Origin: Aureisphaera galaxeae
GTDB lineage: Bacteria; Bacteroidota; Bacteroidia; Flavobacteriales; Flavobacteriaceae
DNA length: 64,000 nucleotides
Direction: 5' to 3'
Assembly: GCF_028561275.1 (NCBI RefSeq)
Contig: NZ_JAQQTF010000004.1
Location: 434,001 to 498,000, forward strand
Both the position numbers and the translations under genes were made by a program. Below the pieces are notes generated by a model, which was not told where the DNA came from, made no database searches, and saw nothing but the letters and a program-made list of their open reading frames with translations. Positions 1-64,000 of the stretch are shown in pieces (within the stretch, counting starts at the first letter, position 1; each line of letters starts with the position of its first letter).

Positions 1-116
1 TTCACACTGCAAAAGTAAGATTCTGTGGGAATTCTATTTTATGTTTTTGTTAACTATTAAAGATTTGCCATATCGTACCTTCGTGAAAAATCAATATAAC
101 CATTAATAACACTACA

Positions 117-977
117 ATGAAAAAATTAGTCCTTTTCGTATGTGCTGGCCTACTGGCTTTTACAGCCTCAGCACAAGTTAAGACCCCAGCTCCTAGTACT
201 CCTCAGAAGATTGTACAAACCGTTGGTCTCACCGACGTTACCCTGGAATACTCTAGACCTTCTATGAAAGGGAGAACCATTTATGGTGGATTGGTGCCTT
301 ACGGAAAACTTTGGAGAACCGGTGCCAACAAGAATACCTCTATTACTTTTAGCGATGATGTAATGATTGGTGGTAAGGATGTAAAGGCAGGGACCTACGC
401 CATCTTTTCGAAGCCAAACGTAAAGAGTTGGGAAGTGATCTTCTATAGCGATGCCAACAATTGGGGGACTCCTCAAAAATGGGATGACAGCAAAGTAGCG
501 GCTAAAGTAAACGCACAAGTATTCCCTTTGCCAATGAGCGTTGAGACCTTCACAATTAGTTTTGACGATATCAAGAACGATTCTGCCAACTTGGGAATGA
601 TCTGGGAAAATACCTATGTTTCTGTACCGATTAAGTTCCATACAGATAAGGCGGTAACGGCCAGTATTGAAAGCGTAATGAACGGTCCTTCCGATCGTGA
701 TTACTATCAAGCTGCAGTATACTACCTAGAAGCAGGTAAGGACATTGGCAAAGCTAAGATGTGGATTGAGAAGGCTATCGAAATGCGCGAGAAGCCCGCT
801 TTCTGGTATCACAGACAGCAATCTCTAATCTATGCGAAAGCAGGAGAGAAGAAAGCCGCTATCAAAGCAGCTCAGAGATCCCTTGCATTGGCTAAGGAAG
901 CTGGAAATGATGATTACGTTGCCCTTAACACCAAGTCCCTAGAAGTTTGGGAAGGTCGTGCATCGGCAGAGAAGTAA
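117..977 (+). CDS. DUF2911 domain exported protein
   Basis: A 286-residue protein with an N-terminal signal peptide (hydrophobic residues 5-18, cleavage probably after ASA at about residue 19). Residues about 30-170 match the DUF2911 family by recall, with the typical start (TVGLTDVTLEYSRPS) and the YGKLWRTGAN segment. The C-terminal 100 residues are helical and TPR-like (YYLEAGKDIGKAKMWIEKA and a following helix pair). The family is common in Bacteroidota and has no established biochemical role; export to the periplasm is inferred from the signal peptide. The gene stands alone and ends at a strong hairpin terminator shared with the convergent AraC gene. Confidence 0.9.
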   Translation: MKKLVLFVCAGLLAFTASAQVKTPAPSTPQKIVQTVGLTDVTLEYSRPSMKGRTIYGGLVPYGKLWRTGANKNTSITFSDDVMIGGKDVKAGTYAIFSKPNVKSWEVIFYSDANNWGTPQKWDDSKVAAKVNAQVFPLPMSVETFTISFDDIKNDSANLGMIWENTYVSVPIKFHTDKAVTASIESVMNGPSDRDYYQAAVYYLEAGKDIGKAKMWIEKAIEMREKPAFWYHRQQSLIYAKAGEKKAAIKAAQRSLALAKEAGNDDYVALNTKSLEVWEGRASAEK

Positions 978-996
978 ATCATTTACTACAACATTG

Positions 997-1026
997 AAAA
1001 GCCCTTCATTTTTGAAGGGCTTTTTT
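997..1026. terminator. Bidirectional intrinsic terminator
   Basis: A perfect inverted repeat (GCCCTTCA at 1001-1008, TGAAGGGC at 1013-1020) is flanked by A4 on the left and T6 on the right. It therefore has a U tract in both directions and separates the convergent DUF2911 and AraC genes. Confidence 0.9.
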
Positions 1027-1900
1027 ATTTTACAATGGATTTTAATTCGTTTCGGTATTGCGAAGGACTCTTTCCTGTATACTCTTTGAATTTTTTATTG
1101 AAATGCGAAAAGTTGTTGAAACCACATTCATAACAGATAAGGGTAATACTCAACTGTCCTTCCGATAGTAATTTACAAGCATGTACCAAACGGTACTCAT
1201 TTACGAATTGAGTGAAGGTCTTACCCGTTTTGTTTTTGAAATAACGACTGAAAGCCTGCTCACTCATATTGATGAGATCGGCCGCTTCGGTTAGGGGAAT
1301 GGGTCTGGTAAATTCGTTACGTACCAAATTGTAGATAAGATCCAACCGTTGGGTATCTTGGGGTTTGGATTCTATCGCAATGTTTTCCACATTCAATAGT
1401 GTATAGTGTTCTGTAGCTGCCATTTCTTTCAGTAGCTTTAAGAAGGAGAGCATCCGGTCGAAGGGATCCAGCGCTAATAAAGCTTCTATTTTTTCACCAA
1501 ACATATCTTTTACTTCGGAGTGAAATACAATTCCTTGTTGGCTTCGTAAGAACAGCTGTTTTATGTCATTCATTTCGGGAGCTTCAAAGAAGTCCTTCCC
1601 CAAGAAATCTTCCTTTATGTGGATGACCACTTCACTTTCGTTCCCCGTAAGTCGGTTTGTAAAGCCAAAGTGTGGGAGATTGGAGCCAATAAATATGAGG
1701 TCACCATTATTGTAATAGGAGATATGGTTCCCAATATGCCGCTTACCATTCCCTCCCTTAACATAAACGATTTCCATTTCGGGATGGAAGTGCCACTTAG
1801 GTGCAAATTCATTGCACTCCTCTTTATAATCGTGGATTTTAATGGAACTACCATACTCCGGGGAGATGGATTCCAATATTGGATTTTTTAGGGCTTTCAT
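1025..1900 (-). CDS. AraC family transcriptional regulator with cupin sensor domain
   Basis: A 291-residue regulator. The N-terminal half is a cupin-like ligand domain (WHFHPEMEIVYV, then GDLIFIGSNLPH). The C-terminal 100 residues form the double helix-turn-helix of AraC/XylS proteins (LTEAADLINMSEQAFSRYFK, then the second helix region ending GKSPSQYRNE). The open frame extends 24 codons further upstream, but the ATG at 1898-1900 gives the usual family start (MKALKNP); the upstream extension is hydrophobic and not family-like. The ligand is unknown; regulators of this shape often control sugar use. A long inverted repeat lies upstream at 1962-2007 and could be its operator. Confidence 0.9.
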   Translation of the reverse strand: MKALKNPILESISPEYGSSIKIHDYKEECNEFAPKWHFHPEMEIVYVKGGNGKRHIGNHISYYNNGDLIFIGSNLPHFGFTNRLTGNESEVVIHIKEDFLGKDFFEAPEMNDIKQLFLRSQQGIVFHSEVKDMFGEKIEALLALDPFDRMLSFLKLLKEMAATEHYTLLNVENIAIESKPQDTQRLDLIYNLVRNEFTRPIPLTEAADLINMSEQAFSRYFKNKTGKTFTQFVNEYRLVHACKLLSEGQLSITLICYECGFNNFSHFNKKFKEYTGKSPSQYRNELKSIVK

Positions 1901-1961
1901 ATATGCAAAATTAACACCCCTTGTAACAGGCAACTGATTCAAAATTAACCAAAATATATGG

Positions 1962-2007
1962 TATTTTAACAAAATAGGGTTTATTAGATAAGTTTTGTGT
2001 TAAAATA
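1962..2007. promoter_or_regulatory. Inverted repeat between AraC gene and downstream small gene
   Basis: TATTTTAACA at 1962-1971 and TGTTAAAATA at 1998-2007 are perfect 10-base inverted repeats with a 26-base spacer. They sit in the intergenic region between the divergent AraC regulator (start 1900) and the exported protein (start 2090), a natural place for an operator. Binding is inference. Confidence 0.4.
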
Positions 2008-2089
2008 GAATATAAACTGGCCTTTGGAGTGGATGTAGGATTTGTAGGGCGGTCGCATCTTTGCACTGTAACATTAAAACACTTACGTT

Positions 2090-2434
2090 ATGAAAACAGT
2101 TAAAAGAATTTTTGTTGCTATTGCATTCATGAGCGCTATGGCTGGTTATGCCAACGACACTAAGGTTATTAACGGAGAGGATGCTACCATTACAATTGTT
2201 GAAGAAAACAAGACGGTACAAGTCTCGATCCTAAATACCCAAAGCACATCCTACACCTTATACATTTACAGTGATACTGGTGATTTGGTGTTCGAGGGGA
2301 CCTTAGGGAATGACATTAGCTTAGGGAAGGTATTCGATTTTCAGGATGCCGAACAAGGCAACTACAAATTTAAGTTTGTTTCCAGCAATGGGGAAACTCA
2401 CTTGTACAATGTTAAAACCGGTTCGAAGTTTTAA
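2090..2434 (+). CDS. Small exported protein of unknown function
   Basis: A 114-residue protein with a signal peptide (residues 1-21, MAGYA/ND junction). The mature part is short beta-strand-rich sequence (VQVSILNTQSTSYTLYIYSDTGDLVFEG) resembling a single immunoglobulin-like or sorting-type beta sandwich of the kind seen in small secreted Bacteroidota proteins. No catalytic motif is visible. It is transcribed alone, divergent from the AraC regulator and ending in its own terminator, so regulation by that AraC protein is plausible but unproven. Confidence 0.75.
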   Translation: MKTVKRIFVAIAFMSAMAGYANDTKVINGEDATITIVEENKTVQVSILNTQSTSYTLYIYSDTGDLVFEGTLGNDISLGKVFDFQDAEQGNYKFKFVSSNGETHLYNVKTGSKF

Positions 2435-2458
2435 TTCAAATTTTGTTATTGTTGATTG

Positions 2459-2484
2459 AGGACGGCGAAAGCCGTCCTTTTTTT
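2459..2484 (+). terminator. Intrinsic terminator
   Basis: A GGACGGC/GCCGTCC stem closes a GAAA tetraloop and is followed by T8. It directly follows the small exported protein gene. Confidence 0.9.
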
Positions 2485-2554
2485 ATGAACCAAGAGTAGT
2501 ATTTCCATAAGGCATGTGGAATTTTTATTAATTTAATTCATTAAAACCAACATT

Positions 2555-3490
2555 ATGGGAAATACAAGACGCTTTTATTTCTTTCTGTTTACCCTTTTGG
2601 TAGCACTGGGTTGTTCTACAGATAATGGTGATAATACTAGTGAGGAGGGAATGGAAGAGGTCTTACCTCCAGCTCTAAAAAACACTCAGGTAAATGTATT
2701 TGTTGGAGAACCTGTAGATTGGCTTTTGGAGTTAACCGAAGCGGGAAAACCTATGTCTGGCCCCAATTACGATTTTGTATATGACAGCGAGGATCGATTA
2801 ATTGAAAGTGTAATTATCAACATATCAAATGGTTGGGATTTTTCCGAAACGAGACGTTTCGGTTATGAAAATGGACAGTTGAATTCATTTGCATTTAGCT
2901 CTTTTCTTAGTTCGGATGGAATAGCCATAATCCCCGGGGATATTTTAGTAAACGAGAATGTTATTGAGCACCAATTTTTTGAAGGCACCCATATTGTAAG
3001 GTATACCTTTTTAGATGAAAGTTTTACCTATTTAACGAAATTGGAGTATTTAGATTTAGACATTAGCAGTGAACCTTATAATTACTTTGAGTTTGAATAT
3101 GATGATGAGTTTCTCTTAGTGGAATGCAGAGAATACAAAACAAATAATATCGTAGGTGGCGTACCCCTTTGGAGTATATACGAAATTGAATACGACGATA
3201 AGATTAACCCCTATCACTATGCCTTTCGCAATTTCCATCCATTCGTATTTGGTTTTTTGAAATTTAGGCAGGACCGCGATGCATTGAACTTATTCGAGCC
3301 ATATCTGAGGCGAAATATGAGATACAATGTAACCCGTATTACAAGGACCAATCAATTTAGCGGAAGTGTATTCTCTTGGGAGTATGAATTCACCTATAAT
3401 GACGAGAATTTACCCCTAACCAAAATCCGATCTCTGGATGATGGGACTATTTTCGATGCAGAGACCTACGAATATTACGAAACCCCCTAA
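2555..3490 (+). CDS. Putative lipoprotein of unknown function
   Basis: A 311-residue protein with a lipoprotein signal peptide: hydrophobic residues 8-19 and a lipobox ending LGC at about residue 20, followed by an acidic linker. The body has repeated Tyr/Asp-rich beta stretches (FVYDSEDRLIES, FEYDDEFLLVE, EYDDKINPYHYAF, FTYNDENLPLTK) resembling the DUF4595/RHS-like repeats of Bacteroidota surface lipoproteins. This is inference from the pattern; no function is known. It is a single gene, convergent with the propeller gene on the other strand. Confidence 0.8.
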   Translation: MGNTRRFYFFLFTLLVALGCSTDNGDNTSEEGMEEVLPPALKNTQVNVFVGEPVDWLLELTEAGKPMSGPNYDFVYDSEDRLIESVIINISNGWDFSETRRFGYENGQLNSFAFSSFLSSDGIAIIPGDILVNENVIEHQFFEGTHIVRYTFLDESFTYLTKLEYLDLDISSEPYNYFEFEYDDEFLLVECREYKTNNIVGGVPLWSIYEIEYDDKINPYHYAFRNFHPFVFGFLKFRQDRDALNLFEPYLRRNMRYNVTRITRTNQFSGSVFSWEYEFTYNDENLPLTKIRSLDDGTIFDAETYEYYETP

Positions 3491-3500
3491 AACAACGAGC

Positions 3501-3533
3501 AAAAAAGGTGAACCGACTCCCAAGGAAGCCGGT
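3501..3533 (-). terminator. Intrinsic terminator for the leftward propeller gene
   Basis: On the minus strand a ten-pair stem (positions 3524-3533 with 3512-3521, two G-U pairs) is followed by a short spacer and six U residues (A6 at 3501-3506 on the plus strand). It lies just past the stop codon of the leftward gene. Confidence 0.6.
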
Positions 3534-3560
3534 CCATGTTGCTAATTGCTCAGTAAAAAT

Positions 3561-4772
3561 TTAACGCAACAAAACCCGTTGAAAGCCTACCTTGTTATCG
3601 ACACTGGTCACTTTTAGCAAGTAACTTCCCGAAGGAAAGGCCGAAAGGTCTATGCTATTCAACTGATCTCCCTTTAGTGAGGTGAGCTCCTTTCCATCCA
3701 TGGAATAGAGCTGAATTAGGGTAATAGATACCTTAGCATTAATATTTAGAATGGAGGAGGCAGGATTGGGATATATTGTGAATGATTCTTCCAAGGTTTC
3801 GAAAACACCTAAGGTTGGGTTGTACTTACTAACACCGCCCCATGTACCAAACCACATATTGCCTTCGTCGTCTTCAATAATGGCACGAACATGATTTTCT
3901 ATGAGGCCGTCTGTCGTATCAAGAATGCTCCATTGAGATCCGTCATACACAGAAAGTCCAAAATTGGTGCCGAAATAAAGGTTTCCGATACTGTCCTCAC
4001 CGATAGCCCGTACGCTGTTTCCCGAAAGACCATCGGCAACGGTAAAGGTAGATATAGAGGTACCGTTGTACCTATCCAGGCCTACATTATCGTAGTTGCC
4101 AAACCAAATGTTATCGTTGCTATCTTGGAAGATTACATAAACATCATTAGAAGAGAGACCATCGGCCGTGGTGATGGTGGTAAAAACGGAGGTATCATAA
4201 AATACAACACCAACGTCACCAACACCTCCAAACCAGAAATTTCCTTCCCGATCTTGAATCTGAGTGAAATATTGCGCTGCTGGCATTCCCTGGGTCGGGT
4301 CTAAAGAAACCCAGTTGTTATTACCATCGTATTTGGTCACGCCTCCAAAATGGCAGAACCATAGGTAATTGTCTTTATCTTCTAAGATGTGATAAATGTT
4401 ATCGCCAAAGAGGCCATCGATCATGGTATAGGTGGTCCAGTCCGTACCATCAAATTTCGAAAGGCCAGCGTCTATAGATCCAAACCAGTAAGTGCCTTGA
4501 GAATCTTGTAACATAGAAAAGATAGCATTACTTACAGCGCCATCATCCGTGCTGAAGGAGTTCCAGTTAGTCCCATCGAATGAGCCAATACCGGCAGAGG
4601 TGTCGAACACCCAGTCTCCGAACCAAAAGGTTCCGTCCGAATCTTGGATGATGGAAGAAATGTATCCATCAATTAAACCGTCATTGCTTGTGTAATTGGT
4701 CCATGTTTGGGCATGAAGTGTACAGACAAAAAAGAATGCCATACATAAAGGAAAGAATAATGATTTTTTCAT
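3561..4772 (-). CDS. Two-component-regulator-propeller protein with T9SS sorting domain
   Basis: A 403-residue exported protein. After the signal peptide (residues 1-21) come seven repeats of the pattern DGL-x2-N-x-V-x2-I-x2-D-x2-G-x2-WFG, the Reg_prop blade signature, enough for one seven-bladed beta propeller. The last 75 residues form a type A type-IX-secretion sorting domain (FTIYPNPASSILNI, then GSYLLKV and a basic end). The protein is therefore expected to cross the outer membrane through the T9SS and be attached to or released from the cell surface. The propeller stands alone, not fused to a histidine kinase as in hybrid sensors. The target or ligand is unknown. Confidence 0.88.
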   Translation of the reverse strand: MKKSLFFPLCMAFFFVCTLHAQTWTNYTSNDGLIDGYISSIIQDSDGTFWFGDWVFDTSAGIGSFDGTNWNSFSTDDGAVSNAIFSMLQDSQGTYWFGSIDAGLSKFDGTDWTTYTMIDGLFGDNIYHILEDKDNYLWFCHFGGVTKYDGNNNWVSLDPTQGMPAAQYFTQIQDREGNFWFGGVGDVGVVFYDTSVFTTITTADGLSSNDVYVIFQDSNDNIWFGNYDNVGLDRYNGTSISTFTVADGLSGNSVRAIGEDSIGNLYFGTNFGLSVYDGSQWSILDTTDGLIENHVRAIIEDDEGNMWFGTWGGVSKYNPTLGVFETLEESFTIYPNPASSILNINAKVSITLIQLYSMDGKELTSLKGDQLNSIDLSAFPSGSYLLKVTSVDNKVGFQRVLLR

Positions 4773-5007
4773 GACTTAAAGTTTAATGTTAACTGATTGG
4801 TTTTCAGAATTTCAACTCTAAGTTATGCGAGGTGTTTTCGAAAAAAAAGAAGAGATGCCTTCCCTTTATAAATAAGAGAAAGGCCCAAATTTTGGTGCAG
4901 GTCGTAATTTGTGAAAGACGTTTTGAGACTTTTGTAAAACTCGAAACTCCTTTAAAATAGGGGAGTCCCAGGAATTACAGCTAGTTAATCTATAAACCCG
5001 ATCGGAA

Positions 5008-6699
5008 TTATTGCTTACTGTGGGACGTTGAGCTTTGCAATATAGCAGCGATTCCCATAACCAATATACAACCTATGGCATTGAGCCATAAATAGGGTAG
5101 GTTGATGAAGTCAATCTTATCCAGATACCAAATTACCACAACGATTATTTGAGTAATGATGGCCGCGATGAAGGTAGCCTGGCTCTTCACAAATTTTATG
5201 AAAAAGGCCAATAGGAACACGCCAAGGATATTTCCGTAGAAAATGGAACCGATAATATTCACCAGCTCTATAAGGTTCTCGAACAGATTCGCCACACAAG
5301 CCACGAGAATGGCTATGATTCCCCAAAGTAGGGTGAACCACTTGCTCATATTAAGATAATGCTTATCATCCCTGCCCGGTCTATTTCTTTTGTAGAGATC
5401 AATGGCTGTAGTAGATCCCAAAGCATTCAATTCACTAGCGGTAGAGGACATGGCGGCGCTTAATATGGCAGCCAAAAGCAGGCCAATAAGGCCAATGGGA
5501 AGATTGTTCAGTATAAAATGAATGAATACATAATCCTTATCGTTCGTTTCGGCCTGTGGATTGGCGCTACGAATCAACTCCTTGGCTCTATCGCGAAGGG
5601 CAACTTCTTCGGTGTTCAATTCCCTGAGTTGCACGGCCAGAGCTTCCTTGGCACCTTCGTTTGCATCTATAAATTGTAAGTGTAGCGTCTCCTTGTCCTT
5701 CTCGAGAATTTCCTTTTCTGCCTGTAAATCCAAGTATTCTGCGGCAAATTCACTGTTAAGTACATCCGCTTCGGCAGCAGGGTTAAAGTTTAAGGGTGAG
5801 CTACTGAACTGATAGAACACAAATACCATTATCCCGATGAACAATATGAAAAACTGCATGGGCACCTTAAGCAGTCCGTTCATGATCATTCCCATCTGGC
5901 TTTCCCGTACCGATTTTCCAGACAGATAACGTTGTACCTGACTCTGATCGGTACCAAAATAGGATAGCATAAGGAACGTACCACCAATAAGACCTGTCCA
6001 GACGGTGTAACGGTTATTCAGGTCGAAAGAGAAGTCCAATACCTTCATTTTATCGTTTACCCCGGCAATTTCTACCGCATTGCCAAACCCAACATCTAAA
6101 GGGAGTAAGTTGAGAATGAGTAAAAAAGCAATGAACATTCCACCGAAAATCACGGCCATTTGTTGTTTCTGTGTAATGCTCACGGCCTTGGTACCGCCGC
6201 TCACGGTATAGACGACCACCAAAATACCAATGATGACATTAAGATAAATGAGGTTCCATCCCAATACGGCAGAAAGGATGATGGAAGGAGCAAAAATGGT
6301 AATTCCTGCAGCCAATCCTCTTTGGATCAAGAAAAATATAGCTGTGAGTGTACGTGTCTTAAGATCGAATCTACTTTCTAGATATTCATAAGCCGTAAAG
6401 ACTTTGAGTTTGTGGTAAAGCGGAATAAACACTAGGCAGATAATGACCATGGCAATGGGAAGTCCAAAATAGAATTGCACGAATCCCATTCCGCTATGAA
6501 AGGCCTGCCCTGGTGTGGAAAGGAAAGTAATCGCACTGGCTTGGGTTGCCATAACACTTAACCCTATCGTCCACCAATTGGCTTGATTTCCTCCTTTTAG
6601 ATAATCGGCTACGCTTTTATTCCCCCGGGTTTTGTAGATACCAAACCCTACGATAAAGGCAAGGGTACCCAATAAAATGATCCAATCTATGAAGCTCAT
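5008..6699 (-). CDS. Sodium:solute symporter (SSS family)
   Basis: A 563-residue inner-membrane transporter of the SSS/SLC5 family with the expected multiple hydrophobic segments and the N-terminal signature region (WWTIGLSVMATQASAITFLS). Family members couple Na+ entry to uptake of sugars, amino acids or other solutes; the substrate here cannot be told. A charged, coiled-coil-like insertion of about 70 residues (about 305-375, rich in Glu/Leu/Lys) interrupts the membrane segments. It is the last gene of a tight operon after the secreted LmbE-like deacetylase and a 37-residue membrane protein, suggesting uptake of a product released by that deacetylase. Confidence 0.92.
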   Translation of the reverse strand: MSFIDWIILLGTLAFIVGFGIYKTRGNKSVADYLKGGNQANWWTIGLSVMATQASAITFLSTPGQAFHSGMGFVQFYFGLPIAMVIICLVFIPLYHKLKVFTAYEYLESRFDLKTRTLTAIFFLIQRGLAAGITIFAPSIILSAVLGWNLIYLNVIIGILVVVYTVSGGTKAVSITQKQQMAVIFGGMFIAFLLILNLLPLDVGFGNAVEIAGVNDKMKVLDFSFDLNNRYTVWTGLIGGTFLMLSYFGTDQSQVQRYLSGKSVRESQMGMIMNGLLKVPMQFFILFIGIMVFVFYQFSSSPLNFNPAAEADVLNSEFAAEYLDLQAEKEILEKDKETLHLQFIDANEGAKEALAVQLRELNTEEVALRDRAKELIRSANPQAETNDKDYVFIHFILNNLPIGLIGLLLAAILSAAMSSTASELNALGSTTAIDLYKRNRPGRDDKHYLNMSKWFTLLWGIIAILVACVANLFENLIELVNIIGSIFYGNILGVFLLAFFIKFVKSQATFIAAIITQIIVVVIWYLDKIDFINLPYLWLNAIGCILVMGIAAILQSSTSHSKQ

Positions 6700-6702
6700 A
6701 TA

Positions 6703-6816
6703 TTAGTTATAGCTTTGAGTAATAAGGTAAAAGAGGATAAAATAGAGCAGATTGGCTACTAGCACTATGGTGTAGCTTTTCTTCCATTGCAAAGGTGTTT
6801 TGCTTTCTTGCTCCAT
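6703..6816 (-). CDS. 37-residue single-pass membrane protein
   Basis: Reading the minus strand from the ATG at 6814-6816 gives a 37-residue protein that starts MEQESKTPLQWKKSYT, continues with one hydrophobic helix (about residues 17-33) and ends QSYN. The ATG overlaps the TAA stop of the upstream deacetylase gene by one base (TAATG), and the stop lies three bases before the symporter ATG. This packing indicates translational coupling on both sides. The N-in charge pattern (KK before the helix) suggests an inner-membrane protein. A role as a small accessory subunit of the symporter is inferred from position only. Confidence 0.75.
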   Translation of the reverse strand: MEQESKTPLQWKKSYTIVLVANLLYFILFYLITQSYN

Positions 6817-9329
6817 TATTGTCCTAGGGATAAAAGGTTTGCAAACAATCGATACGCTCCAGAAACACCTGCCGGTAATTCCCTGAAGAAGCTTAATCCA
6901 GTGTAAATATAGTGTCCTTTTCCGTGTTTTGCCACCAATAAAGCTCCTTTGGTCTCAGGATAACCTTCATCGTTCATTCCTAACAGCGGCGTAAACTCAT
7001 CACCCCATTCGTTAGGGAAATACAAGCCACGTTCCTGTACCCAACCTTCAAAATCGAGCTCGGTAATATTATTTGGAGTATTAAATGCGGGGTGCTTGGG
7101 CTCCAGAATGGAAACTTCAGAATATTCGTCGGTAACACGGTCACGGGACAATTTTAAATGAAAGGGAGCCAACTTATCGGTCACTAGCCTACGACTGGTA
7201 TTGTATTGAATAAGTAAGGTTCCGCCATTCGCTACATAATTGTGAATGATGTCTTGTTTAAATTCCAATTCAGGTACCGTATTGTAGGCACGTATTCCTA
7301 CTACAACGGCATCGAACCCTGCTAGGGATTCTTCAGAAATGGTGGCAGGATCTACTGTGGTTACTTTATATCCAATTTGCTCTAAGCTTTCGGGAATGGC
7401 ATCTCCAGCCCCCTTAATATATCCAATATTTTCTCCCCTTTTTTCGATGGGAATTCTAGCAACTTTCGCTTGCGAAGGAATCAATACGCTTTGATACGGG
7501 ATATGATCATAGTCTATGGTAATAAGTTCTTTGGTGTGAAAGGTGTCCCCAATCTGAACCAAAGGCTTAATGTATCCTTCACTTCTGTCCTTGGGTGGGG
7601 TTACTTTAAAAATCAGTGTTTGTGTAGCCCCCTTGTTTCCTAAGGAATATCCTTGAGACGCAGGCTCTACAATCCATCCTTTTGGATGCTGAAGGGTGAC
7701 CGTACCAGAGATATTTTCCCTTCCCGCTTTTAGTTCAACAGGAATTTCACGGGTATCTTCTGAAGAAAAAATCAAAACTTTTTCTGGAATGGAAGAGGTG
7801 ACAGGAGGAAGTACTTCGAACGGGCGGTACACTTCGCCCTTCACAGGATCGTTGAATTTGTATATAATGTTTTTCGTAATCTGAAGTTGCTTACCTGCAA
7901 TGGTAAGATTGAAGGTTACGGGGAAATTCGAATCCTGCTCTGGAGTTCCAATCAATTCCTTTTCATCCACCCGATACATGCCTAACGTTCCTTGCTGTTG
8001 CAACCAATATGGGGCACTGGTTTCAACAACATTGAACGTGCCTTCCACACTCTCCATGGTTTCTCCCTTATTGTTGGTTAGGGGAGTGGCTACTAACTGA
8101 CTTGGAAATGAAATTACCGAAGAGCTCACACTATTCAGGCTCACAGGAACATTGGAACGGTTAATAGCTTCTACCGTCACTTTTACATTCCCTTTTGGGG
8201 CTACCGTTTGTTGGTCGGCCACTGCTTCTAGGTACAATCCTAAACATTGCTCGATCAGTGCTTTGATCTCTGCCGTTTTAATATCCCGCCAATGAGTATC
8301 CTTTAAATTCTTAATGAGCTCATGGGCTTCCATAAGTTGAGGAACACTGGCTGCTGGATTTCGGAAATCGAAGTCCTTTTCCACTTGGTAGAGAATATCG
8401 CCAATGGCCTTACCACCTTCCAATCGAGACCAAGAAGTATCGATACCATCAAATACATTGGTTTTGTCCTTTGGGAAATCCCCTTTCAGAAACTCTAAAT
8501 ATTCAATTTGACCACCACGTCTTCCCGTACTTCCAAATCCTTGTGATTTATGCATACTTCGGCTCAAGGAAGCGATCTCCCCGTTAGACAGTCCCAAATC
8601 CGCATAATAGCTACCTGTTTCTACTTCCAAAAGGTTTGTCTTGTCTGCTTCGGCAAACTTTTCCCTACTGCCATAGAACCACCAGGAGGTGTTGAATAGC
8701 AAACGCTTGGGTTGCCAAGCGCCATACATTTCGGCCGATTCTGGATATTGGCTCGCATCTCCAACCACGTCGAAGGTTTCAAAACTCAACATGGCCGAAG
8801 CCGTATGATGTCCATGGGTAGTCCCCGGATTTCTATGATTAAAACGGTTAATGATGATGTCCGGCTTCCATTTTCTAATGGCTCTTACCACATCGCTGGT
8901 TACTTCTTTACGGTTCCAAATGGCCAGCGTTTCATCGGGATGTTTAGAATAGCCAAAATCGTTGGCACGTGTAAACAATTGAGTTCCCCCGTCGGTAGCT
9001 CGGGCTTGTAGCAACTCTTGGGTTCGTATCACTCCAAGAAGCTCCCTAATTTCTGGCCCCACCAAGTTTTGCCCTCCATCACCCCGGGTAAGGGAGAGGT
9101 AAGCGGTACGGGCTTTTACATCATTGGACAGATAGGAAATGAGTCGCGTATTTTCATCATCTGGATGTGCTGCGACATAGAGCGCAGAACCTACGAAATT
9201 TAGTTTCTGAAGGTTATGATAAATTTCGGATGCGTTGAGCTTTTCAGGTCGCTGGGCATATAGCTGGAAAGACGCTAAAAGTGTAAGTAAAACGAGGGAT
9301 CGTAGTTTTTTTTGAGCCACTGTTTTCAA
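6816..9329 (-). CDS. Secreted PIG-L/LmbE family deacetylase
   Basis: An 837-residue protein with a signal peptide (residues 1-26). The N-terminal domain is a PIG-L/LmbE zinc-dependent N-acetyl-sugar deacetylase: the metal motif HPDDE is at residues 55-59, and the later HGHHTASA carries further His ligands. The middle is beta-rich and NEW3-like. The C-terminal ~200 residues resemble a glutamine-amidotransferase-like fold (FDAVVVGIRAYN, NGGTLLIQYNTS) without an obvious catalytic Cys. Large LmbE proteins of this build are common in Bacteroidota and are presumed to act on N-acetylated glycans in the periplasm. It heads an operon with the small membrane protein and the symporter. Confidence 0.88.
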   Translation of the reverse strand: MKTVAQKKLRSLVLLTLLASFQLYAQRPEKLNASEIYHNLQKLNFVGSALYVAAHPDDENTRLISYLSNDVKARTAYLSLTRGDGGQNLVGPEIRELLGVIRTQELLQARATDGGTQLFTRANDFGYSKHPDETLAIWNRKEVTSDVVRAIRKWKPDIIINRFNHRNPGTTHGHHTASAMLSFETFDVVGDASQYPESAEMYGAWQPKRLLFNTSWWFYGSREKFAEADKTNLLEVETGSYYADLGLSNGEIASLSRSMHKSQGFGSTGRRGGQIEYLEFLKGDFPKDKTNVFDGIDTSWSRLEGGKAIGDILYQVEKDFDFRNPAASVPQLMEAHELIKNLKDTHWRDIKTAEIKALIEQCLGLYLEAVADQQTVAPKGNVKVTVEAINRSNVPVSLNSVSSSVISFPSQLVATPLTNNKGETMESVEGTFNVVETSAPYWLQQQGTLGMYRVDEKELIGTPEQDSNFPVTFNLTIAGKQLQITKNIIYKFNDPVKGEVYRPFEVLPPVTSSIPEKVLIFSSEDTREIPVELKAGRENISGTVTLQHPKGWIVEPASQGYSLGNKGATQTLIFKVTPPKDRSEGYIKPLVQIGDTFHTKELITIDYDHIPYQSVLIPSQAKVARIPIEKRGENIGYIKGAGDAIPESLEQIGYKVTTVDPATISEESLAGFDAVVVGIRAYNTVPELEFKQDIIHNYVANGGTLLIQYNTSRRLVTDKLAPFHLKLSRDRVTDEYSEVSILEPKHPAFNTPNNITELDFEGWVQERGLYFPNEWGDEFTPLLGMNDEGYPETKGALLVAKHGKGHYIYTGLSFFRELPAGVSGAYRLFANLLSLGQ

Positions 9330-9397
9330 GGTTTAGTTGTGTCTCAAAGATATTGAAATTTGACACCCCTGAAGTCTGCTTTAGTTTTCTTTAACAT

Positions 9398-9434
9398 TAA
9401 AAAAACCGCCTTGGCATTCACCGAACCAAGGCGG
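9398..9434 (-). terminator. Intrinsic terminator of the acidic lipoprotein operon
   Basis: A perfect nine-base stem (CCGCCTTGG at 9406-9414, CCAAGGCGG at 9426-9434) is followed on the minus strand by a T run (A run at 9399-9405 on the plus strand). It ends the leftward lipoprotein operon. Confidence 0.88.
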
Positions 9435-9476
9435 GTCAGACTTAACCTCTCGTATTAGGGCAGAAAGAAGTCGAGG

Positions 9477-9983
9477 TTAAATTTTTTCGAAGGTTAAGTA
9501 ATCGGTTCCTCCATTGCCGCCACTTACATCAATTAGCTCGATTTTATTGTTGGTAATGGAAATGATGTCCCAATCATCGTTAAGGTCTTCGAAGTCGTTC
9601 GTGTCCGGAACTGGAAAATGAATGTTGAAGTCATCATCGTCCGTGCTATCGTCACTATCGCTATCCCCGCTTGAGGAGTTGCTGTCATCGTCAACGACAG
9701 ACCAAGTTCCGTTCATGGTGGTCGTTCCTCTGGTGGCGGTCAACGTTCCGTCGTTATGGAAACGGAAGGTGTATCCACTAAAATCACTGGTCTCATCAGA
9801 ATCGGTATCCCAGAAGTAGGTGACTTGCCAGTCGCCGCTTTGGGCAATGCTTTTCACTTGGTCTACACTGCTACTGTTATTGTTATTCTGATTATTGGTG
9901 TCTGCAGAATCTTCTTTTGAGCATGAGGTTGCCAATCCCACAAAGATTCCTAGTAATAGTATGGCGCTCCATCTTGTTTTCAT
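9477..9983 (-). CDS. Acidic lipoprotein with one lipocalin-like repeat
   Basis: A 168-residue lipoprotein (hydrophobic residues 6-19, lipobox ending TSC at residue 21). After a Ser/Asn/Asp linker it carries one copy of a domain with the pattern GDWxVTYFWDTDSDETSDF, GYTFRFHNDGT, NGTW, DWDIISI, and L-x-DVSGGxGGTDYLTFEK. The same unit occurs three times in the upstream gene of this operon. An Asp/Ser-rich low-complexity insert (about residues 96-118) lies inside the domain. The fold is likely a small lipocalin-like beta barrel (inference). It is probably co-transcribed with the larger lipoprotein, 42 bases upstream, and ends at a clear terminator. Confidence 0.82.
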   Translation of the reverse strand: MKTRWSAILLLGIFVGLATSCSKEDSADTNNQNNNNSSSVDQVKSIAQSGDWQVTYFWDTDSDETSDFSGYTFRFHNDGTLTATRGTTTMNGTWSVVDDDSNSSSGDSDSDDSTDDDDFNIHFPVPDTNDFEDLNDDWDIISITNNKIELIDVSGGNGGTDYLTFEKI

Positions 9984-10025
9984 AGTAATTAGATTAGGCT
10001 TTCTATAGTTATTAAAGATTAGGTT

Positions 10026-11807
10026 TTATTGTTTTTCTAGTATTAATACATCGGTTCCACCGCCACCGCCGCTAACATCTTGTAGTTCGACCATGGTATC
10101 GCTTACCGATAGTACATCCCAGTCGTCGTTAAACTCATCGAAAGGGAAATCGGCTCCAAAGTCTAACAGCAAGGTGTTGTCCGCGTTAAGGGCTTCCCAA
10201 GTACCGTTGTTAGTGTTCGATCCATTATCGGCAGTCACAGTTCCATCAATATCGAAAGTGATATCATATCCTTCATAGTCTATCGTTTCATCGCTTCCAT
10301 CATCTGTATACAAGGCTACTTCCCAGATTCCATCGGAAAGGATATCGGCAAGATCCGAATCACCACCTCCGCCATCGAAGGGATCTCTTTCGAAGGTCAG
10401 GAAATCGTCTGTACCATCACCACTTACATCTTTTAAGCGGATGATATCCATGGTTACTTCCAGTACATCCCAGTCTTCGGCCAGTTCGTCCAATGGAATT
10501 CCGTCGCCGAAATTCAATCCAAGTTCAAGGTCGGTTTCGTCTCCTTCGGCCGTGGTCCAGATACCATCGGTCACATCGATTCCATTGTCTGCAGTGGCCG
10601 TTCCATCTTCATCGAAATTGAATACGTAATCGGCAAAATCGGCAGTTTCATCTTCATCGTCGAAGTAGTAGGTGATATACCAGTCTCCAGTAGTGAGGGC
10701 GTCTACCAGTGCACCATCATCAGGTCCATCACCTACTTCGTTACAGTCACTTTCGAACCTTAGTCGATCATCGCCCAATCGAAGGTCGAATTTATGCTCA
10801 TCACCATACACCTCTAGTTCGTGCAGTATCCAAGCATCGTTAAAGTCGGGTAGGTTTGGAATGTTCAATTCTAATATGATTTCGTCAGCAGACTCTTCGG
10901 CCTCCCATGTTCCTGAGAAGCTGTCGCTTCCACTTACTACGGTGATCGTTCCATCTTCATTGAAGGTGAAGTCGTATCCTACATACTGATCTTCTAGATC
11001 TTCGTCATTTCTTTCCAATTTATCAACCGTCCATTCGTCACATCCTGTAATGAAATCTTCTAATTCGTCTACGGTACAATCTTCGCAGTCGTCATCATCG
11101 GGATCGTTATCATCGTCTTCATCACAGTCATCGGCAGCTTCTTCAATCACATTTTCCAGTTCTTCAAAATCATTGATGGCTTGTGTACTTCCGTCAGAAA
11201 AGATTACGGTTATTGGGAATTGAAATACAATAATGAGGTCCTCGTCAATATCATCTACAAAATCGAACAATTCTTCATCGTTGTTGAACACAACAGTATC
11301 TACTTGCTCGTTGTTTTGGTCGAAGATATTTGCAGTAATGGGGTATTGGAAATCGATACACTCGATATCGTCATCGGGAGAATTGTCCGGTCCGCACTGC
11401 AGAGCAGCTGCATTGAGTTCGGCTTGGCTATTAATTATGGTAGGATCGTAATTCTCGTCTATAATGGTAATGGGGAAATTAATTTCCAGCGTATCTACAT
11501 CGTCTGGAAACTCATCGAAAATGGCTTCTACTTGGTCCACATCATTTTCGGTAGTAATAATAACTTCAATTCCGTTCGCAATTACGGTCACTGGAAGTTG
11601 AATATCGAAACAGCTCCCTCCGTCGATAATATTATCGTAGGAACCGTCATTGGTAACAGTGTTCTGAATTAATGTTTTTACATTGGCATTGGCACCTAGT
11701 ACTTGATTGGAGTCCTCTTGTACGAATTGCGTTTCTTCGCTTCTACAAGAAAATAGTAATGCTGCGCAAAGAAATAGCAGGGAGGATTTTTTTAAAATTG
11801 ATTTCAT
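10026..11807 (-). CDS. Large acidic lipoprotein with three lipocalin-like repeats
   Basis: A 593-residue protein (start at the ATG 11805-11807; a second ATG lies seven codons upstream). Lipoprotein signal: hydrophobic residues 8-19 and lipobox FSC. The N-terminal third has four copies of a beta motif around PVTV/FPIT/YPIT/FPIT joined by Asp-rich stretches, then a Cys/Asp-rich linker. The rest is three tandem ~100-residue units sharing the GxW...DxTxDFxxY-F-F-DGT...GTW...DWDVL...DVSG-LTFE pattern with the neighbouring 168-residue lipoprotein. The protein is extremely acidic, which suggests cation binding or a surface role, but function is unknown. It is divergent from an ECF sigma operon. Confidence 0.83.
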   Translation of the reverse strand: MKSILKKSSLLFLCAALLFSCRSEETQFVQEDSNQVLGANANVKTLIQNTVTNDGSYDNIIDGGSCFDIQLPVTVIANGIEVIITTENDVDQVEAIFDEFPDDVDTLEINFPITIIDENYDPTIINSQAELNAAALQCGPDNSPDDDIECIDFQYPITANIFDQNNEQVDTVVFNNDEELFDFVDDIDEDLIIVFQFPITVIFSDGSTQAINDFEELENVIEEAADDCDEDDDNDPDDDDCEDCTVDELEDFITGCDEWTVDKLERNDEDLEDQYVGYDFTFNEDGTITVVSGSDSFSGTWEAEESADEIILELNIPNLPDFNDAWILHELEVYGDEHKFDLRLGDDRLRFESDCNEVGDGPDDGALVDALTTGDWYITYYFDDEDETADFADYVFNFDEDGTATADNGIDVTDGIWTTAEGDETDLELGLNFGDGIPLDELAEDWDVLEVTMDIIRLKDVSGDGTDDFLTFERDPFDGGGGDSDLADILSDGIWEVALYTDDGSDETIDYEGYDITFDIDGTVTADNGSNTNNGTWEALNADNTLLLDFGADFPFDEFNDDWDVLSVSDTMVELQDVSGGGGGTDVLILEKQ

Positions 11808-11939
11808 AGCTTGAGTATAGATTGTCATTTTTGCTAGATTTACTACTAAAACAACTCAATAATAAAAACTCCTGAAAATTTTTTTGATTTTTTTATTTAC
11901 TAACTTTCACCCATAAAAAACTAACAACCACGACGACCC

Positions 11940-12464
11940 TTGGCTAAGAACCTAAACGAAGACATTTGCCGCGAAAGCGTCTTCTCTAAAGTATATGAGA
12001 AGTACTCCAGAGACGTCCACGATTTCCTATATTATAAATATGGAGAACAGCTTAACCCTAGCGATAAGGCACAGGAGGCGTTCATTAAACTATGGGAGAA
12101 TTGTGCGAAGGTGACTTGGGAGTCGGCAAAGTCCTTTTTATTTACTGTAGCCAATAATATGATGTTGAATGAAATAAAGCATCAAAAAGTGGTGCTACGA
12201 CATAGACAGTTAAAACCCAAGGAATTTACAAGCGAGGATCCGGAACACGTACTAAGGCAAAAAGAATTCCTCGCACAATACGAAACAGCACTTTCCAAAT
12301 TGACAGAAGATCAACGTGTAGCTTTTACCTTAAACAAGATTGAAGGAAAAAAGCACAGCGAAATAGCCGAACTTTTAGGAGTAACCCAAAAAGTGGTGGA
12401 ATACCGTATTTACAGTGCTTTCAACAAACTGAAAAGCGAGTTAAAGGGAATAAAATTAAAATAG
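11940..12464 (+). CDS. ECF RNA polymerase sigma factor
   Basis: A 174-residue sigma-70 family factor of the ECF type. Region 2 is about residues 12-80 (FLYYKYGEQLNPSDKAQEAF, then FIKLWENC) and region 4 is about 115-165 (LTEDQRVAFTLNKIEGKKHS, then EIAELLGVTQKVVEYRI). The start is a TTG at 11940: the upstream in-frame sequence reaches a stop after six codons and has no ATG or GTG, and no ATG follows before region 2 is damaged. It is followed by a FecR-type anti-sigma factor and a TonB receptor with an STN domain, the standard surface-signalling arrangement in which receptor occupancy releases the sigma factor. Confidence 0.92.
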   Translation: MAKNLNEDICRESVFSKVYEKYSRDVHDFLYYKYGEQLNPSDKAQEAFIKLWENCAKVTWESAKSFLFTVANNMMLNEIKHQKVVLRHRQLKPKEFTSEDPEHVLRQKEFLAQYETALSKLTEDQRVAFTLNKIEGKKHSEIAELLGVTQKVVEYRIYSAFNKLKSELKGIKLK

Positions 12465-12514
12465 TTCAGGAGTTTTGGGAGCTTGGTTGTTATATAGGTA
12501 ATAAAAGCATTTTT

Positions 12515-13423
12515 ATGGACAAAGACTACATCATAGAAAAATGGCTGAGAGACGATCTCACGCCCGAAGAACGCAAGGCGTTCGAGGCGTTAGACGATTT
12601 CGATCTCAATACGGCCATTGTTGAAAATGCCAAACACTTTAAAGCTTCTCATTTTTCGGAACCAGCGGATTATGAAACCTTTAAAAAGAGATTGCCTTCA
12701 AAAAAATCCAGTGGCAAAGTACGCTTCATGACTCCTTTTATGCGTATAGCCGCTATGTTGGTGGTTGGACTCGGGATTTATTTTCTGTTCTTCTTCAACA
12801 ATCTGAATACGGTGAGCACATTGGCATCTGAAAAGACCACGATCCAATTACCCGATAATTCTGAAGTGGTACTCAACGCGCTTTCTTCCTTAAGTTATAG
12901 TGAAAACCGTTGGGATCGTAAACGTGAAGTTTCCTTGAATGGTGAAGCCTATTTTAAGGTAGCCAAGGGAAAAGTATTCGACGTACTTACCGAAGATGGA
13001 ACGGTAACCGTTGTGGGTACAGAGTTTAATGTAAAACAACGGGACGACTACTTTGAAGTAAAGTGTTATGAAGGGATCGTACGTGTAAGCGCTGGCGAAA
13101 CCATGAAAGAACTTACAGCTGGTGATTCTTTCCGATTGTTGAATGGTAGCCCTACCTTCTTTGAAACTACCTACCAACTTCCACAATGGACTAAAAATGT
13201 AAGTAGCTTTAAAGCTGTTCCTTTTAGTGAGGTTGTTGAAGAATTGGAAAGACAATACAATGTGACCGTTGTCATATCTGTTCCCAATTTTAATCCTGAA
13301 TTTACCGGCGGATTTGTGCATGATAATTTAGAGAATGCGCTAAAATCCATTACGCAACCGTTAGAATTAACCTACAGCATCGAATCGAATAACACCGTGA
13401 GGCTGGAAAAAAGTGAACAGTAA
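12515..13423 (+). CDS. FecR family anti-sigma regulator
   Basis: A 302-residue inner-membrane protein. The N-terminal ~70 residues are cytoplasmic and expected to hold the sigma factor; a transmembrane helix follows at about residues 72-90 (RIAAMLVVGLGIYFLFFF). The periplasmic part contains the FecR domain (about 100-195, LPDNSEVVLNALSSLSY, VVGTEFNVK) and a C-terminal DUF4974-like domain (about 225-300, FKAVPFSEVVEELERQYNV), which resembles STN domains. It lies 50 bases after the ECF sigma gene and overlaps the receptor gene by 11 bases, so the three genes form one operon. Confidence 0.92.
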   Translation: MDKDYIIEKWLRDDLTPEERKAFEALDDFDLNTAIVENAKHFKASHFSEPADYETFKKRLPSKKSSGKVRFMTPFMRIAAMLVVGLGIYFLFFFNNLNTVSTLASEKTTIQLPDNSEVVLNALSSLSYSENRWDRKREVSLNGEAYFKVAKGKVFDVLTEDGTVTVVGTEFNVKQRDDYFEVKCYEGIVRVSAGETMKELTAGDSFRLLNGSPTFFETTYQLPQWTKNVSSFKAVPFSEVVEELERQYNVTVVISVPNFNPEFTGGFVHDNLENALKSITQPLELTYSIESNNTVRLEKSEQ

Positions 13424-15917
13424 CAAGTCAGGCTTAGTTTTAATTTTCTTATTGTGGGCAGGATGTTTTTGGGGTTGGACCCAAGAGGCCAAGCCATTGG
13501 TGCAGGCATTGACGCAACTGGAAAACCGCTATAATTGTACCTTCAATTATGCTGAACGTACTGTAGCCGATGTCTTTGTAGAAATTCCCAGTGCCGAACT
13601 TTCCTTGGAACAGGCAGTGTCTTCTTTGGCAGACCAGACAGGCTTTGTTTTCGAAGTCCTTGAGAACAATTTCGTTTCCATTAAACGAAACGCCGAACTT
13701 TCCCTTTGCGGTTATATTTTGGATAAGGATACCTTAGAACCTCTGGAAGGAGCTACCATTCAAATAGAAGGCGCTTCTACTATCACCGATGGAAATGGCT
13801 ATTTCAAGATAGAAGTACGCCATTCGGGTGTTTCTGTCACCGTTCGTTATTTGGGGTATAGGACCTTAGAACGGAATTATAAATACTTCAAGACAAATAC
13901 ATGCGATGCCATTTATCTCATTCCCAAAACAGAACAGCTATCCCAAGTTATTCTTTCCAACTATTTGGTGAATGGGATCGATAAGTTAAATACAGGAGAT
14001 TTTCAGATCGATGTAGAAAAGTTCGGCTTACTACCCGGTCTTATAGAACCCGATGTATTACAGGCCGTACAGTCTTTTCCGGGGATTCAAAGTATCAACG
14101 AAACAGTGTCCAATATCAACATCCGTGGAGGAACCCACGACCAGAACCTCATTCTGTGGGATGATATTAAAATGTATAAAACAGGGCATTTCTTTGGGCT
14201 TATTTCCGCTTTCAATCCTCAAATTACCCAGAAGGTTGCCTTGCGTAAAAATGGAACGCCAGCGGCCTATTCCGATGGGGTTTCAGGGACCATAGCCATG
14301 CAGACGGAGGAAGAAGTAAACCCCCGATGGAAAGGAAATCTAGGAGCCAATTTAATTGATGTGAGTGGTTTTCTGGATATGCCTTTGGGGAATAAGTCAT
14401 CCCTTCAAATAGCGGGGCGTAAATCGATAAGCGACTTGTGGAAAACTCCAACCTATGAGGCCTATTTTGATCGTATCTCCCAAAACACCGAGGTATCGAA
14501 CAATGCGGAATCGGTTGTGAATACAGATCAGACCTTCGACTTTTACGATGTTTCCCTGCGATGGTTGTATCGCATTAGCGACAAGGATCGATTACGACTT
14601 AATTTCATTCTCATGGATAATCAATTGGCGTTCGATGAAAATGCCGTGATTTCTGGGATCGATGCCACGCGACGTAGTAGTGTAAGTCAGAACAATTTTG
14701 CTGGCGGGTTGTTTTATGAACGTCAATGGAATGATGATTTTACCACCACCTTTCAGATTTATGAAAGTGATTATAAGCTCCAGGCCATCAATGCCAATTT
14801 ATTACTCAACCAGCGTTTTCTGCAGGAAAACAAAGTATCCGAAACAGGAGCCCGATTAAAAGGAACCTATACCTTGAATGACCGCTGGACCGGACATTTG
14901 GGGTATCAGATCATTGAGACCAAGGTTACCAACTTGGATGATGTAGATCTTCCTTTGTTTCGTTCCCTTGTTGCCGAGGTAGTGCGCTCGCATAGCGGAT
15001 TTGCACAAGGGGATTACAGTTCTAAAGATGAGAATACCCGACTGCAAATTGGTTTTCGGTACAATTATTTGGATAAGTTTGAAAAGAGCGTGTACGAACC
15101 TCGATTTACACTTACACAGAAGTTTGCCGAGTATTTCAGTGTGGAATTGTTAGGGGAGATGAAACATCAGGTAGCTTCCCAAATCATCAACTTCCAGAAT
15201 GACTTTTTGGGGGTGGAAAAGCGTCGTTGGCAATTGGCAAATGACAAGGATATTCCCGTGTTAGAAAGTAAACAAGCTGCCTTAGGCTTCAACTTTTCGA
15301 GAAAAGGCTGGCTATTGAGTGCCGAAGGATATTACAAACAGGTGGATGGAATTACAACACAGAGCCAAGGGTTTCAAGACCAATATGAGTTTATTAAATC
15401 GGCAGGGAGCTATGAAGTAGTGGGATTGGATTTCTTATTTCGGAAACGGTTGAAAAACGCTAATTTCTGGATGAGCTATTCGTATATGGATAACACCTAT
15501 ACCTTCGAGAACTTACAGGCGGATTCCTTCCCCAGTAACTTGGACATTACCCATGCGGTGAATGGCGGTGCCAGTTATACCTATAGGGATTTTGAGATTT
15601 CTACGGGAATAAATTGGAGGACGGGAAAACCCACAACGGAGCCTATAATGGGAAATGAAGTGGTTAATGAGGCTATTAATTACGCCGCTTCCAATACTGA
15701 GCGACTGGAAGATTATCTACGTTGGGATGCCTCGGTCATGTACGATCTCAAATTTGAAAAGACCCGATGGCAATTTGGGGTTTCCGTTTGGAATTTATTG
15801 GACAAGAACAACGAGATTAACCGTTATTACCGAGTAGACGAAGTGGATCAAGCACAACAGTTTCGTCAAACCTCATTAGGGATTACTACGAATGCTGCGA
15901 TACGTTGTTATTTCTAG
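13413..15917 (+). CDS. TonB-dependent receptor with STN signalling domain
   Basis: An 834-residue outer-membrane receptor. It starts with GTG inside the end of the FecR gene (11-base overlap). Order of parts: signal peptide (about 1-23), STN signalling domain (about 28-95), carboxypeptidase-regulatory-like domain (about 98-180, GYILDKDTLEPLEGATIQIEG), plug (about 195-320, INIRGGTHDQNLILWDD), then the beta barrel ending in aromatic CYF. It belongs to the FecA-like transducers that both import a ligand and signal to FecR. The substrate is unknown. It ends one base before a convergent gene on the other strand, with no terminator visible between them. Confidence 0.93.
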   Translation: MNSNKSGLVLIFLLWAGCFWGWTQEAKPLVQALTQLENRYNCTFNYAERTVADVFVEIPSAELSLEQAVSSLADQTGFVFEVLENNFVSIKRNAELSLCGYILDKDTLEPLEGATIQIEGASTITDGNGYFKIEVRHSGVSVTVRYLGYRTLERNYKYFKTNTCDAIYLIPKTEQLSQVILSNYLVNGIDKLNTGDFQIDVEKFGLLPGLIEPDVLQAVQSFPGIQSINETVSNINIRGGTHDQNLILWDDIKMYKTGHFFGLISAFNPQITQKVALRKNGTPAAYSDGVSGTIAMQTEEEVNPRWKGNLGANLIDVSGFLDMPLGNKSSLQIAGRKSISDLWKTPTYEAYFDRISQNTEVSNNAESVVNTDQTFDFYDVSLRWLYRISDKDRLRLNFILMDNQLAFDENAVISGIDATRRSSVSQNNFAGGLFYERQWNDDFTTTFQIYESDYKLQAINANLLLNQRFLQENKVSETGARLKGTYTLNDRWTGHLGYQIIETKVTNLDDVDLPLFRSLVAEVVRSHSGFAQGDYSSKDENTRLQIGFRYNYLDKFEKSVYEPRFTLTQKFAEYFSVELLGEMKHQVASQIINFQNDFLGVEKRRWQLANDKDIPVLESKQAALGFNFSRKGWLLSAEGYYKQVDGITTQSQGFQDQYEFIKSAGSYEVVGLDFLFRKRLKNANFWMSYSYMDNTYTFENLQADSFPSNLDITHAVNGGASYTYRDFEISTGINWRTGKPTTEPIMGNEVVNEAINYAASNTERLEDYLRWDASVMYDLKFEKTRWQFGVSVWNLLDKNNEINRYYRVDEVDQAQQFRQTSLGITTNAAIRCYF

Positions 15918-15918
15918 G

Positions 15919-16842
15919 TTATAGTCCTAAGGAATCCCTTAAGAACTCATACTTATTTGAATTTTGTCCCCAATAGGCCGATTTAATTTGCTTTAGTTTT
16001 TTTGCCGTAGTGGTTAATCCATTCGGGTGGGTTTCTTCCCAACCTTCGATGGTGTAAGGGAATGCACTTTTGAATTGAATGGAAAGCTCTCGGTTTAATT
16101 TGGGATAGGCGAGGGTATACGTAGAAATTCCATCACTTTCCGATAACGTTCCACTTACTTCTGCAGGGGCCAATGTTTTGTGGCTCATTCGCCCAAACTC
16201 CAAACTAGGAATCATTTCAAAAGTTCCCGTAGGAAGCTCTGTTGGATTGATACGGATTCGATTCCAAATTTCGTTTTCCAACCAAACTTCGGGTAATTTT
16301 CTATTCTGATCTGCTTCACCTTCAAAGTAGGAATGTCCCTGTAATTCGTATCCATCGCGATTATTCAGCTGCACATACACATGACCACACCACTCCTGCA
16401 TGGAATGGGAAATTTTCAGGGCATGTCGCTGTTCGGAAACTGGGGTGAATGAACTCGTCATCACGGAATAAGGATAAATTCCAGTCAAGTATTTTTTGGT
16501 GTTATTCAGTTTTAGAACAGGGATGTTGTTTGACGATGGGCGATCTGCTTTCACCTGTACTTCGGGCAAAAAATCTTCGGTTACAAATATATTTACCGAA
16601 GTACCTTCCCGTAATTCCCCATAACGCTCCTGGGAAAGTTTGTAAGAGGTGATCTCTGCATTTCCTGCATACCAATAGTCCTTAAATTCTTGGGATAAGT
16701 TTCTGGGGGTAACCGAGGTACTTTCGGAAGTGGAAACCACACTCGATAATGCTAATGTATTATCTTCTTTCTGGGTGTCTCCACAAGAAAAAAGAAGGAG
16801 GGTCGATAAAAATAGTACGGAAATTTTGGCGGCACTTTTCAT
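15919..16842 (-). CDS. Conserved lipoprotein next to maf
   Basis: A 307-residue protein starting at the ATG 16840-16842 (the frame runs 15 codons further up, but only this start gives a lipoprotein signal, MKSAAKISVLFLSTLLLFSC). The lipid-modified Cys would be residue 20. The mature part is beta-rich with no known catalytic motif. Homologues in flavobacteria sit beside Maf and are, as far as I recall, sometimes labelled septum formation inhibitor by neighbourhood; the sequence itself has no Maf features. It begins 25 bases after maf and closes the six-gene leftward operon. Confidence 0.8.
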   Translation of the reverse strand: MKSAAKISVLFLSTLLLFSCGDTQKEDNTLALSSVVSTSESTSVTPRNLSQEFKDYWYAGNAEITSYKLSQERYGELREGTSVNIFVTEDFLPEVQVKADRPSSNNIPVLKLNNTKKYLTGIYPYSVMTSSFTPVSEQRHALKISHSMQEWCGHVYVQLNNRDGYELQGHSYFEGEADQNRKLPEVWLENEIWNRIRINPTELPTGTFEMIPSLEFGRMSHKTLAPAEVSGTLSESDGISTYTLAYPKLNRELSIQFKSAFPYTIEGWEETHPNGLTTTAKKLKQIKSAYWGQNSNKYEFLRDSLGL

Positions 16843-16867
16843 AACGGAATATTTTCCTAAAGGTACG

Positions 16868-17461
16868 CTATATGCCGTTATCGGCAATCTCCATTAACGT
16901 TTTGTAAACAAGGCGAGTGGGCAGTCCCATGACATTGAAAAAACAACCGTCAAGCTTTTCGATTCCAATATAACCCAGCCAATCCTGAATGCCATAACTT
17001 CCTGCTTTGTCGTAGGGTTGACAGGTTTCTAGATAATACTCGATTTCGGCATCGGTGAGTTCCTTAAACCATACCTGTGTACGATCGTTTACAGTCTTTT
17101 GAAAGTGCTTTCCCGTAAAACAAACAGAGGTATATACCTCATGGGGCGCTCCACTAAGCCCTCGTAACATCCGTTTGGCATCCGCCTTATCCTTGGGTTT
17201 ACCAATGGCTATGTTATCTTTCCAAACAATGGTATCGCTGGTTACCAGAATATCTCTTTCCCCAATATCCTGAAATATCGAAGCCTTCAGTTGGGCCAAA
17301 TAATCGGTGATTTCACTAGCCTTAAGGGTTTCTGGATACACTTCATCCACTTCCCGAACGTCTATGGTAAAGTCTACATCCAATAATTTAAAAAAGTTCT
17401 GCCGTCTGGGAGATCCAGAAGCCAGAACCACGCTATACGCTTTCAACTTTTCTCTTAGCAT
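16868..17461 (-). CDS. maf: Maf family nucleotide pyrophosphatase
   Basis: A 197-residue Maf/YhdE-type nucleoside triphosphate pyrophosphatase, probably hydrolysing dTTP/UTP or modified nucleotides in the cytoplasm. The family signature LASGSPRRQNFF is at residues 12-23, followed by DTIVWKDNIAIGKPKD and LSGAPHEVYTSVC, and it ends with the conserved GxDGCFFNVMGLP-type segment (LDGCFFNVMGLP). Length is typical. It sits seven bases downstream of a GNAT acetyltransferase gene in the operon that also holds KdsC-like and UbiA-like genes, a neighbourhood usual for flavobacteria. Confidence 0.95.
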   Translation of the reverse strand: MLREKLKAYSVVLASGSPRRQNFFKLLDVDFTIDVREVDEVYPETLKASEITDYLAQLKASIFQDIGERDILVTSDTIVWKDNIAIGKPKDKADAKRMLRGLSGAPHEVYTSVCFTGKHFQKTVNDRTQVWFKELTDAEIEYYLETCQPYDKAGSYGIQDWLGYIGIEKLDGCFFNVMGLPTRLVYKTLMEIADNGI

Positions 17462-17467
17462 AAATGC

Positions 17468-18061
17468 CTAGGTTAATTTGTTTTGTAGTTCTTGTTTTAT
17501 GTTGTTGTACCATTCTTCTTTGAGGATGCTCAATACAATACTGCTCCTACGTCCCTCCGGTGCGGTGCAGTTGTTCCTCAAGATACCCTCTACCGTGCAA
17601 CCAATACTTTTCATAGCCGCAATACTTCGTGCATTGTTGGCATCGGCCCGGAATTCTACCCGTTCGGCATTCAAGGTTTCAAAAGCGAATTCCAGCATCA
17701 GGTATTTACAGTGTTTGTTGAGTCCCGTTCCCTGAAACTCCTTTCCATACCAAGTATATCCCAATTGAAGGGTCTTATGATACGGTTGAATGTCATAAAA
17801 ACGGGTACTCCCAGCATAACGCTGGGTTTTCTTATCGAATACAATAAAAGGGTAGGAGTCACCCATCTTCCACTTCTCGAAGGCGAAATCCATATAGCTC
17901 CGAAAGTTTTCCTCTCCCGAGCCCGACACCAGAGAATAGTTCCATAATTCGGGCTCCTGCGTTGAAAACGGCAGTAAAAGTGCTATATCGTCTGTTCCAA
18001 GCGGTCTAAGGAGGACCCGATCGTTTTCAAGGGTATAGGTTTGGGTAGTATCGAAAATCAT
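17468..18061 (-). CDS. GNAT family N-acetyltransferase (RimJ/RimL type)
   Basis: A 197-residue acetyltransferase. The RimJ/RimL-like order is visible: N-terminal LENDRVLLRPLGTDD, then FIVFDKKTQRYAGSTRFYDI, the acetyl-CoA loop region LGYTWYGKEFQGTGLNKHCK, and RVEFRADANNARSIAAMKSI. The start was placed at 18061 because it forms the ATGA four-base overlap with the upstream prenyltransferase stop; the longer frame adds 13 residues inside that gene. The acetylated substrate is unknown. Confidence 0.9.
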   Translation of the reverse strand: MIFDTTQTYTLENDRVLLRPLGTDDIALLLPFSTQEPELWNYSLVSGSGEENFRSYMDFAFEKWKMGDSYPFIVFDKKTQRYAGSTRFYDIQPYHKTLQLGYTWYGKEFQGTGLNKHCKYLMLEFAFETLNAERVEFRADANNARSIAAMKSIGCTVEGILRNNCTAPEGRRSSIVLSILKEEWYNNIKQELQNKLT

Positions 18062-18978
18062 AGGGACATGAGGTATTTTGCAAATAGGGGAAGGGAACAT
18101 ACCCCTAATAACATGATGATTTTAAGTAATAGCGATAGCAATGAGAAGTCCTTTTTGTTTTCGGCATTCCAAGCTTTGATACAGAAAAATAAAAGCGGCG
18201 CAGCAATGAGAAAAACAAAATAGAACGACAACCACATATCATTGTACAAACGGATATAGGTAAACCAAAGGATGCTTACCATGGCAAGTACACCCATAGC
18301 AAACACCGCATTTACCGTTCGGGCCCGTCCCAAAACGATCGGTAGGGAATTCCTGCCACCGTTTTTATCCCCGTCAATATCTTGAAGATCCTTTACGATT
18401 TCTCGCATAAGGTTAATGAAGAAAGCGAAGCCCGCATAGAAAAGGATGACTTTGGAAGCCTTGACCTGTAATGGTGAAACGGAGTCCGTTATGGCCGGGT
18501 AGATGTCGAATAGGATTAGCACAATTAAACTCATTGCTACGAGAATGGAAACAAGTACATTTCCCACCAAAAGCATCGATTTAATGTGGGTGGCGTAAAT
18601 ATATAGCAGGGCAGAAATGATAATAAAAATTGCCGTTAATCCTGCGTGGTCTATGGTATTGGCCAGATAAAATCCCAATCCAACGCCAATGACATTCAAA
18701 ATAATATAGTAGTTATAAGCGGTTTTTTCGGAAATGAGTCGCCATACGATCATTTTCTCGGGCTTGTTGATTCGGTCTACAGCTTCATCAAAAATATCAT
18801 TGACCACATTACCCGCACCAGCAATAATAATGGTAATAATGACTAAGAGTGCAAATTGAAGGTTGTTAAGCGTGGTTTCGACCCCCCATGTATCGAATAG
18901 CGCAAATTTAATGAGACATTGCACCAGTACAATGAGCAATAAATTGACGGGTCTAAGAAGTTTTATATAAGGAAGCAT
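18058..18978 (-). CDS. UbiA family prenyltransferase
   Basis: A 306-residue integral membrane protein with about eight hydrophobic helices. Two Asp-rich prenyl-diphosphate/Mg2+ motifs are present: NVVNDIFDEAVDRINKPEK near residue 60-80 and VKDLQDIDGDKNGGRNSLP near 190-210. Length and motifs match the geranylgeranylglycerol-phosphate geranylgeranyltransferase-like branch found in Bacteroidota beside maf. The true acceptor in this group is not established. It overlaps the GNAT gene by four bases and lies 11 bases after the KdsC-like gene. Confidence 0.9.
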   Translation of the reverse strand: MLPYIKLLRPVNLLLIVLVQCLIKFALFDTWGVETTLNNLQFALLVIITIIIAGAGNVVNDIFDEAVDRINKPEKMIVWRLISEKTAYNYYIILNVIGVGLGFYLANTIDHAGLTAIFIIISALLYIYATHIKSMLLVGNVLVSILVAMSLIVLILFDIYPAITDSVSPLQVKASKVILFYAGFAFFINLMREIVKDLQDIDGDKNGGRNSLPIVLGRARTVNAVFAMGVLAMVSILWFTYIRLYNDMWLSFYFVFLIAAPLLFFCIKAWNAENKKDFSLLSLLLKIIMLLGVCSLPLFAKYLMSL

Positions 18979-18989
18979 GTAGCAATTAT

Positions 18990-19523
18990 CTAGTCGTAAT
19001 TGGCACTGGCATTACCGTTGCTTATCCATTTCCCTTGTACCTTAAGCACTTGCTCCACGATATCGCGAACGGCTCCTTGGCCTCCTTTTTTATGGGAAAT
19101 GTATTTGGAAATGGCTTTAATCTCTGGAACCGCATCTTGTGGACAACAAGGAAGCCCTACCATCTTCATTGCACCCAAATCGGGGATATCATCGCCCATA
19201 TAGATAACGTTCTCGGGTTTAATGCCGTTTTCGGAAAAGTAGTTGGTAAGCAACTCAATCTTTTGCTTGGCACCCAAATGAATATCGGTTATTCCCAATC
19301 CTTCCAATCGCTTGCGTACTCCTTCGTTGGTGCCACCGCTAATAATACAGATGTTATAATCATGGTCCGTCGCGGTTTTAAGCGCAAACCCATCCTTTAC
19401 ATTCATACTACGGAAGAGTTCCCCTTCGGTATTGATGATGATGGAACCATCTGTCAATACGCCATCTACATCGAAAATGAATGTGGTAATATGTTGTAAA
19501 TACTCTTTATAGCTTTTTTCCAT
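18990..19523 (-). CDS. KdsC-like HAD phosphatase (3-deoxy-manno-octulosonate 8-phosphate phosphatase type)
   Basis: A 177-residue HAD-superfamily phosphatase of the compact KdsC (subclass IIIA, cap-less) type. Motif I FIFDVDGVLTDG has D18 and D20; motif II is IISGG; Lys and the motif-III region are KQKIELL and YMGDDIPDLGAMK. KdsC removes phosphate from KDO-8-P in lipid A core biosynthesis; here the best-supported call is that family, though related nucleotide-sugar phosphatases cannot be excluded. It overlaps the upstream DUF2520 gene by 17 bases. Confidence 0.88.
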   Translation of the reverse strand: MEKSYKEYLQHITTFIFDVDGVLTDGSIIINTEGELFRSMNVKDGFALKTATDHDYNICIISGGTNEGVRKRLEGLGITDIHLGAKQKIELLTNYFSENGIKPENVIYMGDDIPDLGAMKMVGLPCCPQDAVPEIKAISKYISHKKGGQGAVRDIVEQVLKVQGKWISNGNASANYD

Positions 19524-20262
19524 GTGTTTTTGAAATGGATTTGGTAAGTGATCTGTATAATTTTCGATACTCCCTATCTTCCATTAACTCCAAATGCTTG
19601 TTAATGGTCTTTCTATCCTTTCTTTTGGCGGGACCCGTTTGGGCTTCAAAAGGGGAGAGGGTCTGTACCTTTATGGCAGTTTCTTTAATCAGAGGTTTTA
19701 AGAGATCGAAATCAATGTCATTCTTCTTCAAATAACTATCGGAAAGATGATACAGATGATTGGTGAAATTGTTCACAAAAACGGCCGCCAAATGCAGTCG
19801 GGTCCTTTTTTCAGAATCGATCTGTACTACTTTATCCGAAATGAGCTCTCCCAAGGACATGATGAGCTCTAAATCTTCCTCATACACTGCTTCACAACAA
19901 ATAGGAATTTCCTTGAAGTTTACTTCATGGTCTTTCGAAAATGTTTGCAGTGGATAAAAGATCCCTTTGCGGTTTTCTTCCGAAAGCATTTCCATGGAAA
20001 CACTGCCCGACGTATGCACCACCAACCGATTGGAAAATGGCAGTTGTTCCGAAAAGTCGGAAATGATATCGTCTGGGACGGCCAAAATATAAAGATCGGC
20101 CTCGGTAAGGTCTTGTAATGAATTTGTTATGGGTGTATCGTCAAGATCGAGCTGTTCCTTTCTGGAATATACCTGAACCACACTGGCACCACTTACTTCT
20201 TCGAAAGCCTGAAACAGGTGCTGCCCTACATTTCCAAAACCGATAATAACTACAGAGGTCAT
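19507..20262 (-). CDS. Rossmann-like/DUF2520 domain protein
   Basis: A 251-residue cytoplasmic protein. The N-terminal NAD(P)-binding Rossmann fold has GFGNVG at residues 8-13; the second half is DUF2520 (FYPLQTFSKDHEVNFKEIP, then LHLAAVFVNNFTNHLY). The structure is that of a 6-phosphogluconate-dehydrogenase-like or ketopantoate-reductase-like enzyme, but no substrate is established for the family. It is the first gene of the six-gene leftward operon, 27 bases from the divergently ordered Crp gene end. Confidence 0.9.
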   Translation of the reverse strand: MTSVVIIGFGNVGQHLFQAFEEVSGASVVQVYSRKEQLDLDDTPITNSLQDLTEADLYILAVPDDIISDFSEQLPFSNRLVVHTSGSVSMEMLSEENRKGIFYPLQTFSKDHEVNFKEIPICCEAVYEEDLELIMSLGELISDKVVQIDSEKRTRLHLAAVFVNNFTNHLYHLSDSYLKKNDIDFDLLKPLIKETAIKVQTLSPFEAQTGPAKRKDRKTINKHLELMEDREYRKLYRSLTKSISKTHGKKL

Positions 20263-20289
20263 AAAGCGAAGTTAGCGTTTTAATAGGAT

Positions 20290-20898
20290 TTAACGATAGA
20301 TTTTTCGGTTGATGATTTCGATTTCCCCTTGCGATTCCAATTGTTTGAAAGCGCGAATCACGGTTTCTACCCTGAGTCCAGTAAGATTGGCTATTTGCTG
20401 GCGGGTAAGATCCACTTCGTAGGTGTTATCATTTCCATATTTTGCTTTCATGAAATCTACTAAGGTTAGAATTCTATGTTCGGGGGAATGGATGGAAATT
20501 TCTTTCAGGATCATCGCTTTGTAGCTAAGTCGTCGCGACAACAGCCCCATGAATTGCAATTGTAACTCAAAATGGTCCTTCAGCAATTGTAGAAATCGAT
20601 CCTTGGGCAACACAAAAATCGAACTCTTTTTGGTGGCTACAGCCGATGCTGGATAGGGAAAATCCCCAAACAATGGGGGTTCTGCAAAACTTTCGCCATC
20701 GTAAAACTCCCCTTGCACAAACTCCTTCCCATTCTCGTGCAGGTTGAACATACGTATACTTCCGTGCTGTATTTGATAATAGTTTCGGGCTTCGGTGTTG
20801 CTCGAAAAAATCAGGTCTTTATCCCCAAAAGAATGGAGTTGGGCTCCGTAGCTTGAGAGTATATCTTCCGAAATAATGGGGTTTATGATTTCACTCAT
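20290..20898 (-). CDS. Crp/Fnr family transcriptional regulator
   Basis: A 202-residue regulator starting at the ATG 20896-20898; the longer frame adds 23 residues that would run through the intergenic operator. The N-terminal cyclic-nucleotide-like beta barrel is about residues 20-125 (GEFYDGESFAEPPLFGDFPY). The C-terminal winged helix is about 150-202 (TRQQIANLTGLRVETVIRAF). There is no N-terminal Cys cluster, so an iron-sulfur sensor like Fnr is unlikely. It is divergent from a small membrane protein and a truncated hemoglobin; a perfect dyad lies between them. Confidence 0.92.
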   Translation of the reverse strand: MSEIINPIISEDILSSYGAQLHSFGDKDLIFSSNTEARNYYQIQHGSIRMFNLHENGKEFVQGEFYDGESFAEPPLFGDFPYPASAVATKKSSIFVLPKDRFLQLLKDHFELQLQFMGLLSRRLSYKAMILKEISIHSPEHRILTLVDFMKAKYGNDNTYEVDLTRQQIANLTGLRVETVIRAFKQLESQGEIEIINRKIYR

Positions 20899-20913
20899 AA
20901 AATCGAGGAAGGG

Positions 20914-20934
20914 TTGTGCGATTACTTTGCACAA
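20914..20934. promoter_or_regulatory. Crp/Fnr-like palindromic operator
   Basis: TTGTGC (20914-20919) and GCACAA (20929-20934) form a perfect dyad with a nine-base centre. It lies in the 49-base gap between the Crp/Fnr gene and the membrane protein/hemoglobin operon, where it could control both. TAnnTTTG-like boxes overlap it (TATTTTTG on the minus strand at 20939-20932). Confidence 0.5.
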
Positions 20935-20947
20935 AAATACGCAAATC

Positions 20948-21241
20948 ATGAAGATTGTCTCGCTCATCTCGAAATTAGAAAAGGAATACAGTCACAACTA
21001 TTATATGTACATTCCGCTCACTATTATCTTGCAAAGTTGCTTAGGATCCATAGCCGCCATGTATATTCTGTATCAGGGAACTACTTGGGTTGCCGGCTTG
21101 GAACTCACTATATGTACCGTACTCTGTATGGGGTATAACGCCGCGATTTTAGCCCAAGCCAATAGAACCTTTGGTTTTTGGCTGCTAATGACCAGTTTGT
21201 TACTGAATAGCCTATTAATAATGATTAATTTAGTGGTGTGA
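20948..21241 (+). CDS. Small three-helix membrane protein
   Basis: A 97-residue protein starting at the ATG 20948-20950; the longer open frame begins inside the divergent regulator. Three hydrophobic segments (about residues 19-40, 47-70, 75-97) indicate an inner-membrane protein. No family was recognised with certainty. Its TGA stop overlaps the ATG of the truncated hemoglobin by one base (TGATG), so the two are translationally coupled and may act together, for example in oxygen or nitric oxide handling (inference from context). Confidence 0.8.
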   Translation: MKIVSLISKLEKEYSHNYYMYIPLTIILQSCLGSIAAMYILYQGTTWVAGLELTICTVLCMGYNAAILAQANRTFGFWLLMTSLLLNSLLIMINLVV

Positions 21242-21639
21242 TGAAAGAAATAACCTCGAGGGAAGATATTTCAATGTTGGTACGAACCTTTTACGGAAAG
21301 GTACAGGAAGACGATTTGTTAGGCCCTATTTTCAATTCGGTAATCGAAGATTGGGAAGAACATTACGAACGCCTGACGGATTTTTGGCAGACCAATTTGT
21401 TTTTTGAAAAGAAGTACAAGGGAAACCCCATGCAGCGCCATGTGGAGGTAGATGCAGCCCATGACGATTCCATAAGCGAAATGCACTTTGGAGTATGGTT
21501 GAACCTTTGGTTTCAGACGGTAGATGAATTGTTTGAAGGAGAAACGGCGCAAATTGCCAAGAATCGGGCTCGAAACATGGGAACTTTTATCCACCTGAAG
21601 ATATTTGAAGCTAGAACAAAGCGTAATTTGCAATCTTAA
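21241..21639 (+). CDS. Group III truncated hemoglobin
   Basis: A 132-residue globin of the group III (trHb3/TrP) type. Features: N-terminal ISMLVRTFYGKVQEDDLLGP, the FWQTNLF helix, YKGNPMQRH, and the HFGVWLNLW segment whose His (residue 82) is the likely proximal heme ligand. Such globins bind O2 or NO in the cytoplasm; the physiological role varies. The ATG at 21241 overlaps the stop of the membrane protein gene; a GTG one codon earlier is the only alternative. It is under the same upstream region as the divergent Crp/Fnr regulator. Confidence 0.93.
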   Translation: MKEITSREDISMLVRTFYGKVQEDDLLGPIFNSVIEDWEEHYERLTDFWQTNLFFEKKYKGNPMQRHVEVDAAHDDSISEMHFGVWLNLWFQTVDELFEGETAQIAKNRARNMGTFIHLKIFEARTKRNLQS

Positions 21640-21684
21640 TACTTCTTAACACTCAGGGTAGTAGTTATTATAAACTCAAATCCG

Positions 21685-21692
21685 TAAATTTG
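21685..21692 (+). promoter_or_regulatory. Bacteroidota -7 promoter box upstream of ccsBA
   Basis: TAAATTTG fits the TAnnTTTG -7 consensus of Bacteroidota promoters and lies 15 bases before the ccsBA ATG. No clean -33 TTG is visible at the usual spacing, so this is a moderate call. Confidence 0.4.
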
Positions 21693-21706
21693 CACAAAAA
21701 TTTCAG

Positions 21707-24700
21707 ATGCAAAAGAAACTTGCAGCCTTCCTTTTCTCAACTCGTCTTACCGCTGTCTTATTTATCGTTTTCGCTGCCGCTATGGCTGTGGGGACTTTTA
21801 TGGATGCATCTTACGAACGTCCGCCCTCCAATTATGCTAGGGAATGGATTTTCAATGCATGGTGGTTTGAGGCGATCATGATCATTTTCGTGATCAATTT
21901 CGTAGGGAACATCTTCCGATTTAGATTGCACAGAAAAGAAAAATGGGCCACGTTGCTCTTGCATTTATCCTTTATCCTTATCATCGTTGGTGCTGGTATT
22001 ACGCGCTATATTGGTTATGAAGGTAGTATGCTCATTCGTGAGGGAGCTACGGAAAGTACGTTCCTGTCCGAGAAGACCTACCTCAATGTCTTTATCGATG
22101 GGGATTATAAAATTAATGGCGTTCCGCAACGGAGGCAGATTGAACCCAAGATATTGCGTTTGAGCGAACGACTGGATAATGATTTCCGCATTGATACGGA
22201 TTACAATCAGCAGCCGGTAACCATCAAATACAAGGACTTTATTTCGAACGCCGAAGAGGGATTGGTTCCTTCCGAAGATGGAGAGGAATACTTGAAGATT
22301 GTAGAAGCGGGTGATGGAAATCGACACGATCATTGGGTGAAAGTAGGAGAGGTAGTGAACATTCACAATGTGCTGTTTGCCGTAAATAAGGAGACTCCTG
22401 GAGCCATTAATGTTTTCATTTCTGAAACAGGGGATTACACCATAGATACCCCTTTTGAAGGAAGTTATATGCGTATGGCCGATCAGTTTCAAGGAGAAGT
22501 GGTGGCCGATAGTGTACAACCCCTCAATTTGAGATCCTTATACCAAATGGCCGATATGGCCTTTGTATTCCCAGAGCCTGTGAGCAAGGGAGTTTATAAG
22601 GCTGTTAAAGCCAAAGATGAAACGGGAGTAGATGCTTTGGTATTAGAGGTGTCTTCCAATGGAGAAAGCAAGGAAATTGATCTGTTGGGAGGTCAATTCC
22701 AAGCACCAGACCCTAGAGGTATTGAAGTAGGGGGGCTTATGGTTTATTTAACGTACGGATCGAAAAAGCACGAGCTGCCTTTTAGTATTACGCTGAATGA
22801 CTTTATTGCCGATAAACAACCAGGAACGGAGAAGGTATATTCCGCCTTTAAGAGTAAGGTAACGGTTAATAATAGTGAACAGGATTTCTTCGACTACGAT
22901 ATTTATATGAACCACGTGTTGGATCATAAAGGGTATCGCTTTTTTCAGGCTTCCTTTAGCCCGGATGAAAAGGGAACTGTACTTTCGGTAAACAAAGATT
23001 TCTGGGGTACCTGGACTACCTATATAGGCTACTTCTTGTTGTATTTAGGACTTATGGTTATTCTATTTGACCGAAAAACCCGCTTTGGGGATTTGAAAAA
23101 AATGTTGGACAAGGTAAAGGAGAAGAAAAAGAGTTTGGCCATGATCGCCTTCTTGTTCTCTGCTTTCACCATGAGTGCCCAAGATGGACATATGGACAAA
23201 AGGGTCACGGCAGCGCAGATCGATTCCATTATACAAGCCAATGTTGTGTCTAAAGAACACGCGGCCAAGTTTGGGAACTTGGTGATTCAGGATAATGGAC
23301 GGATGAAGCCGTTAAACACTTTTGCCAGCGAATTAATCCGAAAAATTAGCGGAAAGGACGAATACAATGGTTTGGACGCTAACCAAGTGTTTCTTTCCAT
23401 GACCGAATTGAATAGGGTTTGGGTAGAAACCCCGGTATTGAAACTGGATTGGCGTAACGACAGTATTAAGACGATTCTGGGAGTACCCAAAGAAGCTTCT
23501 AAAGCTTCCTTATTGGATCTTTTGGATGAGCGCGGCAATAATAAATTGGGACCTTATTTGGAAGAAGCCAGTTCTAAGAACAATCCGAACCAGTTCGAAA
23601 AAGATTTTATAAAACTGTACGAGAAATACTTTCTATTGAATCAGGCACTTAGCGGCACCATTTTAAAAGTATTCCCGGTACCGGGCGATGATAACAACAA
23701 ATGGGTTTCCTATCCAGAGCTTCAGGAATATCGATTCACAGGCATGGATTCGTTGTATGCCCGTAATATTCTTCCGTTGTACTTTGAGAGTCTTCAGAAG
23801 GCCCGTTTCGATGGTGATTATTCCAAAGCCGATGAATACTTGGAGAGTATTACCAATTTTCAGAAAAAGCATGGAAGTGAAGTGCTACTTTCCGAAAAGA
23901 AAGTTAAGACCGAAGTACTTTACAATAAGATAGATCTTTTCAATAGACTATATCATTATTTTATGATGTTTGGGGTATTTATGTTCATCTTCATCATATT
24001 CCAAATTTTTGGGAACAATAAAGTACTTAGAGGATTTATTCTGCTCTTCAAAGTCTGTATTTGGATCTTATTCCTGCTTATGACGGCAGGGCTCATTATG
24101 CGATGGTACATTAGTGGCCATGCCCCTTGGAGTGATGCATACGAAAGTATTTTGTATGTAAGTTGGGCGACCCTTTTCTTCGGACTGGCCTTTGGCCGTA
24201 AAAGTGATTTGACCATATCGGCAACCGCATTTGTCGCTTCCATGTTACTTTGGGTAGCGCACATGAGCTGGTTAGATCCTGCCATAGCCAATCTGCAACC
24301 TGTATTGGATAGCTATTGGCTTATGATCCACGTAGCAGTGATTGTGGCAAGCTACGGGCCGTTTACGTTGGGAATGATTCTAGGAGCTGTGGCACTATTG
24401 CTCATGCTGCTTACCAATTCCAAGAATAAGAAAAGGATGGACCTCAGTATTAAAGAGATTACCATCATTACCGAAATGGCCCTTACTGTTGGATTGGTAA
24501 TGCTTACCATAGGAAACTTCTTAGGAGGACAATGGGCTAACGAAAGCTGGGGTCGTTATTGGGGTTGGGACCCTAAGGAAACCTGGGCACTCATTAGTAT
24601 CATGATATACGCCTTTGTTATTCACATGCGATTAATCCCTGGGCTACGCGGCAGATGGTGGTTTAACGTCATGGCCATCTTCTCCTATGCCTCCATTATG

Positions 24701-24871
24701 ATGACCTATTTTGGGGTGAATTTCTATCTTACGGGATTACATTCCTATGCGAGTGGAGATGTGCCGGTTACGCCGAATTTTGTATACTACATCCTAACGA
24801 TTTTTACTACGCTTAGCATACTGTCCTATTTCCAGTACAAAAAGCACTATGCGCCTGTAAAAAAAGGATAG
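21707..24871 (+). CDS. ccsBA: Fused cytochrome c biogenesis protein CcsBA (ResB-CcsA)
   Basis: A 1054-residue integral membrane fusion. The N-terminal ~480 residues are the CcsB/ResB part: N-terminal helices, a large periplasmic domain (about 110-440) and another helix. A central soluble region (about 490-745) follows, then the CcsA part with several helices and the tryptophan-rich heme-handling motif WGRYWGWDPKETW at about 948-960. The protein carries heme across the membrane and ligates it to CxxCH apocytochromes in system II. The fusion is normal for Bacteroidota, not a frameshift artefact. Periplasmic or membrane His residues such as those in HMSWLDP and HSYASG are the likely heme ligands. 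Confidence 0.95.
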   Translation: MQKKLAAFLFSTRLTAVLFIVFAAAMAVGTFMDASYERPPSNYAREWIFNAWWFEAIMIIFVINFVGNIFRFRLHRKEKWATLLLHLSFILIIVGAGITRYIGYEGSMLIREGATESTFLSEKTYLNVFIDGDYKINGVPQRRQIEPKILRLSERLDNDFRIDTDYNQQPVTIKYKDFISNAEEGLVPSEDGEEYLKIVEAGDGNRHDHWVKVGEVVNIHNVLFAVNKETPGAINVFISETGDYTIDTPFEGSYMRMADQFQGEVVADSVQPLNLRSLYQMADMAFVFPEPVSKGVYKAVKAKDETGVDALVLEVSSNGESKEIDLLGGQFQAPDPRGIEVGGLMVYLTYGSKKHELPFSITLNDFIADKQPGTEKVYSAFKSKVTVNNSEQDFFDYDIYMNHVLDHKGYRFFQASFSPDEKGTVLSVNKDFWGTWTTYIGYFLLYLGLMVILFDRKTRFGDLKKMLDKVKEKKKSLAMIAFLFSAFTMSAQDGHMDKRVTAAQIDSIIQANVVSKEHAAKFGNLVIQDNGRMKPLNTFASELIRKISGKDEYNGLDANQVFLSMTELNRVWVETPVLKLDWRNDSIKTILGVPKEASKASLLDLLDERGNNKLGPYLEEASSKNNPNQFEKDFIKLYEKYFLLNQALSGTILKVFPVPGDDNNKWVSYPELQEYRFTGMDSLYARNILPLYFESLQKARFDGDYSKADEYLESITNFQKKHGSEVLLSEKKVKTEVLYNKIDLFNRLYHYFMMFGVFMFIFIIFQIFGNNKVLRGFILLFKVCIWILFLLMTAGLIMRWYISGHAPWSDAYESILYVSWATLFFGLAFGRKSDLTISATAFVASMLLWVAHMSWLDPAIANLQPVLDSYWLMIHVAVIVASYGPFTLGMILGAVALLLMLLTNSKNKKRMDLSIKEITIITEMALTVGLVMLTIGNFLGGQWANESWGRYWGWDPKETWALISIMIYAFVIHMRLIPGLRGRWWFNVMAIFSYASIMMTYFGVNFYLTGLHSYASGDVPVTPNFVYYILTIFTTLSILSYFQYKKHYAPVKKG

Positions 24872-24891
24872 TACTTGGGGTTGTACTATCC
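24859..24891 (-). terminator. Hairpin at the end of ccsBA, terminator for the leftward gene
   Basis: GGATAGTAC (24866-24874) pairs perfectly with GTACTATCC (24883-24891). On the minus strand it is followed by seven U residues (A7 at 24859-24865), so it can end the leftward 7TM-HTH transcript. On the plus strand the trailing TCTCTC is a poor U tract. It overlaps the ccsBA stop codon. Confidence 0.65.
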
Positions 24892-24961
24892 TCTCTCGAT
24901 TAACTTGCCATAAAAATTAAACAAACAAAAAGTTGGTCGATGTAATTATCTAGGGTTAGGA

Positions 24962-26269
24962 TTAATTATAAATATAATCAGGCTGTGCGTCTACCATACG
25001 GTAGTCTTGCTGAATTTGTTCACTAATCTCTAGTTTTTCATATAGTTCTTTGGTAAGCTCTTCCACATCATTTTCGGTGGTTTTTAGCTTACGAGCAATC
25101 TTTGCATTGGTTTTTCCTTCAGAGATGTACTGAAGTAACTTTATTTCCAATCCGTCGAGATCGTAGTGCATGATCAGGTTTTCCAAATACACATCTTCTA
25201 CGATTTTCTCCGTTTTTCTTCTGGTAGAAAGGGCTTCCTGACGTTTCAGGAAAATACGCATTTCCGCTTGGCGCAACTCGTGTTCTTCCTTAATGGACTG
25301 CATACGGTACATAATGGCATAGGTAAGAATAAGCATTTCCGCGATGGCAGCTGCTTTGATATGCGTAGTTTGGGTAGCTAGGAAATCGATTCCTAAAGGT
25401 GCTAGCACAAAATAATCTATCGAGAATAATAGCGGGATAAAGGAAGCAATGACAAAGAATTTTGCATAGTTCTTTTTACTGAAAAGGTAAACTCCGGCTA
25501 AGAAATACACTCCCATAATACCGAAGAGTACAGTATTGGCCGTCTGATTGAAAACCTCATTACCCGTGGTCCATGAAAAGGCCATAAGCAATCCTGCTAC
25601 GGCAAGTAACCCAAGGGTATAAAACTTAAGCTTCGGGGCAAATTCACGCAATGACAAATATTTATCCGCAAATAGGGCACCGCAAACGGTTGCTAGGAAT
25701 AACAATATGGTTTGTAGGTTGGAAACACTAGGTGCTGTTTCCATGCCCAATATGGCAAAAAGTCCATCGCTGTAAAAGAGCAGTACGGACATTGTGCCCA
25801 ATGCCGCTGCGTAAAAGAGATAGGTCTTCTCTTCGAAGAGGAAAAAACACACCAGATTGAGCAAAACCAGCATGATGGTAAACCCGTAGTACATTCCCTG
25901 ACTGAAAAGTGTATGTTCGCCAATGGAGGCAGTTGCTATTTCTGAAGTGTCGGTTTTGTTAAAATTTGTAGAGCTTCCACCTCCTACAGATTCATTTTTG
26001 TAGGAAAATTCTGAATAACCCAAAAAGTGGTCCGAAGGGGCGAATGGATTTTCGTAGTGATAGAACCCATGCTCCGGCGTTAGAATATTTTGGTTAATGA
26101 GGGGGGCATTTAACCCAGCAAATTCACTACCCATATTGCTCTTAAGCATAGTGTTTCCAGCACTTTCGGTGTTGGCAACTTCAGATTTATTTTTGGTAGT
26201 GTATTCCTTCTTTTTTGCAAATGTTAGGGTACAAAAAGACAGGAAAATGAGTAATAAAACAGACCTCAT
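24962..26269 (-). CDS. 7TM sensor protein with C-terminal LuxR-like helix-turn-helix
   Basis: A 435-residue protein. It has a signal peptide (about residues 1-18), an extracytoplasmic segment of ~95 residues, then seven or so hydrophobic helices (about 115-325) like 7TMR-DISM receptors, a coiled-coil linker (about 330-360) and a C-terminal helix-turn-helix of LuxR type (LLQYISEGKTNAKIARKLKT). A membrane-tethered regulator that passes an outside signal to DNA or to a partner is the natural reading. A protein with a DNA-binding domain tethered to seven helices is typical of Bacteroidota. The signal is unknown. A nested inverted repeat lies upstream. Confidence 0.82.
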   Translation of the reverse strand: MRSVLLLIFLSFCTLTFAKKKEYTTKNKSEVANTESAGNTMLKSNMGSEFAGLNAPLINQNILTPEHGFYHYENPFAPSDHFLGYSEFSYKNESVGGGSSTNFNKTDTSEIATASIGEHTLFSQGMYYGFTIMLVLLNLVCFFLFEEKTYLFYAAALGTMSVLLFYSDGLFAILGMETAPSVSNLQTILLFLATVCGALFADKYLSLREFAPKLKFYTLGLLAVAGLLMAFSWTTGNEVFNQTANTVLFGIMGVYFLAGVYLFSKKNYAKFFVIASFIPLLFSIDYFVLAPLGIDFLATQTTHIKAAAIAEMLILTYAIMYRMQSIKEEHELRQAEMRIFLKRQEALSTRRKTEKIVEDVYLENLIMHYDLDGLEIKLLQYISEGKTNAKIARKLKTTENDVEELTKELYEKLEISEQIQQDYRMVDAQPDYIYN

Positions 26270-26330
26270 AATAAGTAGGTTTTATGAATTTGGGTACTCC
26301 AATATACATAAATTTTACATTTCACCTAAC

Positions 26331-26364
26331 TTTTTTGCACTTTATCGATAAAATTTAGCAAAAA
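26331..26364. promoter_or_regulatory. Nested inverted repeat upstream of the 7TM-HTH gene
   Basis: TTTTTGC (26332-26338) and GCAAAAA (26358-26364) flank the 12-base palindrome TTTATCGATAAA (26341-26352). It lies 60-95 bases before the leftward 7TM-HTH start and is a possible operator. No binding evidence. Confidence 0.3.
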
Positions 26365-26405
26365 GTGTATCTCGTTGATTATGAGGAAATTCTTCCGGAA
26401 AAAGA

Positions 26406-26433
26406 AAAAGACCGCTTAGAAAACGGCCTTTTT
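26406..26433 (-). terminator. Intrinsic terminator of fumC
   Basis: A stem formed by AAAAGACCG and CGGCCTTTT (one mismatch) closes a short loop, with U-rich sequence on both sides. On the minus strand it follows the fumC stop by about 25 bases. Confidence 0.65.
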
Positions 26434-26458
26434 GTATAATGTATTAAGGTATAGGTAG

Positions 26459-27853
26459 TTACATTTCACCTACCATATCTTCGGGTTTCACCCATGCATC
26501 GAATTCTTCTGCCGTTAGGTACCCTAAATTGATGGCCTCTTCCTTTAAAGTGGTTCCATTTTTATGGGCTGTATTTGCAATTTCTGCAGCCTTGTAATAT
26601 CCAATTTTTGTATTCAGGGCAGTCACCAACATCAAGGAGTTATCCAGTAATTTTTTAATCACTTCGTGGTTGGGTTCTATGCCTTGGGCACAATTTACAT
26701 CGAAGGAAACACAGGCATCTCCTATAAGTTGTGCCGACTGAAGGATATTGGCGGCCATTACAGGCTTAAATACGTTCAATTCATAATGTCCTTGCATACC
26801 TCCAACCCCGATGGCTACGTCGTTCCCCATTACTTGGGCGCAGACCATGGTTAGCGCCTCACACTGGGTTGGGTTCACCTTACCGGGCATGATAGAAGAT
26901 CCTGGTTCGTTGGCTGGAATAATGATCTCTCCGATACCACTTCTAGGTCCACTGGCCATCATGCGGATGTCGTTGGCAATTTTATTTAAGGAAACGGCTA
27001 TTTGCTTTAAGGCACCGTGGGTTTCCACAATGGCATCGTGTGCCGCCAGTGCTTCGAACTTGTTTTCGGCACTTACGAAAGGAAGTTCCGTAAATTGAGC
27101 GATATACTCCGCTACTTTAGGAGCATATCCTTTAGGGGTATTGATTCCAGTACCTACAGCGGTTCCTCCCAAAGCTAATTCACTAAGGTGGGCCATGGTA
27201 TTTTCCAAGGCTCTTAATCCGTGATCCAATTGGGAAGCGTATCCTCCAAACTCCTGTCCCAAAGTAAGTGGAGTGGCGTCCATAAGGTGTGTACGTCCAA
27301 TCTTTACACATTTTTTAAACTCTTCCGATTTCTTCACCAAAGTAGCGAGCAATTGCTTTACCCCGGGAACGGTAACCTCTACAATCTTCTTGTAGGCAGC
27401 AATGTGCATACCCGTTGGGAAAGTATCGTTAGACGATTGCGATTTGTTTACATCGTCATTGGGCTGTAAAGTCTTATCTCCTTCACCAATCACTTTTCCA
27501 GCCAATTGATGAGCACGATTAGCGATTACCTCGTTCACGTTCATGTTACTTTGCGTACCGCTACCGGTTTGCCATACCACCAACGGAAACTGATCGTCAT
27601 GCTTCCCTTCCAAAATTTCATCACAAACGGCACCGATGAGATCTCGTTTTTCTTCAGAAAGTACTCCCAATTCGCAATTGGTATACGCAGCTGCTTTTTT
27701 AAGGTAGGCAAAACCATATACCACTTCCAAAGGCATGGAAGCAGGGGCGCCGATTTTAAAATTATTTCGGGAACGCTCTGTTTGCGCACCCCATAGTTTA
27801 TCGGCAGGTACTTGTACCTCGCCCATGGTGTCTTTTTCAATTCGGTAGCTCAT
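26459..27853 (-). CDS. fumC: Class II fumarate hydratase
   Basis: A 464-residue fumarase C that interconverts fumarate and malate in the citric acid cycle, cytoplasmic and a homotetramer in the family. The N-terminal [19 protein letters not shown] and the family signature [11 protein letters not shown] (about residues 317-327, containing the catalytic Ser loop) are intact, as are [10 protein letters not shown] and [10 protein letters not shown]. Length is normal. A TAnnTTTG box on the minus strand (27886-27879) lies shortly upstream. It stands as a single gene with a terminator downstream. Confidence 0.97.
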
Positions 27854-27878
27854 AGAATACTATTTGTGAAATACGGTG

Positions 27879-27886
27879 CAAAATTA
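27879..27886 (-). promoter_or_regulatory. -7 promoter box upstream of fumC
   Basis: The minus strand reads TAATTTTG, matching TAnnTTTG, 26 bases before the fumC ATG. No clear -33 element was found. Confidence 0.4.
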
Positions 27887-27996
27887 CGATTTTAACAGGG
27901 AAGATGGAAGTAAGTGGGCCATAGATTCTGTGAGTTTTCTGTTCATAACTTGAAGAGTTTTTGCAAAGAGATGTTTTAAGATTGATTTTTTCATTT

Positions 27997-28004
27997 TATC
28001 TTTG
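27997..28004 (+). promoter_or_regulatory. -7 promoter box upstream of a small membrane protein
   Basis: TATCTTTG matches the TAnnTTTG consensus and is 22 bases before the ATG at 28026, implying a very short leader. The -33 position holds only a T-rich stretch. Confidence 0.45.
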
Positions 28005-28025
28005 CAAAAACAAAACAGACAACGC

Positions 28026-28199
28026 ATGTTCGATTTTCAACAATATTTAGGATTTCTTGCTTTCTTAACGATATTAACCATAGGATTCTGGCTAATGATT
28101 TTCCTAATTTCCTTTATTCCTTATTGGATAGGAGGAGCCTTGATCGAAAACATGAAGTTAAAGCGCGAAGCGAAAAGAAAAGCAAAAGAAGGGAACTAA
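28026..28199 (+). CDS. Small membrane protein
   Basis: A 57-residue protein starting at the ATG 28026-28028; a TTG eight codons earlier overlaps the promoter box and was rejected. One long hydrophobic stretch, probably one or two helices (about residues 9-38, rich in Phe/Ile/Leu), is followed by a highly basic tail (KLKREAKRKAKEG) that would stay in the cytoplasm. No family recognised. It has its own promoter-like box and terminator. Confidence 0.72.
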   Translation: MFDFQQYLGFLAFLTILTIGFWLMIFLISFIPYWIGGALIENMKLKREAKRKAKEGN

Positions 28200-28222
28200 G
28201 TCCCCGTCAATTATAAAGTAAG

Positions 28223-28253
28223 AAGGAGTTCTTGAAAAGGAGCTCCTTTTTTT
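28223..28253 (+). terminator. Intrinsic terminator
   Basis: AAGGAGTTC pairs with GAGCTCCTT (one G-U pair) and is followed by T6. It ends the small membrane protein gene and abuts the stop codon of the convergent TonB receptor. Confidence 0.8.
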
Positions 28254-30735
28254 ATGGCTTACCCTCAAAACCTTCCCCATCGAAATCACCGCCGTTTCTA
28301 CCATTACGTTGGCGCTGTTTCTTCTGGTTGAATCGGTAGGTAAACGCTAAATTGAACTGACGCTCTCTCCACTGAAATTCACTATCGCTAGTAAAATTGG
28401 CCGTTTCGGTAAAGGACATGCGCTTTCTGGAATTGAACAAATCGCTCACATTGAATCCAATTGTAGCATTATCATTAATAATATCCTTGCTGAAGGCCAA
28501 ACTGATGGATAGAATCCCTTCCGTTTCGGTTTGGGCATTGTTCCTCGGGCCACGATAGAAAGCATTGGTCTGCCAATCGATTTTGGCTGGAAGCGTTACT
28601 TTGGCACTTCCACGGGCAAACCAACTGGTATTTTCAGTTCCATAATCGATCCCATTAAAGCTACCTTCGGTTTCGAAGCGGAAGAAGTTGAAACTTCCGT
28701 TAAAACGGAACCATTTTAGTGGATTATAGAGTATCGCCATTTCCCCACCAATACGCTGATTGGTAGAAAGGTTAATGGGAATGGTTCTAATGATCGGGAT
28801 TCCATTCGGTGTAAACTGTCCCGTATCCTCCTGTACTCGTTCGAAAGCATCGGTTTCGTACTGATAGTACACAGAAGCTGTTAACGTAAGCTTTCGCCCC
28901 CAGCGTTTTAAATAGCCCAAATCGAAGGCACTGGCATAAGCTGGATCCAGTCCAGGATTTCCTTGAAAGACATTCGCTTCACTGGATCGGGAAGGGAAGG
29001 GGTTCAGAAACCAGAAGCGCGGACGATTAATTCTTCGGTTGTAACCAAAAGAGATATTTTCCCGTTCGCCTATTTCGTATACCAAATTCACTGTGGGGAA
29101 CAATCCCAAGAAGTCTTTATCAAAATTTACGTTGAAATCGTCATTCGTAGTTACATCCTCTCCAGATACTTCTCCTTTTAATACGGTAGATTCCATTCGT
29201 AGTCCCAAAAGAAAAGAGAACTTTCCAAACTTGTTTCCATACTGTGAGTAGAGTGCTTGTACGTTCTGGGTGAAATCGAACACATTGCTCAGGCTGTCAT
29301 TCCGAACGAAGTTCCCGCCCGCAGTTAACTGTTCTTCCAGTAAATAATCGGTAAGGGTATTTTCGAAACGTCCTCGATATCCAGCTTCGAACTGTGCGTT
29401 TTCACCAATGGGGAGTACATAATCGGCCTGCACCAAATATTCGGATTCATCCTGCTCCTGAACGATATTTTCTGAAGGTAATATTTCCAGCGCTGGAATG
29501 GTATTGCTTTCCTCGATAAGGGATGTCTCAGTTTCCTCTCCCGTTTCGTATTGAAAATCGACCGTAAGCTTATGCCCGTTGGGATTGAAGTCGTTCACAT
29601 AGTTCAGGGAAAGCTGAAAGTTGTTGTCATCTTCCCCTTCGGTCTCAATCCGATCCCTAGAAATGGCCAGCGCATCTGTCGTGTCAAATTCTTGTGTAAT
29701 GTTGGTGGTTGTGCTTTCATTATCACCCAAGCGGTAAAAAGCCGAGGCGGTGATGGAAGAGGTTTTTGTTAGGAAATATTCGATTCCCAAATTGGTATTG
29801 AATCCCCTGCGAACACGATCGAAATCTCGGTCTTCAATCACTAAGGGATTAATGGCATCGTTAAAATATCTATTTTCGAAATTGGCATTTCCCGGCAGAT
29901 CACGGTACCGAACCCCTGTGGTATTGAAGACATTGAACTTGTTCGTCCGTACATTAATATTTCCGGTAACACCACTTCCCAAAGGGTAGGAGAAGTTAGT
30001 TTGTACGGAACCATTCAGTCCCAGCGTTTTCTCTTTCCTAAGGATGATATTAAGAATCCCTGCGGTACCTTCAGCATCGTAGCGAGCGGAAGGTGAGGTG
30101 ATCACTTCTACACGCTCTATGGCTTCGGCAGGAAGTTGTCGCAAGGCGTCGGTAGAACCAAATCCCGCAATGGCCGATGGCCTTCCGTTAATGAGGATAC
30201 GTACGTTTTCATTCCCACGTAAGGCAATCGTTCCGTCTACATCTACAGTAACCGAGGGAACGTTGTCTAATGCATCACTTACGGTGGCTCCGCTCGTGGT
30301 AAGATCTTTCCCTATGGTATATACTTTTTTATCCAATCGAATCTGCACCTCCGTAGTTTCTGCTCGCACAACAACTTCGTCCAAACTTTCGGTATCCAAG
30401 GATAGCGTCATATTGGGAAGCTTGGTCGATTTGAACAAGCGTTGATTTTCCAAAATTTCCGTTTTATAGGAAATAAATTCGAATCGGATGGTGTATACCC
30501 CAGCCGGAACCTCGATACTGTATTTTCCTTTAGCATCGGTAATTCCTCCAGAAACGACTTCTCCGTTTTGGTTCGAAATGGCAATGGTGGCAAATTCTAA
30601 TGGAGCCCCAGACTCCTTATCTAGTACGTTTCCGTATACCGTTACGGGTCCAGAATTCCCCCTAGGGCCTGTGCCACGTTGACTCCAAGCAATAGTAGTA
30701 AGGCAGAAGACTGCCAGAAAAAATATGTATTTCAT
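28252..30735 (-). CDS. TonB-dependent receptor / outer membrane beta-barrel protein
   Basis: An 827-residue outer-membrane protein. Order: signal peptide (1-18), carboxypeptidase-regulatory-like domain (about 30-115, VLDKESGAPLEFATIAISNQ), plug (about 120-225, ALRGNENVRILINGRPSA), then the beta-barrel of the OMP_b-brl_3 type. The C-terminus is unusual for a barrel: a basic, Gly/Asn-rich tail (QRQRNGRNGGDFDG) follows the last strand. No SusD-like partner, sigma or FecR gene is adjacent, so it is not in a polysaccharide-use locus. The substrate is unknown. Confidence 0.9.
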   Translation of the reverse strand: MKYIFFLAVFCLTTIAWSQRGTGPRGNSGPVTVYGNVLDKESGAPLEFATIAISNQNGEVVSGGITDAKGKYSIEVPAGVYTIRFEFISYKTEILENQRLFKSTKLPNMTLSLDTESLDEVVVRAETTEVQIRLDKKVYTIGKDLTTSGATVSDALDNVPSVTVDVDGTIALRGNENVRILINGRPSAIAGFGSTDALRQLPAEAIERVEVITSPSARYDAEGTAGILNIILRKEKTLGLNGSVQTNFSYPLGSGVTGNINVRTNKFNVFNTTGVRYRDLPGNANFENRYFNDAINPLVIEDRDFDRVRRGFNTNLGIEYFLTKTSSITASAFYRLGDNESTTTNITQEFDTTDALAISRDRIETEGEDDNNFQLSLNYVNDFNPNGHKLTVDFQYETGEETETSLIEESNTIPALEILPSENIVQEQDESEYLVQADYVLPIGENAQFEAGYRGRFENTLTDYLLEEQLTAGGNFVRNDSLSNVFDFTQNVQALYSQYGNKFGKFSFLLGLRMESTVLKGEVSGEDVTTNDDFNVNFDKDFLGLFPTVNLVYEIGERENISFGYNRRINRPRFWFLNPFPSRSSEANVFQGNPGLDPAYASAFDLGYLKRWGRKLTLTASVYYQYETDAFERVQEDTGQFTPNGIPIIRTIPINLSTNQRIGGEMAILYNPLKWFRFNGSFNFFRFETEGSFNGIDYGTENTSWFARGSAKVTLPAKIDWQTNAFYRGPRNNAQTETEGILSISLAFSKDIINDNATIGFNVSDLFNSRKRMSFTETANFTSDSEFQWRERQFNLAFTYRFNQKKQRQRNGRNGGDFDGEGFEGKP

Positions 30736-30809
30736 GGTGGTTTTTCGAACTTAGACCACGAAAATACGGCGGGGTTTAACGGCTATTTCCCAAGCTTTTG
30801 TTAAACTTT

Positions 30810-31151
30810 TTAAAGAATTTGTAAAACACTTTCCGGCGGACGACCTAAAGCCGCTTTTCCATTTTTTATAACAATAGGACGCTCAATGAGTTTAGGATTT
30901 TCGACCATAGCAGAAATAATCTGTGCATCAGAGAGTTCCTTTCCTTTGTACAGTTCTTTCCAAATGGCTTCATTTTTCCGAACAAGATCTATTGGTGCAA
31001 TTCCCAAAAGTTTAATAATATCGGAAAGCTCCTCCCTAGTGAGGGGATTTTCCAGATAAAGGACAATATCAATGGTTTCTCCTTTTTCTTCTAGAATTTG
31101 AAGGGTTTCACGGGATTTACGGCAACGGGGGTTGTGATATATTTTGGTCAT
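30810..31151 (-). CDS. ArsC/Spx family thiol reductase
   Basis: A 113-residue thioredoxin-fold protein starting at the ATG 31149-31151 (YHNPRCRKSRETL, Cys at residue 10 within a CxxS motif). The family includes glutaredoxin-dependent arsenate reductase, but also YffB and Spx-like proteins. No ars genes are nearby, so arsenate reduction is not supported by context. The ATG overlaps the TAA stop of the YceI gene by one base (TAATG), making it the last gene of the long leftward operon. Confidence 0.87.
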   Translation of the reverse strand: MTKIYHNPRCRKSRETLQILEEKGETIDIVLYLENPLTREELSDIIKLLGIAPIDLVRKNEAIWKELYKGKELSDAQIISAMVENPKLIERPIVIKNGKAALGRPPESVLQIL

Positions 31152-31756
31152 TATTTTTCTGTTTTTTTGGGTGCTTTTCTTTTTTTGGTCCAAAAATCAA
31201 TTTCAACATGTATTCTTTCACCTAGGAAGTTGTCCATAGAATCATGCTTAAAATCGGAACCTACACCATAGTCCATACGGTTAATGGATAATCTTGAAGA
31301 AAATCCGAAGGTATTTTTACCGTCCTTTCCCGTTTGTTCCAAAGGCAATCGAAGTGTCTTGGAAACACCTTTCATAGTAAAAGTACCGATAACCACGTAG
31401 CCACGGCGTGTCCGTTCAATCGTTTCACTTACAAATGTAATTTCTGGATAGGTTTCTACATCGAAAAAATCGGCCGTAAGCAGGTGTTCATCCCTAGCGG
31501 GGATGCCCGTGTCGATACTATTTACCTGTATGGTTACGCTTAGTTTGGATTGGGTAAAATCGTCTTCGTCCATATCCAATTCCATACTGTAGTCATTAAA
31601 TTTTCCTGCTATTCGTGTAATTCCGCCAGAAATAGGTACCGAAAACAATAGCGTAGAATGATTGGACTCAACAGTTAATTTCTTCAATTCCTTGTCCTGC
31701 CCAAAAGAAGGGAGCGCAAAGCATAAGGTTAGCATTAATAAAGCTACTTTCTTCAT
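31151..31756 (-). CDS. YceI family periplasmic protein
   Basis: A 201-residue protein from the ATG 31754-31756, which gives a proper signal peptide (MKKVALLMLTLCFALPSFGQ); the longer frame adds 27 residues without export features. The lipocalin-like YceI fold is seen in DEDDFTQSKLSVTIQVNSID, HLLTADFFDVETYPEITF, and FTMKGVSKTLRLPLE. Family members bind isoprenoid-type lipids such as polyprenyl chains. It lies four bases after the upstream unknown gene. Confidence 0.9.
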   Translation of the reverse strand: MKKVALLMLTLCFALPSFGQDKELKKLTVESNHSTLLFSVPISGGITRIAGKFNDYSMELDMDEDDFTQSKLSVTIQVNSIDTGIPARDEHLLTADFFDVETYPEITFVSETIERTRRGYVVIGTFTMKGVSKTLRLPLEQTGKDGKNTFGFSSRLSINRMDYGVGSDFKHDSMDNFLGERIHVEIDFWTKKRKAPKKTEK

Positions 31757-31760
31757 CTCT

Positions 31761-32237
31761 CTAATATTTAATTTTTTCCAATTCCAGTGCATAATCGTAT
31801 TGAAGGTCTTCATGCAGTCCCAATACTTTCTTTTCAATCAAAGCCACTTGCCTATCGTACAAATTCATCATGGTACGACTGCGTTTTATGGAGGGTGAAA
31901 AACTCTTCAGTTTATGGCAAAAGTGGAGGAGTAATTCTATTTCGGTCTCTTTATGATTGGAATAGCGGATGTATTTTTTGGTTTCCCGAAGGATTTTCCG
32001 AATGCTCTTTTTCACATAGTAAAAACTCGTAGTGTTAATAGCCTCGAAACCTTCGTCCATCTGCTCCTTTACCGTATCCACATATCCCGCTTCGTCTTCA
32101 CTTTCAAATAAGAGATAGGTGAGGAGTTCTTTGTTTTCCTTTTTGAAACGAGCCAATCGAAGGCACAGGGCTTCCAATTCGTCCGAAGATCGAAATTTCA
32201 ATTCCTTTTTCAGTTGGGCAACGCTGGCAGCTTTCAA
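31761..32237 (-). CDS. Conserved helical protein of unknown function
   Basis: A 158-residue cytoplasmic protein, almost entirely helical and rich in Lys, Glu and Leu (LKKELKFRSSDELEALCLRL at residues 9-28, then YYVKKSIRKILRETKKYIRY). No signal peptide, membrane segment or catalytic motif. It is encoded between the PfkB kinase (38 bases upstream) and YceI (four bases downstream) in the same orientation, so it is part of that operon. Function unknown. Confidence 0.8.
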   Translation of the reverse strand: MKAASVAQLKKELKFRSSDELEALCLRLARFKKENKELLTYLLFESEDEAGYVDTVKEQMDEGFEAINTTSFYYVKKSIRKILRETKKYIRYSNHKETEIELLLHFCHKLKSFSPSIKRSRTMMNLYDRQVALIEKKVLGLHEDLQYDYALELEKIKY

Positions 32238-32275
32238 ATTAACTTATGTATTTCTTGTTGATTTCTGAAAGATGG

Positions 32276-33250
32276 TTAGGAATAGGTTTCAGAAATAATC
32301 TTATTGGTTTCTTCCAAGGATTTAAAAACTTCGAAGGTTTTTCCTTGGGTTCTTTGGGCTCCCATGGCATTACCATACTGGGCGGCCTTAATGTGATCGT
32401 TCGGGTCTTTAAGCAGACTGAAGGCAATCCCGCCAGCAAACGAATCTCCACAGCCGGTCGTATCTACGACATGGGAAACGGGAACGGAAGGCACAAAGTT
32501 TTCTTGAAGTTCTCCATCTTTCATTGTATATACCATCACGCCACGGGCATCCAATGTTACGAATAGGGATTTTAAACCTTGTTCCAAGCAATGCCTGGCG
32601 AACCTAGGTAATTCCGATTCTTCAATTTCTTTATTTTCCTTAAGGTCTTTGAGTTCGTATTCGTTTTGAAACCAACTACAATTGGCCTCTTCCAAGTTCA
32701 TTTTTAGCACATCAATGTAAGGAAGCCACAGGTCGCGATCTACCCAAAATTTGGTCACTCGCTTTCCTCGAACGGTGAGTGCTGTGGTAGGACCATGGGC
32801 ATCGAAAACAATGCTGGCGTTAGAGTTTTCCTTGATGTACCTTAGGGTTTCTAAGGGAACTTCGAAATCGGTAACGGGAACGCAAACAAAGACTTCGGCA
32901 TCGAGGTGATCTTTTACATCGTTCGGGCCAATGGGTTTCATAAAGGCGGTTTGGGTTTCCTTTCGGTTGTTCTGATCCTTGAATTTCAACTGAATTACAT
33001 CCCCTTGATCTGCTTCCGAAGAAATAGCTTCTGTCTTAATGTTTGAATACGGCTGTAATAAGGAAAAAATCCCTTCCTGATCTTGCTTCCGAATATGGGT
33101 GATGGGAATGATCTCATCTTCGGCCGATAGCAGATTGGACAAGGCAATGGCTGTGTGCGTGGCGCAGCCATATTTTTGGATCACTTCTTTATGATGGGTA
33201 ATGATATAGTCCCTTGGAATGGGCCCTAAAACAGCAACTTTATGATTCAT
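32276..33250 (-). CDS. PfkB family carbohydrate kinase
   Basis: A 324-residue kinase of the PfkB/ribokinase family. The C-terminal signature DTTGCGDSFAGGIAFSLL is intact, with the catalytic-base Asp of GDSF. The N-terminal half (VAVLGPIPRDYII, GCATHTAIALSNLL) fits the substrate-binding side. The phosphorylated sugar or nucleoside cannot be identified. It lies 18 bases after a HAD phosphatase gene, a pairing that suggests sugar-phosphate turnover. Confidence 0.9.
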   Translation of the reverse strand: MNHKVAVLGPIPRDYIITHHKEVIQKYGCATHTAIALSNLLSAEDEIIPITHIRKQDQEGIFSLLQPYSNIKTEAISSEADQGDVIQLKFKDQNNRKETQTAFMKPIGPNDVKDHLDAEVFVCVPVTDFEVPLETLRYIKENSNASIVFDAHGPTTALTVRGKRVTKFWVDRDLWLPYIDVLKMNLEEANCSWFQNEYELKDLKENKEIEESELPRFARHCLEQGLKSLFVTLDARGVMVYTMKDGELQENFVPSVPVSHVVDTTGCGDSFAGGIAFSLLKDPNDHIKAAQYGNAMGAQRTQGKTFEVFKSLEETNKIISETYS

Positions 33251-33267
33251 ACGGAAAAGTAATCAAA

Positions 33268-33885
33268 TTATAGCACAACTCCCAACTCGCGAAGGCGAAC
33301 CGAAAGACTGTGCGCATTGTTAAAATGGATACCTTTAATACCCACGGCTTCGCAGCCTTCAATGTTTTTTTCACTATCGTCTATGAAGACAGCTTCTTCC
33401 CGTTTAATGTTGTACCGGGAAAGGATCAGTTCATAGATTTCTGGAAAGGGTTTTCGCATGCCTTCGTCACCACTTACCAATATCCCTTCGAACAAATCCA
33501 ACCAAGGAAATTTTTCGATAGCATGAGGCCAAGTTTCCCCGCTCCAATTCGTCAGGGCATAGACACGGTAGTCGGGATTGTTGGCAAGACTTTTCAGAAT
33601 TTCTAAGGTGTCATCGTGTGTATAGCCTAGCATTTCTTCCCAGCGCCCATAGTACATTTCGATAAGCTCTTTGTACTCTGGAAACAGAGCGATACGATCC
33701 TCGGTGGCTTTGGCAAGTGGATAGCCAGCATCCTGATTTACGTTCCAATCCCAAGCACAGATGTAGTTGAGAAACCAATCCATTTTGTCTCGGTTGCCTC
33801 TAAATTCTTTCAGGTATACATACTCTGGGCTCCAATCGATTAGTACGCCTCCTAGGTCGAAAATTACGGTTGAAATTTGTTTCAT
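33268..33885 (-). CDS. HAD family hydrolase
   Basis: A 205-residue HAD-superfamily hydrolase of the YihX-like subfamily. Motif I is FDLGGVL (D10 nucleophile), motif II ALTNWSGE, the Lys is in GMRKPFPEIYE, and motif III is VFIDDSEKNI. An alpha-helical cap lies at about residues 20-95. It probably dephosphorylates a small phosphorylated metabolite in the cytoplasm. It lies three bases after the cupin gene and 18 bases before the PfkB kinase. Confidence 0.9.
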   Translation of the reverse strand: MKQISTVIFDLGGVLIDWSPEYVYLKEFRGNRDKMDWFLNYICAWDWNVNQDAGYPLAKATEDRIALFPEYKELIEMYYGRWEEMLGYTHDDTLEILKSLANNPDYRVYALTNWSGETWPHAIEKFPWLDLFEGILVSGDEGMRKPFPEIYELILSRYNIKREEAVFIDDSEKNIEGCEAVGIKGIHFNNAHSLSVRLRELGVVL

Positions 33886-33888
33886 GAA

Positions 33889-34392
33889 TTATGCACGTGT
33901 TAGTTTTCGTATAATGTTTTCGTGTTGTGGATACATTGCGAGCAGGTCTTCTTGGGAAGGCATTTCGAAATCGTCGAAATCGAACCCCGGAGCTACCGTG
34001 CAACCTACAAACGAAAATTCACCGCCTTCTTTTACCTCTGCTCCGAACCAATATCCTCCAGGTACGGTAAACTGAGGTACTTCTCCTGCGGCAATATTCC
34101 TTCCTATTTCAATCCTTTTGTACTCTCCTTCTGGCGAAATCATATGTAGCCAAAGGGTTGCACCGTCATAGAAATGCCATTGCTCGTCTTGAACGATCTT
34201 ATGGAAGGCCGAAAAATTCCCTTGGGTTAACAGAAAGTAAATGCTGGTTGCGTAATTCCTAGCCCCTGAATAATCTGCTCCCAACTCAGATGCAGGAATC
34301 TGGTGAGGGTTGCGATAGGTTTCTTTAAAGTAGCCTCCTTCTGGATGGGGTTGGAGCGCTAGATGTTGGATAATTTCTTGTGCCGAATTCAT
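33889..34392 (-). CDS. Cupin domain protein (DUF985)
   Basis: A 167-residue single-domain cupin of the DUF985 family: N-terminal HPEGGYFKETYR, then SIYFLLTQGNFSAFHKI and the later GGYWFGAEVKEGGEFSFVGC, with FDDFEMP near the end. No enzymatic activity is established for the family; a small-molecule binding or isomerase role is possible. It is tightly packed between the amidohydrolase and HAD genes. Confidence 0.9.
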   Translation of the reverse strand: MNSAQEIIQHLALQPHPEGGYFKETYRNPHQIPASELGADYSGARNYATSIYFLLTQGNFSAFHKIVQDEQWHFYDGATLWLHMISPEGEYKRIEIGRNIAAGEVPQFTVPGGYWFGAEVKEGGEFSFVGCTVAPGFDFDDFEMPSQEDLLAMYPQHENIIRKLTRA

Positions 34393-34403
34393 ATTCGAAG
34401 ATA

Positions 34404-35489
34404 CTAGTTTGGGAATAAACTTCGGTCCAATCCGGGGACAATTCGCAGCGCATTTTTGTAGTATATTTTTTTAAGTACTTCATCGGGTAAATCCATTCCA
34501 TACATGGCCCAAAAGGCATGGTATTTTTTGTGATAGGGGAAATACTCGTCGTCGCTTTCCAGTACACGGAAATAGGTAGGGAATTCTTCGGGTTTCCAAC
34601 TGTCCTTCCCGAAAAGAATACGGTCTTGGTATTTTATAAAGAATTTGCGTGCAGTTCGCGGTTGTCGCCCCAATTCGGCGATGACAGCAGCAATGCCCAC
34701 ATACATATTCGGAATTTCATCCAATAATTTTCCCAAAGCTCCCAAGTCATTCGCATACCATCCCATATGGGCATTGATGAAGGTAGTGTTTGGGTGTTTT
34801 TTGAACATATTGTGCTGCTCGCCTATAAGTTGTTCCCAAGGTGCCGGATTGTTGGGGCCGCGTTTCCTTCTGGGGCGTAATTTAAGCTCGAGCCACCGTT
34901 CGTTGTCGGCATCGAATTCATCCCAGAAGGGTTTGGGGTCGGCCGTGTGGATCAAGACCGGAATTCCCAATTCCCCGCACTTGGCCCAGATGGGATCCAA
35001 TCTCGGATCATCTACCGCGACCCGATTTCCTTTGGCGTCCTGATAGCGCAGTCCTAGGCTCTTGTAGATTTTCAGTCCGCGGGCACCATTGTTGCAATCT
35101 TCCTCTAATTGCTGAACGGTTCTCTCGGTCCATCCTTCTGTCCCCACACCATCAAAGTCGATATTGGCAAACACTACAAAACGATTTGGGAAATTGGTTT
35201 TTATATTGTCTACGCATCGCTCTAAATAATCGCCAGTCCTTCCGCTAAGGTTCACCATGATTTTCATATTCAAAGTATCCATGGCGGCAACGACCGGAGT
35301 TAAGTCTTGATCGGCCATTTGGTACTGATGTCCATGAATATCTATAAAAGGAAATTTGGCTTTTAGAACAGGTTCTCCTTCTACGACAAGGGTAGAGGTC
35401 GGGTTGTATTCTTCGAAGGTAAGGTCCTGCGCAGTTGTAGAATAGATACTTATTACGGAAAGCAATAGGAGGGAGATGTAGCGTTTCAT
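34404..35489 (-). CDS. Exported amidohydrolase family protein
   Basis: A 361-residue protein starting at ATG 35487-35489, with a signal peptide (residues 1-20). It belongs to the amidohydrolase-2 TIM-barrel family: IDIHGHQYQ near residue 50 supplies the first metal-type His pair, GIPVLIHTADP and INAHMGWYAND supply later His residues, and LFGKDSW is the C-terminal Asp segment. Family members are metal-dependent decarboxylases or hydrolases; the substrate is unknown. It is the first gene of a seven-gene leftward operon. Confidence 0.88.
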   Translation of the reverse strand: MKRYISLLLLSVISIYSTTAQDLTFEEYNPTSTLVVEGEPVLKAKFPFIDIHGHQYQMADQDLTPVVAAMDTLNMKIMVNLSGRTGDYLERCVDNIKTNFPNRFVVFANIDFDGVGTEGWTERTVQQLEEDCNNGARGLKIYKSLGLRYQDAKGNRVAVDDPRLDPIWAKCGELGIPVLIHTADPKPFWDEFDADNERWLELKLRPRRKRGPNNPAPWEQLIGEQHNMFKKHPNTTFINAHMGWYANDLGALGKLLDEIPNMYVGIAAVIAELGRQPRTARKFFIKYQDRILFGKDSWKPEEFPTYFRVLESDDEYFPYHKKYHAFWAMYGMDLPDEVLKKIYYKNALRIVPGLDRSLFPN

Positions 35490-35672
35490 CGTGCAAAATT
35501 GGTTTAGCATTTAAATGTAAAAAGACCCGCCTTTGGGCAAAAAGGATTTGGGATAGGTTTAACTTTTAATGTTGAATCGGTTTGTGGGTTCCGAGTTCTG
35601 AGTTTGAGGGTTCTGGGTTAGTGAGTTCAGGGTTAGTGGGTTGATTTGTTGAGGTGCCCAAATCAGTGTGGA

Positions 35673-36044
35673 CTAATCCAACCAACCGGGACATTTGCCT
35701 TCCACAAAATCGAAGACCTGTTTTGGAAGGGTGTTGAGGTCGGAAGATGGTTCTAGGCAAACAGAAAGGTGTCCATTTTTTGTGGATTTCACCAATTGAA
35801 AGAAATTCCCATATCCCACGATAAGGTAATTCAATCCACCGCAATCAATATTACCACGTTGGCGGGCAAGGGTAAGCAGGGTAGGGTTTACCAAGAGTTC
35901 TTCGAAGGTATCCGTATTGCCTGAAGAAGTATTTTCGGCAGCATCCCGTTGTTCAAAAACCAGATCATCATTTTCGTATATGGCTACATATCTGATCTTG
36001 TCTGAAAAATCAAAAAGTTCTTGAATGAGGGTTCCGGGTTTCAT
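35673..36044 (-). CDS. Small protein of unknown function
   Basis: A 123-residue cytoplasmic protein. It has alternating strands and helices (KIRYVAIYENDDLVFEQRD, LNYLIVGYGNFFQLVKS, GHLSVCLEPSSDL) that look like a roadblock/longin-type small domain, but this is weak inference. It follows the YIP1-like gene by 48 bases and may be in the prfB transcript. Confidence 0.7.
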   Translation of the reverse strand: MKPGTLIQELFDFSDKIRYVAIYENDDLVFEQRDAAENTSSGNTDTFEELLVNPTLLTLARQRGNIDCGGLNYLIVGYGNFFQLVKSTKNGHLSVCLEPSSDLNTLPKQVFDFVEGKCPGWLD

Positions 36045-36092
36045 GCCACTATGCGATTGTTTTCAGATAAATATAGTAATTCCTATCGCTAT

Positions 36093-36740
36093 TTAGGATG
36101 CCAAAATGGCAAGTAAAGCCAATGGGATTAGTATGGCAAAAATGGGCAGTAGCATGTTTAATATGGCGAATCCAATATTGAAAGACTGTACCAAACGAAT
36201 TCCAATAACTAGGATTACAATACTCCATATACTAAGAATAAGCTCAAGAATACCAAAAACCATCCATAAAGTACTGTAGAATGTAGAATCATTAAGTGGA
36301 TAACTACGGAAGAGATCATCACCAAAAATGATAAGTTGAGGGATCAGCAGTAAAAGGGAGGCAATGGATGGTACTAGGGACCAAGCTAGAACAGTGCGCA
36401 TTTTTTCGGGATCCGCTGCTCCGCCTAACAGTTTTCCAAGAGCACTCAATGCCCAGGCATAGATATAGTATCCAATCCAACCAAAAAATGCCCCAAGAAA
36501 AACAGAAGAGGCTAGCACCACCATCGTGGACATGTTATCGCCAAGGCCTCTCTGGGTAGCACGACCTATATTTCTTACGATTCCGCCCAACACAAATAAG
36601 ATCGTTACATGTTTTGTTGGGATGGTATGAAGTACGTATTCCAGTGTTACTTTTGGCTTTGACCAAATGGACTGAAATAGTTTGTTAGGATCTATTTTTA
36701 GGTATTCCTTTTCAAATTCTTCAAAAGAGGACTCTTCCAT
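36093..36740 (-). CDS. YIP1 family membrane protein
   Basis: A 215-residue inner-membrane protein with about five hydrophobic segments after a soluble N-terminus of ~50 residues. Order and sequence (ALGKLLGGAADPEKMRTVLA, then WSLVPSIASLLLLIPQL) resemble bacterial YIP1 domains. Function unknown. It starts 22 bases after the prfB stop on the same strand and probably shares its transcript. Confidence 0.82.
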   Translation of the reverse strand: MEESSFEEFEKEYLKIDPNKLFQSIWSKPKVTLEYVLHTIPTKHVTILFVLGGIVRNIGRATQRGLGDNMSTMVVLASSVFLGAFFGWIGYYIYAWALSALGKLLGGAADPEKMRTVLAWSLVPSIASLLLLIPQLIIFGDDLFRSYPLNDSTFYSTLWMVFGILELILSIWSIVILVIGIRLVQSFNIGFAILNMLLPIFAILIPLALLAILAS

Positions 36741-36762
36741 AGACTTTCTTCAGATAATGGGA

Positions 36763-37870
36763 TTACAGCTCATTACTCGTTTCGCCCTGCCCCATCATCA
36801 TAAGATAGGACTTTAGGAAGTCGTTGATTTCACCATTCAGAACGGCATCGGTATTTCCAGTTTCATGAGCGGTACGTACATCCTTTACCAATTTATAGGG
36901 GTGGAGTACGTAGTTGCGAATTTGTGAGCCCCATTCAATCGCCATTTTGCTGTCCTCAATTTCGGCACGTTGTTCCATCTGCTTCCGCAATTCGATTTCA
37001 TACAACTGTGATTTCAGCATTTGCATGGCAGTTGCCCTATTATCGTGCTGGGAACGTGAATTGGAACAGGAAATCTGAATTCCTGTCGGCTTGTGGAACA
37101 GTTGCACTTTGGTTTCCACTTTGTTTACGTTCTGTCCCCCGGCACCACTGGATCGGGCGGTGGTGATCTCTATATCGGCTGGGTTTATTTCAATTTCAAT
37201 ACTGTCATCCACCATGGGGTACACATAGACGCTCACAAAACTGGTATGACGCTTGGCATTGCTATCGAAAGGGGAAATGCGTACCAGACGGTGCACTCCG
37301 TTTTCACCCTTCAGCCAACCAAAGGCATAGTCGCCTTCAATTTCTAAAGTCACCGTTTTTATTCCGGCTACGTCTCCCGGCTGAAAGTTGAGCTCTTTCA
37401 CTTTAAACCCTTCCTTTTCGGCCCACATAAGGTACATGCGCATGAGCATCTGTGCCCAATCGCAACTTTCGGTACCTCCGGCACCCGCTGTGATTTGAAG
37501 TACGGCCGAAAGATCGTCGCCTTCTTCACTTAGCATGTTTCGGAATTCTAGCGTTTCTATCGTGTCCAACGCCAAGTTGTAGCTTTCGCTCAAGGTTTCG
37601 GCGTCGCCTTCCCCTTCTTTGAGGAATTCGTACATGACTTCAGTGTCGTCGGTAAGGGAAACACTTTTTTCGTAGTCTTCTACCCACTTTTTTTTGTTTC
37701 GCAATTGCTTCATAAAAGCCTCTGCTTCCTGTGGGTTGTTCCAGAAGTTGGGATCGAAGGTTTTCTCTTCGTCGTTGGTGATTTCTATGCGTTTGCCATC
37801 AACGTCAAAGATACCTCCTTAACGCATCCAGGCGATTTCTAAGATCTTTTAATTGATCGTTTGTTATCAT
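36763..37870 (-). CDS. prfB: Peptide chain release factor 2, with programmed +1 frameshift
   Basis: RF2 terminates translation at UGA and UAA. Reading begins at the ATG 37868-37870, giving 21 codons ending in CTT, then an in-frame TGA at 37807-37805. Shifting +1 at CTT-TGA-C leads into the main frame (347 codons), for a total of about 368 residues. The stimulatory AGGAGGT (37819-37813) sits three bases before the slippery site, as in the classical prfB site. The main part has the RF2 stop-recognition tripeptide SPF (in [13 protein letters not shown]) and the catalytic GGQ ([10 protein letters not shown]). It is autoregulated: low RF2 allows the shift. YIP1-like and a small gene follow. Confidence 0.97.
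37805..37820 (-). promoter_or_regulatory. prfB programmed frameshift site
   Basis: On the minus strand AAGGAGGTAT is followed by CTT TGA C. The near-perfect Shine-Dalgarno sequence stands immediately before the slippery codon, unlike most genes in this window, which lack such sequences. It makes RF2 synthesis depend on RF2 level. Confidence 0.95.
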
Positions 37871-37974
37871 GAAGTTGAAATTTGACGTAAAATTAGAATT
37901 TAAATCTGCAAGCCGAAATTAATTTCAAGATAATTTAGTAGCTTAGAGCATTCCCCACATTATAAATCTAACTT

Positions 37975-40416
37975 ATGATAAAGCGCATTCTTTTGGGCAT
38001 TTTGTTTTTAAGTGTCTACACGGCTTCAGGACAGTTTCTGGAAGGAAAGAAACAACTGGAAAGTTTTATGGGTTTTTTCACTTTCCATTATGCGGAGGAT
38101 GAAGGCTCGATCTATTTGGAAGTCCCCAAAGAAAAACTGGATAAGGAATTTTTATACGTACACTCGTTGCGAACGGGCTTGGGGTCTAACGACATTGGTT
38201 TGGACCGAGGGCAGTTGGGAGGAGAAGCCGTGGTGAAATTCGTAAAAGCTGGAAACAAGCTGTTGCTCATGCAACCCAATCTTCGCTATCGGGCCATTTC
38301 CGAAAATGAGTTGGAACGCAAATCGGTTTCCGAAGCCTTTGCCAAATCGGTACTCTTCGGATTTCCCATTAAAGAAACCAAGGATAATAAACACATCATA
38401 GATCTTACTCCTTTTCTCATGGAAGACGTCCATGGGGTGGCCAATCGATTGAAAAGACAAAAAGAAGGAGCCTATAAATTGGAGAAGAGCCGTTCTGCCA
38501 TCTGGATGGAACGTACCAAGGCCTTCCCGAAGAATTGCGAATTCGAAGCCTTGCTTACTTATAAGGGACAGGCTACAGGAAGGAATCTTTCCACCGTTGC
38601 CCCAGACAACTCCACCATTTCGGTGGTGCAGCATCACAGTTTTGTAGAACTGCCCGATGATGGTTATGTTCCTAGGGAATTTGATACCCGCAGTGGTTCC
38701 TATCCGCTTTCCTATTTGGATTATAGCACGCCCATCTGGGAGCCTATTAAAAAACGATTTATTACACGGCACCGATTGGAAAAAAAGGATCCGAATGCAG
38801 CCGTAAGTGAAGCGAAGGAGCCTATCATTTACTATTTGGACCCCGGAACTCCCGAACCCATTCGTTCTGCTTTGATAGAAGGAGCGAGTTGGTGGAATCA
38901 GGCTTTTGAAGCTATTGGTTATAAGGATGCTTTTCAGGTGAAGTTATTACCGGCCGATGCCGATCCTATGGATGTACGATACAATGTGATTCAATGGGTA
39001 CATAGATCAACCCGAGGATGGAGTTATGGAGGAGGTGTTACCGACCCTAGAACGGGTGAAATCATTAAAGGACATGTAAGTTTAGGAAGTCTACGGATAC
39101 GTCAGGATTTTATGATTGCACAGGCGTTGATGAAAGAACCTTTTAAAGCAAGCGATGCCAATCATGAGATGCTTTTGGAGATGGCCTTGGCTCGTATCCG
39201 ACAGCTATCGGCGCATGAGGTAGGACATACATTGGGATTTGCACATAATTTTGCTGCCAGTGCCAATGATCGGGCAAGTGTAATGGACTATCCGCATCCG
39301 CATTTGGAATTCAAAAATGGGCAAATGGATTTTTCGAATGCCTATGATACAGGAATCGGGGAGTGGGATAAGGTGACGGTGGCTTACAGCTATAGCGATG
39401 CTCCTTCAGGTGTGGATGAAAAAGTACACCTCAATGCCATTTTAGAAGGTGCCTTCGCCAAAGGACTGCGGTACATTACCGACAGTGATGCCAGAGCGCA
39501 ATCGGGCGCACATGGAACGGCCCATCTATGGGATAATGGAACAGACGCTTCCGAAGAGTTGGAACGTGTTCTTTCTGTGCGGAAAACAGCTATTGATAAT
39601 TTTTCAAAAGAGAATATAAGAACTGGGGAGCCTTATACGGTGTTGGAAGATGTATTTGTACCTTTGTATTTCTTCCATCGCTATCAGACCGAAGCTACGG
39701 TGAAGGTCATTGGTGGCATGGAATATGATTATTTGGTGAAAGGGTATAATGGTACAGCGACCAACTACCTTTCCAAGAAGAAACAAAAGAAGGCCCTCAA
39801 TGCCGTTTTAAACACTTTGGATACAGAAACCTTAATGGTTCCCGAAGATAAACTGGCATTATTCCCTCCGAGGGCCTTTGGTTATCCTCGGGATCGCGAA
39901 TCGTTTAAAAGTAAAACCGGAGTAGCATTCGATGCTTTGGGAGCCGCTGCTACAGGATCTAAGATGACCTTGCAGTTGTTGTTGAATGCCCATAGAGCCA
40001 ATCGGTTGATACAACAGAAAGCCATGGATAAGAATAATCTTGGGCTGCCAGAAGTTCAGGATGCGCTTGTAGAAAAGGTATTTGGAAAAGAGCGGGATGG
40101 TTACGTAGGAGAGGTGCAAAAGACCATTCAGCACACTACGTTACAATATTTAATGAACTTGGCTGCTCATTCACAAAGCACTGCCCAGGTGAAGGCCATT
40201 ACGATGAAAACCCTTAAGGATTTGAGCATGGATTTAGGTAAGGAAGGGAATGATTATACGGCTCACCTAAAAAAGGAAATCGACAATTTTATTAAGGAAC
40301 CTAGTAAGTTCAAGGTATTTGCAGTGCCCACCATTCCCGATGGAAGTCCTATAGGAAGTTGGCAATGTCATTGGACAGGGGAAGAAAATATATGGTCGGT
40401 AGGGGAAAAGCCTTAA
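37975..40416 (+). CDS. Exported zinc-dependent metalloprotease
   Basis: An 813-residue protein with a signal peptide (about residues 1-19). The zinc site HEVGHTLGFAH (residues 414-424; HExxHxxGxxH with E415 as base) places it among metzincin-type metalloproteases. N-terminal DUF5118-like and central DUF5117-like regions, common in Bacteroidota, surround it, and a long C-terminal helical part follows. It acts in the periplasm or at the surface; substrates are unknown. A second exported protein gene follows after 25 bases. Confidence 0.9.
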   Translation: MIKRILLGILFLSVYTASGQFLEGKKQLESFMGFFTFHYAEDEGSIYLEVPKEKLDKEFLYVHSLRTGLGSNDIGLDRGQLGGEAVVKFVKAGNKLLLMQPNLRYRAISENELERKSVSEAFAKSVLFGFPIKETKDNKHIIDLTPFLMEDVHGVANRLKRQKEGAYKLEKSRSAIWMERTKAFPKNCEFEALLTYKGQATGRNLSTVAPDNSTISVVQHHSFVELPDDGYVPREFDTRSGSYPLSYLDYSTPIWEPIKKRFITRHRLEKKDPNAAVSEAKEPIIYYLDPGTPEPIRSALIEGASWWNQAFEAIGYKDAFQVKLLPADADPMDVRYNVIQWVHRSTRGWSYGGGVTDPRTGEIIKGHVSLGSLRIRQDFMIAQALMKEPFKASDANHEMLLEMALARIRQLSAHEVGHTLGFAHNFAASANDRASVMDYPHPHLEFKNGQMDFSNAYDTGIGEWDKVTVAYSYSDAPSGVDEKVHLNAILEGAFAKGLRYITDSDARAQSGAHGTAHLWDNGTDASEELERVLSVRKTAIDNFSKENIRTGEPYTVLEDVFVPLYFFHRYQTEATVKVIGGMEYDYLVKGYNGTATNYLSKKKQKKALNAVLNTLDTETLMVPEDKLALFPPRAFGYPRDRESFKSKTGVAFDALGAAATGSKMTLQLLLNAHRANRLIQQKAMDKNNLGLPEVQDALVEKVFGKERDGYVGEVQKTIQHTTLQYLMNLAAHSQSTAQVKAITMKTLKDLSMDLGKEGNDYTAHLKKEIDNFIKEPSKFKVFAVPTIPDGSPIGSWQCHWTGEENIWSVGEKP

Positions 40417-40441
40417 ATTTGCAGCTGCACAACTTCACTTT

Positions 40442-41071
40442 ATGAAATACATACTGCTTTTTCTTTGCGTAATAGGCTCCATGGGTTTACAGGCCCAAAA
40501 CGATAGAGCCTATGTAAATCGGCTAACCGACGAGTTTACCCAAAAATTGACAGAACGGAATATCAACGATTATGTGGTGACCCAGCATGTTTGTTCCGGT
40601 AGGATTGAGATGTTTAAGATCGATGATGGCAAAATGTGTGTGACCAAGGATACCTATGTGGAATCCTATATTCTTTGGAAAGAAGAAGATCAGACGTTTT
40701 TGAAGAAAATAGACAACTGTGGATTGTTCCACTCCATTCCTTTACAGGACGCTGCCGCGTACGAGTTTTTTATGGCGAATGGGAAAACCATGATGGGAGA
40801 AGAGGTGTTGAAGTACAAAAGTGCTTCGGGAGGAAATGAACCTGCAGCACGAAGAACAGTACAGCCTTGTAGTCGCGTTTTGCAATGGGCTATGGCTGAA
40901 GGTGTATCTAAAAAGGAATTCAATTTGTTCGATATAGGAAATACGTCCGAAGAAGGAAAGAACCTGAATTACGAAGCCAACCAACAGTTGAAGCTGATTC
41001 AGTTTCAGTCCCTTATGGACAAGGAAATTGAAAAACACAATTACAAACGACAAGAGTACAAACAGAAATAG
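40442..41071 (+). CDS. Exported protein of unknown function
   Basis: A 209-residue protein with a signal peptide (about residues 1-19, ending LQAQ). The mature part is mixed helix and strand with three Cys residues (HVCSG, KMCVTK, DNCGL) that could form a disulfide, and a charged Lys/Glu-rich C-terminus. No family recognised. It follows the metalloprotease closely and precedes the aldolase by 12 bases; a TAAATTTG box (40414-40421) overlaps the metalloprotease stop and could be its own promoter. Confidence 0.72.
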   Translation: MKYILLFLCVIGSMGLQAQNDRAYVNRLTDEFTQKLTERNINDYVVTQHVCSGRIEMFKIDDGKMCVTKDTYVESYILWKEEDQTFLKKIDNCGLFHSIPLQDAAAYEFFMANGKTMMGEEVLKYKSASGGNEPAARRTVQPCSRVLQWAMAEGVSKKEFNLFDIGNTSEEGKNLNYEANQQLKLIQFQSLMDKEIEKHNYKRQEYKQK

Positions 41072-41083
41072 GTTTCCCCAGAA

Positions 41084-42109
41084 ATGATTATAGACTTACG
41101 AAGTGACACGGTAACCAAACCCACACCCGAAATGCTCGAATTCATGTCCCGAGCAGAAGTGGGCGACGATGTTTATAAAGAAGATCCCACAGTAAATGAG
41201 CTTGAAGAACGCCTAGCCAATCTATTTGGCATGGACCAAGGCCTGTTCTTCCCTTCGGGAAGTATGGCCAATCAAGCGGCGATAAAGTTGCACACCCAAC
41301 CCGGGGAACAACTTATTTGCGATAAGTGGGCCCATGTATATAATTATGAAGGGGGAGGCGTCTCCTTTAATAGTGGCGTTTCCTGCAAGCTCATCGATGG
41401 CCATAGAGGTATGATGAATGCCGAGCAGGTGGAAGCAGCCATAAACCCTCCCGATTTTTATCACAGTCCCTTAACAACCTTGGTAACGGTGGAGAATACC
41501 ACTAATAAAGGAGGCGGGGCCTGCTACGATTTTGCAGAATTGGAACGTATTAAAACCGTGTGCGATATCCATGGCCTCAAATACCACATGGACGGAGCAC
41601 GTATCATGAATGCTTTAGTAGCCAATAACGAAGACCCTACCAGCTATGGAAGGATATTCGATACCATCTCCATTTGTTTGAGCAAAGGATTGGGTGCACC
41701 GCTAGGAACTGTTTTATTAGGAACCAACGAAGCTATGGCTAATGCCATGCGGGTTCGCAAGGTACTGGGAGGCGGCATGCGACAGATAGGTTATGTCGCG
41801 GCAGCAGGGATTTATGCCTTGGACCACCATATAGAACGTTTGGCCGAAGACCATCAACGTGCGTTGGAAATAGCTTTGGTTTTAAAGGGACAGGATTACA
41901 TAAAGGAGGTAGAACCCACCGAAACGAATATCGTGATCTTCTATTTAGAGAGCCACGTGAATGAGGATAAGTTTATGGACGACCTGTTGCAGCAGAATGT
42001 GAAGATTAGCAACATGGGGCAGGGGAAACTACGTATCGTGACCCATTTGGACTATACACCACAAATGCACGAGTACTTTTTGGAAGTGCTCGGTGACTAT
42101 GAAGCATAA
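41084..42109 (+). CDS. Low-specificity L-threonine aldolase (GntG family)
   Basis: A 341-residue PLP-dependent aldolase. It starts MIIDLRSDTVTKPT, the family hallmark, has FPSGSMANQAAIKLHTQPG, DGARIMNA (PLP-binding Asp), and the Schiff-base Lys201 in CLSKGLGAPLGT. It splits threonine/allo-threonine to glycine and acetaldehyde in the cytoplasm, and may act on other beta-hydroxy amino acids. It begins 12 bases after the preceding exported protein gene and ends at a strong terminator. Confidence 0.94.
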   Translation: MIIDLRSDTVTKPTPEMLEFMSRAEVGDDVYKEDPTVNELEERLANLFGMDQGLFFPSGSMANQAAIKLHTQPGEQLICDKWAHVYNYEGGGVSFNSGVSCKLIDGHRGMMNAEQVEAAINPPDFYHSPLTTLVTVENTTNKGGGACYDFAELERIKTVCDIHGLKYHMDGARIMNALVANNEDPTSYGRIFDTISICLSKGLGAPLGTVLLGTNEAMANAMRVRKVLGGGMRQIGYVAAAGIYALDHHIERLAEDHQRALEIALVLKGQDYIKEVEPTETNIVIFYLESHVNEDKFMDDLLQQNVKISNMGQGKLRIVTHLDYTPQMHEYFLEVLGDYEA

Positions 42110-42111
42110 AA

Positions 42112-42140
42112 AAAAGCTCCTGCAATGGGAGCTTTTTTTT
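42112..42140. terminator. Bidirectional intrinsic terminator
   Basis: AGCTCC (42115-42120) pairs with GGAGCT (42128-42133), extended by the A run on the left and T8 on the right. It separates the rightward aldolase and the leftward YegP-like gene. Confidence 0.85.
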
Positions 42141-42159
42141 ATGCTTGGTCTGTAGGATA

Positions 42160-42480
42160 TTACTCTACTTCTTTTACGTCGGCACCTGGAGCATTGTTTC
42201 GAACTGAGTCGATACCGTTTTCCATTCCAGACTCTCCAGCATACATCTGGCTACTACCGATGATCTGTCCGTTGGTGGACTTTAGGTTGAAGTGGAATTT
42301 TCCATTCTTGGCAGTCTTTCTCTCCCAGCAGTCGTCGTTACCGCAGTTGGTCTTAACGGACTCGATTCCGTTCATGGCACCAGACTTGGAGGCATACATT
42401 TGACTGGATAGAATCACCTGACCGTTTCCTGCCTTTAATACGAAGTGAAATTTATCACCGCTTTTCTTTAATTCGAACAT
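42160..42480 (-). CDS. YegP family protein (DUF1508, two repeats)
   Basis: A 106-residue protein from ATG 42478-42480 (the upstream extension of 35 residues has no homologous look). Two tandem copies of the ~48-residue DUF1508 unit are visible: KFHFVLKAGNGQVILSSQMY at about 10-29 and KFHFNLKSTNGQIIGSSQMY at about 59-78, each followed by S-G-M/A-x-NGIxSV. These small cytoplasmic beta-rich proteins are widespread and of unknown function. Single gene. Confidence 0.92.
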   Translation of the reverse strand: MFELKKSGDKFHFVLKAGNGQVILSSQMYASKSGAMNGIESVKTNCGNDDCWERKTAKNGKFHFNLKSTNGQIIGSSQMYAGESGMENGIDSVRNNAPGADVKEVE

Positions 42481-42753
42481 ATTGCTTGATTTAGATTTAG
42501 TAGTTAAACTTGTTACGATCCTTAAATATCCGAAAAAAACCCATTCCAAGCAATTTTGGAACCTTCTTTTTGGGTCAGTTTCCATCCTATTTTAAGGACG
42601 GTTCAAAACTACTACAGTGATTTTACATTTCAGCTAAAAAGGAAAACATCTGGTCGAAAATCGCGTGCTTTTGGGCGAAAAGCAATCTTAATTTGCTATA
42701 TTTAAGTGGCTTACTGCATAATTTTAACACGTTAAACTAAAACATCGACAACA

Positions 42754-44433
42754 ATGAAAAAATCTATTCTATTTGTTCTTGCGTGCTTTGTACTGACCAT
42801 TACATCCGCGCAAGACCTTCCAACCAACCCTGAGCCAGGGAAGTGTTACGTGCGCTGTGTGACCCCAGACGTATGGGTGAACGAGAACGTTACCATAGAG
42901 GTTTCGCCTGCGTATAAAAAACTATCAGTAGTCCCAGCTGTTTACAAAAAAGAAACCATGACTGTAGAGTCTAAGGTTCCCTCACAAAACCTACGTGTTG
43001 TTCCTGCTGTTTATGGAACAGAATCCTTTAGTGTAGAGACCAAAGAAGCTTCCGAGCGTCTTATTAAAGTACCTACGGTGAAAAGCAATGAAACCGAAAC
43101 TGTAGTAGTAGAAGAAGCCAGCTACAGCCTTCGCGTAGTTCCTGCTGTTTATGAGAACCGTACTTTTGAGGTAGTAGTGCAACCTGCTTACCAGAAAGTA
43201 GAAGTGGTTCCTGCGGTATACGAAACGCGCGATGTGGTGATCACAGTTAAGGAGCCTTCCGAAAAGTTGGAGGTAATTCCTGCCGAGTACGGTACCGAAA
43301 CTGTTACCTATGTAAAGAGAGAGTTCGGAAATAGCATTGCTACCATCCCGGCTAGCTTCACGGCCGACTACGAGTCGATCGAGATTAAGCCTAAGACGGC
43401 CCGTTGGGAAATGAGCGAAACGCCGGCTGCCGAGTGTGCTTCCAGTGACCCTAACGACTGTAGATACTGGTGTTATAAGGGGATCCCTGCAGAGTATACG
43501 ACGGTAAGCGTTCAGCGTTTGGCAAAGGATGCGTCTTTCGTAAAGACTTCCGATTGTGATAAAAACGGAGGTGCTGGAAACTGTGGGCAGAGCTCTTATA
43601 CCAAGACGATTCTTGTGAAGCCTGCTTCTACAAGAACGATTGCCATTCCTGGAGAAACCAAAACCATTAAGAAAACGGTTATGGTAAAGCCTCCTACAAC
43701 TAGAATCATCGACATTCCTGCAGTAACCAAGACGATGACTCGTAAAGTAATGGTAACACCTCCTACGACAGCACGTATCGAAATTCCTGCGAAAACAAAG
43801 ACCGTGAAGAAAGCAGTATACTCTAACGAGACCACTCGTAAAGAAGTAATTCCTTCTGAGTCTAAGACTTACAGCAAAACGATAATGACAACTCCTCCTT
43901 CTACCGTAGCAGTGCCTGTTAAAGGAGAAAGCAAGACCCTTACTGTGACCAAATTGGTAAGCGACGCCCGCGTAAATGAAGTAACGGTTCCTGCTGAGTA
44001 CGAAACCGTAACCAAGGAAGTACTTCAATCTAAGGGTGGACTTACTACTTGGAAAGAAGTAGAGTGTGCGTTGGTAGAGTACCAAGCGCTTCCTATCAAC
44101 TGGAACTTGGGTAGTGCTACCCTTACCAGAGAAGCCAAGAGTCTTATCGATACACGCTTAATGCCTGTATTGGCTCAGAACCCAGGGGTGAAATTGGAGA
44201 TTGCTTCGCATACCGACTCTAGAGGTAGTAAAGCGTCTAACCAAGACCTATCTGAAAGAAGAGCACAGGCAGTAGTTCGTTACCTTCAGTCCAAAGGAAT
44301 CAACAACAGTTTGTTGGTTGCTAACGGATTTGGAGAGAACCGTCTTAAGAACAGATGTGCTGACGGAGTTTCTTGTACGGAAAGAGAGCACGCTACGAAC
44401 CGTAGAACTGAGTTCCGTTTGATTAACAACTAA
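42754..44433 (+). CDS. OmpA family protein with long VPAVYE-type repeat region
   Basis: A 559-residue envelope protein with a signal peptide (1-19). Residues about 45-430 are two series of ~22-25-residue repeats: first V-V-P-A-V-Y-[EGK]-x-[ERT]-x units, then a short Cys-containing insert (ECASSDPNDCRYWCYKG and SDCDKNGGAGNCG), then units around TKTILVKPASTRTI, VMVKPPTTRIIDIPA and similar. The C-terminal ~105 residues are an OmpA domain that binds peptidoglycan (LEIASHTDSRGSKASNQDLS, then ERRAQAVVRYL). It is expected to link the outer membrane or surface to peptidoglycan. A strong terminator follows. Confidence 0.9.
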   Translation: MKKSILFVLACFVLTITSAQDLPTNPEPGKCYVRCVTPDVWVNENVTIEVSPAYKKLSVVPAVYKKETMTVESKVPSQNLRVVPAVYGTESFSVETKEASERLIKVPTVKSNETETVVVEEASYSLRVVPAVYENRTFEVVVQPAYQKVEVVPAVYETRDVVITVKEPSEKLEVIPAEYGTETVTYVKREFGNSIATIPASFTADYESIEIKPKTARWEMSETPAAECASSDPNDCRYWCYKGIPAEYTTVSVQRLAKDASFVKTSDCDKNGGAGNCGQSSYTKTILVKPASTRTIAIPGETKTIKKTVMVKPPTTRIIDIPAVTKTMTRKVMVTPPTTARIEIPAKTKTVKKAVYSNETTRKEVIPSESKTYSKTIMTTPPSTVAVPVKGESKTLTVTKLVSDARVNEVTVPAEYETVTKEVLQSKGGLTTWKEVECALVEYQALPINWNLGSATLTREAKSLIDTRLMPVLAQNPGVKLEIASHTDSRGSKASNQDLSERRAQAVVRYLQSKGINNSLLVANGFGENRLKNRCADGVSCTEREHATNRRTEFRLINN

Positions 44434-44460
44434 GAATAAAGCATTAGCCATCAACTAATT

Positions 44461-44498
44461 AAAGAATTCCCAAAATATTTGGGAATTCTTTTTTTTTT
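44461..44498 (+). terminator. Intrinsic terminator after the OmpA gene
   Basis: A long perfect stem (AAAGAATTCCCAAA and TTTGGGAATTCTTT, 44461-44474 and 44478-44491) is followed by T runs up to 44498. One of the strongest terminators in the window. Confidence 0.93.
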
Positions 44499-44500
44499 GG

Positions 44501-44508
44501 CATCTTTG
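44501..44508 (+). promoter_or_regulatory. Promoter-like -7 box for the thioredoxin-like gene
   Basis: CATCTTTG differs from TAnnTTTG at one base, with TTTG at 44478-44481 (19-base spacing) as -33. The -33 part lies inside the terminator stem, so promoter and terminator overlap. Weak call. Confidence 0.35.
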
Positions 44509-44544
44509 GCACAAATAATGGTAGGTTATAAAAAACCATCCTTC

Positions 44545-45015
44545 ATGAAGCGACTTCTTGTATTCCTATTTTTCGTTGGTCTTTCGACCCAGCTATTTTC
44601 CCAAAAAGATTCTCAACTCAACTGGCTCTATAACTTAGATGCGGCCAAGGAGGTTTCAAAGGCAGAAAAAAAGCCCATTCTTATCTATTTTACGGGAAGT
44701 GATTGGTGTGCACCCTGCAAGGCATTGAAGACCGATTTTTTCGAAACGGAAGCCTTTGCAGAACGTGCTAATAGTATGGTGTTGGTGATGATCGATTATC
44801 CCAGAAGAATGGATATCATTACCGAAGAACAACGTGCGTATAACAAGACCATCATGGCCAAGTACAACAAGAACGGTTCCTTTCCTTTGTTGGTGATGAC
44901 CAATAGCAAGGGAAAAGCCTTGGGCGAATTATCCAGCTATAGTTCTTTTAATAGCTACAAGGATACCAGCCACCACTTCGACTTTGTAGACAAGCACATT
45001 GTAGGCTACAACTAG
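44545..45015 (+). CDS. Exported thioredoxin family protein
   Basis: A 156-residue protein from the ATG 44545-44547; the longer frame begins in the leader. A signal peptide (1-19) precedes a thioredoxin fold with the CAPC active site in GSDWCAPCKALK. The two Cys suggest a thiol oxidoreductase acting outside the cytoplasm, as in the DUF255/thioredoxin-7 group. It ends six bases before the convergent YbaB gene. Confidence 0.88.
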   Translation: MKRLLVFLFFVGLSTQLFSQKDSQLNWLYNLDAAKEVSKAEKKPILIYFTGSDWCAPCKALKTDFFETEAFAERANSMVLVMIDYPRRMDIITEEQRAYNKTIMAKYNKNGSFPLLVMTNSKGKALGELSSYSSFNSYKDTSHHFDFVDKHIVGYN

Positions 45016-45021
45016 GACATC

Positions 45022-45345
45022 CTATTTAAACATATCCAATCCCGGAATATTCGGCATACCTTCCTTGGCAACGGCTGCCAATTCGGTTTCATTCACTTTT
45101 GTCGCCTTTTCTATGGCCTTATTTAGGGTAAGGATTAGGTAATCTTCCAATTGCTCTTTGTCTTCGAGCAGGCTGTCGTCTATAGTGATGGATTTTATCG
45201 TTCTATTGGCCGTGAGTGTTACTTTTAGCAGGCCGTCCGAGCTGCTTTCGTCTACCAAAACTGTATCCAGTCGTTTCTTTGTGGCTTCTACTTTTTCTTG
45301 GGTTTCTTTCAGTTTTCCCATCATTCCCATAAGGTCTCCTAACAT
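45022..45345 (-). CDS. YbaB/EbfC family nucleoid-associated protein
   Basis: A 107-residue DNA-binding protein of the YbaB/EbfC family: N-terminal [20 protein letters not shown] and the central [20 protein letters not shown] match. These proteins form dimers that bind DNA and often sit near recombination genes, though none is adjacent here. Single gene, convergent with the thioredoxin-like gene. Confidence 0.92.
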
Positions 45346-45410
45346 AATTCGAGTTTTAAATTTTCTACAAATTTACTACTTTGGGCCATTATTAACGCAT
45401 ATTGCTCCAT

Positions 45411-47546
45411 ATGAAAAAGATAATTCTAGTTTCGGTTCTATCCCTTATTTTTGCAGCTTCTTGTAAACAAAAAGAAACATCCGAAACTTCTATGAAACTC
45501 ACACCGCCTAAGGCCGATAAGATTGCCAAAAACCTAGAAAAGCACGGGGACGTGCGCGTAGACAACTACTATTGGCTCAATGACAAGGAAAATGAAGAAG
45601 TCATCGATTATTTGGAACGTGAGAACGATTACTACGAGAAAATGACGGCCCATACGAAGGACTTTCAGAAGGATCTCTTCGAGGAAATGAAAAGCCGTAT
45701 TAAGGAAGATGACCAATCGGTACCGTATTTCTACAATGGGTACTTCTACATAACCCGTTACGAGACCGGAAAGGATTACCCCATCTATTCAAGAAAGAAG
45801 GGTTCTTTGGATGCCGAAGAGGAAATTCTTTTCAACGTAAATGACATGGCTAAGGATTTTTCTTACTACAATTTACGTGGAATCAATGTAAGTCCAGACA
45901 ATAAATGGGTGGCTTTTGGTGTGGATACCTTAAGTAGAAGAAAGTACACCATTCACATAAAAAACTTGGAAACGGGAGAAATCCAGAAGGAAACCATTCC
46001 GTTAACCACGGGAAGCTCTACCTGGGCCAATGACAATAAAACTCTGTTCTACACCCGTAAGGATGAGGTAACACTGCGTGCACACCGAATCTTTAAGCAT
46101 GTGAAGGGAACGAACAGCGATCAGGATGAGATGATCTACGAAGAAAAGGACGAAACCTTTAGTTCTTATGTTTACAAAACCAAGAGTAGAAAGTACTTGG
46201 TCATTGGGTGTTTTAGTACGCTTACTTCTGAATTCCGAATTTTGAATGCCGATACCCCTGAAGGGGAGTTTAAGGTCTTTCAGCCAAGAACCCGCGGATT
46301 GGAATACAATATTTCGCATTTTGAGGACCATTTCTACATGGTAACCAATAAAGACAGCGCGACCAACTTCAAACTCATGAAAACGCCTGAAACGGCTACC
46401 GAAAAGGAAAATTGGGAAGAAGTAGTTGGGCACAGAGAAGACGTGCTGTTGGAAGATGTTGAAATTTTCAAGGATTATTTGGTGATTAGCGAACGTAAGA
46501 ACGGATTGAACGAAATCCGAATCAAACGCTGGGACGATGCCGCCGATTATTATTTGCCTTTCGATAATGAAACCTATACGGCCTATGCCATTCAGAATAT
46601 CGAGTTCGATACGGATATCCTACGCTATAGCTATAATTCACTGACTACGCCGGCTTCCGTGATCGATTTCAACATGGAAACCAAGGAAAAAGAGGTGAAG
46701 AAGGAGACCGAAGTATTGGGCGGAAAGTTCGATAAGGAGAATTATGAGTCCAAAAGAGTATGGGCTACAGCCGAAGACGGTACCAAAATCCCGGTTTCTT
46801 TGGTGTATAAGAAGGGAATGAAGCAAGATGGTTCCAATCCCGTTTGGCAATACGCTTACGGATCGTATGGATCTACCATAGACCCGTATTTCTCTTCGGT
46901 ACGCCTTAGCTTGTTGGATCGTGGCTTTATCTACGCCATTGCCCACGTTAGGGGAGGACAGTACCTAGGAAGACAATGGTATGAAAACGGAAAGCTGTTG
47001 AAGAAAAAGAACACCTTTACCGACTTTGTAGACGTGTCTAAGTTCTTAATTGAAGAAAAATACACCTCTCCGAAGCATTTGTACGCCTCTGGAGGCTCTG
47101 CAGGAGGATTGCTCATGGGTGCAGTAGTAAACATGGCGCCAGAGCTTTACAACGGTATTGTGGCCGCTGTTCCCTTTGTAGATGTGGTAACGACTATGTT
47201 GGATGATGACATTCCGTTAACGACCGGAGAATATGACGAATGGGGGAACCCGAACGATGCCGAATATTATCATTACATGAAATCTTATTCACCGTATGAT
47301 AACGTTGAAGCCAAAGCATACCCCAATATGTTGGTCACTACAGGGCTTCACGACTCTCAGGTGCAGTATTGGGAACCCGCCAAATGGGTCGCCAAACTGC
47401 GCGATACCAAGAAGGACGACAACATCTTATTGTTGCAGACCAATATGGATGCAGGGCATGGAGGAGCTTCGGGACGTTTCGAGGCATTGAAGGAGGTAGC
47501 GATGGATTATGCCTTCATCCTAGATATGGAGGGCATAGAGAAGTAA
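45411..47546 (+). CDS. S9 family oligopeptidase B-like lipoprotein
   Basis: A 711-residue prolyl-oligopeptidase-family serine peptidase (PtrB-like). From ATG 45411 the N-terminus is a lipoprotein signal (MKKIILVSVLSLIFAASC), so the enzyme is exported. An N-terminal seven-bladed propeller is followed by the hydrolase with the nucleophile Ser563 in GGSAGG, GEYDEWGNP, the Asp segment TTGLHDSQV and the catalytic His in DAGHGG. Oligopeptidase B cuts after Lys/Arg in short peptides. A TTG three codons earlier was rejected in favour of the ATG. Confidence 0.93.
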   Translation: MKKIILVSVLSLIFAASCKQKETSETSMKLTPPKADKIAKNLEKHGDVRVDNYYWLNDKENEEVIDYLERENDYYEKMTAHTKDFQKDLFEEMKSRIKEDDQSVPYFYNGYFYITRYETGKDYPIYSRKKGSLDAEEEILFNVNDMAKDFSYYNLRGINVSPDNKWVAFGVDTLSRRKYTIHIKNLETGEIQKETIPLTTGSSTWANDNKTLFYTRKDEVTLRAHRIFKHVKGTNSDQDEMIYEEKDETFSSYVYKTKSRKYLVIGCFSTLTSEFRILNADTPEGEFKVFQPRTRGLEYNISHFEDHFYMVTNKDSATNFKLMKTPETATEKENWEEVVGHREDVLLEDVEIFKDYLVISERKNGLNEIRIKRWDDAADYYLPFDNETYTAYAIQNIEFDTDILRYSYNSLTTPASVIDFNMETKEKEVKKETEVLGGKFDKENYESKRVWATAEDGTKIPVSLVYKKGMKQDGSNPVWQYAYGSYGSTIDPYFSSVRLSLLDRGFIYAIAHVRGGQYLGRQWYENGKLLKKKNTFTDFVDVSKFLIEEKYTSPKHLYASGGSAGGLLMGAVVNMAPELYNGIVAAVPFVDVVTTMLDDDIPLTTGEYDEWGNPNDAEYYHYMKSYSPYDNVEAKAYPNMLVTTGLHDSQVQYWEPAKWVAKLRDTKKDDNILLLQTNMDAGHGGASGRFEALKEVAMDYAFILDMEGIEK

Positions 47547-47561
47547 TTAAAAAAATTGCTG

Positions 47562-47569
47562 TAACTTTG
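47562..47569 (+). promoter_or_regulatory. -7 promoter box upstream of the cysteate-synthase-like gene
   Basis: TAACTTTG matches TAnnTTTG, 53 bases before the start codon. The -33 position is A-rich without a TTG. Confidence 0.4.
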
Positions 47570-47621
47570 TCCCGATTTAAATGATAGGGTAAAACCTTGA
47601 TTTTTAATTAAAACTCCTTTT

Positions 47622-48659
47622 ATGAAGAACATACAAGCCCAAGAAAGTGTGCTGGCACTCATAGGAAATACACCCCTAATACAACTTAACCGCATCACTT
47701 CTAAAATGGCTGGAAACTTTTACGCAAAGGTGGAAGCTTTTAATCCTGGGCACTCTGCGAAGGACAGAATTGCACTATACATACTGGAAGAGGCCGAAAA
47801 GAAGGGCCTTTTACAACCCGGAGATACCATTATTGAAACCACGAGCGGTAATACTGGATTTAGCATCGCTATGGTAAGTATCTTAAAGGGATATAAGTGC
47901 GTTTTGGCCGTGAGTTCTAAATCTTCACCGGACAAGATCGATATGCTAAAGACCATGGGAGCCGAGGTACATGTATGCCCTGCTCATGTGGCTGCAGACG
48001 ATCCAAGGTCCTATTACGAAGTAGCCAAGCGATTGCATAAAGAAACCCCGGGTTCTATCTATATCAATCAGTATTTCAACGAGTTGAATATAGATGCCCA
48101 CTACCATAGCACCGGTCCCGAGATTTGGGAACAAACCGCAGGGCAGATCACCCATTTAGTGGCCTGTAGCGGAACCGGAGGTACCATTTCTGGTACGGCG
48201 CGTTTCCTAAAAGAGCAAAATCCTGATATTAAAGTGTTGGGGATCGATGCCTACGGAAGTGTCATCCAAAAGTACCACGAAACCCGTGAGTTGGACAAAG
48301 ATGAGATCTATCCCTACCGTATTGAAGGTTTAGGGAAGAATTTGATTCCAAGTGCCACCGATTTCGATACTATCGACTCCTTTACCAAGGTAACCGATGA
48401 GGAAAGTGCCCTTATGGCCCGTGAATTGGCCAAAACCGAAGGACTTTTCTTGGGATATACAAGTGGCGCCGCCATGCAGGGAATCAAGCAATTGAGCGAT
48501 GAAGGCGCTTTCGATAAGGACAGTGTGGTTGTGGTGATATTCCCCGATCACGGATCCCGTTATATGAGCAAAGTATACAACGATGCTTGGATGCAGCAGC
48601 AAGGCTTTATGGATGCTGAAGAAGAAGCTGCCAAGCAGTCCATACAATACGTTAAATAG
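47622..48659 (+). CDS. PLP-dependent cysteine/cysteate synthase family enzyme
   Basis: A 345-residue fold-type II PLP enzyme of the cysteine synthase/cystathionine beta-synthase family. The PLP Lys47 is in [11 protein letters not shown] (family consensus is usually GGSVKDR, so the loop is altered: His instead of Gly). TTSGNTGF (73-80) is the substrate loop, and [10 protein letters not shown] binds phosphate. Cysteine synthase is the nearest annotation, but pairing with an acyltransferase-like alpha-oxoamine synthase suggests cysteate synthase of sulfonolipid (capnine) biosynthesis (CapA-type: O-phosphoserine plus sulfite to cysteate). Enzyme identity is inference. It ends at its own terminator. 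Confidence 0.8.
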
Positions 48660-48680
48660 CAAATTTTTGCCTCAATATAG

Positions 48681-48709
48681 AGCCGCCGACGAAAGTTGGC
48701 GGTTTTTTT
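48681..48709 (+). terminator. Intrinsic terminator
   Basis: CCGCCGAC (48683-48690) and GTTGGCGG (48695-48702) pair (one G-U) around a GAAA loop, followed by T7. It ends the cysteate-synthase-like transcript. Confidence 0.88.
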
Positions 48710-48754
48710 ATGCCTTTGTTGTAGTAATGTTGATTTCTTTCTCTCCCAAGAACA

Positions 48755-48784
48755 TTGCCATGCTAGGGAAAATACCTATTTTTG
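48755..48784 (+). promoter_or_regulatory. Promoter of the alpha-oxoamine synthase gene
   Basis: A TTG at 48755-48757 (-33) and TATTTTTG at 48777-48784 (-7) are 19 bases apart, the spacing expected for Bacteroidota. This is the cleanest promoter in the window. The ATG follows 30 bases downstream. Confidence 0.6.
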
Positions 48785-48813
48785 CGACTTGTATTTGAAT
48801 TAAATGAATATTG

Positions 48814-50073
48814 ATGAGAGACTTATTCGATAAGATTTACAAAGACAAAGGCCCGTTGGGTAAATGGGCTGAACAAGCAGAAGGCTACTTCGTTTTCCCC
48901 AAATTGGAAGGCCCTATCGGCAATAGAATGAAATTTAGAGGAAAGGAAGTAATTACCTGGAGTGTAAATGATTATCTCGGTTTTGCTAACCACCCAGAAG
49001 TACGTAAGGTAGATGCGGAAGCAGGTGCCAAGTACGGTTCGGCCTATCCTATGGGAGCCCGAATGATGAGTGGACACACCGATCTTCATGAACAATTACA
49101 GAACGAATTGGCCGCCTTTGTACACAAAGAAGCTGCTTATTTGTTGAATTTCGGATACCAAGGAATGGTTTCTACCATCGATGCTTTGGTATCTAAGGAC
49201 GATGTGATCGTATACGACGTAGATGCCCACGCCTGTATCATAGACGGGGTGCGTTTGCATTTAGGACAGCGTTTTACGTATAAGCACAACGATATAGAAA
49301 GTATCGAAAAGAACCTGAGACGTGCCGAAAAGGTAGCCCAGAAGACCGGAGGGGGAATCCTTCTTATTTCTGAAGGGGTATTTGGAATGCGTGGAGAGCA
49401 GGGAAGATTGAAAGAAATCGTTGCCCTTAAGAAAAAATACAATTTCCGTCTGTTTGTAGACGATGCCCACGGTTTCGGAACCCTTGGTAAGACAGGGGCT
49501 GGAGCAGGAGAGGAGCAAGGCGTACAGGACGATATCGACGTGTACTTCGCTACGTTTGCAAAGTCTATGGCCAGTACCGGAGCCTTTATTGCCGGTGACG
49601 AGGAGATCATGAACTACCTAAAGTACAACCTACGTTCGCAGATGTTCGCCAAGTCATTGCAGATGCAGTTGGTAGAAGGTGCTTTAAAGCGACTGGACAT
49701 GATGCGTAGCAGCACTCAATACAAGGACAAGCTTTGGGAGAACGTAAATGCCCTACAGGGCGGATTGCGTGAGCGTGGTTTCGATTTGGGAACCACCCAG
49801 AGTTGTGTAACACCGGTATACTTAAAAGGAAGTATTCCAGAAGCGATGGCCTTGGTAAAGGACCTGCGTGAAAACTATGGAGTATTTACTTCTATCGTGG
49901 TATATCCGGTAATCCCTAAGGGATTGATCTTATTACGTATGATTCCGACGGCTTCTCACACTATGGAGGACATTAACCAGACTTTAGATGCCTTCTCTGG
50001 CATCCGCGAGCGATTGGAAAACGGAACCTACAAGCGTCTTTCTGCCCATGTCGCAGCCGCGATGGGAGAATAA
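48814..50073 (+). CDS. Alpha-oxoamine synthase, cysteate/serine acyltransferase-like
   Basis: A 419-residue PLP-dependent acyl-transfer enzyme of the 2-amino-3-ketobutyrate CoA ligase/serine palmitoyltransferase family. PLP Asp in LFVDDAHGFGTLG and Schiff-base Lys250 in TFAKSMASTGAF are present, with NYLGFANHPEV near the N-terminus. Flavobacteria use a member of this family to join cysteate with a fatty-acyl unit in capnine synthesis (CapB/SulA; the F. johnsoniae enzyme is known). Being next to a cysteate-synthase-like gene supports that reading, but serine palmitoyltransferase is an alternative. Start is the ATG 48814; an in-frame TTG precedes it by one codon. Confidence 0.85.
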   Translation: MRDLFDKIYKDKGPLGKWAEQAEGYFVFPKLEGPIGNRMKFRGKEVITWSVNDYLGFANHPEVRKVDAEAGAKYGSAYPMGARMMSGHTDLHEQLQNELAAFVHKEAAYLLNFGYQGMVSTIDALVSKDDVIVYDVDAHACIIDGVRLHLGQRFTYKHNDIESIEKNLRRAEKVAQKTGGGILLISEGVFGMRGEQGRLKEIVALKKKYNFRLFVDDAHGFGTLGKTGAGAGEEQGVQDDIDVYFATFAKSMASTGAFIAGDEEIMNYLKYNLRSQMFAKSLQMQLVEGALKRLDMMRSSTQYKDKLWENVNALQGGLRERGFDLGTTQSCVTPVYLKGSIPEAMALVKDLRENYGVFTSIVVYPVIPKGLILLRMIPTASHTMEDINQTLDAFSGIRERLENGTYKRLSAHVAAAMGE

Positions 50074-50096
50074 GCGTAACAACATATATGATATTG

Positions 50097-50124
50097 AAAA
50101 CCACCTCGAAAGGGGTGGTTTTTT
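50097..50124 (+). terminator. Intrinsic terminator; boundary of the accessory island
   Basis: CCACCTC (50101-50107) pairs with GGGGTGG (50112-50118, one G-U) around a GAAA loop, then T6. The island begins immediately downstream, and a degenerate copy of this hairpin region recurs near 51974-52000. Confidence 0.85.
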
Positions 50125-50401
50125 GTTATGGGGCTTTTGTTCAGGGATTTGATTATATTTGAGTTCTCCCCGGTTTTTCTAGAGCTATAGCATTTTAGCT
50201 AAAATATTTTGACAAATTCGTAATAACCTAAGGACAACAAGTATTGTCATAACCGTTACTCGTCATCCATTAATATTATGACGACTAGTCAAGGAATATT
50301 ATTAACTATTATTTTGAGCAATAACAGATTAGATCAAGTCGATCAGGATTAAAATGTAAATAACAATAATATTCCAAAATAACTTACGGATTAAAACTTA
50401 A
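50125..50401. promoter_or_regulatory. Palindrome-dense leader before the histidine kinase gene
   Basis: An A+T-rich intergenic stretch with several inverted repeats: the 14-base palindrome ATTTTAGCTAAAAT (50192-50205), GACAA/TTGTC (50233-50237, 50244-50248), CGTCAT/ATGACG (50261-50266, 50278-50283), the palindrome GACTAGTC (50283-50290), and a perfect 11-base pair GGAATATTATT (50293-50303) with AATAATATTCC (50365-50375). A TATATTTG box (50154-50161) lies in the direct repeat. It could be an operator region or a structured leader. No coding frame was seen. Confidence 0.45.
50146..50178 (+). repeat. Direct repeat copy 1, left of the kinase/receiver-nuclease pair
   Basis: A 33-base element beginning GATTTGATTATATTTGA and matching positions 52025-52057 at 29 of 33 bases, 1,879 bases apart. 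It contains TATATTTG, a -7 type promoter box. Upstream bases around the terminator are also loosely similar between the two places. Confidence 0.7.
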
Positions 50402-51103
50402 ATGGAATACAATTATCATATTATGAGACAAATGGATATGAATTTTATTCATGAATTAGGTCATCTTATCCACTATATAAATGTGGATCTATACCATATT
50501 CATGATAAATTGAAGTCTGTTGATGAAAATGAAGAATTGCTTTCGATTCTTAAATCAACAATTCACAATGCAGAAGAAATGAATAAGATGTTTCGAGTAT
50601 ATAGAGAAATGCTTATACCGCGAACGGACAAGAAAGAAATATTTTCGATAAATGAAATTGTAAATGATGTACTTGATGTTTTAAGAGCCAAGATTCAAAG
50701 GGAAAAAATCAGAATTAACTTTGAAAAATCAAATCCAAATTTGAAAGTATTTGGGAATCCAGGGAAGCTTCTTAATGTATTTTTGAATTTAATTCTTAAT
50801 TCTCTTGAGTCTGTACGAATAGCAAAAAATAAAATAAACGAGATTAATATTTCAGTATTGGATTTTAATAAAAGTATTAAAATAACTATAACTGATAATG
50901 GAATCGGCATCTCAAAAGAAAATATAGACAAGATTTTTGACATTACTTACTCTACAAAGCATACTCCAGGTTCTGGATTTGGCTTGGCCGTTGCGAAATT
51001 CGTTGTTGAAGATCATTTTTCAGGAAAAATTAATGTTTCTTCTGAAGTCAATAAATCAACAACAGTTACTATCATAATTCCTAAGTCTAATGAAAAAAAT
51101 TAA
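50402..51103 (+). CDS. Compact histidine kinase (no evident sensor or membrane domain)
   Basis: A 233-residue protein. H17 in FIHELGHLI is the likely phosphorylated His of a dimerisation helix pair (residues about 12-75). The ATPase part follows: N box NLILNSLESV (N133), G1 DNGIGIS (165-171), F box IFDITYSTK, and G2 GSGFGLAV (190-197). No transmembrane, HAMP, PAS or GAF region is present, so it is cytoplasmic and must sense through a partner or through its own short N-terminus. Its end overlaps the receiver-nuclease gene by 14 bases, so they are an obligate pair. Codon use is strongly A+T-biased. I infer a defence or stress function. Confidence 0.88.
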   Translation: MEYNYHIMRQMDMNFIHELGHLIHYINVDLYHIHDKLKSVDENEELLSILKSTIHNAEEMNKMFRVYREMLIPRTDKKEIFSINEIVNDVLDVLRAKIQREKIRINFEKSNPNLKVFGNPGKLLNVFLNLILNSLESVRIAKNKINEINISVLDFNKSIKITITDNGIGISKENIDKIFDITYSTKHTPGSGFGLAVAKFVVEDHFSGKINVSSEVNKSTTVTIIIPKSNEKN

Positions 51104-51908
51104 GGTAATTTGGGTTGATGACGATATAACATTATTGAATAAATCTGAATACTTATTTAATGAATACGGTTTCGACATTATAAAGTGTTCAACTATTTCC
51201 GAAGCGTTAAAGCAGGTTTTAAGCGGTTTTTCAGATAATATTTTGCTAGATGTAGATTTTCCAGGCAATCCAAAGGAAGGGATACTATTTTTGGAGCAGT
51301 TAGGAAAAATAAATCCAAACTTGAAAATCATTTTATTTACTGCGTATCCGGAAATGAATGATAAAGTCAGATTGCTTCGTGATAACCTTGCCTTAGATTA
51401 CTTAAGCAAACCACTTCCATTAAATGAATGTGAAGTTGTTGATTTTTTCCATAGACTAAGGAGGTCGTTCAATCATCATTCTAGCGAATTGAATCATTTC
51501 AAAAGAGATAAACTTGATATATTGAAATATTCTTTGGAAGAAAATGATATGGATAAGTTTATTAATACATTCCGTTCGATCTTTGCTGGATTATCATACA
51601 ATATTAAGGTTCAAGAAAGTTATTTTCATGGATACATTCAGATTATTTTGGATTTAATTGGGATGAAAATATATTCTGAACTGGAAACAAACAATGGGCG
51701 AATCGATGCGGTTATTGAAGTCCAAAAGTACATATACATTATGGAATTTAAGTTAAGAGATTCTAATGAGGCATTATCACAGATAAAGGAGAAGAAGTAT
51801 TATGAAAGATTTCTTTTGTCAACAAAGGAAATTGTGCTAGTCGGAGTTGCTTTTGATACAAAATCAAGAAATGTAAAAGATTATAAAATTGAAATCCTTG
51901 AGGAATAG
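51090..51908 (+). CDS. Response-regulator receiver fused to a PD-(D/E)XK nuclease domain
   Basis: A 272-residue fusion. Residues 4-125 are a complete receiver: D11/D12 acidic pair, phosphoacceptor D54 (ILLD54VDFPG), T84 (FTAYPE) and K107 (SK107P). Residues about 140-272 match the PDDEXK_9 (DUF1703-like) family: GRIDAVIEV (D206), IYIMEFKL with E219 and K221, AL-Q231-IK-KKYY, and a final strand region VLVGVAFDTKSRNV. PDDEXK_9 normally follows an AAA-ATPase-like domain in single proteins, so the receiver fusion is unusual. Presumed action: kinase-controlled DNA cleavage, with phosphorylation acting as the switch. Active-site residues look intact. Confidence 0.85.
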   Translation: MKKIKVIWVDDDITLLNKSEYLFNEYGFDIIKCSTISEALKQVLSGFSDNILLDVDFPGNPKEGILFLEQLGKINPNLKIILFTAYPEMNDKVRLLRDNLALDYLSKPLPLNECEVVDFFHRLRRSFNHHSSELNHFKRDKLDILKYSLEENDMDKFINTFRSIFAGLSYNIKVQESYFHGYIQIILDLIGMKIYSELETNNGRIDAVIEVQKYIYIMEFKLRDSNEALSQIKEKKYYERFLLSTKEIVLVGVAFDTKSRNVKDYKIEILEE

Positions 51909-52024
51909 TCATTATCTCTAAACTTCTCATAGCACTTTCTCAAGAGAACGTAGTTATAGAATAAATTGTTCAAAATCACCTGAAGGGAGCGGTTGTTTTG
52001 GGGATGAATAATCTATAAATACAA

Positions 52025-52057
52025 GATTTGATTATATTTGAATACTCCCCAATTTTT
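52025..52057 (+). repeat. Direct repeat copy 2, right of the kinase/receiver-nuclease pair
   Basis: The second copy of the 33-base element (29/33 identical), ~70 bases upstream of the AAA ATPase promoter region. Contains TATATTTG at 52033-52040. Together with copy 1 it brackets both genes of the pair. Confidence 0.7.
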
Positions 52058-52128
52058 TAAATTACAAGAAAGTATAACTTACAGTTTTATGCTTCAGTAT
52101 AATTAAGTTTTTGTGTACAATACCATTT

Positions 52129-53829
52129 ATGATAGAAATTTTTAAGAAACGACCTTTTAAGACTAGAAATGCGGATGAGTATAATTTAAGTGACGTACTT
52201 TCCCTTTTCGTCAACCCAATAAGTGGACTAAGTTCTCCTTTTGATTTTGAAAATTCTATTATAAAAGGAAGAATGGGATCGGGTAAAACAATGTATTTAA
52301 GAGCTAATTACGCTTTTTACCTTTTCAATTTAGTACCAAATATCTTAGAAAAACAAGAATTAATACTTCCAGTTTTTATAAAGCTTAGTGATTTTCAGCA
52401 CATTACGGAGCCTTCTAATATTTATAGGAGCCTGATAATCAAAATAATCGAGGAACTTTCATCAATTTATCTAACACTTCAAGATGCTAAGTCTATGGCT
52501 AACATTCATGAAGGCATGAAAAAAGTTAAGGATGATTTATACTTTGAGGAAAAAATAAGAGCAACTTCACAACAATTATTGGAACTTGGTTCGGAAGAGT
52601 ATATTAAGAAATTGAATATTGAGTTCGGTATTCAAAGTAAGTTATCTTATTCTTTCCTAGAAGCATCTGCGAATTTTACGAAAAACGAAGTTGTAGAGAT
52701 AAAATCAAAAAGAAATCCTGGGATAAATGATGTAACATTGGCTTTTGAAACCTTATTAAAAGATACTGGTGGGAAAATCTTACTATTAATTGATGAAGCG
52801 GGGTCATTAGACAAAAAATTCTTTCGTAAAGGAGAAGAAAGTACAGAATCCTTTTTTGAAGTCTTCATGAATCAATTACGAACCAGTGAATATATAAGAA
52901 CTAAAGTAGCGGTATATCCAAATTCATATTCTGATATACTAACCGAGACTAGATATGGTGATATTGTTGTTTTGGAGGAAAGTATTGAGTCATTGGAAAA
53001 ATACACTACTTATAGAACCAAAGTTGAGTCAATAATAAAAAATTACCTGAATATAGATTTTGAATCTGAACAGATTAAAATAGAAGAGGTATTCGAATGT
53101 AAAGATATATCCAATGGTGATACAATTGAAGAATTGATTAATGGATCTGGAGGAAATTATCGGAGACTTATACAATTGTTGGACTCCGCAATGAATGAGT
53201 CCTATAAGCGAAATAAGGGTTTGAATAAAGTTGAGTATTTGGATGCAGTCACCGCTTTAAAGAAACATTGCGAAGATATTTTAAACAGTTATTCCACACT
53301 TGATAAGGAGTATTTGTTCAACCTCGGCAAGGTGTGTAAAAATAGAAGCACTTATAGATTTAAATTTCCTTACAACGCACAGTTATTGTACAAATACATG
53401 AATAGGTCACAGGAATTTAATTTAGTGAAAGTTGTTGATGCAGGGTCAGGTAGAAAGGGAACAACTTATGAATTTGATTATTCATATTGTGTTTATAATG
53501 ATATCCCAACTCATTATATTAGTGGTACTGAAAAAATAAATAAAAAAAGAACTTTGAAAGAGGGTAGTTGGATTTCTCGAATTACAAATATCAATCAAGA
53601 AATCTTAGCTCAAAGCCAGATTCCCAATAAACTTGAAGGAGAAATTTTCGACGTTGTTATTAAGGGTAAAGGCTACATAAAAGGAGAAGATTCTGTCGAT
53701 TATTTCTTCACGTCTGAATTCATAATTGAAAGTGACGTTAGCAAGAAAATCTATCCAGGGAGAAAAGTTCGTTTCGTCCCGACAATGCTAATTGATACTA
53801 AATTTGCTACTGAAATAGAGATTTTGTAA
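52129..53829 (+). CDS. AAA ATPase (ORC/CDC6-like) with C-terminal cold-shock-like domain
   Basis: A 566-residue protein from ATG 52129-52131 (a TTG six codons earlier was not used). Walker A GRMGSGKT is at residues 47-54 and Walker B LLLIDEAG has D222 and E223. The middle shows the family's helical region and a probable winged-helix part (about 390-450). Residues about 504-566 look like a cold-shock/OB fold: GYIKGEDSVDYFFTSEFIIE, then GRKVRFVPTM, and a final A-x-E-I-x-L. Annotated relatives are called ORC-CDC6 family ATPases. Nucleic-acid binding by the tail is inferred. It probably belongs functionally with the kinase/nuclease pair or acts as a separate defence gene. Confidence 0.8.
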   Translation: MIEIFKKRPFKTRNADEYNLSDVLSLFVNPISGLSSPFDFENSIIKGRMGSGKTMYLRANYAFYLFNLVPNILEKQELILPVFIKLSDFQHITEPSNIYRSLIIKIIEELSSIYLTLQDAKSMANIHEGMKKVKDDLYFEEKIRATSQQLLELGSEEYIKKLNIEFGIQSKLSYSFLEASANFTKNEVVEIKSKRNPGINDVTLAFETLLKDTGGKILLLIDEAGSLDKKFFRKGEESTESFFEVFMNQLRTSEYIRTKVAVYPNSYSDILTETRYGDIVVLEESIESLEKYTTYRTKVESIIKNYLNIDFESEQIKIEEVFECKDISNGDTIEELINGSGGNYRRLIQLLDSAMNESYKRNKGLNKVEYLDAVTALKKHCEDILNSYSTLDKEYLFNLGKVCKNRSTYRFKFPYNAQLLYKYMNRSQEFNLVKVVDAGSGRKGTTYEFDYSYCVYNDIPTHYISGTEKINKKRTLKEGSWISRITNINQEILAQSQIPNKLEGEIFDVVIKGKGYIKGEDSVDYFFTSEFIIESDVSKKIYPGRKVRFVPTMLIDTKFATEIEIL

Positions 53830-53947
53830 TTATTCGCTATAAATAATGCCTTTAAAATCTAGTTAAAAAATAACATCTGATTTTTTTTTTTTTGAAATTT
53901 AAATAATAAGAGTTTTTAACCTTAAGAATTGTCTGCACATTAAATCA
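53830..53947. other. Intergenic stretch with a T13 tract
   Basis: A short A+T-rich gap between the convergent ATPase and XRE genes with an uninterrupted run of 13 T at 53881-53893. No hairpin is associated, so it is not a clear terminator; slippage could vary its length but it is outside any reading frame. Confidence 0.5.
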
Positions 53948-54202
53948 TTACAGGTAATTATGGGGAATCTCCAAAAGTTCCCGAACCGAAACCCCGAATC
54001 CATCCGCAATTTTCATAAGGGTCAATAAACGAGGATTGGTTTTCCCGTTTTCTATCATATATAGTTGAGTTCTTCCAATACCACAATCGAAGGCAAAGGA
54101 TTTTTGGTCAATGCCTTTTTCTTCACGTAGGTGTTTAATTCGAGCACCCAATTTTTTAAAATATTTCGCTTCTTTCGTGTTCACTATACCGAATTTCTGC
54201 AA
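53948..54202 (-). CDS. XRE family helix-turn-helix regulator
   Basis: An 84-residue DNA-binding protein. The helix-turn-helix (about residues 19-76, IKHLREEKGIDQKSFAFDCG, then IGRTQLYMIENGKTNPRLLT) is of the Cro/C1 type. It is divergent from the SymE-like gene, with only 41 bases between the two start codons, and a palindrome in that gap is the probable operator. This resembles the controller-like regulators placed beside restriction or toxin genes; its targets are inferred. Confidence 0.92.
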   Translation of the reverse strand: MQKFGIVNTKEAKYFKKLGARIKHLREEKGIDQKSFAFDCGIGRTQLYMIENGKTNPRLLTLMKIADGFGVSVRELLEIPHNYL

Positions 54203-54217
54203 ATTATTTATACCTTG

Positions 54218-54235
54218 TGTTCGGAATAACGAACA
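54218..54235. promoter_or_regulatory. Palindromic operator between XRE and SymE genes
   Basis: TGTTCG and CGAACA (54218-54223, 54230-54235) form a perfect six-base dyad around GAATAA. The dyad sits in the 41-base divergent promoter region, so binding by the XRE protein would control both genes. Confidence 0.65.
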
Positions 54236-54243
54236 TTTAATTA

Positions 54244-54429
54244 ATGAACCAACACCGCAAACTAAAAGTCTACCAGAAATTCCGTAGGAGGGAGTGGGAC
54301 AACCTAGTGGTTCCCGAGATCCGGTTGGAGGGCATTTGGCTGCAGGAACTCGGTTTTGAGATTGGCATGGAAATACAAGTGGAGCAGGGGAAGGAACGGT
54401 TGGTGATAACTGTTTTCCGCAAGGAATAA
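54244..54429 (+). CDS. SymE family toxin-like protein
   Basis: A 61-residue protein matching the SymE/AbrB-like toxin family: RKLKVYQK near the N-terminus, then PEIRLEGIWLQELGFEIGME and VEQGKERLVITV. In E. coli, SymE is an RNA-targeting or nucleoid-binding toxin repressed by an antisense RNA; an antisense partner was not searched for. Homologues in Bacteroidota commonly lie by restriction-modification genes. It is divergent from the XRE regulator and followed after 40 bases by the PD-(D/E)XK-DUF2971 gene. Confidence 0.82.
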   Translation: MNQHRKLKVYQKFRRREWDNLVVPEIRLEGIWLQELGFEIGMEIQVEQGKERLVITVFRKE

Positions 54430-54436
54430 TAGATGT

Positions 54437-54458
54437 GGTTTGGTTATCTTAGTGCAAA
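54437..54458 (+). promoter_or_regulatory. Promoter-like TATCTTAG element
   Basis: GGTTTGGTTATCTTAGTGCA lies 13 bases before the nuclease/DUF2971 start codon. The same core (TTTGG-TATCTTAGT-CAA) recurs at 55901-55923, and TATCTTAG recurs in repeats near 60855 and 62168, each upstream of a gene. A variant -7 box is likely. Confidence 0.35.
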
Positions 54459-54469
54459 TTGTAGGTTAA

Positions 54470-55852
54470 ATGAGCACCAAAGAATCGGAAATAGAGAACA
54501 TCATACTTACTAGACTTCAAGAGAGTCTTATAGATGTTGGGCTTAAAGTTGTAAGTCAGGATAAATGGAAAACATCGAGATTGACAAGATGGTTTGATAT
54601 AGTTATCTATAAAGGTAAAAATCCCCATGTAGTCTTTGAAATAAAAAGTTCTTTAGCTAGTAAAAACACTCTTGCCAGAGCTACTGACCAAGTAAGGTCT
54701 TCTCTTTCAATCACAAATGCCCGATTCGGTATTGTAACGGATAATTCTTTGTTTTTCATTTATGATAGGAATGAAAAAGAAAATGATTTTATTGAATCAG
54801 ACTTTGATGGAATAATAGAAAGAATAACTAAAGTTAAAAATGTAAGAATAAGTCAAAGAACAAAGTGGCAAATCTTATCAATAATAAAAGAATCTGCAGG
54901 AATTCATTTATCTCAAAATTTGGAAATTTCCAAATTTCTTCAGGAAGAAAAAATCATAAATAAAATCAAATTTGACTCAAACAGGAACTCTTTTTATTTT
55001 GATGACAGGTTGCAGAATATAAAGTCTTTTGAGAATCAATTTTTCAATAAAATCTTTGGAGACTTTTTAGAAACAAAGATTTGCAGATATACGACTCTAG
55101 ATACTTTGTTTAGCATGCTCAACTTCATTTCTTTTCGAATGAACGGATTGGTAGGTATGAATGACAAATCTGAAGTTAATTATGTTGATAATTATCTCAA
55201 TGGAGTTGAACGCCCCCTTTCTAAAATGCACCACAACACAGTAATCGCACTTAATAAGAGATATATTACATCCTGTTCTCGAATATCAAGAAAAGATGAG
55301 TTAACATTGTGGAGGTTGTACGGTGATGATGGAACCGGTGTGTGCCTGATTTTTGATATTAAAAAGGAAAATCTCAATGATAAAGTACTTATTCAAAGGG
55401 TAAAGTATGCCGATCACAATGGTAATCATCCTGAGCTTGACTTTTTGAAACACATAAGAGAAGGCGTGGAAATTCTTACTGGATTTACCTTCGAATTTAG
55501 AAATATTGGATTGTGGAAACATTTTTTTAAGCCTTATGATTATGCCATAGAGGAAGAAGTAAGGCTGTTGGTCATAGAAGATCCAAGTCTTAATCCATTA
55601 AATTCGAATTGGGTAAAAACGTATTCCCATTCGATTATAAATCCATTTATTGATTTTCAATTAAACAACAGCGCTTTCCCAATTCAATTGTCAGAAGTTA
55701 TTCTAGGTCCCAAGTCACCAGAGCAAGATTCAAATATTGTTCAATTACAGGAAATGGTTAGAAGAAAAAGAAGACATATAACAGCCAAAAAATTGGATTC
55801 AAATTTGAAAAGATTGAAAATAAAAATATCCAAGATCAATCATTATAGATAG
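54470..55852 (+). CDS. PD-(D/E)XK domain fused to DUF2971
   Basis: A 460-residue two-domain protein. Residues about 5-120 look like the type I restriction HsdR N-terminal fold: WFDIVIYKGKNPHVVFEIKS, with D43, E57 and K59 plus Q74 as the catalytic set, and the following strand RFGIVTDNSLFFIYD. Residues about 205-440 are DUF2971: CRYTTLDTLFSML, GLVGMNDKSEV, the Trp-containing ELTLWRLYGDDGTGVCLIFD, and KPYDYAIEEEVRLL. DUF2971 proteins are linked to phage defence in several neighbourhoods, though their biochemistry is unclear. A nuclease with a second, possibly sensing, domain is my reading. Strong A+T bias indicates acquisition by transfer. Confidence 0.83.
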   Translation: MSTKESEIENIILTRLQESLIDVGLKVVSQDKWKTSRLTRWFDIVIYKGKNPHVVFEIKSSLASKNTLARATDQVRSSLSITNARFGIVTDNSLFFIYDRNEKENDFIESDFDGIIERITKVKNVRISQRTKWQILSIIKESAGIHLSQNLEISKFLQEEKIINKIKFDSNRNSFYFDDRLQNIKSFENQFFNKIFGDFLETKICRYTTLDTLFSMLNFISFRMNGLVGMNDKSEVNYVDNYLNGVERPLSKMHHNTVIALNKRYITSCSRISRKDELTLWRLYGDDGTGVCLIFDIKKENLNDKVLIQRVKYADHNGNHPELDFLKHIREGVEILTGFTFEFRNIGLWKHFFKPYDYAIEEEVRLLVIEDPSLNPLNSNWVKTYSHSIINPFIDFQLNNSAFPIQLSEVILGPKSPEQDSNIVQLQEMVRRKRRHITAKKLDSNLKRLKIKISKINHYR

Positions 55853-55988
55853 TAGTCAGTGGCTCCCCCGCTGGCTCCCTTCTCAGACAGATACTTCCCC
55901 AAGTTTGGCTATCTTAGTACAAACAACTACGCGTACCTGTCTGCCTCTGGCAGAACCGCGACCGTTATGAGCCATTTAAAATCATAGT
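55853..55988. other. G+C-rich intergenic stretch with a small hairpin
   Basis: Unlike the surrounding A+T-rich sequence, this 136-base gap contains a C-rich run (about 55861-55880) and the inverted repeat TCTGCC/GGCAGA (55940-55945, 55949-55954). It also carries the TATCTTAG promoter-like element (55901-55923). It may be the right edge of the island or a dispersed repeat relative. Confidence 0.45.
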
Positions 55989-56753
55989 ATGAGGTTCTTT
56001 AATCAAGTAAGACGTAAGCTGATTTTGGACAATAAAAAAATTCAGTATCTAAAGTATGCTTTAGGAGAAATCATACTGGTAGTCATCGGGATTTTAATTG
56101 CACTTCAGATAAATAATTGGAATCAGTCCATAAAAGACAAAGAATCCTTGAATGAATATTTGATAAAGATTAAATCCCATACAAAGGAAGATATAGAACA
56201 GTTAGAAGCATTATCGGAAGGAAGAAAACAAATTGCCGACATCTGTAAAAAAGCACGAAATAGTATCTTAGATAAGACCGAAAATGACAATCTTTTTTTA
56301 TTCAAGATAAGTGGTTCTGCTTTTGTCGATTTCTATTTCAAACCGAATTCAGGAGGGTATGAATCATTGAAAAATTCTGAATATTATGGTAAAATAAACA
56401 ATACCAAACTCGATTCACTTTTGGCCAAATATCACGGTTTAGTGGATATTATCGCAGAAAATGAGAGGAGTTATAATCAATATACAGTGCACCAAGAGAA
56501 TTTTCTCGACACTCAATTCGATAGATCCCTTATTTTGGCTTCTGCATTTATGCCATTAGATTCCTTAGCAACAAAAGCCACATCTCAGTCCGAATATGAC
56601 CAAGCATTCCTTGAATATACAGCCAAACCAGCATATAGAAATGTTATTAGTTTGGCAGCATGGCAATTTGATACGATGATCGAACAGTACAAGCAATTAA
56701 CGGAACTGGGGGATCTAATTATAGCAGAAATAGATGCCATAGCCACAGACTAA
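55989..56753 (+). CDS. DUF6090 family membrane protein
   Basis: A 254-residue protein with the flavobacterial DUF6090 N-terminus (KYALGEIILVVIGILIALQI, a single membrane helix at about residues 28-46 after a basic amphipathic start) and a long periplasmic helical domain. Function unknown. It is followed within nine bases by the serine hydrolase gene, so the two may be co-transcribed. Confidence 0.88.
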   Translation: MRFFNQVRRKLILDNKKIQYLKYALGEIILVVIGILIALQINNWNQSIKDKESLNEYLIKIKSHTKEDIEQLEALSEGRKQIADICKKARNSILDKTENDNLFLFKISGSAFVDFYFKPNSGGYESLKNSEYYGKINNTKLDSLLAKYHGLVDIIAENERSYNQYTVHQENFLDTQFDRSLILASAFMPLDSLATKATSQSEYDQAFLEYTAKPAYRNVISLAAWQFDTMIEQYKQLTELGDLIIAEIDAIATD

Positions 56754-56761
56754 AAGAGAAA

Positions 56762-57790
56762 ATGATAAAAAATAAAAAAGCCAAGTGGATTTTACGCATT
56801 TTGTTGTTCGTTGGAACAGCAATATCCCTGTTTTTTGTGCCATGGATTTTGGTAAAGGCTTGGATTTTACCGCTACCCGATACAGTTCAAGAACAAGTGG
56901 ATGAGGCCATTGGACATGGATTTGACGGCATGATTGTTTATGTGGACGAAGCAGGAAAACCACCCGCATTTTATACAGGTGGTTGGAAAGATAGAGAGAA
57001 CAAAATACCGGCCGACCCAAATTCACTATTCAAAATTGCGAGTATTAGCAAGTTATATACGGCCGTTGCTATCACTAAAATGGTCAAAGAAAAGCGTTTG
57101 TCTTTAGATGAAACGCTTGCGGATTATTTCCCAGAACTTGTAGGTAGAATTGAAAATGCAGAGAAGATTACCTTGAAGATGATGGTGCAACATCGGTCCG
57201 GAATTCCCAATTTTACAGATAATCCCGCTTTTTGGGAAAATGAGCAGGAAAACAGTAAAGATGCCCTTGATTTTGCCCTCGATTTACCGGCTAGTTTTAA
57301 ACCCGACAAAGGTTATGAATATTCAAACACGAATTATTTATTGCTTCGCAGGATTATGGATGATGTACTAGGATATAACCACCATGAGTACATCAAAGAG
57401 AAAATATTGATACCCCTAGAGCTTAAAAATACTTTTTTTTCAATTACTGAAGTCAATTTAGATGATGTTATGAGTGGATATTATGTGGGTTATGATGAAG
57501 ACTTTAAAGCTAATGAATATGGAATGTTAGCCACAGCACAAGATGTGGGCATATTCTTAAGGGCCTTGAACGATGGTTCGGTATTTGAAGAAGGCGAACA
57601 GGAAATCTATCCCTACGAATACAATCATGGAGGTTTGGTCATTGGCTATCAAAGTCTTTCAGAATATCACAGGGATATTGATGCGGTAGTGGTTCAATTT
57701 ATTAACACAACAGATTTTAATGGCTATGAATGGAATTTATCGGAAATTACAATTAACCGAATTGTAAAAATCATTAAAAAGAAAAACTAG
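56762..57790 (+). CDS. Serine hydrolase (beta-lactamase/class C type)
   Basis: A 342-residue protein with an N-terminal hydrophobic anchor or signal (about residues 10-32). The beta-lactamase-like active site is S94-I-S-K97 in FKIASISKLY, with Y-x-N in YEYSNTNYLLL. The family covers penicillin-binding-like D,D-peptidases and esterases; beta-lactamase activity is not implied. It acts in the periplasm. A PD40 lipoprotein gene follows after 38 bases. Confidence 0.88.
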   Translation: MIKNKKAKWILRILLFVGTAISLFFVPWILVKAWILPLPDTVQEQVDEAIGHGFDGMIVYVDEAGKPPAFYTGGWKDRENKIPADPNSLFKIASISKLYTAVAITKMVKEKRLSLDETLADYFPELVGRIENAEKITLKMMVQHRSGIPNFTDNPAFWENEQENSKDALDFALDLPASFKPDKGYEYSNTNYLLLRRIMDDVLGYNHHEYIKEKILIPLELKNTFFSITEVNLDDVMSGYYVGYDEDFKANEYGMLATAQDVGIFLRALNDGSVFEEGEQEIYPYEYNHGGLVIGYQSLSEYHRDIDAVVVQFINTTDFNGYEWNLSEITINRIVKIIKKKN

Positions 57791-57827
57791 CCACAATGTC
57801 GTTATCAAACCTTTTGAAACGTAGACA

Positions 57828-58751
57828 ATGAAAAATAGCATCTCGATTTTTACAGTACTAGCATTTGCAGTCTTCTTACAGGCATGTAACACCAATAAAA
57901 AGGAGGTAAAGGGTGGTGAGTCAGCCACGATAGAAGGTTCCTATTTTGGACAAAAACCACCCGGTTTAACTCCAGAGGTTTTTGCTCCTGGTGTCGTTTC
58001 AATTGATGGAAGGTTTGAAGGCACCGTTTCATTTTCTCCCGAGTTGACAGAAATTTACTTCGCAGCTAACAATGAAGAAGATGAAACAGTTATCTATTTC
58101 TCAAAACTCGAAGGTGATACATGGACCGCCATAAAAAAAGTGAATTTTACGAATGGGAAAAAGAAGGAAGAAATGCATCCCTTTGTGAGCCCCGATGGTA
58201 AAAGGATTTATTTCACAGCTATGGACTCTGCTTTTGTGGATGAGAAAATTTGGTATGTGGACCGTTTAGCAGATTCTTGGAGTGATGCTGTTCAGCTTGA
58301 TTCACCTGTAAATGATGACCTGGTATTTTTTCCTAATCAGTCTAAAAACGGGGACCTTTATTATTTCAATTTGTCAAAATTCAAAACCTATTATGCACCC
58401 AATAAAAATGGTGCGTTTCCCGAAGTACAGGAAGTTCCGTTGGAATTTGGCCATCATGCTTTCATTTCCCCAGCTCAAGATTACATAATACTAACCGCAC
58501 GGAACAATGAAGAGGAGGGAAGAGATGATAATGATATGTATGTTTATTTTAAAGCGGAAGACGGAATATGGTCCAACCCCATTAATCTGGGGAATACCGT
58601 AAACACGAATCGTAATGAAAAAGGTCCAAGAATCACTCCAGATGGTACGTATTTGTTTTTTGGTAGGGATGAAAGGGATATAGAACCCGGGCTGGCAGAT
58701 ATCTATTGGGTAAGCACAGAAGTTATAGAAAAACTAAGACCCAACCCATAA
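57828..58751 (+). CDS. PD40 repeat lipoprotein
   Basis: A 307-residue lipoprotein (hydrophobic residues 5-18, lipobox LQAC). The rest is a TolB-like beta propeller of PD40 repeats: GTVSFSPELTEIYFAAN, PFVSPDGKRIYFT, PRITPDGTYLFFGRD, and so on. The C-terminus DIYWVSTEVIEKLRP is nearly the same as in the downstream ankyrin-PD40 protein, showing that the two are paralogues from a duplication. Role unknown; propellers of this type often mediate binding at the envelope. Confidence 0.87.
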   Translation: MKNSISIFTVLAFAVFLQACNTNKKEVKGGESATIEGSYFGQKPPGLTPEVFAPGVVSIDGRFEGTVSFSPELTEIYFAANNEEDETVIYFSKLEGDTWTAIKKVNFTNGKKKEEMHPFVSPDGKRIYFTAMDSAFVDEKIWYVDRLADSWSDAVQLDSPVNDDLVFFPNQSKNGDLYYFNLSKFKTYYAPNKNGAFPEVQEVPLEFGHHAFISPAQDYIILTARNNEEEGRDDNDMYVYFKAEDGIWSNPINLGNTVNTNRNEKGPRITPDGTYLFFGRDERDIEPGLADIYWVSTEVIEKLRPNP

Positions 58752-58780
58752 ACTACACCGTAACCTGCAATAAGACGAAA

Positions 58781-60166
58781 ATGAGAATAGTATTACTAAT
58801 TACATTCTATTTTGCACTTCACCACAATGTGTATGCCCAAAATATACACCGAACTGCTTGCAATGGTAATTTAGTGAGGTTAGATAGTATGCTCACGAAT
58901 ACTACAATTAACGTAAAGGATAATCGTGGTAGGTCTCTATTGCATTGGGCTGTTGCCTGCAAGAAAAAGGAGGTTTTTGATTATCTAATTGAAAAGGATA
59001 TAAATATTAATGGAACAGATAATCAAGAAAAAACACCATTGCACGTTGCAGTTCAATTCAACAATTTGGAGTATTTCGATTATTTAATACAATTACAATC
59101 CTCCAGTGATTGGCGGTCTAATTATGGCGCATCACTTCTTGAACTAGCGGTATTGAACAGAAACAAAACACTTACGGAAAAATTGATCGCTAGCGGAATC
59201 GACTTAAACATCAAAAATGAAAGAGGTAGTACGGCATTGGAAATTTCGGAAAGAATAAATGCCGATGCTATGTATGAGTTGCTGCTTTCTCAAGGAGCGG
59301 ATGTAAACCTAGTACGTAAATTCGAAATGAAGGGAGAATATATGGGGCAGGAAGTACCTGAAACAACGCCTAAGATGTTTGCCCCAAATTTCATTTCAAC
59401 GGAAGAACAAGAATTCGGTTCGGTCTTCAATACAGAGGGAACAGAATTTTATTTTGGCGTAGATGTTGGCGGCAGAAATGAAATTCGCTTCTCCAAAATG
59501 GTAGCAAATCAATGGACCAAACCAGTAACTATTATTACCCATGAACGATATAGCTATAACGACCCATTCCTTTCCAATGATGAGAATAGATTGTATTTTA
59601 TTTCCAAAAGAGCTTTAGATGGAAAGGGTAAAATAAAAGATGTTGATATATGGTATGTTGAGAGAACGAATAATGGATGGTCAGAACCCATTAATGCAGG
59701 ATTAAATATTAATACAGAAGGGAATGAATATTATATTTCATTTACCAAAGATGGCACCATGTATTTTTCGTCTAATGGACATGCCGAAGAACAGAAGGAG
59801 GAGCCGGATTATGACATATATTATTCTAAACTAATAGATGGCAAATTTCAAAAGCCCGTTGTCCTGGGTGATTCAATTAACACAGAGGATTATGAAGCGG
59901 ACGTTTTTATTTCACCAGACGAATCCTATATGATTTTCTGTTCTACTCGTGACAATGGTTTTGGGAGAGGCGATTTATATATAAGCTTTAAGAATGCTAA
60001 CAATACATGGAGCCGAGCTGTTAATATGGGGGAAGAAATAAATACTGAACATTATGAGTATTGCCCTTTTGTTACTAAAGATGGGAAATACCTTTTTTAT
60101 ACGAGTAATCAAGATATTTATTGGGTGAGTACAGCGATTATAGAAAAGCTCAGGCCCGAACAATAA
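58781..60166 (+). CDS. Exported protein with ankyrin repeats and PD40 propeller
   Basis: A 461-residue protein from ATG 58781 (the longer frame starts in the upstream gene). A signal peptide (1-20) precedes four to five ankyrin repeats (about 25-180: RSLLHWAVACKKKEVFDYLI, then KTPLHVAVQFNNLEYFDYLI). The remaining ~280 residues are a PD40 propeller homologous to the previous gene, starting at GEYMGQEVPETTPKMFAPNF (paralogue: GSYFGQKPPGLTPEVFAPG) and ending DIYWVSTAIIEKLRP. The ankyrin segment is an added module. It is likely periplasmic; partner binding is inferred. Confidence 0.88.
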   Translation: MRIVLLITFYFALHHNVYAQNIHRTACNGNLVRLDSMLTNTTINVKDNRGRSLLHWAVACKKKEVFDYLIEKDININGTDNQEKTPLHVAVQFNNLEYFDYLIQLQSSSDWRSNYGASLLELAVLNRNKTLTEKLIASGIDLNIKNERGSTALEISERINADAMYELLLSQGADVNLVRKFEMKGEYMGQEVPETTPKMFAPNFISTEEQEFGSVFNTEGTEFYFGVDVGGRNEIRFSKMVANQWTKPVTIITHERYSYNDPFLSNDENRLYFISKRALDGKGKIKDVDIWYVERTNNGWSEPINAGLNINTEGNEYYISFTKDGTMYFSSNGHAEEQKEEPDYDIYYSKLIDGKFQKPVVLGDSINTEDYEADVFISPDESYMIFCSTRDNGFGRGDLYISFKNANNTWSRAVNMGEEINTEHYEYCPFVTKDGKYLFYTSNQDIYWVSTAIIEKLRPEQ

Positions 60167-60193
60167 ACTACAAATATGATAGCTAATCTATAA

Positions 60194-60595
60194 ATGAAAA
60201 AAGTACTATTCTTAATTTTTGTCCTTCAATCAGCTTATGGTTTTACCCAAAATAGTTCATGCGAGAACTTTAAAAATGGTGTTTTTAGAGCCGTAGATGG
60301 GGAAATAGATGATGAAACTTATAGGATTATCAGAAATGATAGTGTTCAAATTGAAAGAGATGAAAAGTATGGAATAGAAATCATACAATCCATTGAATGG
60401 ATTACCGAATGTTCTTTTAGATTAAAGTTCCTTTCTGCTAATAAAGTGTACCAAGAAAAATATAGTACGCCAAACGATACCATACCTTTAATCATAGAAA
60501 TAAAAATAGCCGGGGCAAACTTTTATTCGTACGAAGCCAGATATGAAGGTAAATCAAAAGTTATGCACGCTGGGAACATTTTAAAGTTAGAATAA
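60194..60595 (+). CDS. Small exported protein of unknown function
   Basis: A 133-residue protein with a signal peptide (1-18, ending GFTQ) and a short beta-rich mature domain (SCENFKNGVFRAVDGEIDDE, YRIIRNDSVQIE). It follows the ankyrin-PD40 gene by 28 bases and may belong to the same transcript. No family recognised. Confidence 0.78.
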   Translation: MKKVLFLIFVLQSAYGFTQNSSCENFKNGVFRAVDGEIDDETYRIIRNDSVQIERDEKYGIEIIQSIEWITECSFRLKFLSANKVYQEKYSTPNDTIPLIIEIKIAGANFYSYEARYEGKSKVMHAGNILKLE

Positions 60596-60922
60596 AACCA
60601 AGTTACATAGACCTTTACTATAGCCTATCTCAGAAGGGTGCTTCCGTTTTTAATAGTGATGAGTGAGAAGTTAGAATAAGCTGGACTCTGAGTGCTTAAA
60701 ACGGAGTTTTAAGTGTATCGAAGAGTCGTTTACAGAAGTTAGGAGTGAGAGCTGATTGGTGCAAGTCTGCGGGTTCATTATTATCTACCTGTCCAACAAT
60801 TCAACAATCCAATCACCCGACAATCAATTGAACTGAAAAGCAAAAGGGTTTTGTTATCTTAGTAATAGAAGCTGTGCCATTTCTCCACGCTTGCACTCAT
60901 TATTTAAGTAATTATTCCAACT
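60596..60922. repeat. Intergenic region with dispersed repeat and promoter-like end
   Basis: No coding frame seen. It contains a segment (about 60650-60675) similar to 62056-62080, an AAC/AAT-rich stretch, and a 42-base piece at 60821-60862 matching 62134-62175 at 41 of 42 bases. The piece ends in TTTTGTTATCTTAG, a promoter-like element also found before other genes here. Confidence 0.7.
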
Positions 60923-61603
60923 ATGTTTAAATGGTTTAAAAAGAAAAAAGAAAAGCGAGATTCCGAGATTCTCAAAACCGATACGAAGGAGCCATCTTCC
61001 ATTTGGTATGAAGTAGGGGATAAGGACAATCCATTTAATAAAAAAGTTCTGGATGTTAGTGACTACACAAGAAATACAATGGCGTTTACCAAATCAAAAG
61101 CCATCGCCTTAAAGTTTAATGAGTTGAGAAATTCAATAGGAAAGGAACTTATTGATTTTGATACTTCAGAATTTGATCAGGTTTCAACAAACCTTGAATA
61201 TCCGCACAATGGAAAACAACTTGAAGGAATTGCATTTAAAGCGGACTCCATGGATTGTAAATGGGATATTTATGCCTACAATGATTACCTTTTCTTTTCT
61301 CGAAGTTGGGATGGAATATTGATCTACAAAGCAAAATTCTCCATTTCGGAAAACAGTCTGGTCATATCCGAAATAAGGTTCGATAATATGTTTACTGGAA
61401 CCGAGGCAGAAAATGATGTGCATTTCCTGATCAATTCTCATGCAATGAATCAAGCCTTTCCTCATATGATTCCTAAAGAACTTACATCGGAATCGGAGAT
61501 TGAACAATGGTCATTCGTTAAATTTGGAAATCGGGCTTATTATGCGACTTACGATAGCGTAGTGGATGCTCGATATACAGCCCAATGGCTTTCAGAAAAC
61601 TAA
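60923..61603 (+). CDS. Cytoplasmic protein of unknown function
   Basis: A 226-residue protein beginning with a Lys-rich stretch (MFKWFKKKKEKRDSE). No signal peptide or membrane helix follows. The rest is mixed strand and helix with no known motif, e.g. VSTNLEYPHNGKQLEGIAFK and WSFVKFGNRAYYATYDS. It is preceded by the dispersed repeat with its TATCTTAG box. Function unknown. Confidence 0.75.
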   Translation: MFKWFKKKKEKRDSEILKTDTKEPSSIWYEVGDKDNPFNKKVLDVSDYTRNTMAFTKSKAIALKFNELRNSIGKELIDFDTSEFDQVSTNLEYPHNGKQLEGIAFKADSMDCKWDIYAYNDYLFFSRSWDGILIYKAKFSISENSLVISEIRFDNMFTGTEAENDVHFLINSHAMNQAFPHMIPKELTSESEIEQWSFVKFGNRAYYATYDSVVDARYTAQWLSEN

Positions 61604-61700
61604 GGGTCAACCCTCACAAGCGCAAGATTCTGTTTAGTGCTTCTGTAAGAGTATGAATTTTTCTTATTAATTACATTTAGTAAAGCAAACGCTATTCGAT

Positions 61701-62003
61701 ATGAATACTAGAGAAATTGAAACCTTAGAACATTTTCTTACCAAAACTTCCATGTGGATACATCCAGTAAACGAAACCTCAATCGTTTCTTTTATTCATG
61801 GATTTGAGGCGGGCATTGGGAGTAAAACTTTCACTTCAGGACTAAAGGAGTATTTGGAATCCAGGTATGATCTTTATGGTTCAAATCAAGGTTGGCCTCG
61901 ACAGATACTTCTTTACGCCGAGAAAAAGAATATGGAATGGAAAGATGCGTTTATTGAGATTGGGAAAATAGTGCTGCAAGATATCATTGAGGAGCTCTGT
62001 TAG
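61701..62003 (+). CDS. Small cytoplasmic protein of unknown function
   Basis: A 100-residue protein, mostly helical (SIVSFIHGFEAGIGSKTFTS, then a helical KNMEWKDAFIEIGKIVLQDI). No signal peptide or recognised motif. It stands alone, 97 bases after the previous gene. Confidence 0.72.
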   Translation: MNTREIETLEHFLTKTSMWIHPVNETSIVSFIHGFEAGIGSKTFTSGLKEYLESRYDLYGSNQGWPRQILLYAEKKNMEWKDAFIEIGKIVLQDIIEELC

Positions 62004-62133
62004 CGTCTACCACCTACCGGCCCAACTATAGATATACTTCCCTAAAGTTTGGTTTTTAATCGTGATGAGTGACGGGTGAAGGGCGATGGGTGATAAGTGT
62101 ACTTGTTGTCCATCCAACCATCCAACAATCCAA

Positions 62134-62175
62134 CAATCAATTGAAGTGAAAAGCAAAAGGGTTTTGTTATCTTAG
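62134..62175 (+). repeat. Dispersed intergenic repeat upstream of the peptidase gene
   Basis: A 42-base segment matching 60821-60862 except at one base, ending TTTTGTTATCTTAG. The gene start lies 41 bases downstream, so the repeat probably supplies the promoter. Confidence 0.7.
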
Positions 62176-62215
62176 GGCTTCCATAGAATTAGAAATAACA
62201 AAGACCAAACATATC

Positions 62216-64000
62216 ATGAGACTCATCAAATTTACGCTACTCGCATCCCTACTCATTACTCCGCTACTTTCAGTAAATGCGCAAGCAGAAAAAGCGGTTC
62301 CTGTTTTCGAAAATGGGGAAGCTCAAATTGTATCTGCATTCGAAGATTCAGAAGAATGGATTAGACATGATCTATGGGTGGAAACGGAGTTCGATACCGA
62401 TGGTGATGGAAAAATGGATAGGATGCACGTCTCGGTCACTAGACCACAGCAAACAGAGACAGAAGGACTTAAATTACCCGTTGTATATGTTACTAGCCCT
62501 TATTTTGCAGGAGTAGCGGGAAATGTAAAGGGTTTATTTTGGGATGTAAGGCATGAACTTGGAGCGGAAGCAAAAGAACAACGCGTACATCCAGAGGTCG
62601 TCCGAAGAGGAGAGCGACCCATCATTTCAAATTCCCATATAAAAACATGGGTGCCAAGAGGGTACATCGTAGTGCACTCCTCATCTCCCGGAACCGGACT
62701 TTCGCAAGGTGCACCTACGGTAGGAGGCGACAACGAATCATTGGCTCCCAAAGCGGTAATCGATTGGTTATGTGGGCGTATACCGGGATATACGACTCCC
62801 GATGGTAATGAAAAAGTTGAGGCATTTTGGTCAACCGGGAAAATTGGAATGACGGGGACATCCTATAATGGAACCCTTCCTTTGGCGGCAGCCACCACAG
62901 GTGTTGATGGACTGGAAGCCATCATCCCCATCGCTCCTAATACGTCGTATTATCATTATTATCGATCCAACGGATTGGTGCGATCTCCTGGTGGATATTT
63001 AGGAGAAGATATTGACGTACTGTACGACTTTATTCATAGTGGCGATGAGTCGAAACGTGCTTACAATAATAAAACCGTAAGGGATACCGAAATGAAAAAT
63101 GGGATGGATAGAATTACAGGAGACTATAACGACTTCTGGGAGGGACGTGACTACTTAAATGAGATGGGCCCCATGAAAGCGGCTTTACTTATGGCACATG
63201 GGTTCAATGATTGGAATGTAATGCCAGAGCACAGTTATAGAATTTATGAAGCTGCTAGGGCCAAAGGGATACCTTCTCAAATATATTATCACCAACAAGG
63301 ACATGGAGGCCCACCGCCTATGAAGATGATGAACCGATGGTTTACGCGCTATTTACATGGTATAGAAAATGGGGTGGAAAAGGATGCACGCGCATGGATT
63401 GTGCGTGAAAATGATAACATGAAAAATCCGACTCCGTATAAGGACTATCCCAACCCAGAAGCGAAAGATGTAACGCTGTACCTAAGCTCGGGCGCTCCTG
63501 ATACCGGAGGTTTAGGCACTGAAAAAGGGAAAAGTCAGGGAACAGAAAAAGTGGTTGACGATTTTTCTTATTCCGGTGGCGAATTGGCACAAGCTGAAAC
63601 TAGTAATCATAGATTATTATATGTAACACCTACATTAACAGAAGATGTTCATATATCGGGCACACCCAAAGTCTCTATTAAATTAGCGAGCAGCAAGGCG
63701 GCTGCAAACCTTTCAGTTTGGTTGGTTTCGCTACCTTGGAATGATGGAAGTAAAGTCAAAATAACGGACAATATCATAACCCGCGGCTGGGCCGATCCAC
63801 AAAATCACAAGTCCATACGAAAAGGGAAACCCTTAAAGAAGGGGAAATTCTATCAGGTAACGTTCGATTTAATGCCAGATGATCAGGTTATTAAAAAAGG
63901 GCAACAAATTGGGCTTATGATTTTTTCGAGCGACAAAGAATTTACGTTGCATCCCGATCCCGGAACCGAATTAACCATCGATTTAGATGCAACAACATTG
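62216..64000 (+). CDS. X-Pro dipeptidyl-peptidase/CocE-family hydrolase (partial at window end)
   Basis: The frame is open for 595 codons from ATG 62216 with no stop before the window ends. A signal peptide (1-24, ending NAQA) precedes an alpha/beta hydrolase of the CocE/NonD and X-prolyl dipeptidyl-peptidase type (S15-like). Catalytic Ser216 is in GTSYNG; the Asp is expected in HGFNDWNV and His in QQGHGGPP. A C-terminal beta-sandwich (X-Pro dipeptidyl-peptidase C) runs to the end. The C-terminal pattern suggests only a few residues are missing. The enzyme is exported and would release X-Pro dipeptides or cleave esters; the substrate is not known. Confidence 0.88.
   Translation, partial: MRLIKFTLLASLLITPLLSVNAQAEKAVPVFENGEAQIVSAFEDSEEWIRHDLWVETEFDTDGDGKMDRMHVSVTRPQQTETEGLKLPVVYVTSPYFAGVAGNVKGLFWDVRHELGAEAKEQRVHPEVVRRGERPIISNSHIKTWVPRGYIVVHSSSPGTGLSQGAPTVGGDNESLAPKAVIDWLCGRIPGYTTPDGNEKVEAFWSTGKIGMTGTSYNGTLPLAAATTGVDGLEAIIPIAPNTSYYHYYRSNGLVRSPGGYLGEDIDVLYDFIHSGDESKRAYNNKTVRDTEMKNGMDRITGDYNDFWEGRDYLNEMGPMKAALLMAHGFNDWNVMPEHSYRIYEAARAKGIPSQIYYHQQGHGGPPPMKMMNRWFTRYLHGIENGVEKDARAWIVRENDNMKNPTPYKDYPNPEAKDVTLYLSSGAPDTGGLGTEKGKSQGTEKVVDDFSYSGGELAQAETSNHRLLYVTPTLTEDVHISGTPKVSIKLASSKAAANLSVWLVSLPWNDGSKVKITDNIITRGWADPQNHKSIRKGKPLKKGKFYQVTFDLMPDDQVIKKGQQIGLMIFSSDKEFTLHPDPGTELTIDLDATTL

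Follow-up and report, generated by a model that had tools for sequence, protein, structure and literature searches.

A minimal histidine kinase and a receiver-PDDEXK_9 fusion as a candidate phosphorylation-controlled nuclease in Aureisphaera galaxeae

In the stretch of Aureisphaera galaxeae DNA analysed here (64,000 nucleotides, hereafter the window), a short histidine kinase is encoded next to a protein in which a receiver domain is joined directly to a PDDEXK_9 nuclease domain. The two open reading frames and their overlap of 14 bases, which is consistent with translational coupling, were borne out at the positions given in a preliminary description of this DNA. The features of the locus are listed below.

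50148..50162, + strand: promoter-like motif TTTGATTATATTTGA upstream of the pair, with a putative function.
50402..51103, + strand: gene for a minimal histidine kinase of 233 aa (ORF list, Pfam and motifs), with H17 as the likely phospho-acceptor.
50450-50452, + strand: codon of H17, read from the HELGH motif.
51090..51103, + strand: overlap of the two genes, 14 bases (ORF coordinates).
51090..51908, + strand: gene for the receiver-nuclease fusion, 272 aa (ORF and Pfam).
51105..51428, + strand: receiver domain, residues 6-113 (Response_reg, 5.2e-14); the D54 codon lies at 51249-51251.
51612..51881, + strand: PDDEXK_9 nuclease domain, residues 175-264 (Pfam), with D206, E219, K221 and Q231.
52129..53829, + strand: putative P-loop ATPase of 566 aa, a possible partner (P-loop motif seen by eye).
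53948-54202, - strand: small HTH gene, an array neighbour.
54470..55852, + strand: HsdR_N_2 / DUF2971 protein (Pfam; PADLOC PDC-S31 match at 3e-9), a weak defence-type context.

The Pfam scan of the 233-residue kinase identified an ATP-binding domain (HATPase_c, 1.8e-19, residues 119-229) and gave no match to HisKA. All of the H, N, G1, F and G2 motifs previously ascribed to the protein could be located: HELGH at residues 17-21, NLILN from residue 129, DNGIG from residue 165, an F box from residue 178 and GSGFGLA at residues 190-196. The kinase matches many NCBIfam kinase models, and since each of the 25 listed among the 80 matches falls far under its family cut-off, we regard it as a generic kinase core; its predicted structure is poor (pLDDT 39). 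The earlier claim that a sensor is missing agrees with the reading frames, as a TAA stands in frame directly 5' of the ATG and the 328-base gap upstream contains stops in all three frames, leaving no hidden sensor there. Taken together with a peak 19-residue hydropathy of 1.3, these stops suggest that the kinase is probably soluble and devoid of a sensor region. Within HELGH, H17 and E18 are followed by L-G-H, which puts H21 at the last place of the motif. HisKA kinases usually have a Thr or an Asn at that place for phosphatase action, and because a His stands there the kinase may be a poor phosphatase.

The receiver had been described as complete, and this holds for D54, T84 and K107. The acid pair had been given as D11/D12; the acids in fact form the run D10-D11-D12, so that the pair is ambiguous by one position, and from the positions in CheY-type receivers we take D10/D11 to be the more likely choice. 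The set of two-component motifs is thus complete across kinase and receiver. The nuclease domain scores 61.5 bits against a cut-off of 25.5 for PDDEXK_9 (PF08011; E 8.7e-17), with D206, E219 and K221 in the places proposed for them, and the Pfam matches of both receiver and nuclease lie far beyond chance level. No DNA-binding output domain was detected in the Pfam scan of this protein, nor was an AAA domain, residues 6-113 being the receiver. With no DNA-binding domain present and a nuclease fused directly to the receiver, the likely output is control of an enzyme, not of transcription, as the preliminary description had also suggested. A receiver query found no second receiver among the window ORFs of at least 60 aa or the 84 ORFs of the array region described below, in keeping with the proposed absence of a separate buffer receiver.

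Structural comparison added less detail. The receiver half of the predicted receiver-nuclease model is weak, and we therefore claim no interface between the domains. The Foldseek list for this protein was dominated by receivers, with PorX first at a whole-model TMq of ~0.29; the structural matches of the nuclease are re-examined Foldseek candidates from outside Foldseek's own listing. The NCBIfam PorX match over residues 5-165 is far under threshold (40 against a 300-bit cut-off). Judged from sequence, the pair is very probably a working phosphorylation-controlled nuclease.

In the order of events that we propose, an intracellular cue would lead the sensorless kinase to autophosphorylate on H17, and the phosphate would pass to D54 of the receiver, which would then shift its dimer state and either free or pair the PDDEXK_9 nuclease. 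A partner protein could relay the cue to the kinase, the adjoining putative ATPase being one candidate. Since there is no phosphate sink and the phosphatase motif is possibly weak, such an activating kinase would be leaky, and if phosphate switches the nuclease on, this leakiness would be a danger in the absence of a separate receiver to drain phosphate. These features would also suit the opposite logic, in which the kinase would be constitutively active as an antitoxin or guard and the phosphate on D54 would silence the nuclease. Loss of the kinase, of ATP or of expression, for example in a phage takeover, would then let the aspartyl phosphate decay and set the nuclease free, and the signal being monitored would be the capacity of the cell to keep phosphorylating. 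A kinase without a sensor fits such silencing, as do the lack of a buffering receiver, the H21 by which the kinase may only add phosphate, and the gene order, in which the kinase gene precedes the nuclease gene and runs into it, an arrangement seen in many antitoxin-toxin pairs. However, it is the more common view that receivers keep their outputs inhibited before phosphorylation, for which reason we hold activation by phosphate to be the more likely; silencing by phosphate, for which we know of no citable precedent, appears distinctly unlikely.

We then compared the nuclease with its relatives. The nuclease query matched 151 ORFs, spread over 138 loci, and 117 of these ORFs were also matched by the query for the AAA-type N-terminal part. 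The 34 without an AAA-type match comprise five readings of the window's own gene, two readings of one gene in genome G121 (L082/L136), the ORFs at loci L037, L146 and L150, and 24 others, all except one of them no longer than 238 residues. No Pfam domain lies N-terminal of the nuclease in L037, L082 and L150, and the L146 protein (16-1887) carries Roc, COR-A and COR-B followed by PDDEXK_9. The catalytic residues, whose loss in homologues had been named as a point to check, are retained: each of the 89 other rows in the alignment, several of which come from one genome, has the same residue at D206, E219, K221 and Q231. The genome-contig search requires a short exact peptide match, with patterns at residues 212-219 and 231-238, so the conservation of E219 and of Q231-Y238 is partly selection; E197, D206 and K221 fall outside the patterns.

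The nearest relatives of the window nuclease share 48% identity with it and have a different N-terminus. Tree building from 134 nuclease rows, with few columns available and many forks left without resolution, groups it with L037 and L082 (support 100/85). The other N-terminus of these nearest relatives favours domain exchange, and in view of the AAA-type, Roc-COR and further N-termini found across the family, the PDDEXK_9 nuclease behaves, in sequence comparisons, as an exchangeable, detachable effector. By eye, the L037 gene (7449-8405) has one NACHT-like and one Fic-like neighbour, and the L136 gene (8043-8999, the same gene as in L082) adjoins a gene with a PADLOC Aga_REase match at 1e-17; at 1e-3, PADLOC matched none of L146, L150, L037 (nuclease) and L004. 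No other PDDEXK_9 was detected at 1e-3 in the window's genome, and likewise none in 14 control genomes.

The receiver-nuclease query was run against draws of 397 genomes from the family and 395 each from the order, the phylum and the class, with cut-offs of 1e-15, 1e-12, 1e-12 and 1e-17, respectively. Matching genomes, the window's own included, numbered 2, 4, 28 and 13 in these draws, which overlap, contain the window's genome and had few candidates scored per genome. From the genome-contig search the best 80 of 129 relatives (78 loci) were taken; a further 47 plasmid records (20 listed) and 12 phage records matched, and viral contigs contained no relative of the kinase or of the receiver-nuclease protein. 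Among the retrieved loci, only the window's own gene was matched by the receiver query as well as by the nuclease query. Nine further phylum-draw matches extending into the receiver range were then retrieved, and all nine are of the AAA type, none with a receiver; other matches without a retrieved locus were judged by the covered range. The one plasmid record covering at least 80% of the protein (H1, L083) was likewise ruled out as AAA-type.

The kinase query matched 2 of the 397 family genomes at 1e-22, namely the window's own and one with an ordinary membrane kinase (33%). It also matched 1220 plasmid records, of which five neighbourhoods were inspected. The L120 kinase proved to be an ordinary large sensor kinase, the L119 kinase was an ordinary membrane kinase, and the partners of the L120 and L121 kinases were receiver domains only. 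Thus, neither a receiver-nuclease fusion outside the window's genome nor a second pair of kinase and receiver-nuclease was found in the genome, plasmid, phage and viral-contig searches. As only one copy of the pair was found, we claim no conserved association, and the case for the pair rests on its anatomy, without support from recurrence. The single copy would also suit a chance fusion or a decaying pair devoid of function; yet both frames are open, the key positions of receiver, kinase and nuclease are intact, and the nuclease has retained its active site while diverging to 48% identity with its closest relatives. We consider this explanation very unlikely.

The genomic setting of the pair differs from that in related genomes. 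In two congeners (G156 and G337) and in G121, the neighbouring gene upstream (48811-50073) is followed by a convergent gene, which in the window's genome (C14:557857-558981) is displaced by ~74 kb by an intervening array that spans window positions 50074-64000 and continues to G000:C14:557856. After overlap removal, this array comprises 81 ORFs of at least 110 aa, 78 of them on the + strand, and the kinase/nuclease pair is the first unit of this co-oriented accessory array; both congeners lack the pair at this site. The GC content is 29-31% over 50.0-54.0 kb as against 40-47% upstream, and 38-42% across most of the remaining array. For the putative 566-aa ATPase, no Pfam family exceeded its cut-off, PHROG gave no match at 0.01, and plasmids contained no relative at 1e-5. 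Much of the array consists, by eye, of seemingly general accessory genes, which sets it apart from a pure defence island. An integron origin was also considered: the best integron-integrase match (85 against a 265-bit cut-off) falls short, the same model gives sub-cut-off matches in all 14 control genomes, and an all-against-all comparison of 45 intergenic stretches found no attC-like shared element beyond the promoter-like motif. Rfam gave no match anywhere in the window. Further along, two adjacent array units (G000:C14:502980-503527 and 503561-504108) form a tandem duplication with 85% identity over 548 bases.

Two 33-base repeats lie at 50146-50178 and 52025-52057. They were considered as borders of a mobile cassette, and this was rejected when a third copy of the core was found to precede another array gene (C14:533285). 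Motifs related to the core precede further array genes, and together with the third copy they make the repeats more likely promoter-like. Many array genes have the shared motif TTTGRYTATMTTWGW upstream of them, at window positions 50148, 52027, 54439, 55904, 60849 and 62162 and further along. Allowing up to two mismatches, there are 16 intergenic + strand matches in a 77-kb stretch, and window positions 1-49000 contain none on the + strand and three on the - strand. Of the eight exact copies in the genome, six fall within the array; when one mismatch is allowed, the genome-wide count of 28 equals that of a reversed-pattern control (28).

The HsdR_N/DUF2971 neighbour, the low GC content and the NACHT-like/Fic-like and Aga_REase settings of the relatives speak for a role in defence. 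PADLOC, with 2023 models covering systems described by then, gave no match for the kinase and, for the nuclease, weak matches to Cas4_II at 0.0015 and PDC-S41 at 0.033. Altogether, the pair looks like a compact, horizontally acquired, possibly defensive on/off nuclease, and we regard a defence role as fairly probable. Alternatively, the two genes could form a two-component pair of a regulatory or housekeeping kind, with a nuclease that serves DNA repair, uptake or genome plasticity, given that the defence context is weak, that most array genes are general accessory ones and that nearly all PDDEXK_9 relatives have no known role. Housekeeping genes would, however, be expected to be more conserved, whereas the pair is absent at this site in two congeners, its fusion was unmatched in the other genomes searched and its GC content is low; such a role seems unlikely.

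Under the defensive reading, the activated nuclease would cut DNA (or RNA) and thereby stop the invader or the infected cell. The case is built from the domains with their motifs, the overlapping genes, the missing sensor, the conserved active site, the varied N-termini of relatives and the absence of the pair in congeners. The full chain, a two-gene phosphorelay gating a nuclease as an anti-phage or anti-element effector, is put forward tentatively, its probability being somewhat below even. If true, two-component control in probable immunity would reach beyond the destruction of ATP to the direct cutting of nucleic acids, with a very short parts list, and the widespread PDDEXK_9 would be an exchangeable effector placed under AAA ATPase, Roc-COR GTPase or receiver switches. 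The available parts of two accounts of the family (PMC1913061, PMC6387759) give no tested function for PDDEXK_9.

The architecture is unusual, and its general logic is known. Detocs combines a TPR-bearing kinase (DtcA), a buffer receiver (DtcB) and a receiver-effector with an ATP-cleaving PNP (DtcC). The pair described here resembles it in its likely mode of action and in having a histidine kinase and, as in the layout of DtcC, a receiver fused to an effector enzyme with no DNA-binding domain. It differs in that the TPR region is absent by Pfam scan from a kinase of 233 aa with H17 near the N-terminus, that no counterpart of DtcB was found among the ORFs of the window and the array, and that the effector is a nuclease and not an ATP-cleaving PNP. 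With two Detocs features absent, the TPR region and the separate receiver, descent from Detocs is without support here. Among the Detocs variants that defence-annotation tools recognise, some have a different effector, including a restriction-type nuclease, and this lowers the novelty of the pair. Detocs is presented as a three-gene system in the accessible text of PMC11728103 and PMC11249213, whereas the pair has two genes.

Titles and abstract starts of the open-licence literature yielded no description of a receiver-PDDEXK_9 protein. The domains of predicted defence systems include HATPase, REC and TPR, with no such nuclease fusion in the portion of that source available (PMC13092281). HEF_HK / Response_reg_2 pairs occur near restriction systems (PMC8011034, in part), and Schlafen proteins with a minimal kinase occur near BREX (PMC12839542, in part). 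Both resemble the present case as kinase-like modules tied to DNA-defence loci, but their kinases and receivers are of different families, and the Pfam scan here gave no match to PF19191 or PF19192. Response regulators of the PorX type, which the accessible part of PMC12839542 names, have an enzyme as output and share a receiver that governs a phosphodiesterase-type enzyme; the output of PorX is PglZ, whereas that of the window protein is PD-(D/E)XK. Finally, the DUF1703 family joins an AAA-ATPase_like domain to PDDEXK_9 (available parts of PMC1913061 and PMC6387759), and the biological role of its proteins is called unclear in the latter. The window protein has the same nuclease domain, motif residues and short helical stretch preceding it; here, however, a receiver replaces the AAA ATPase and a kinase gene adjoins.
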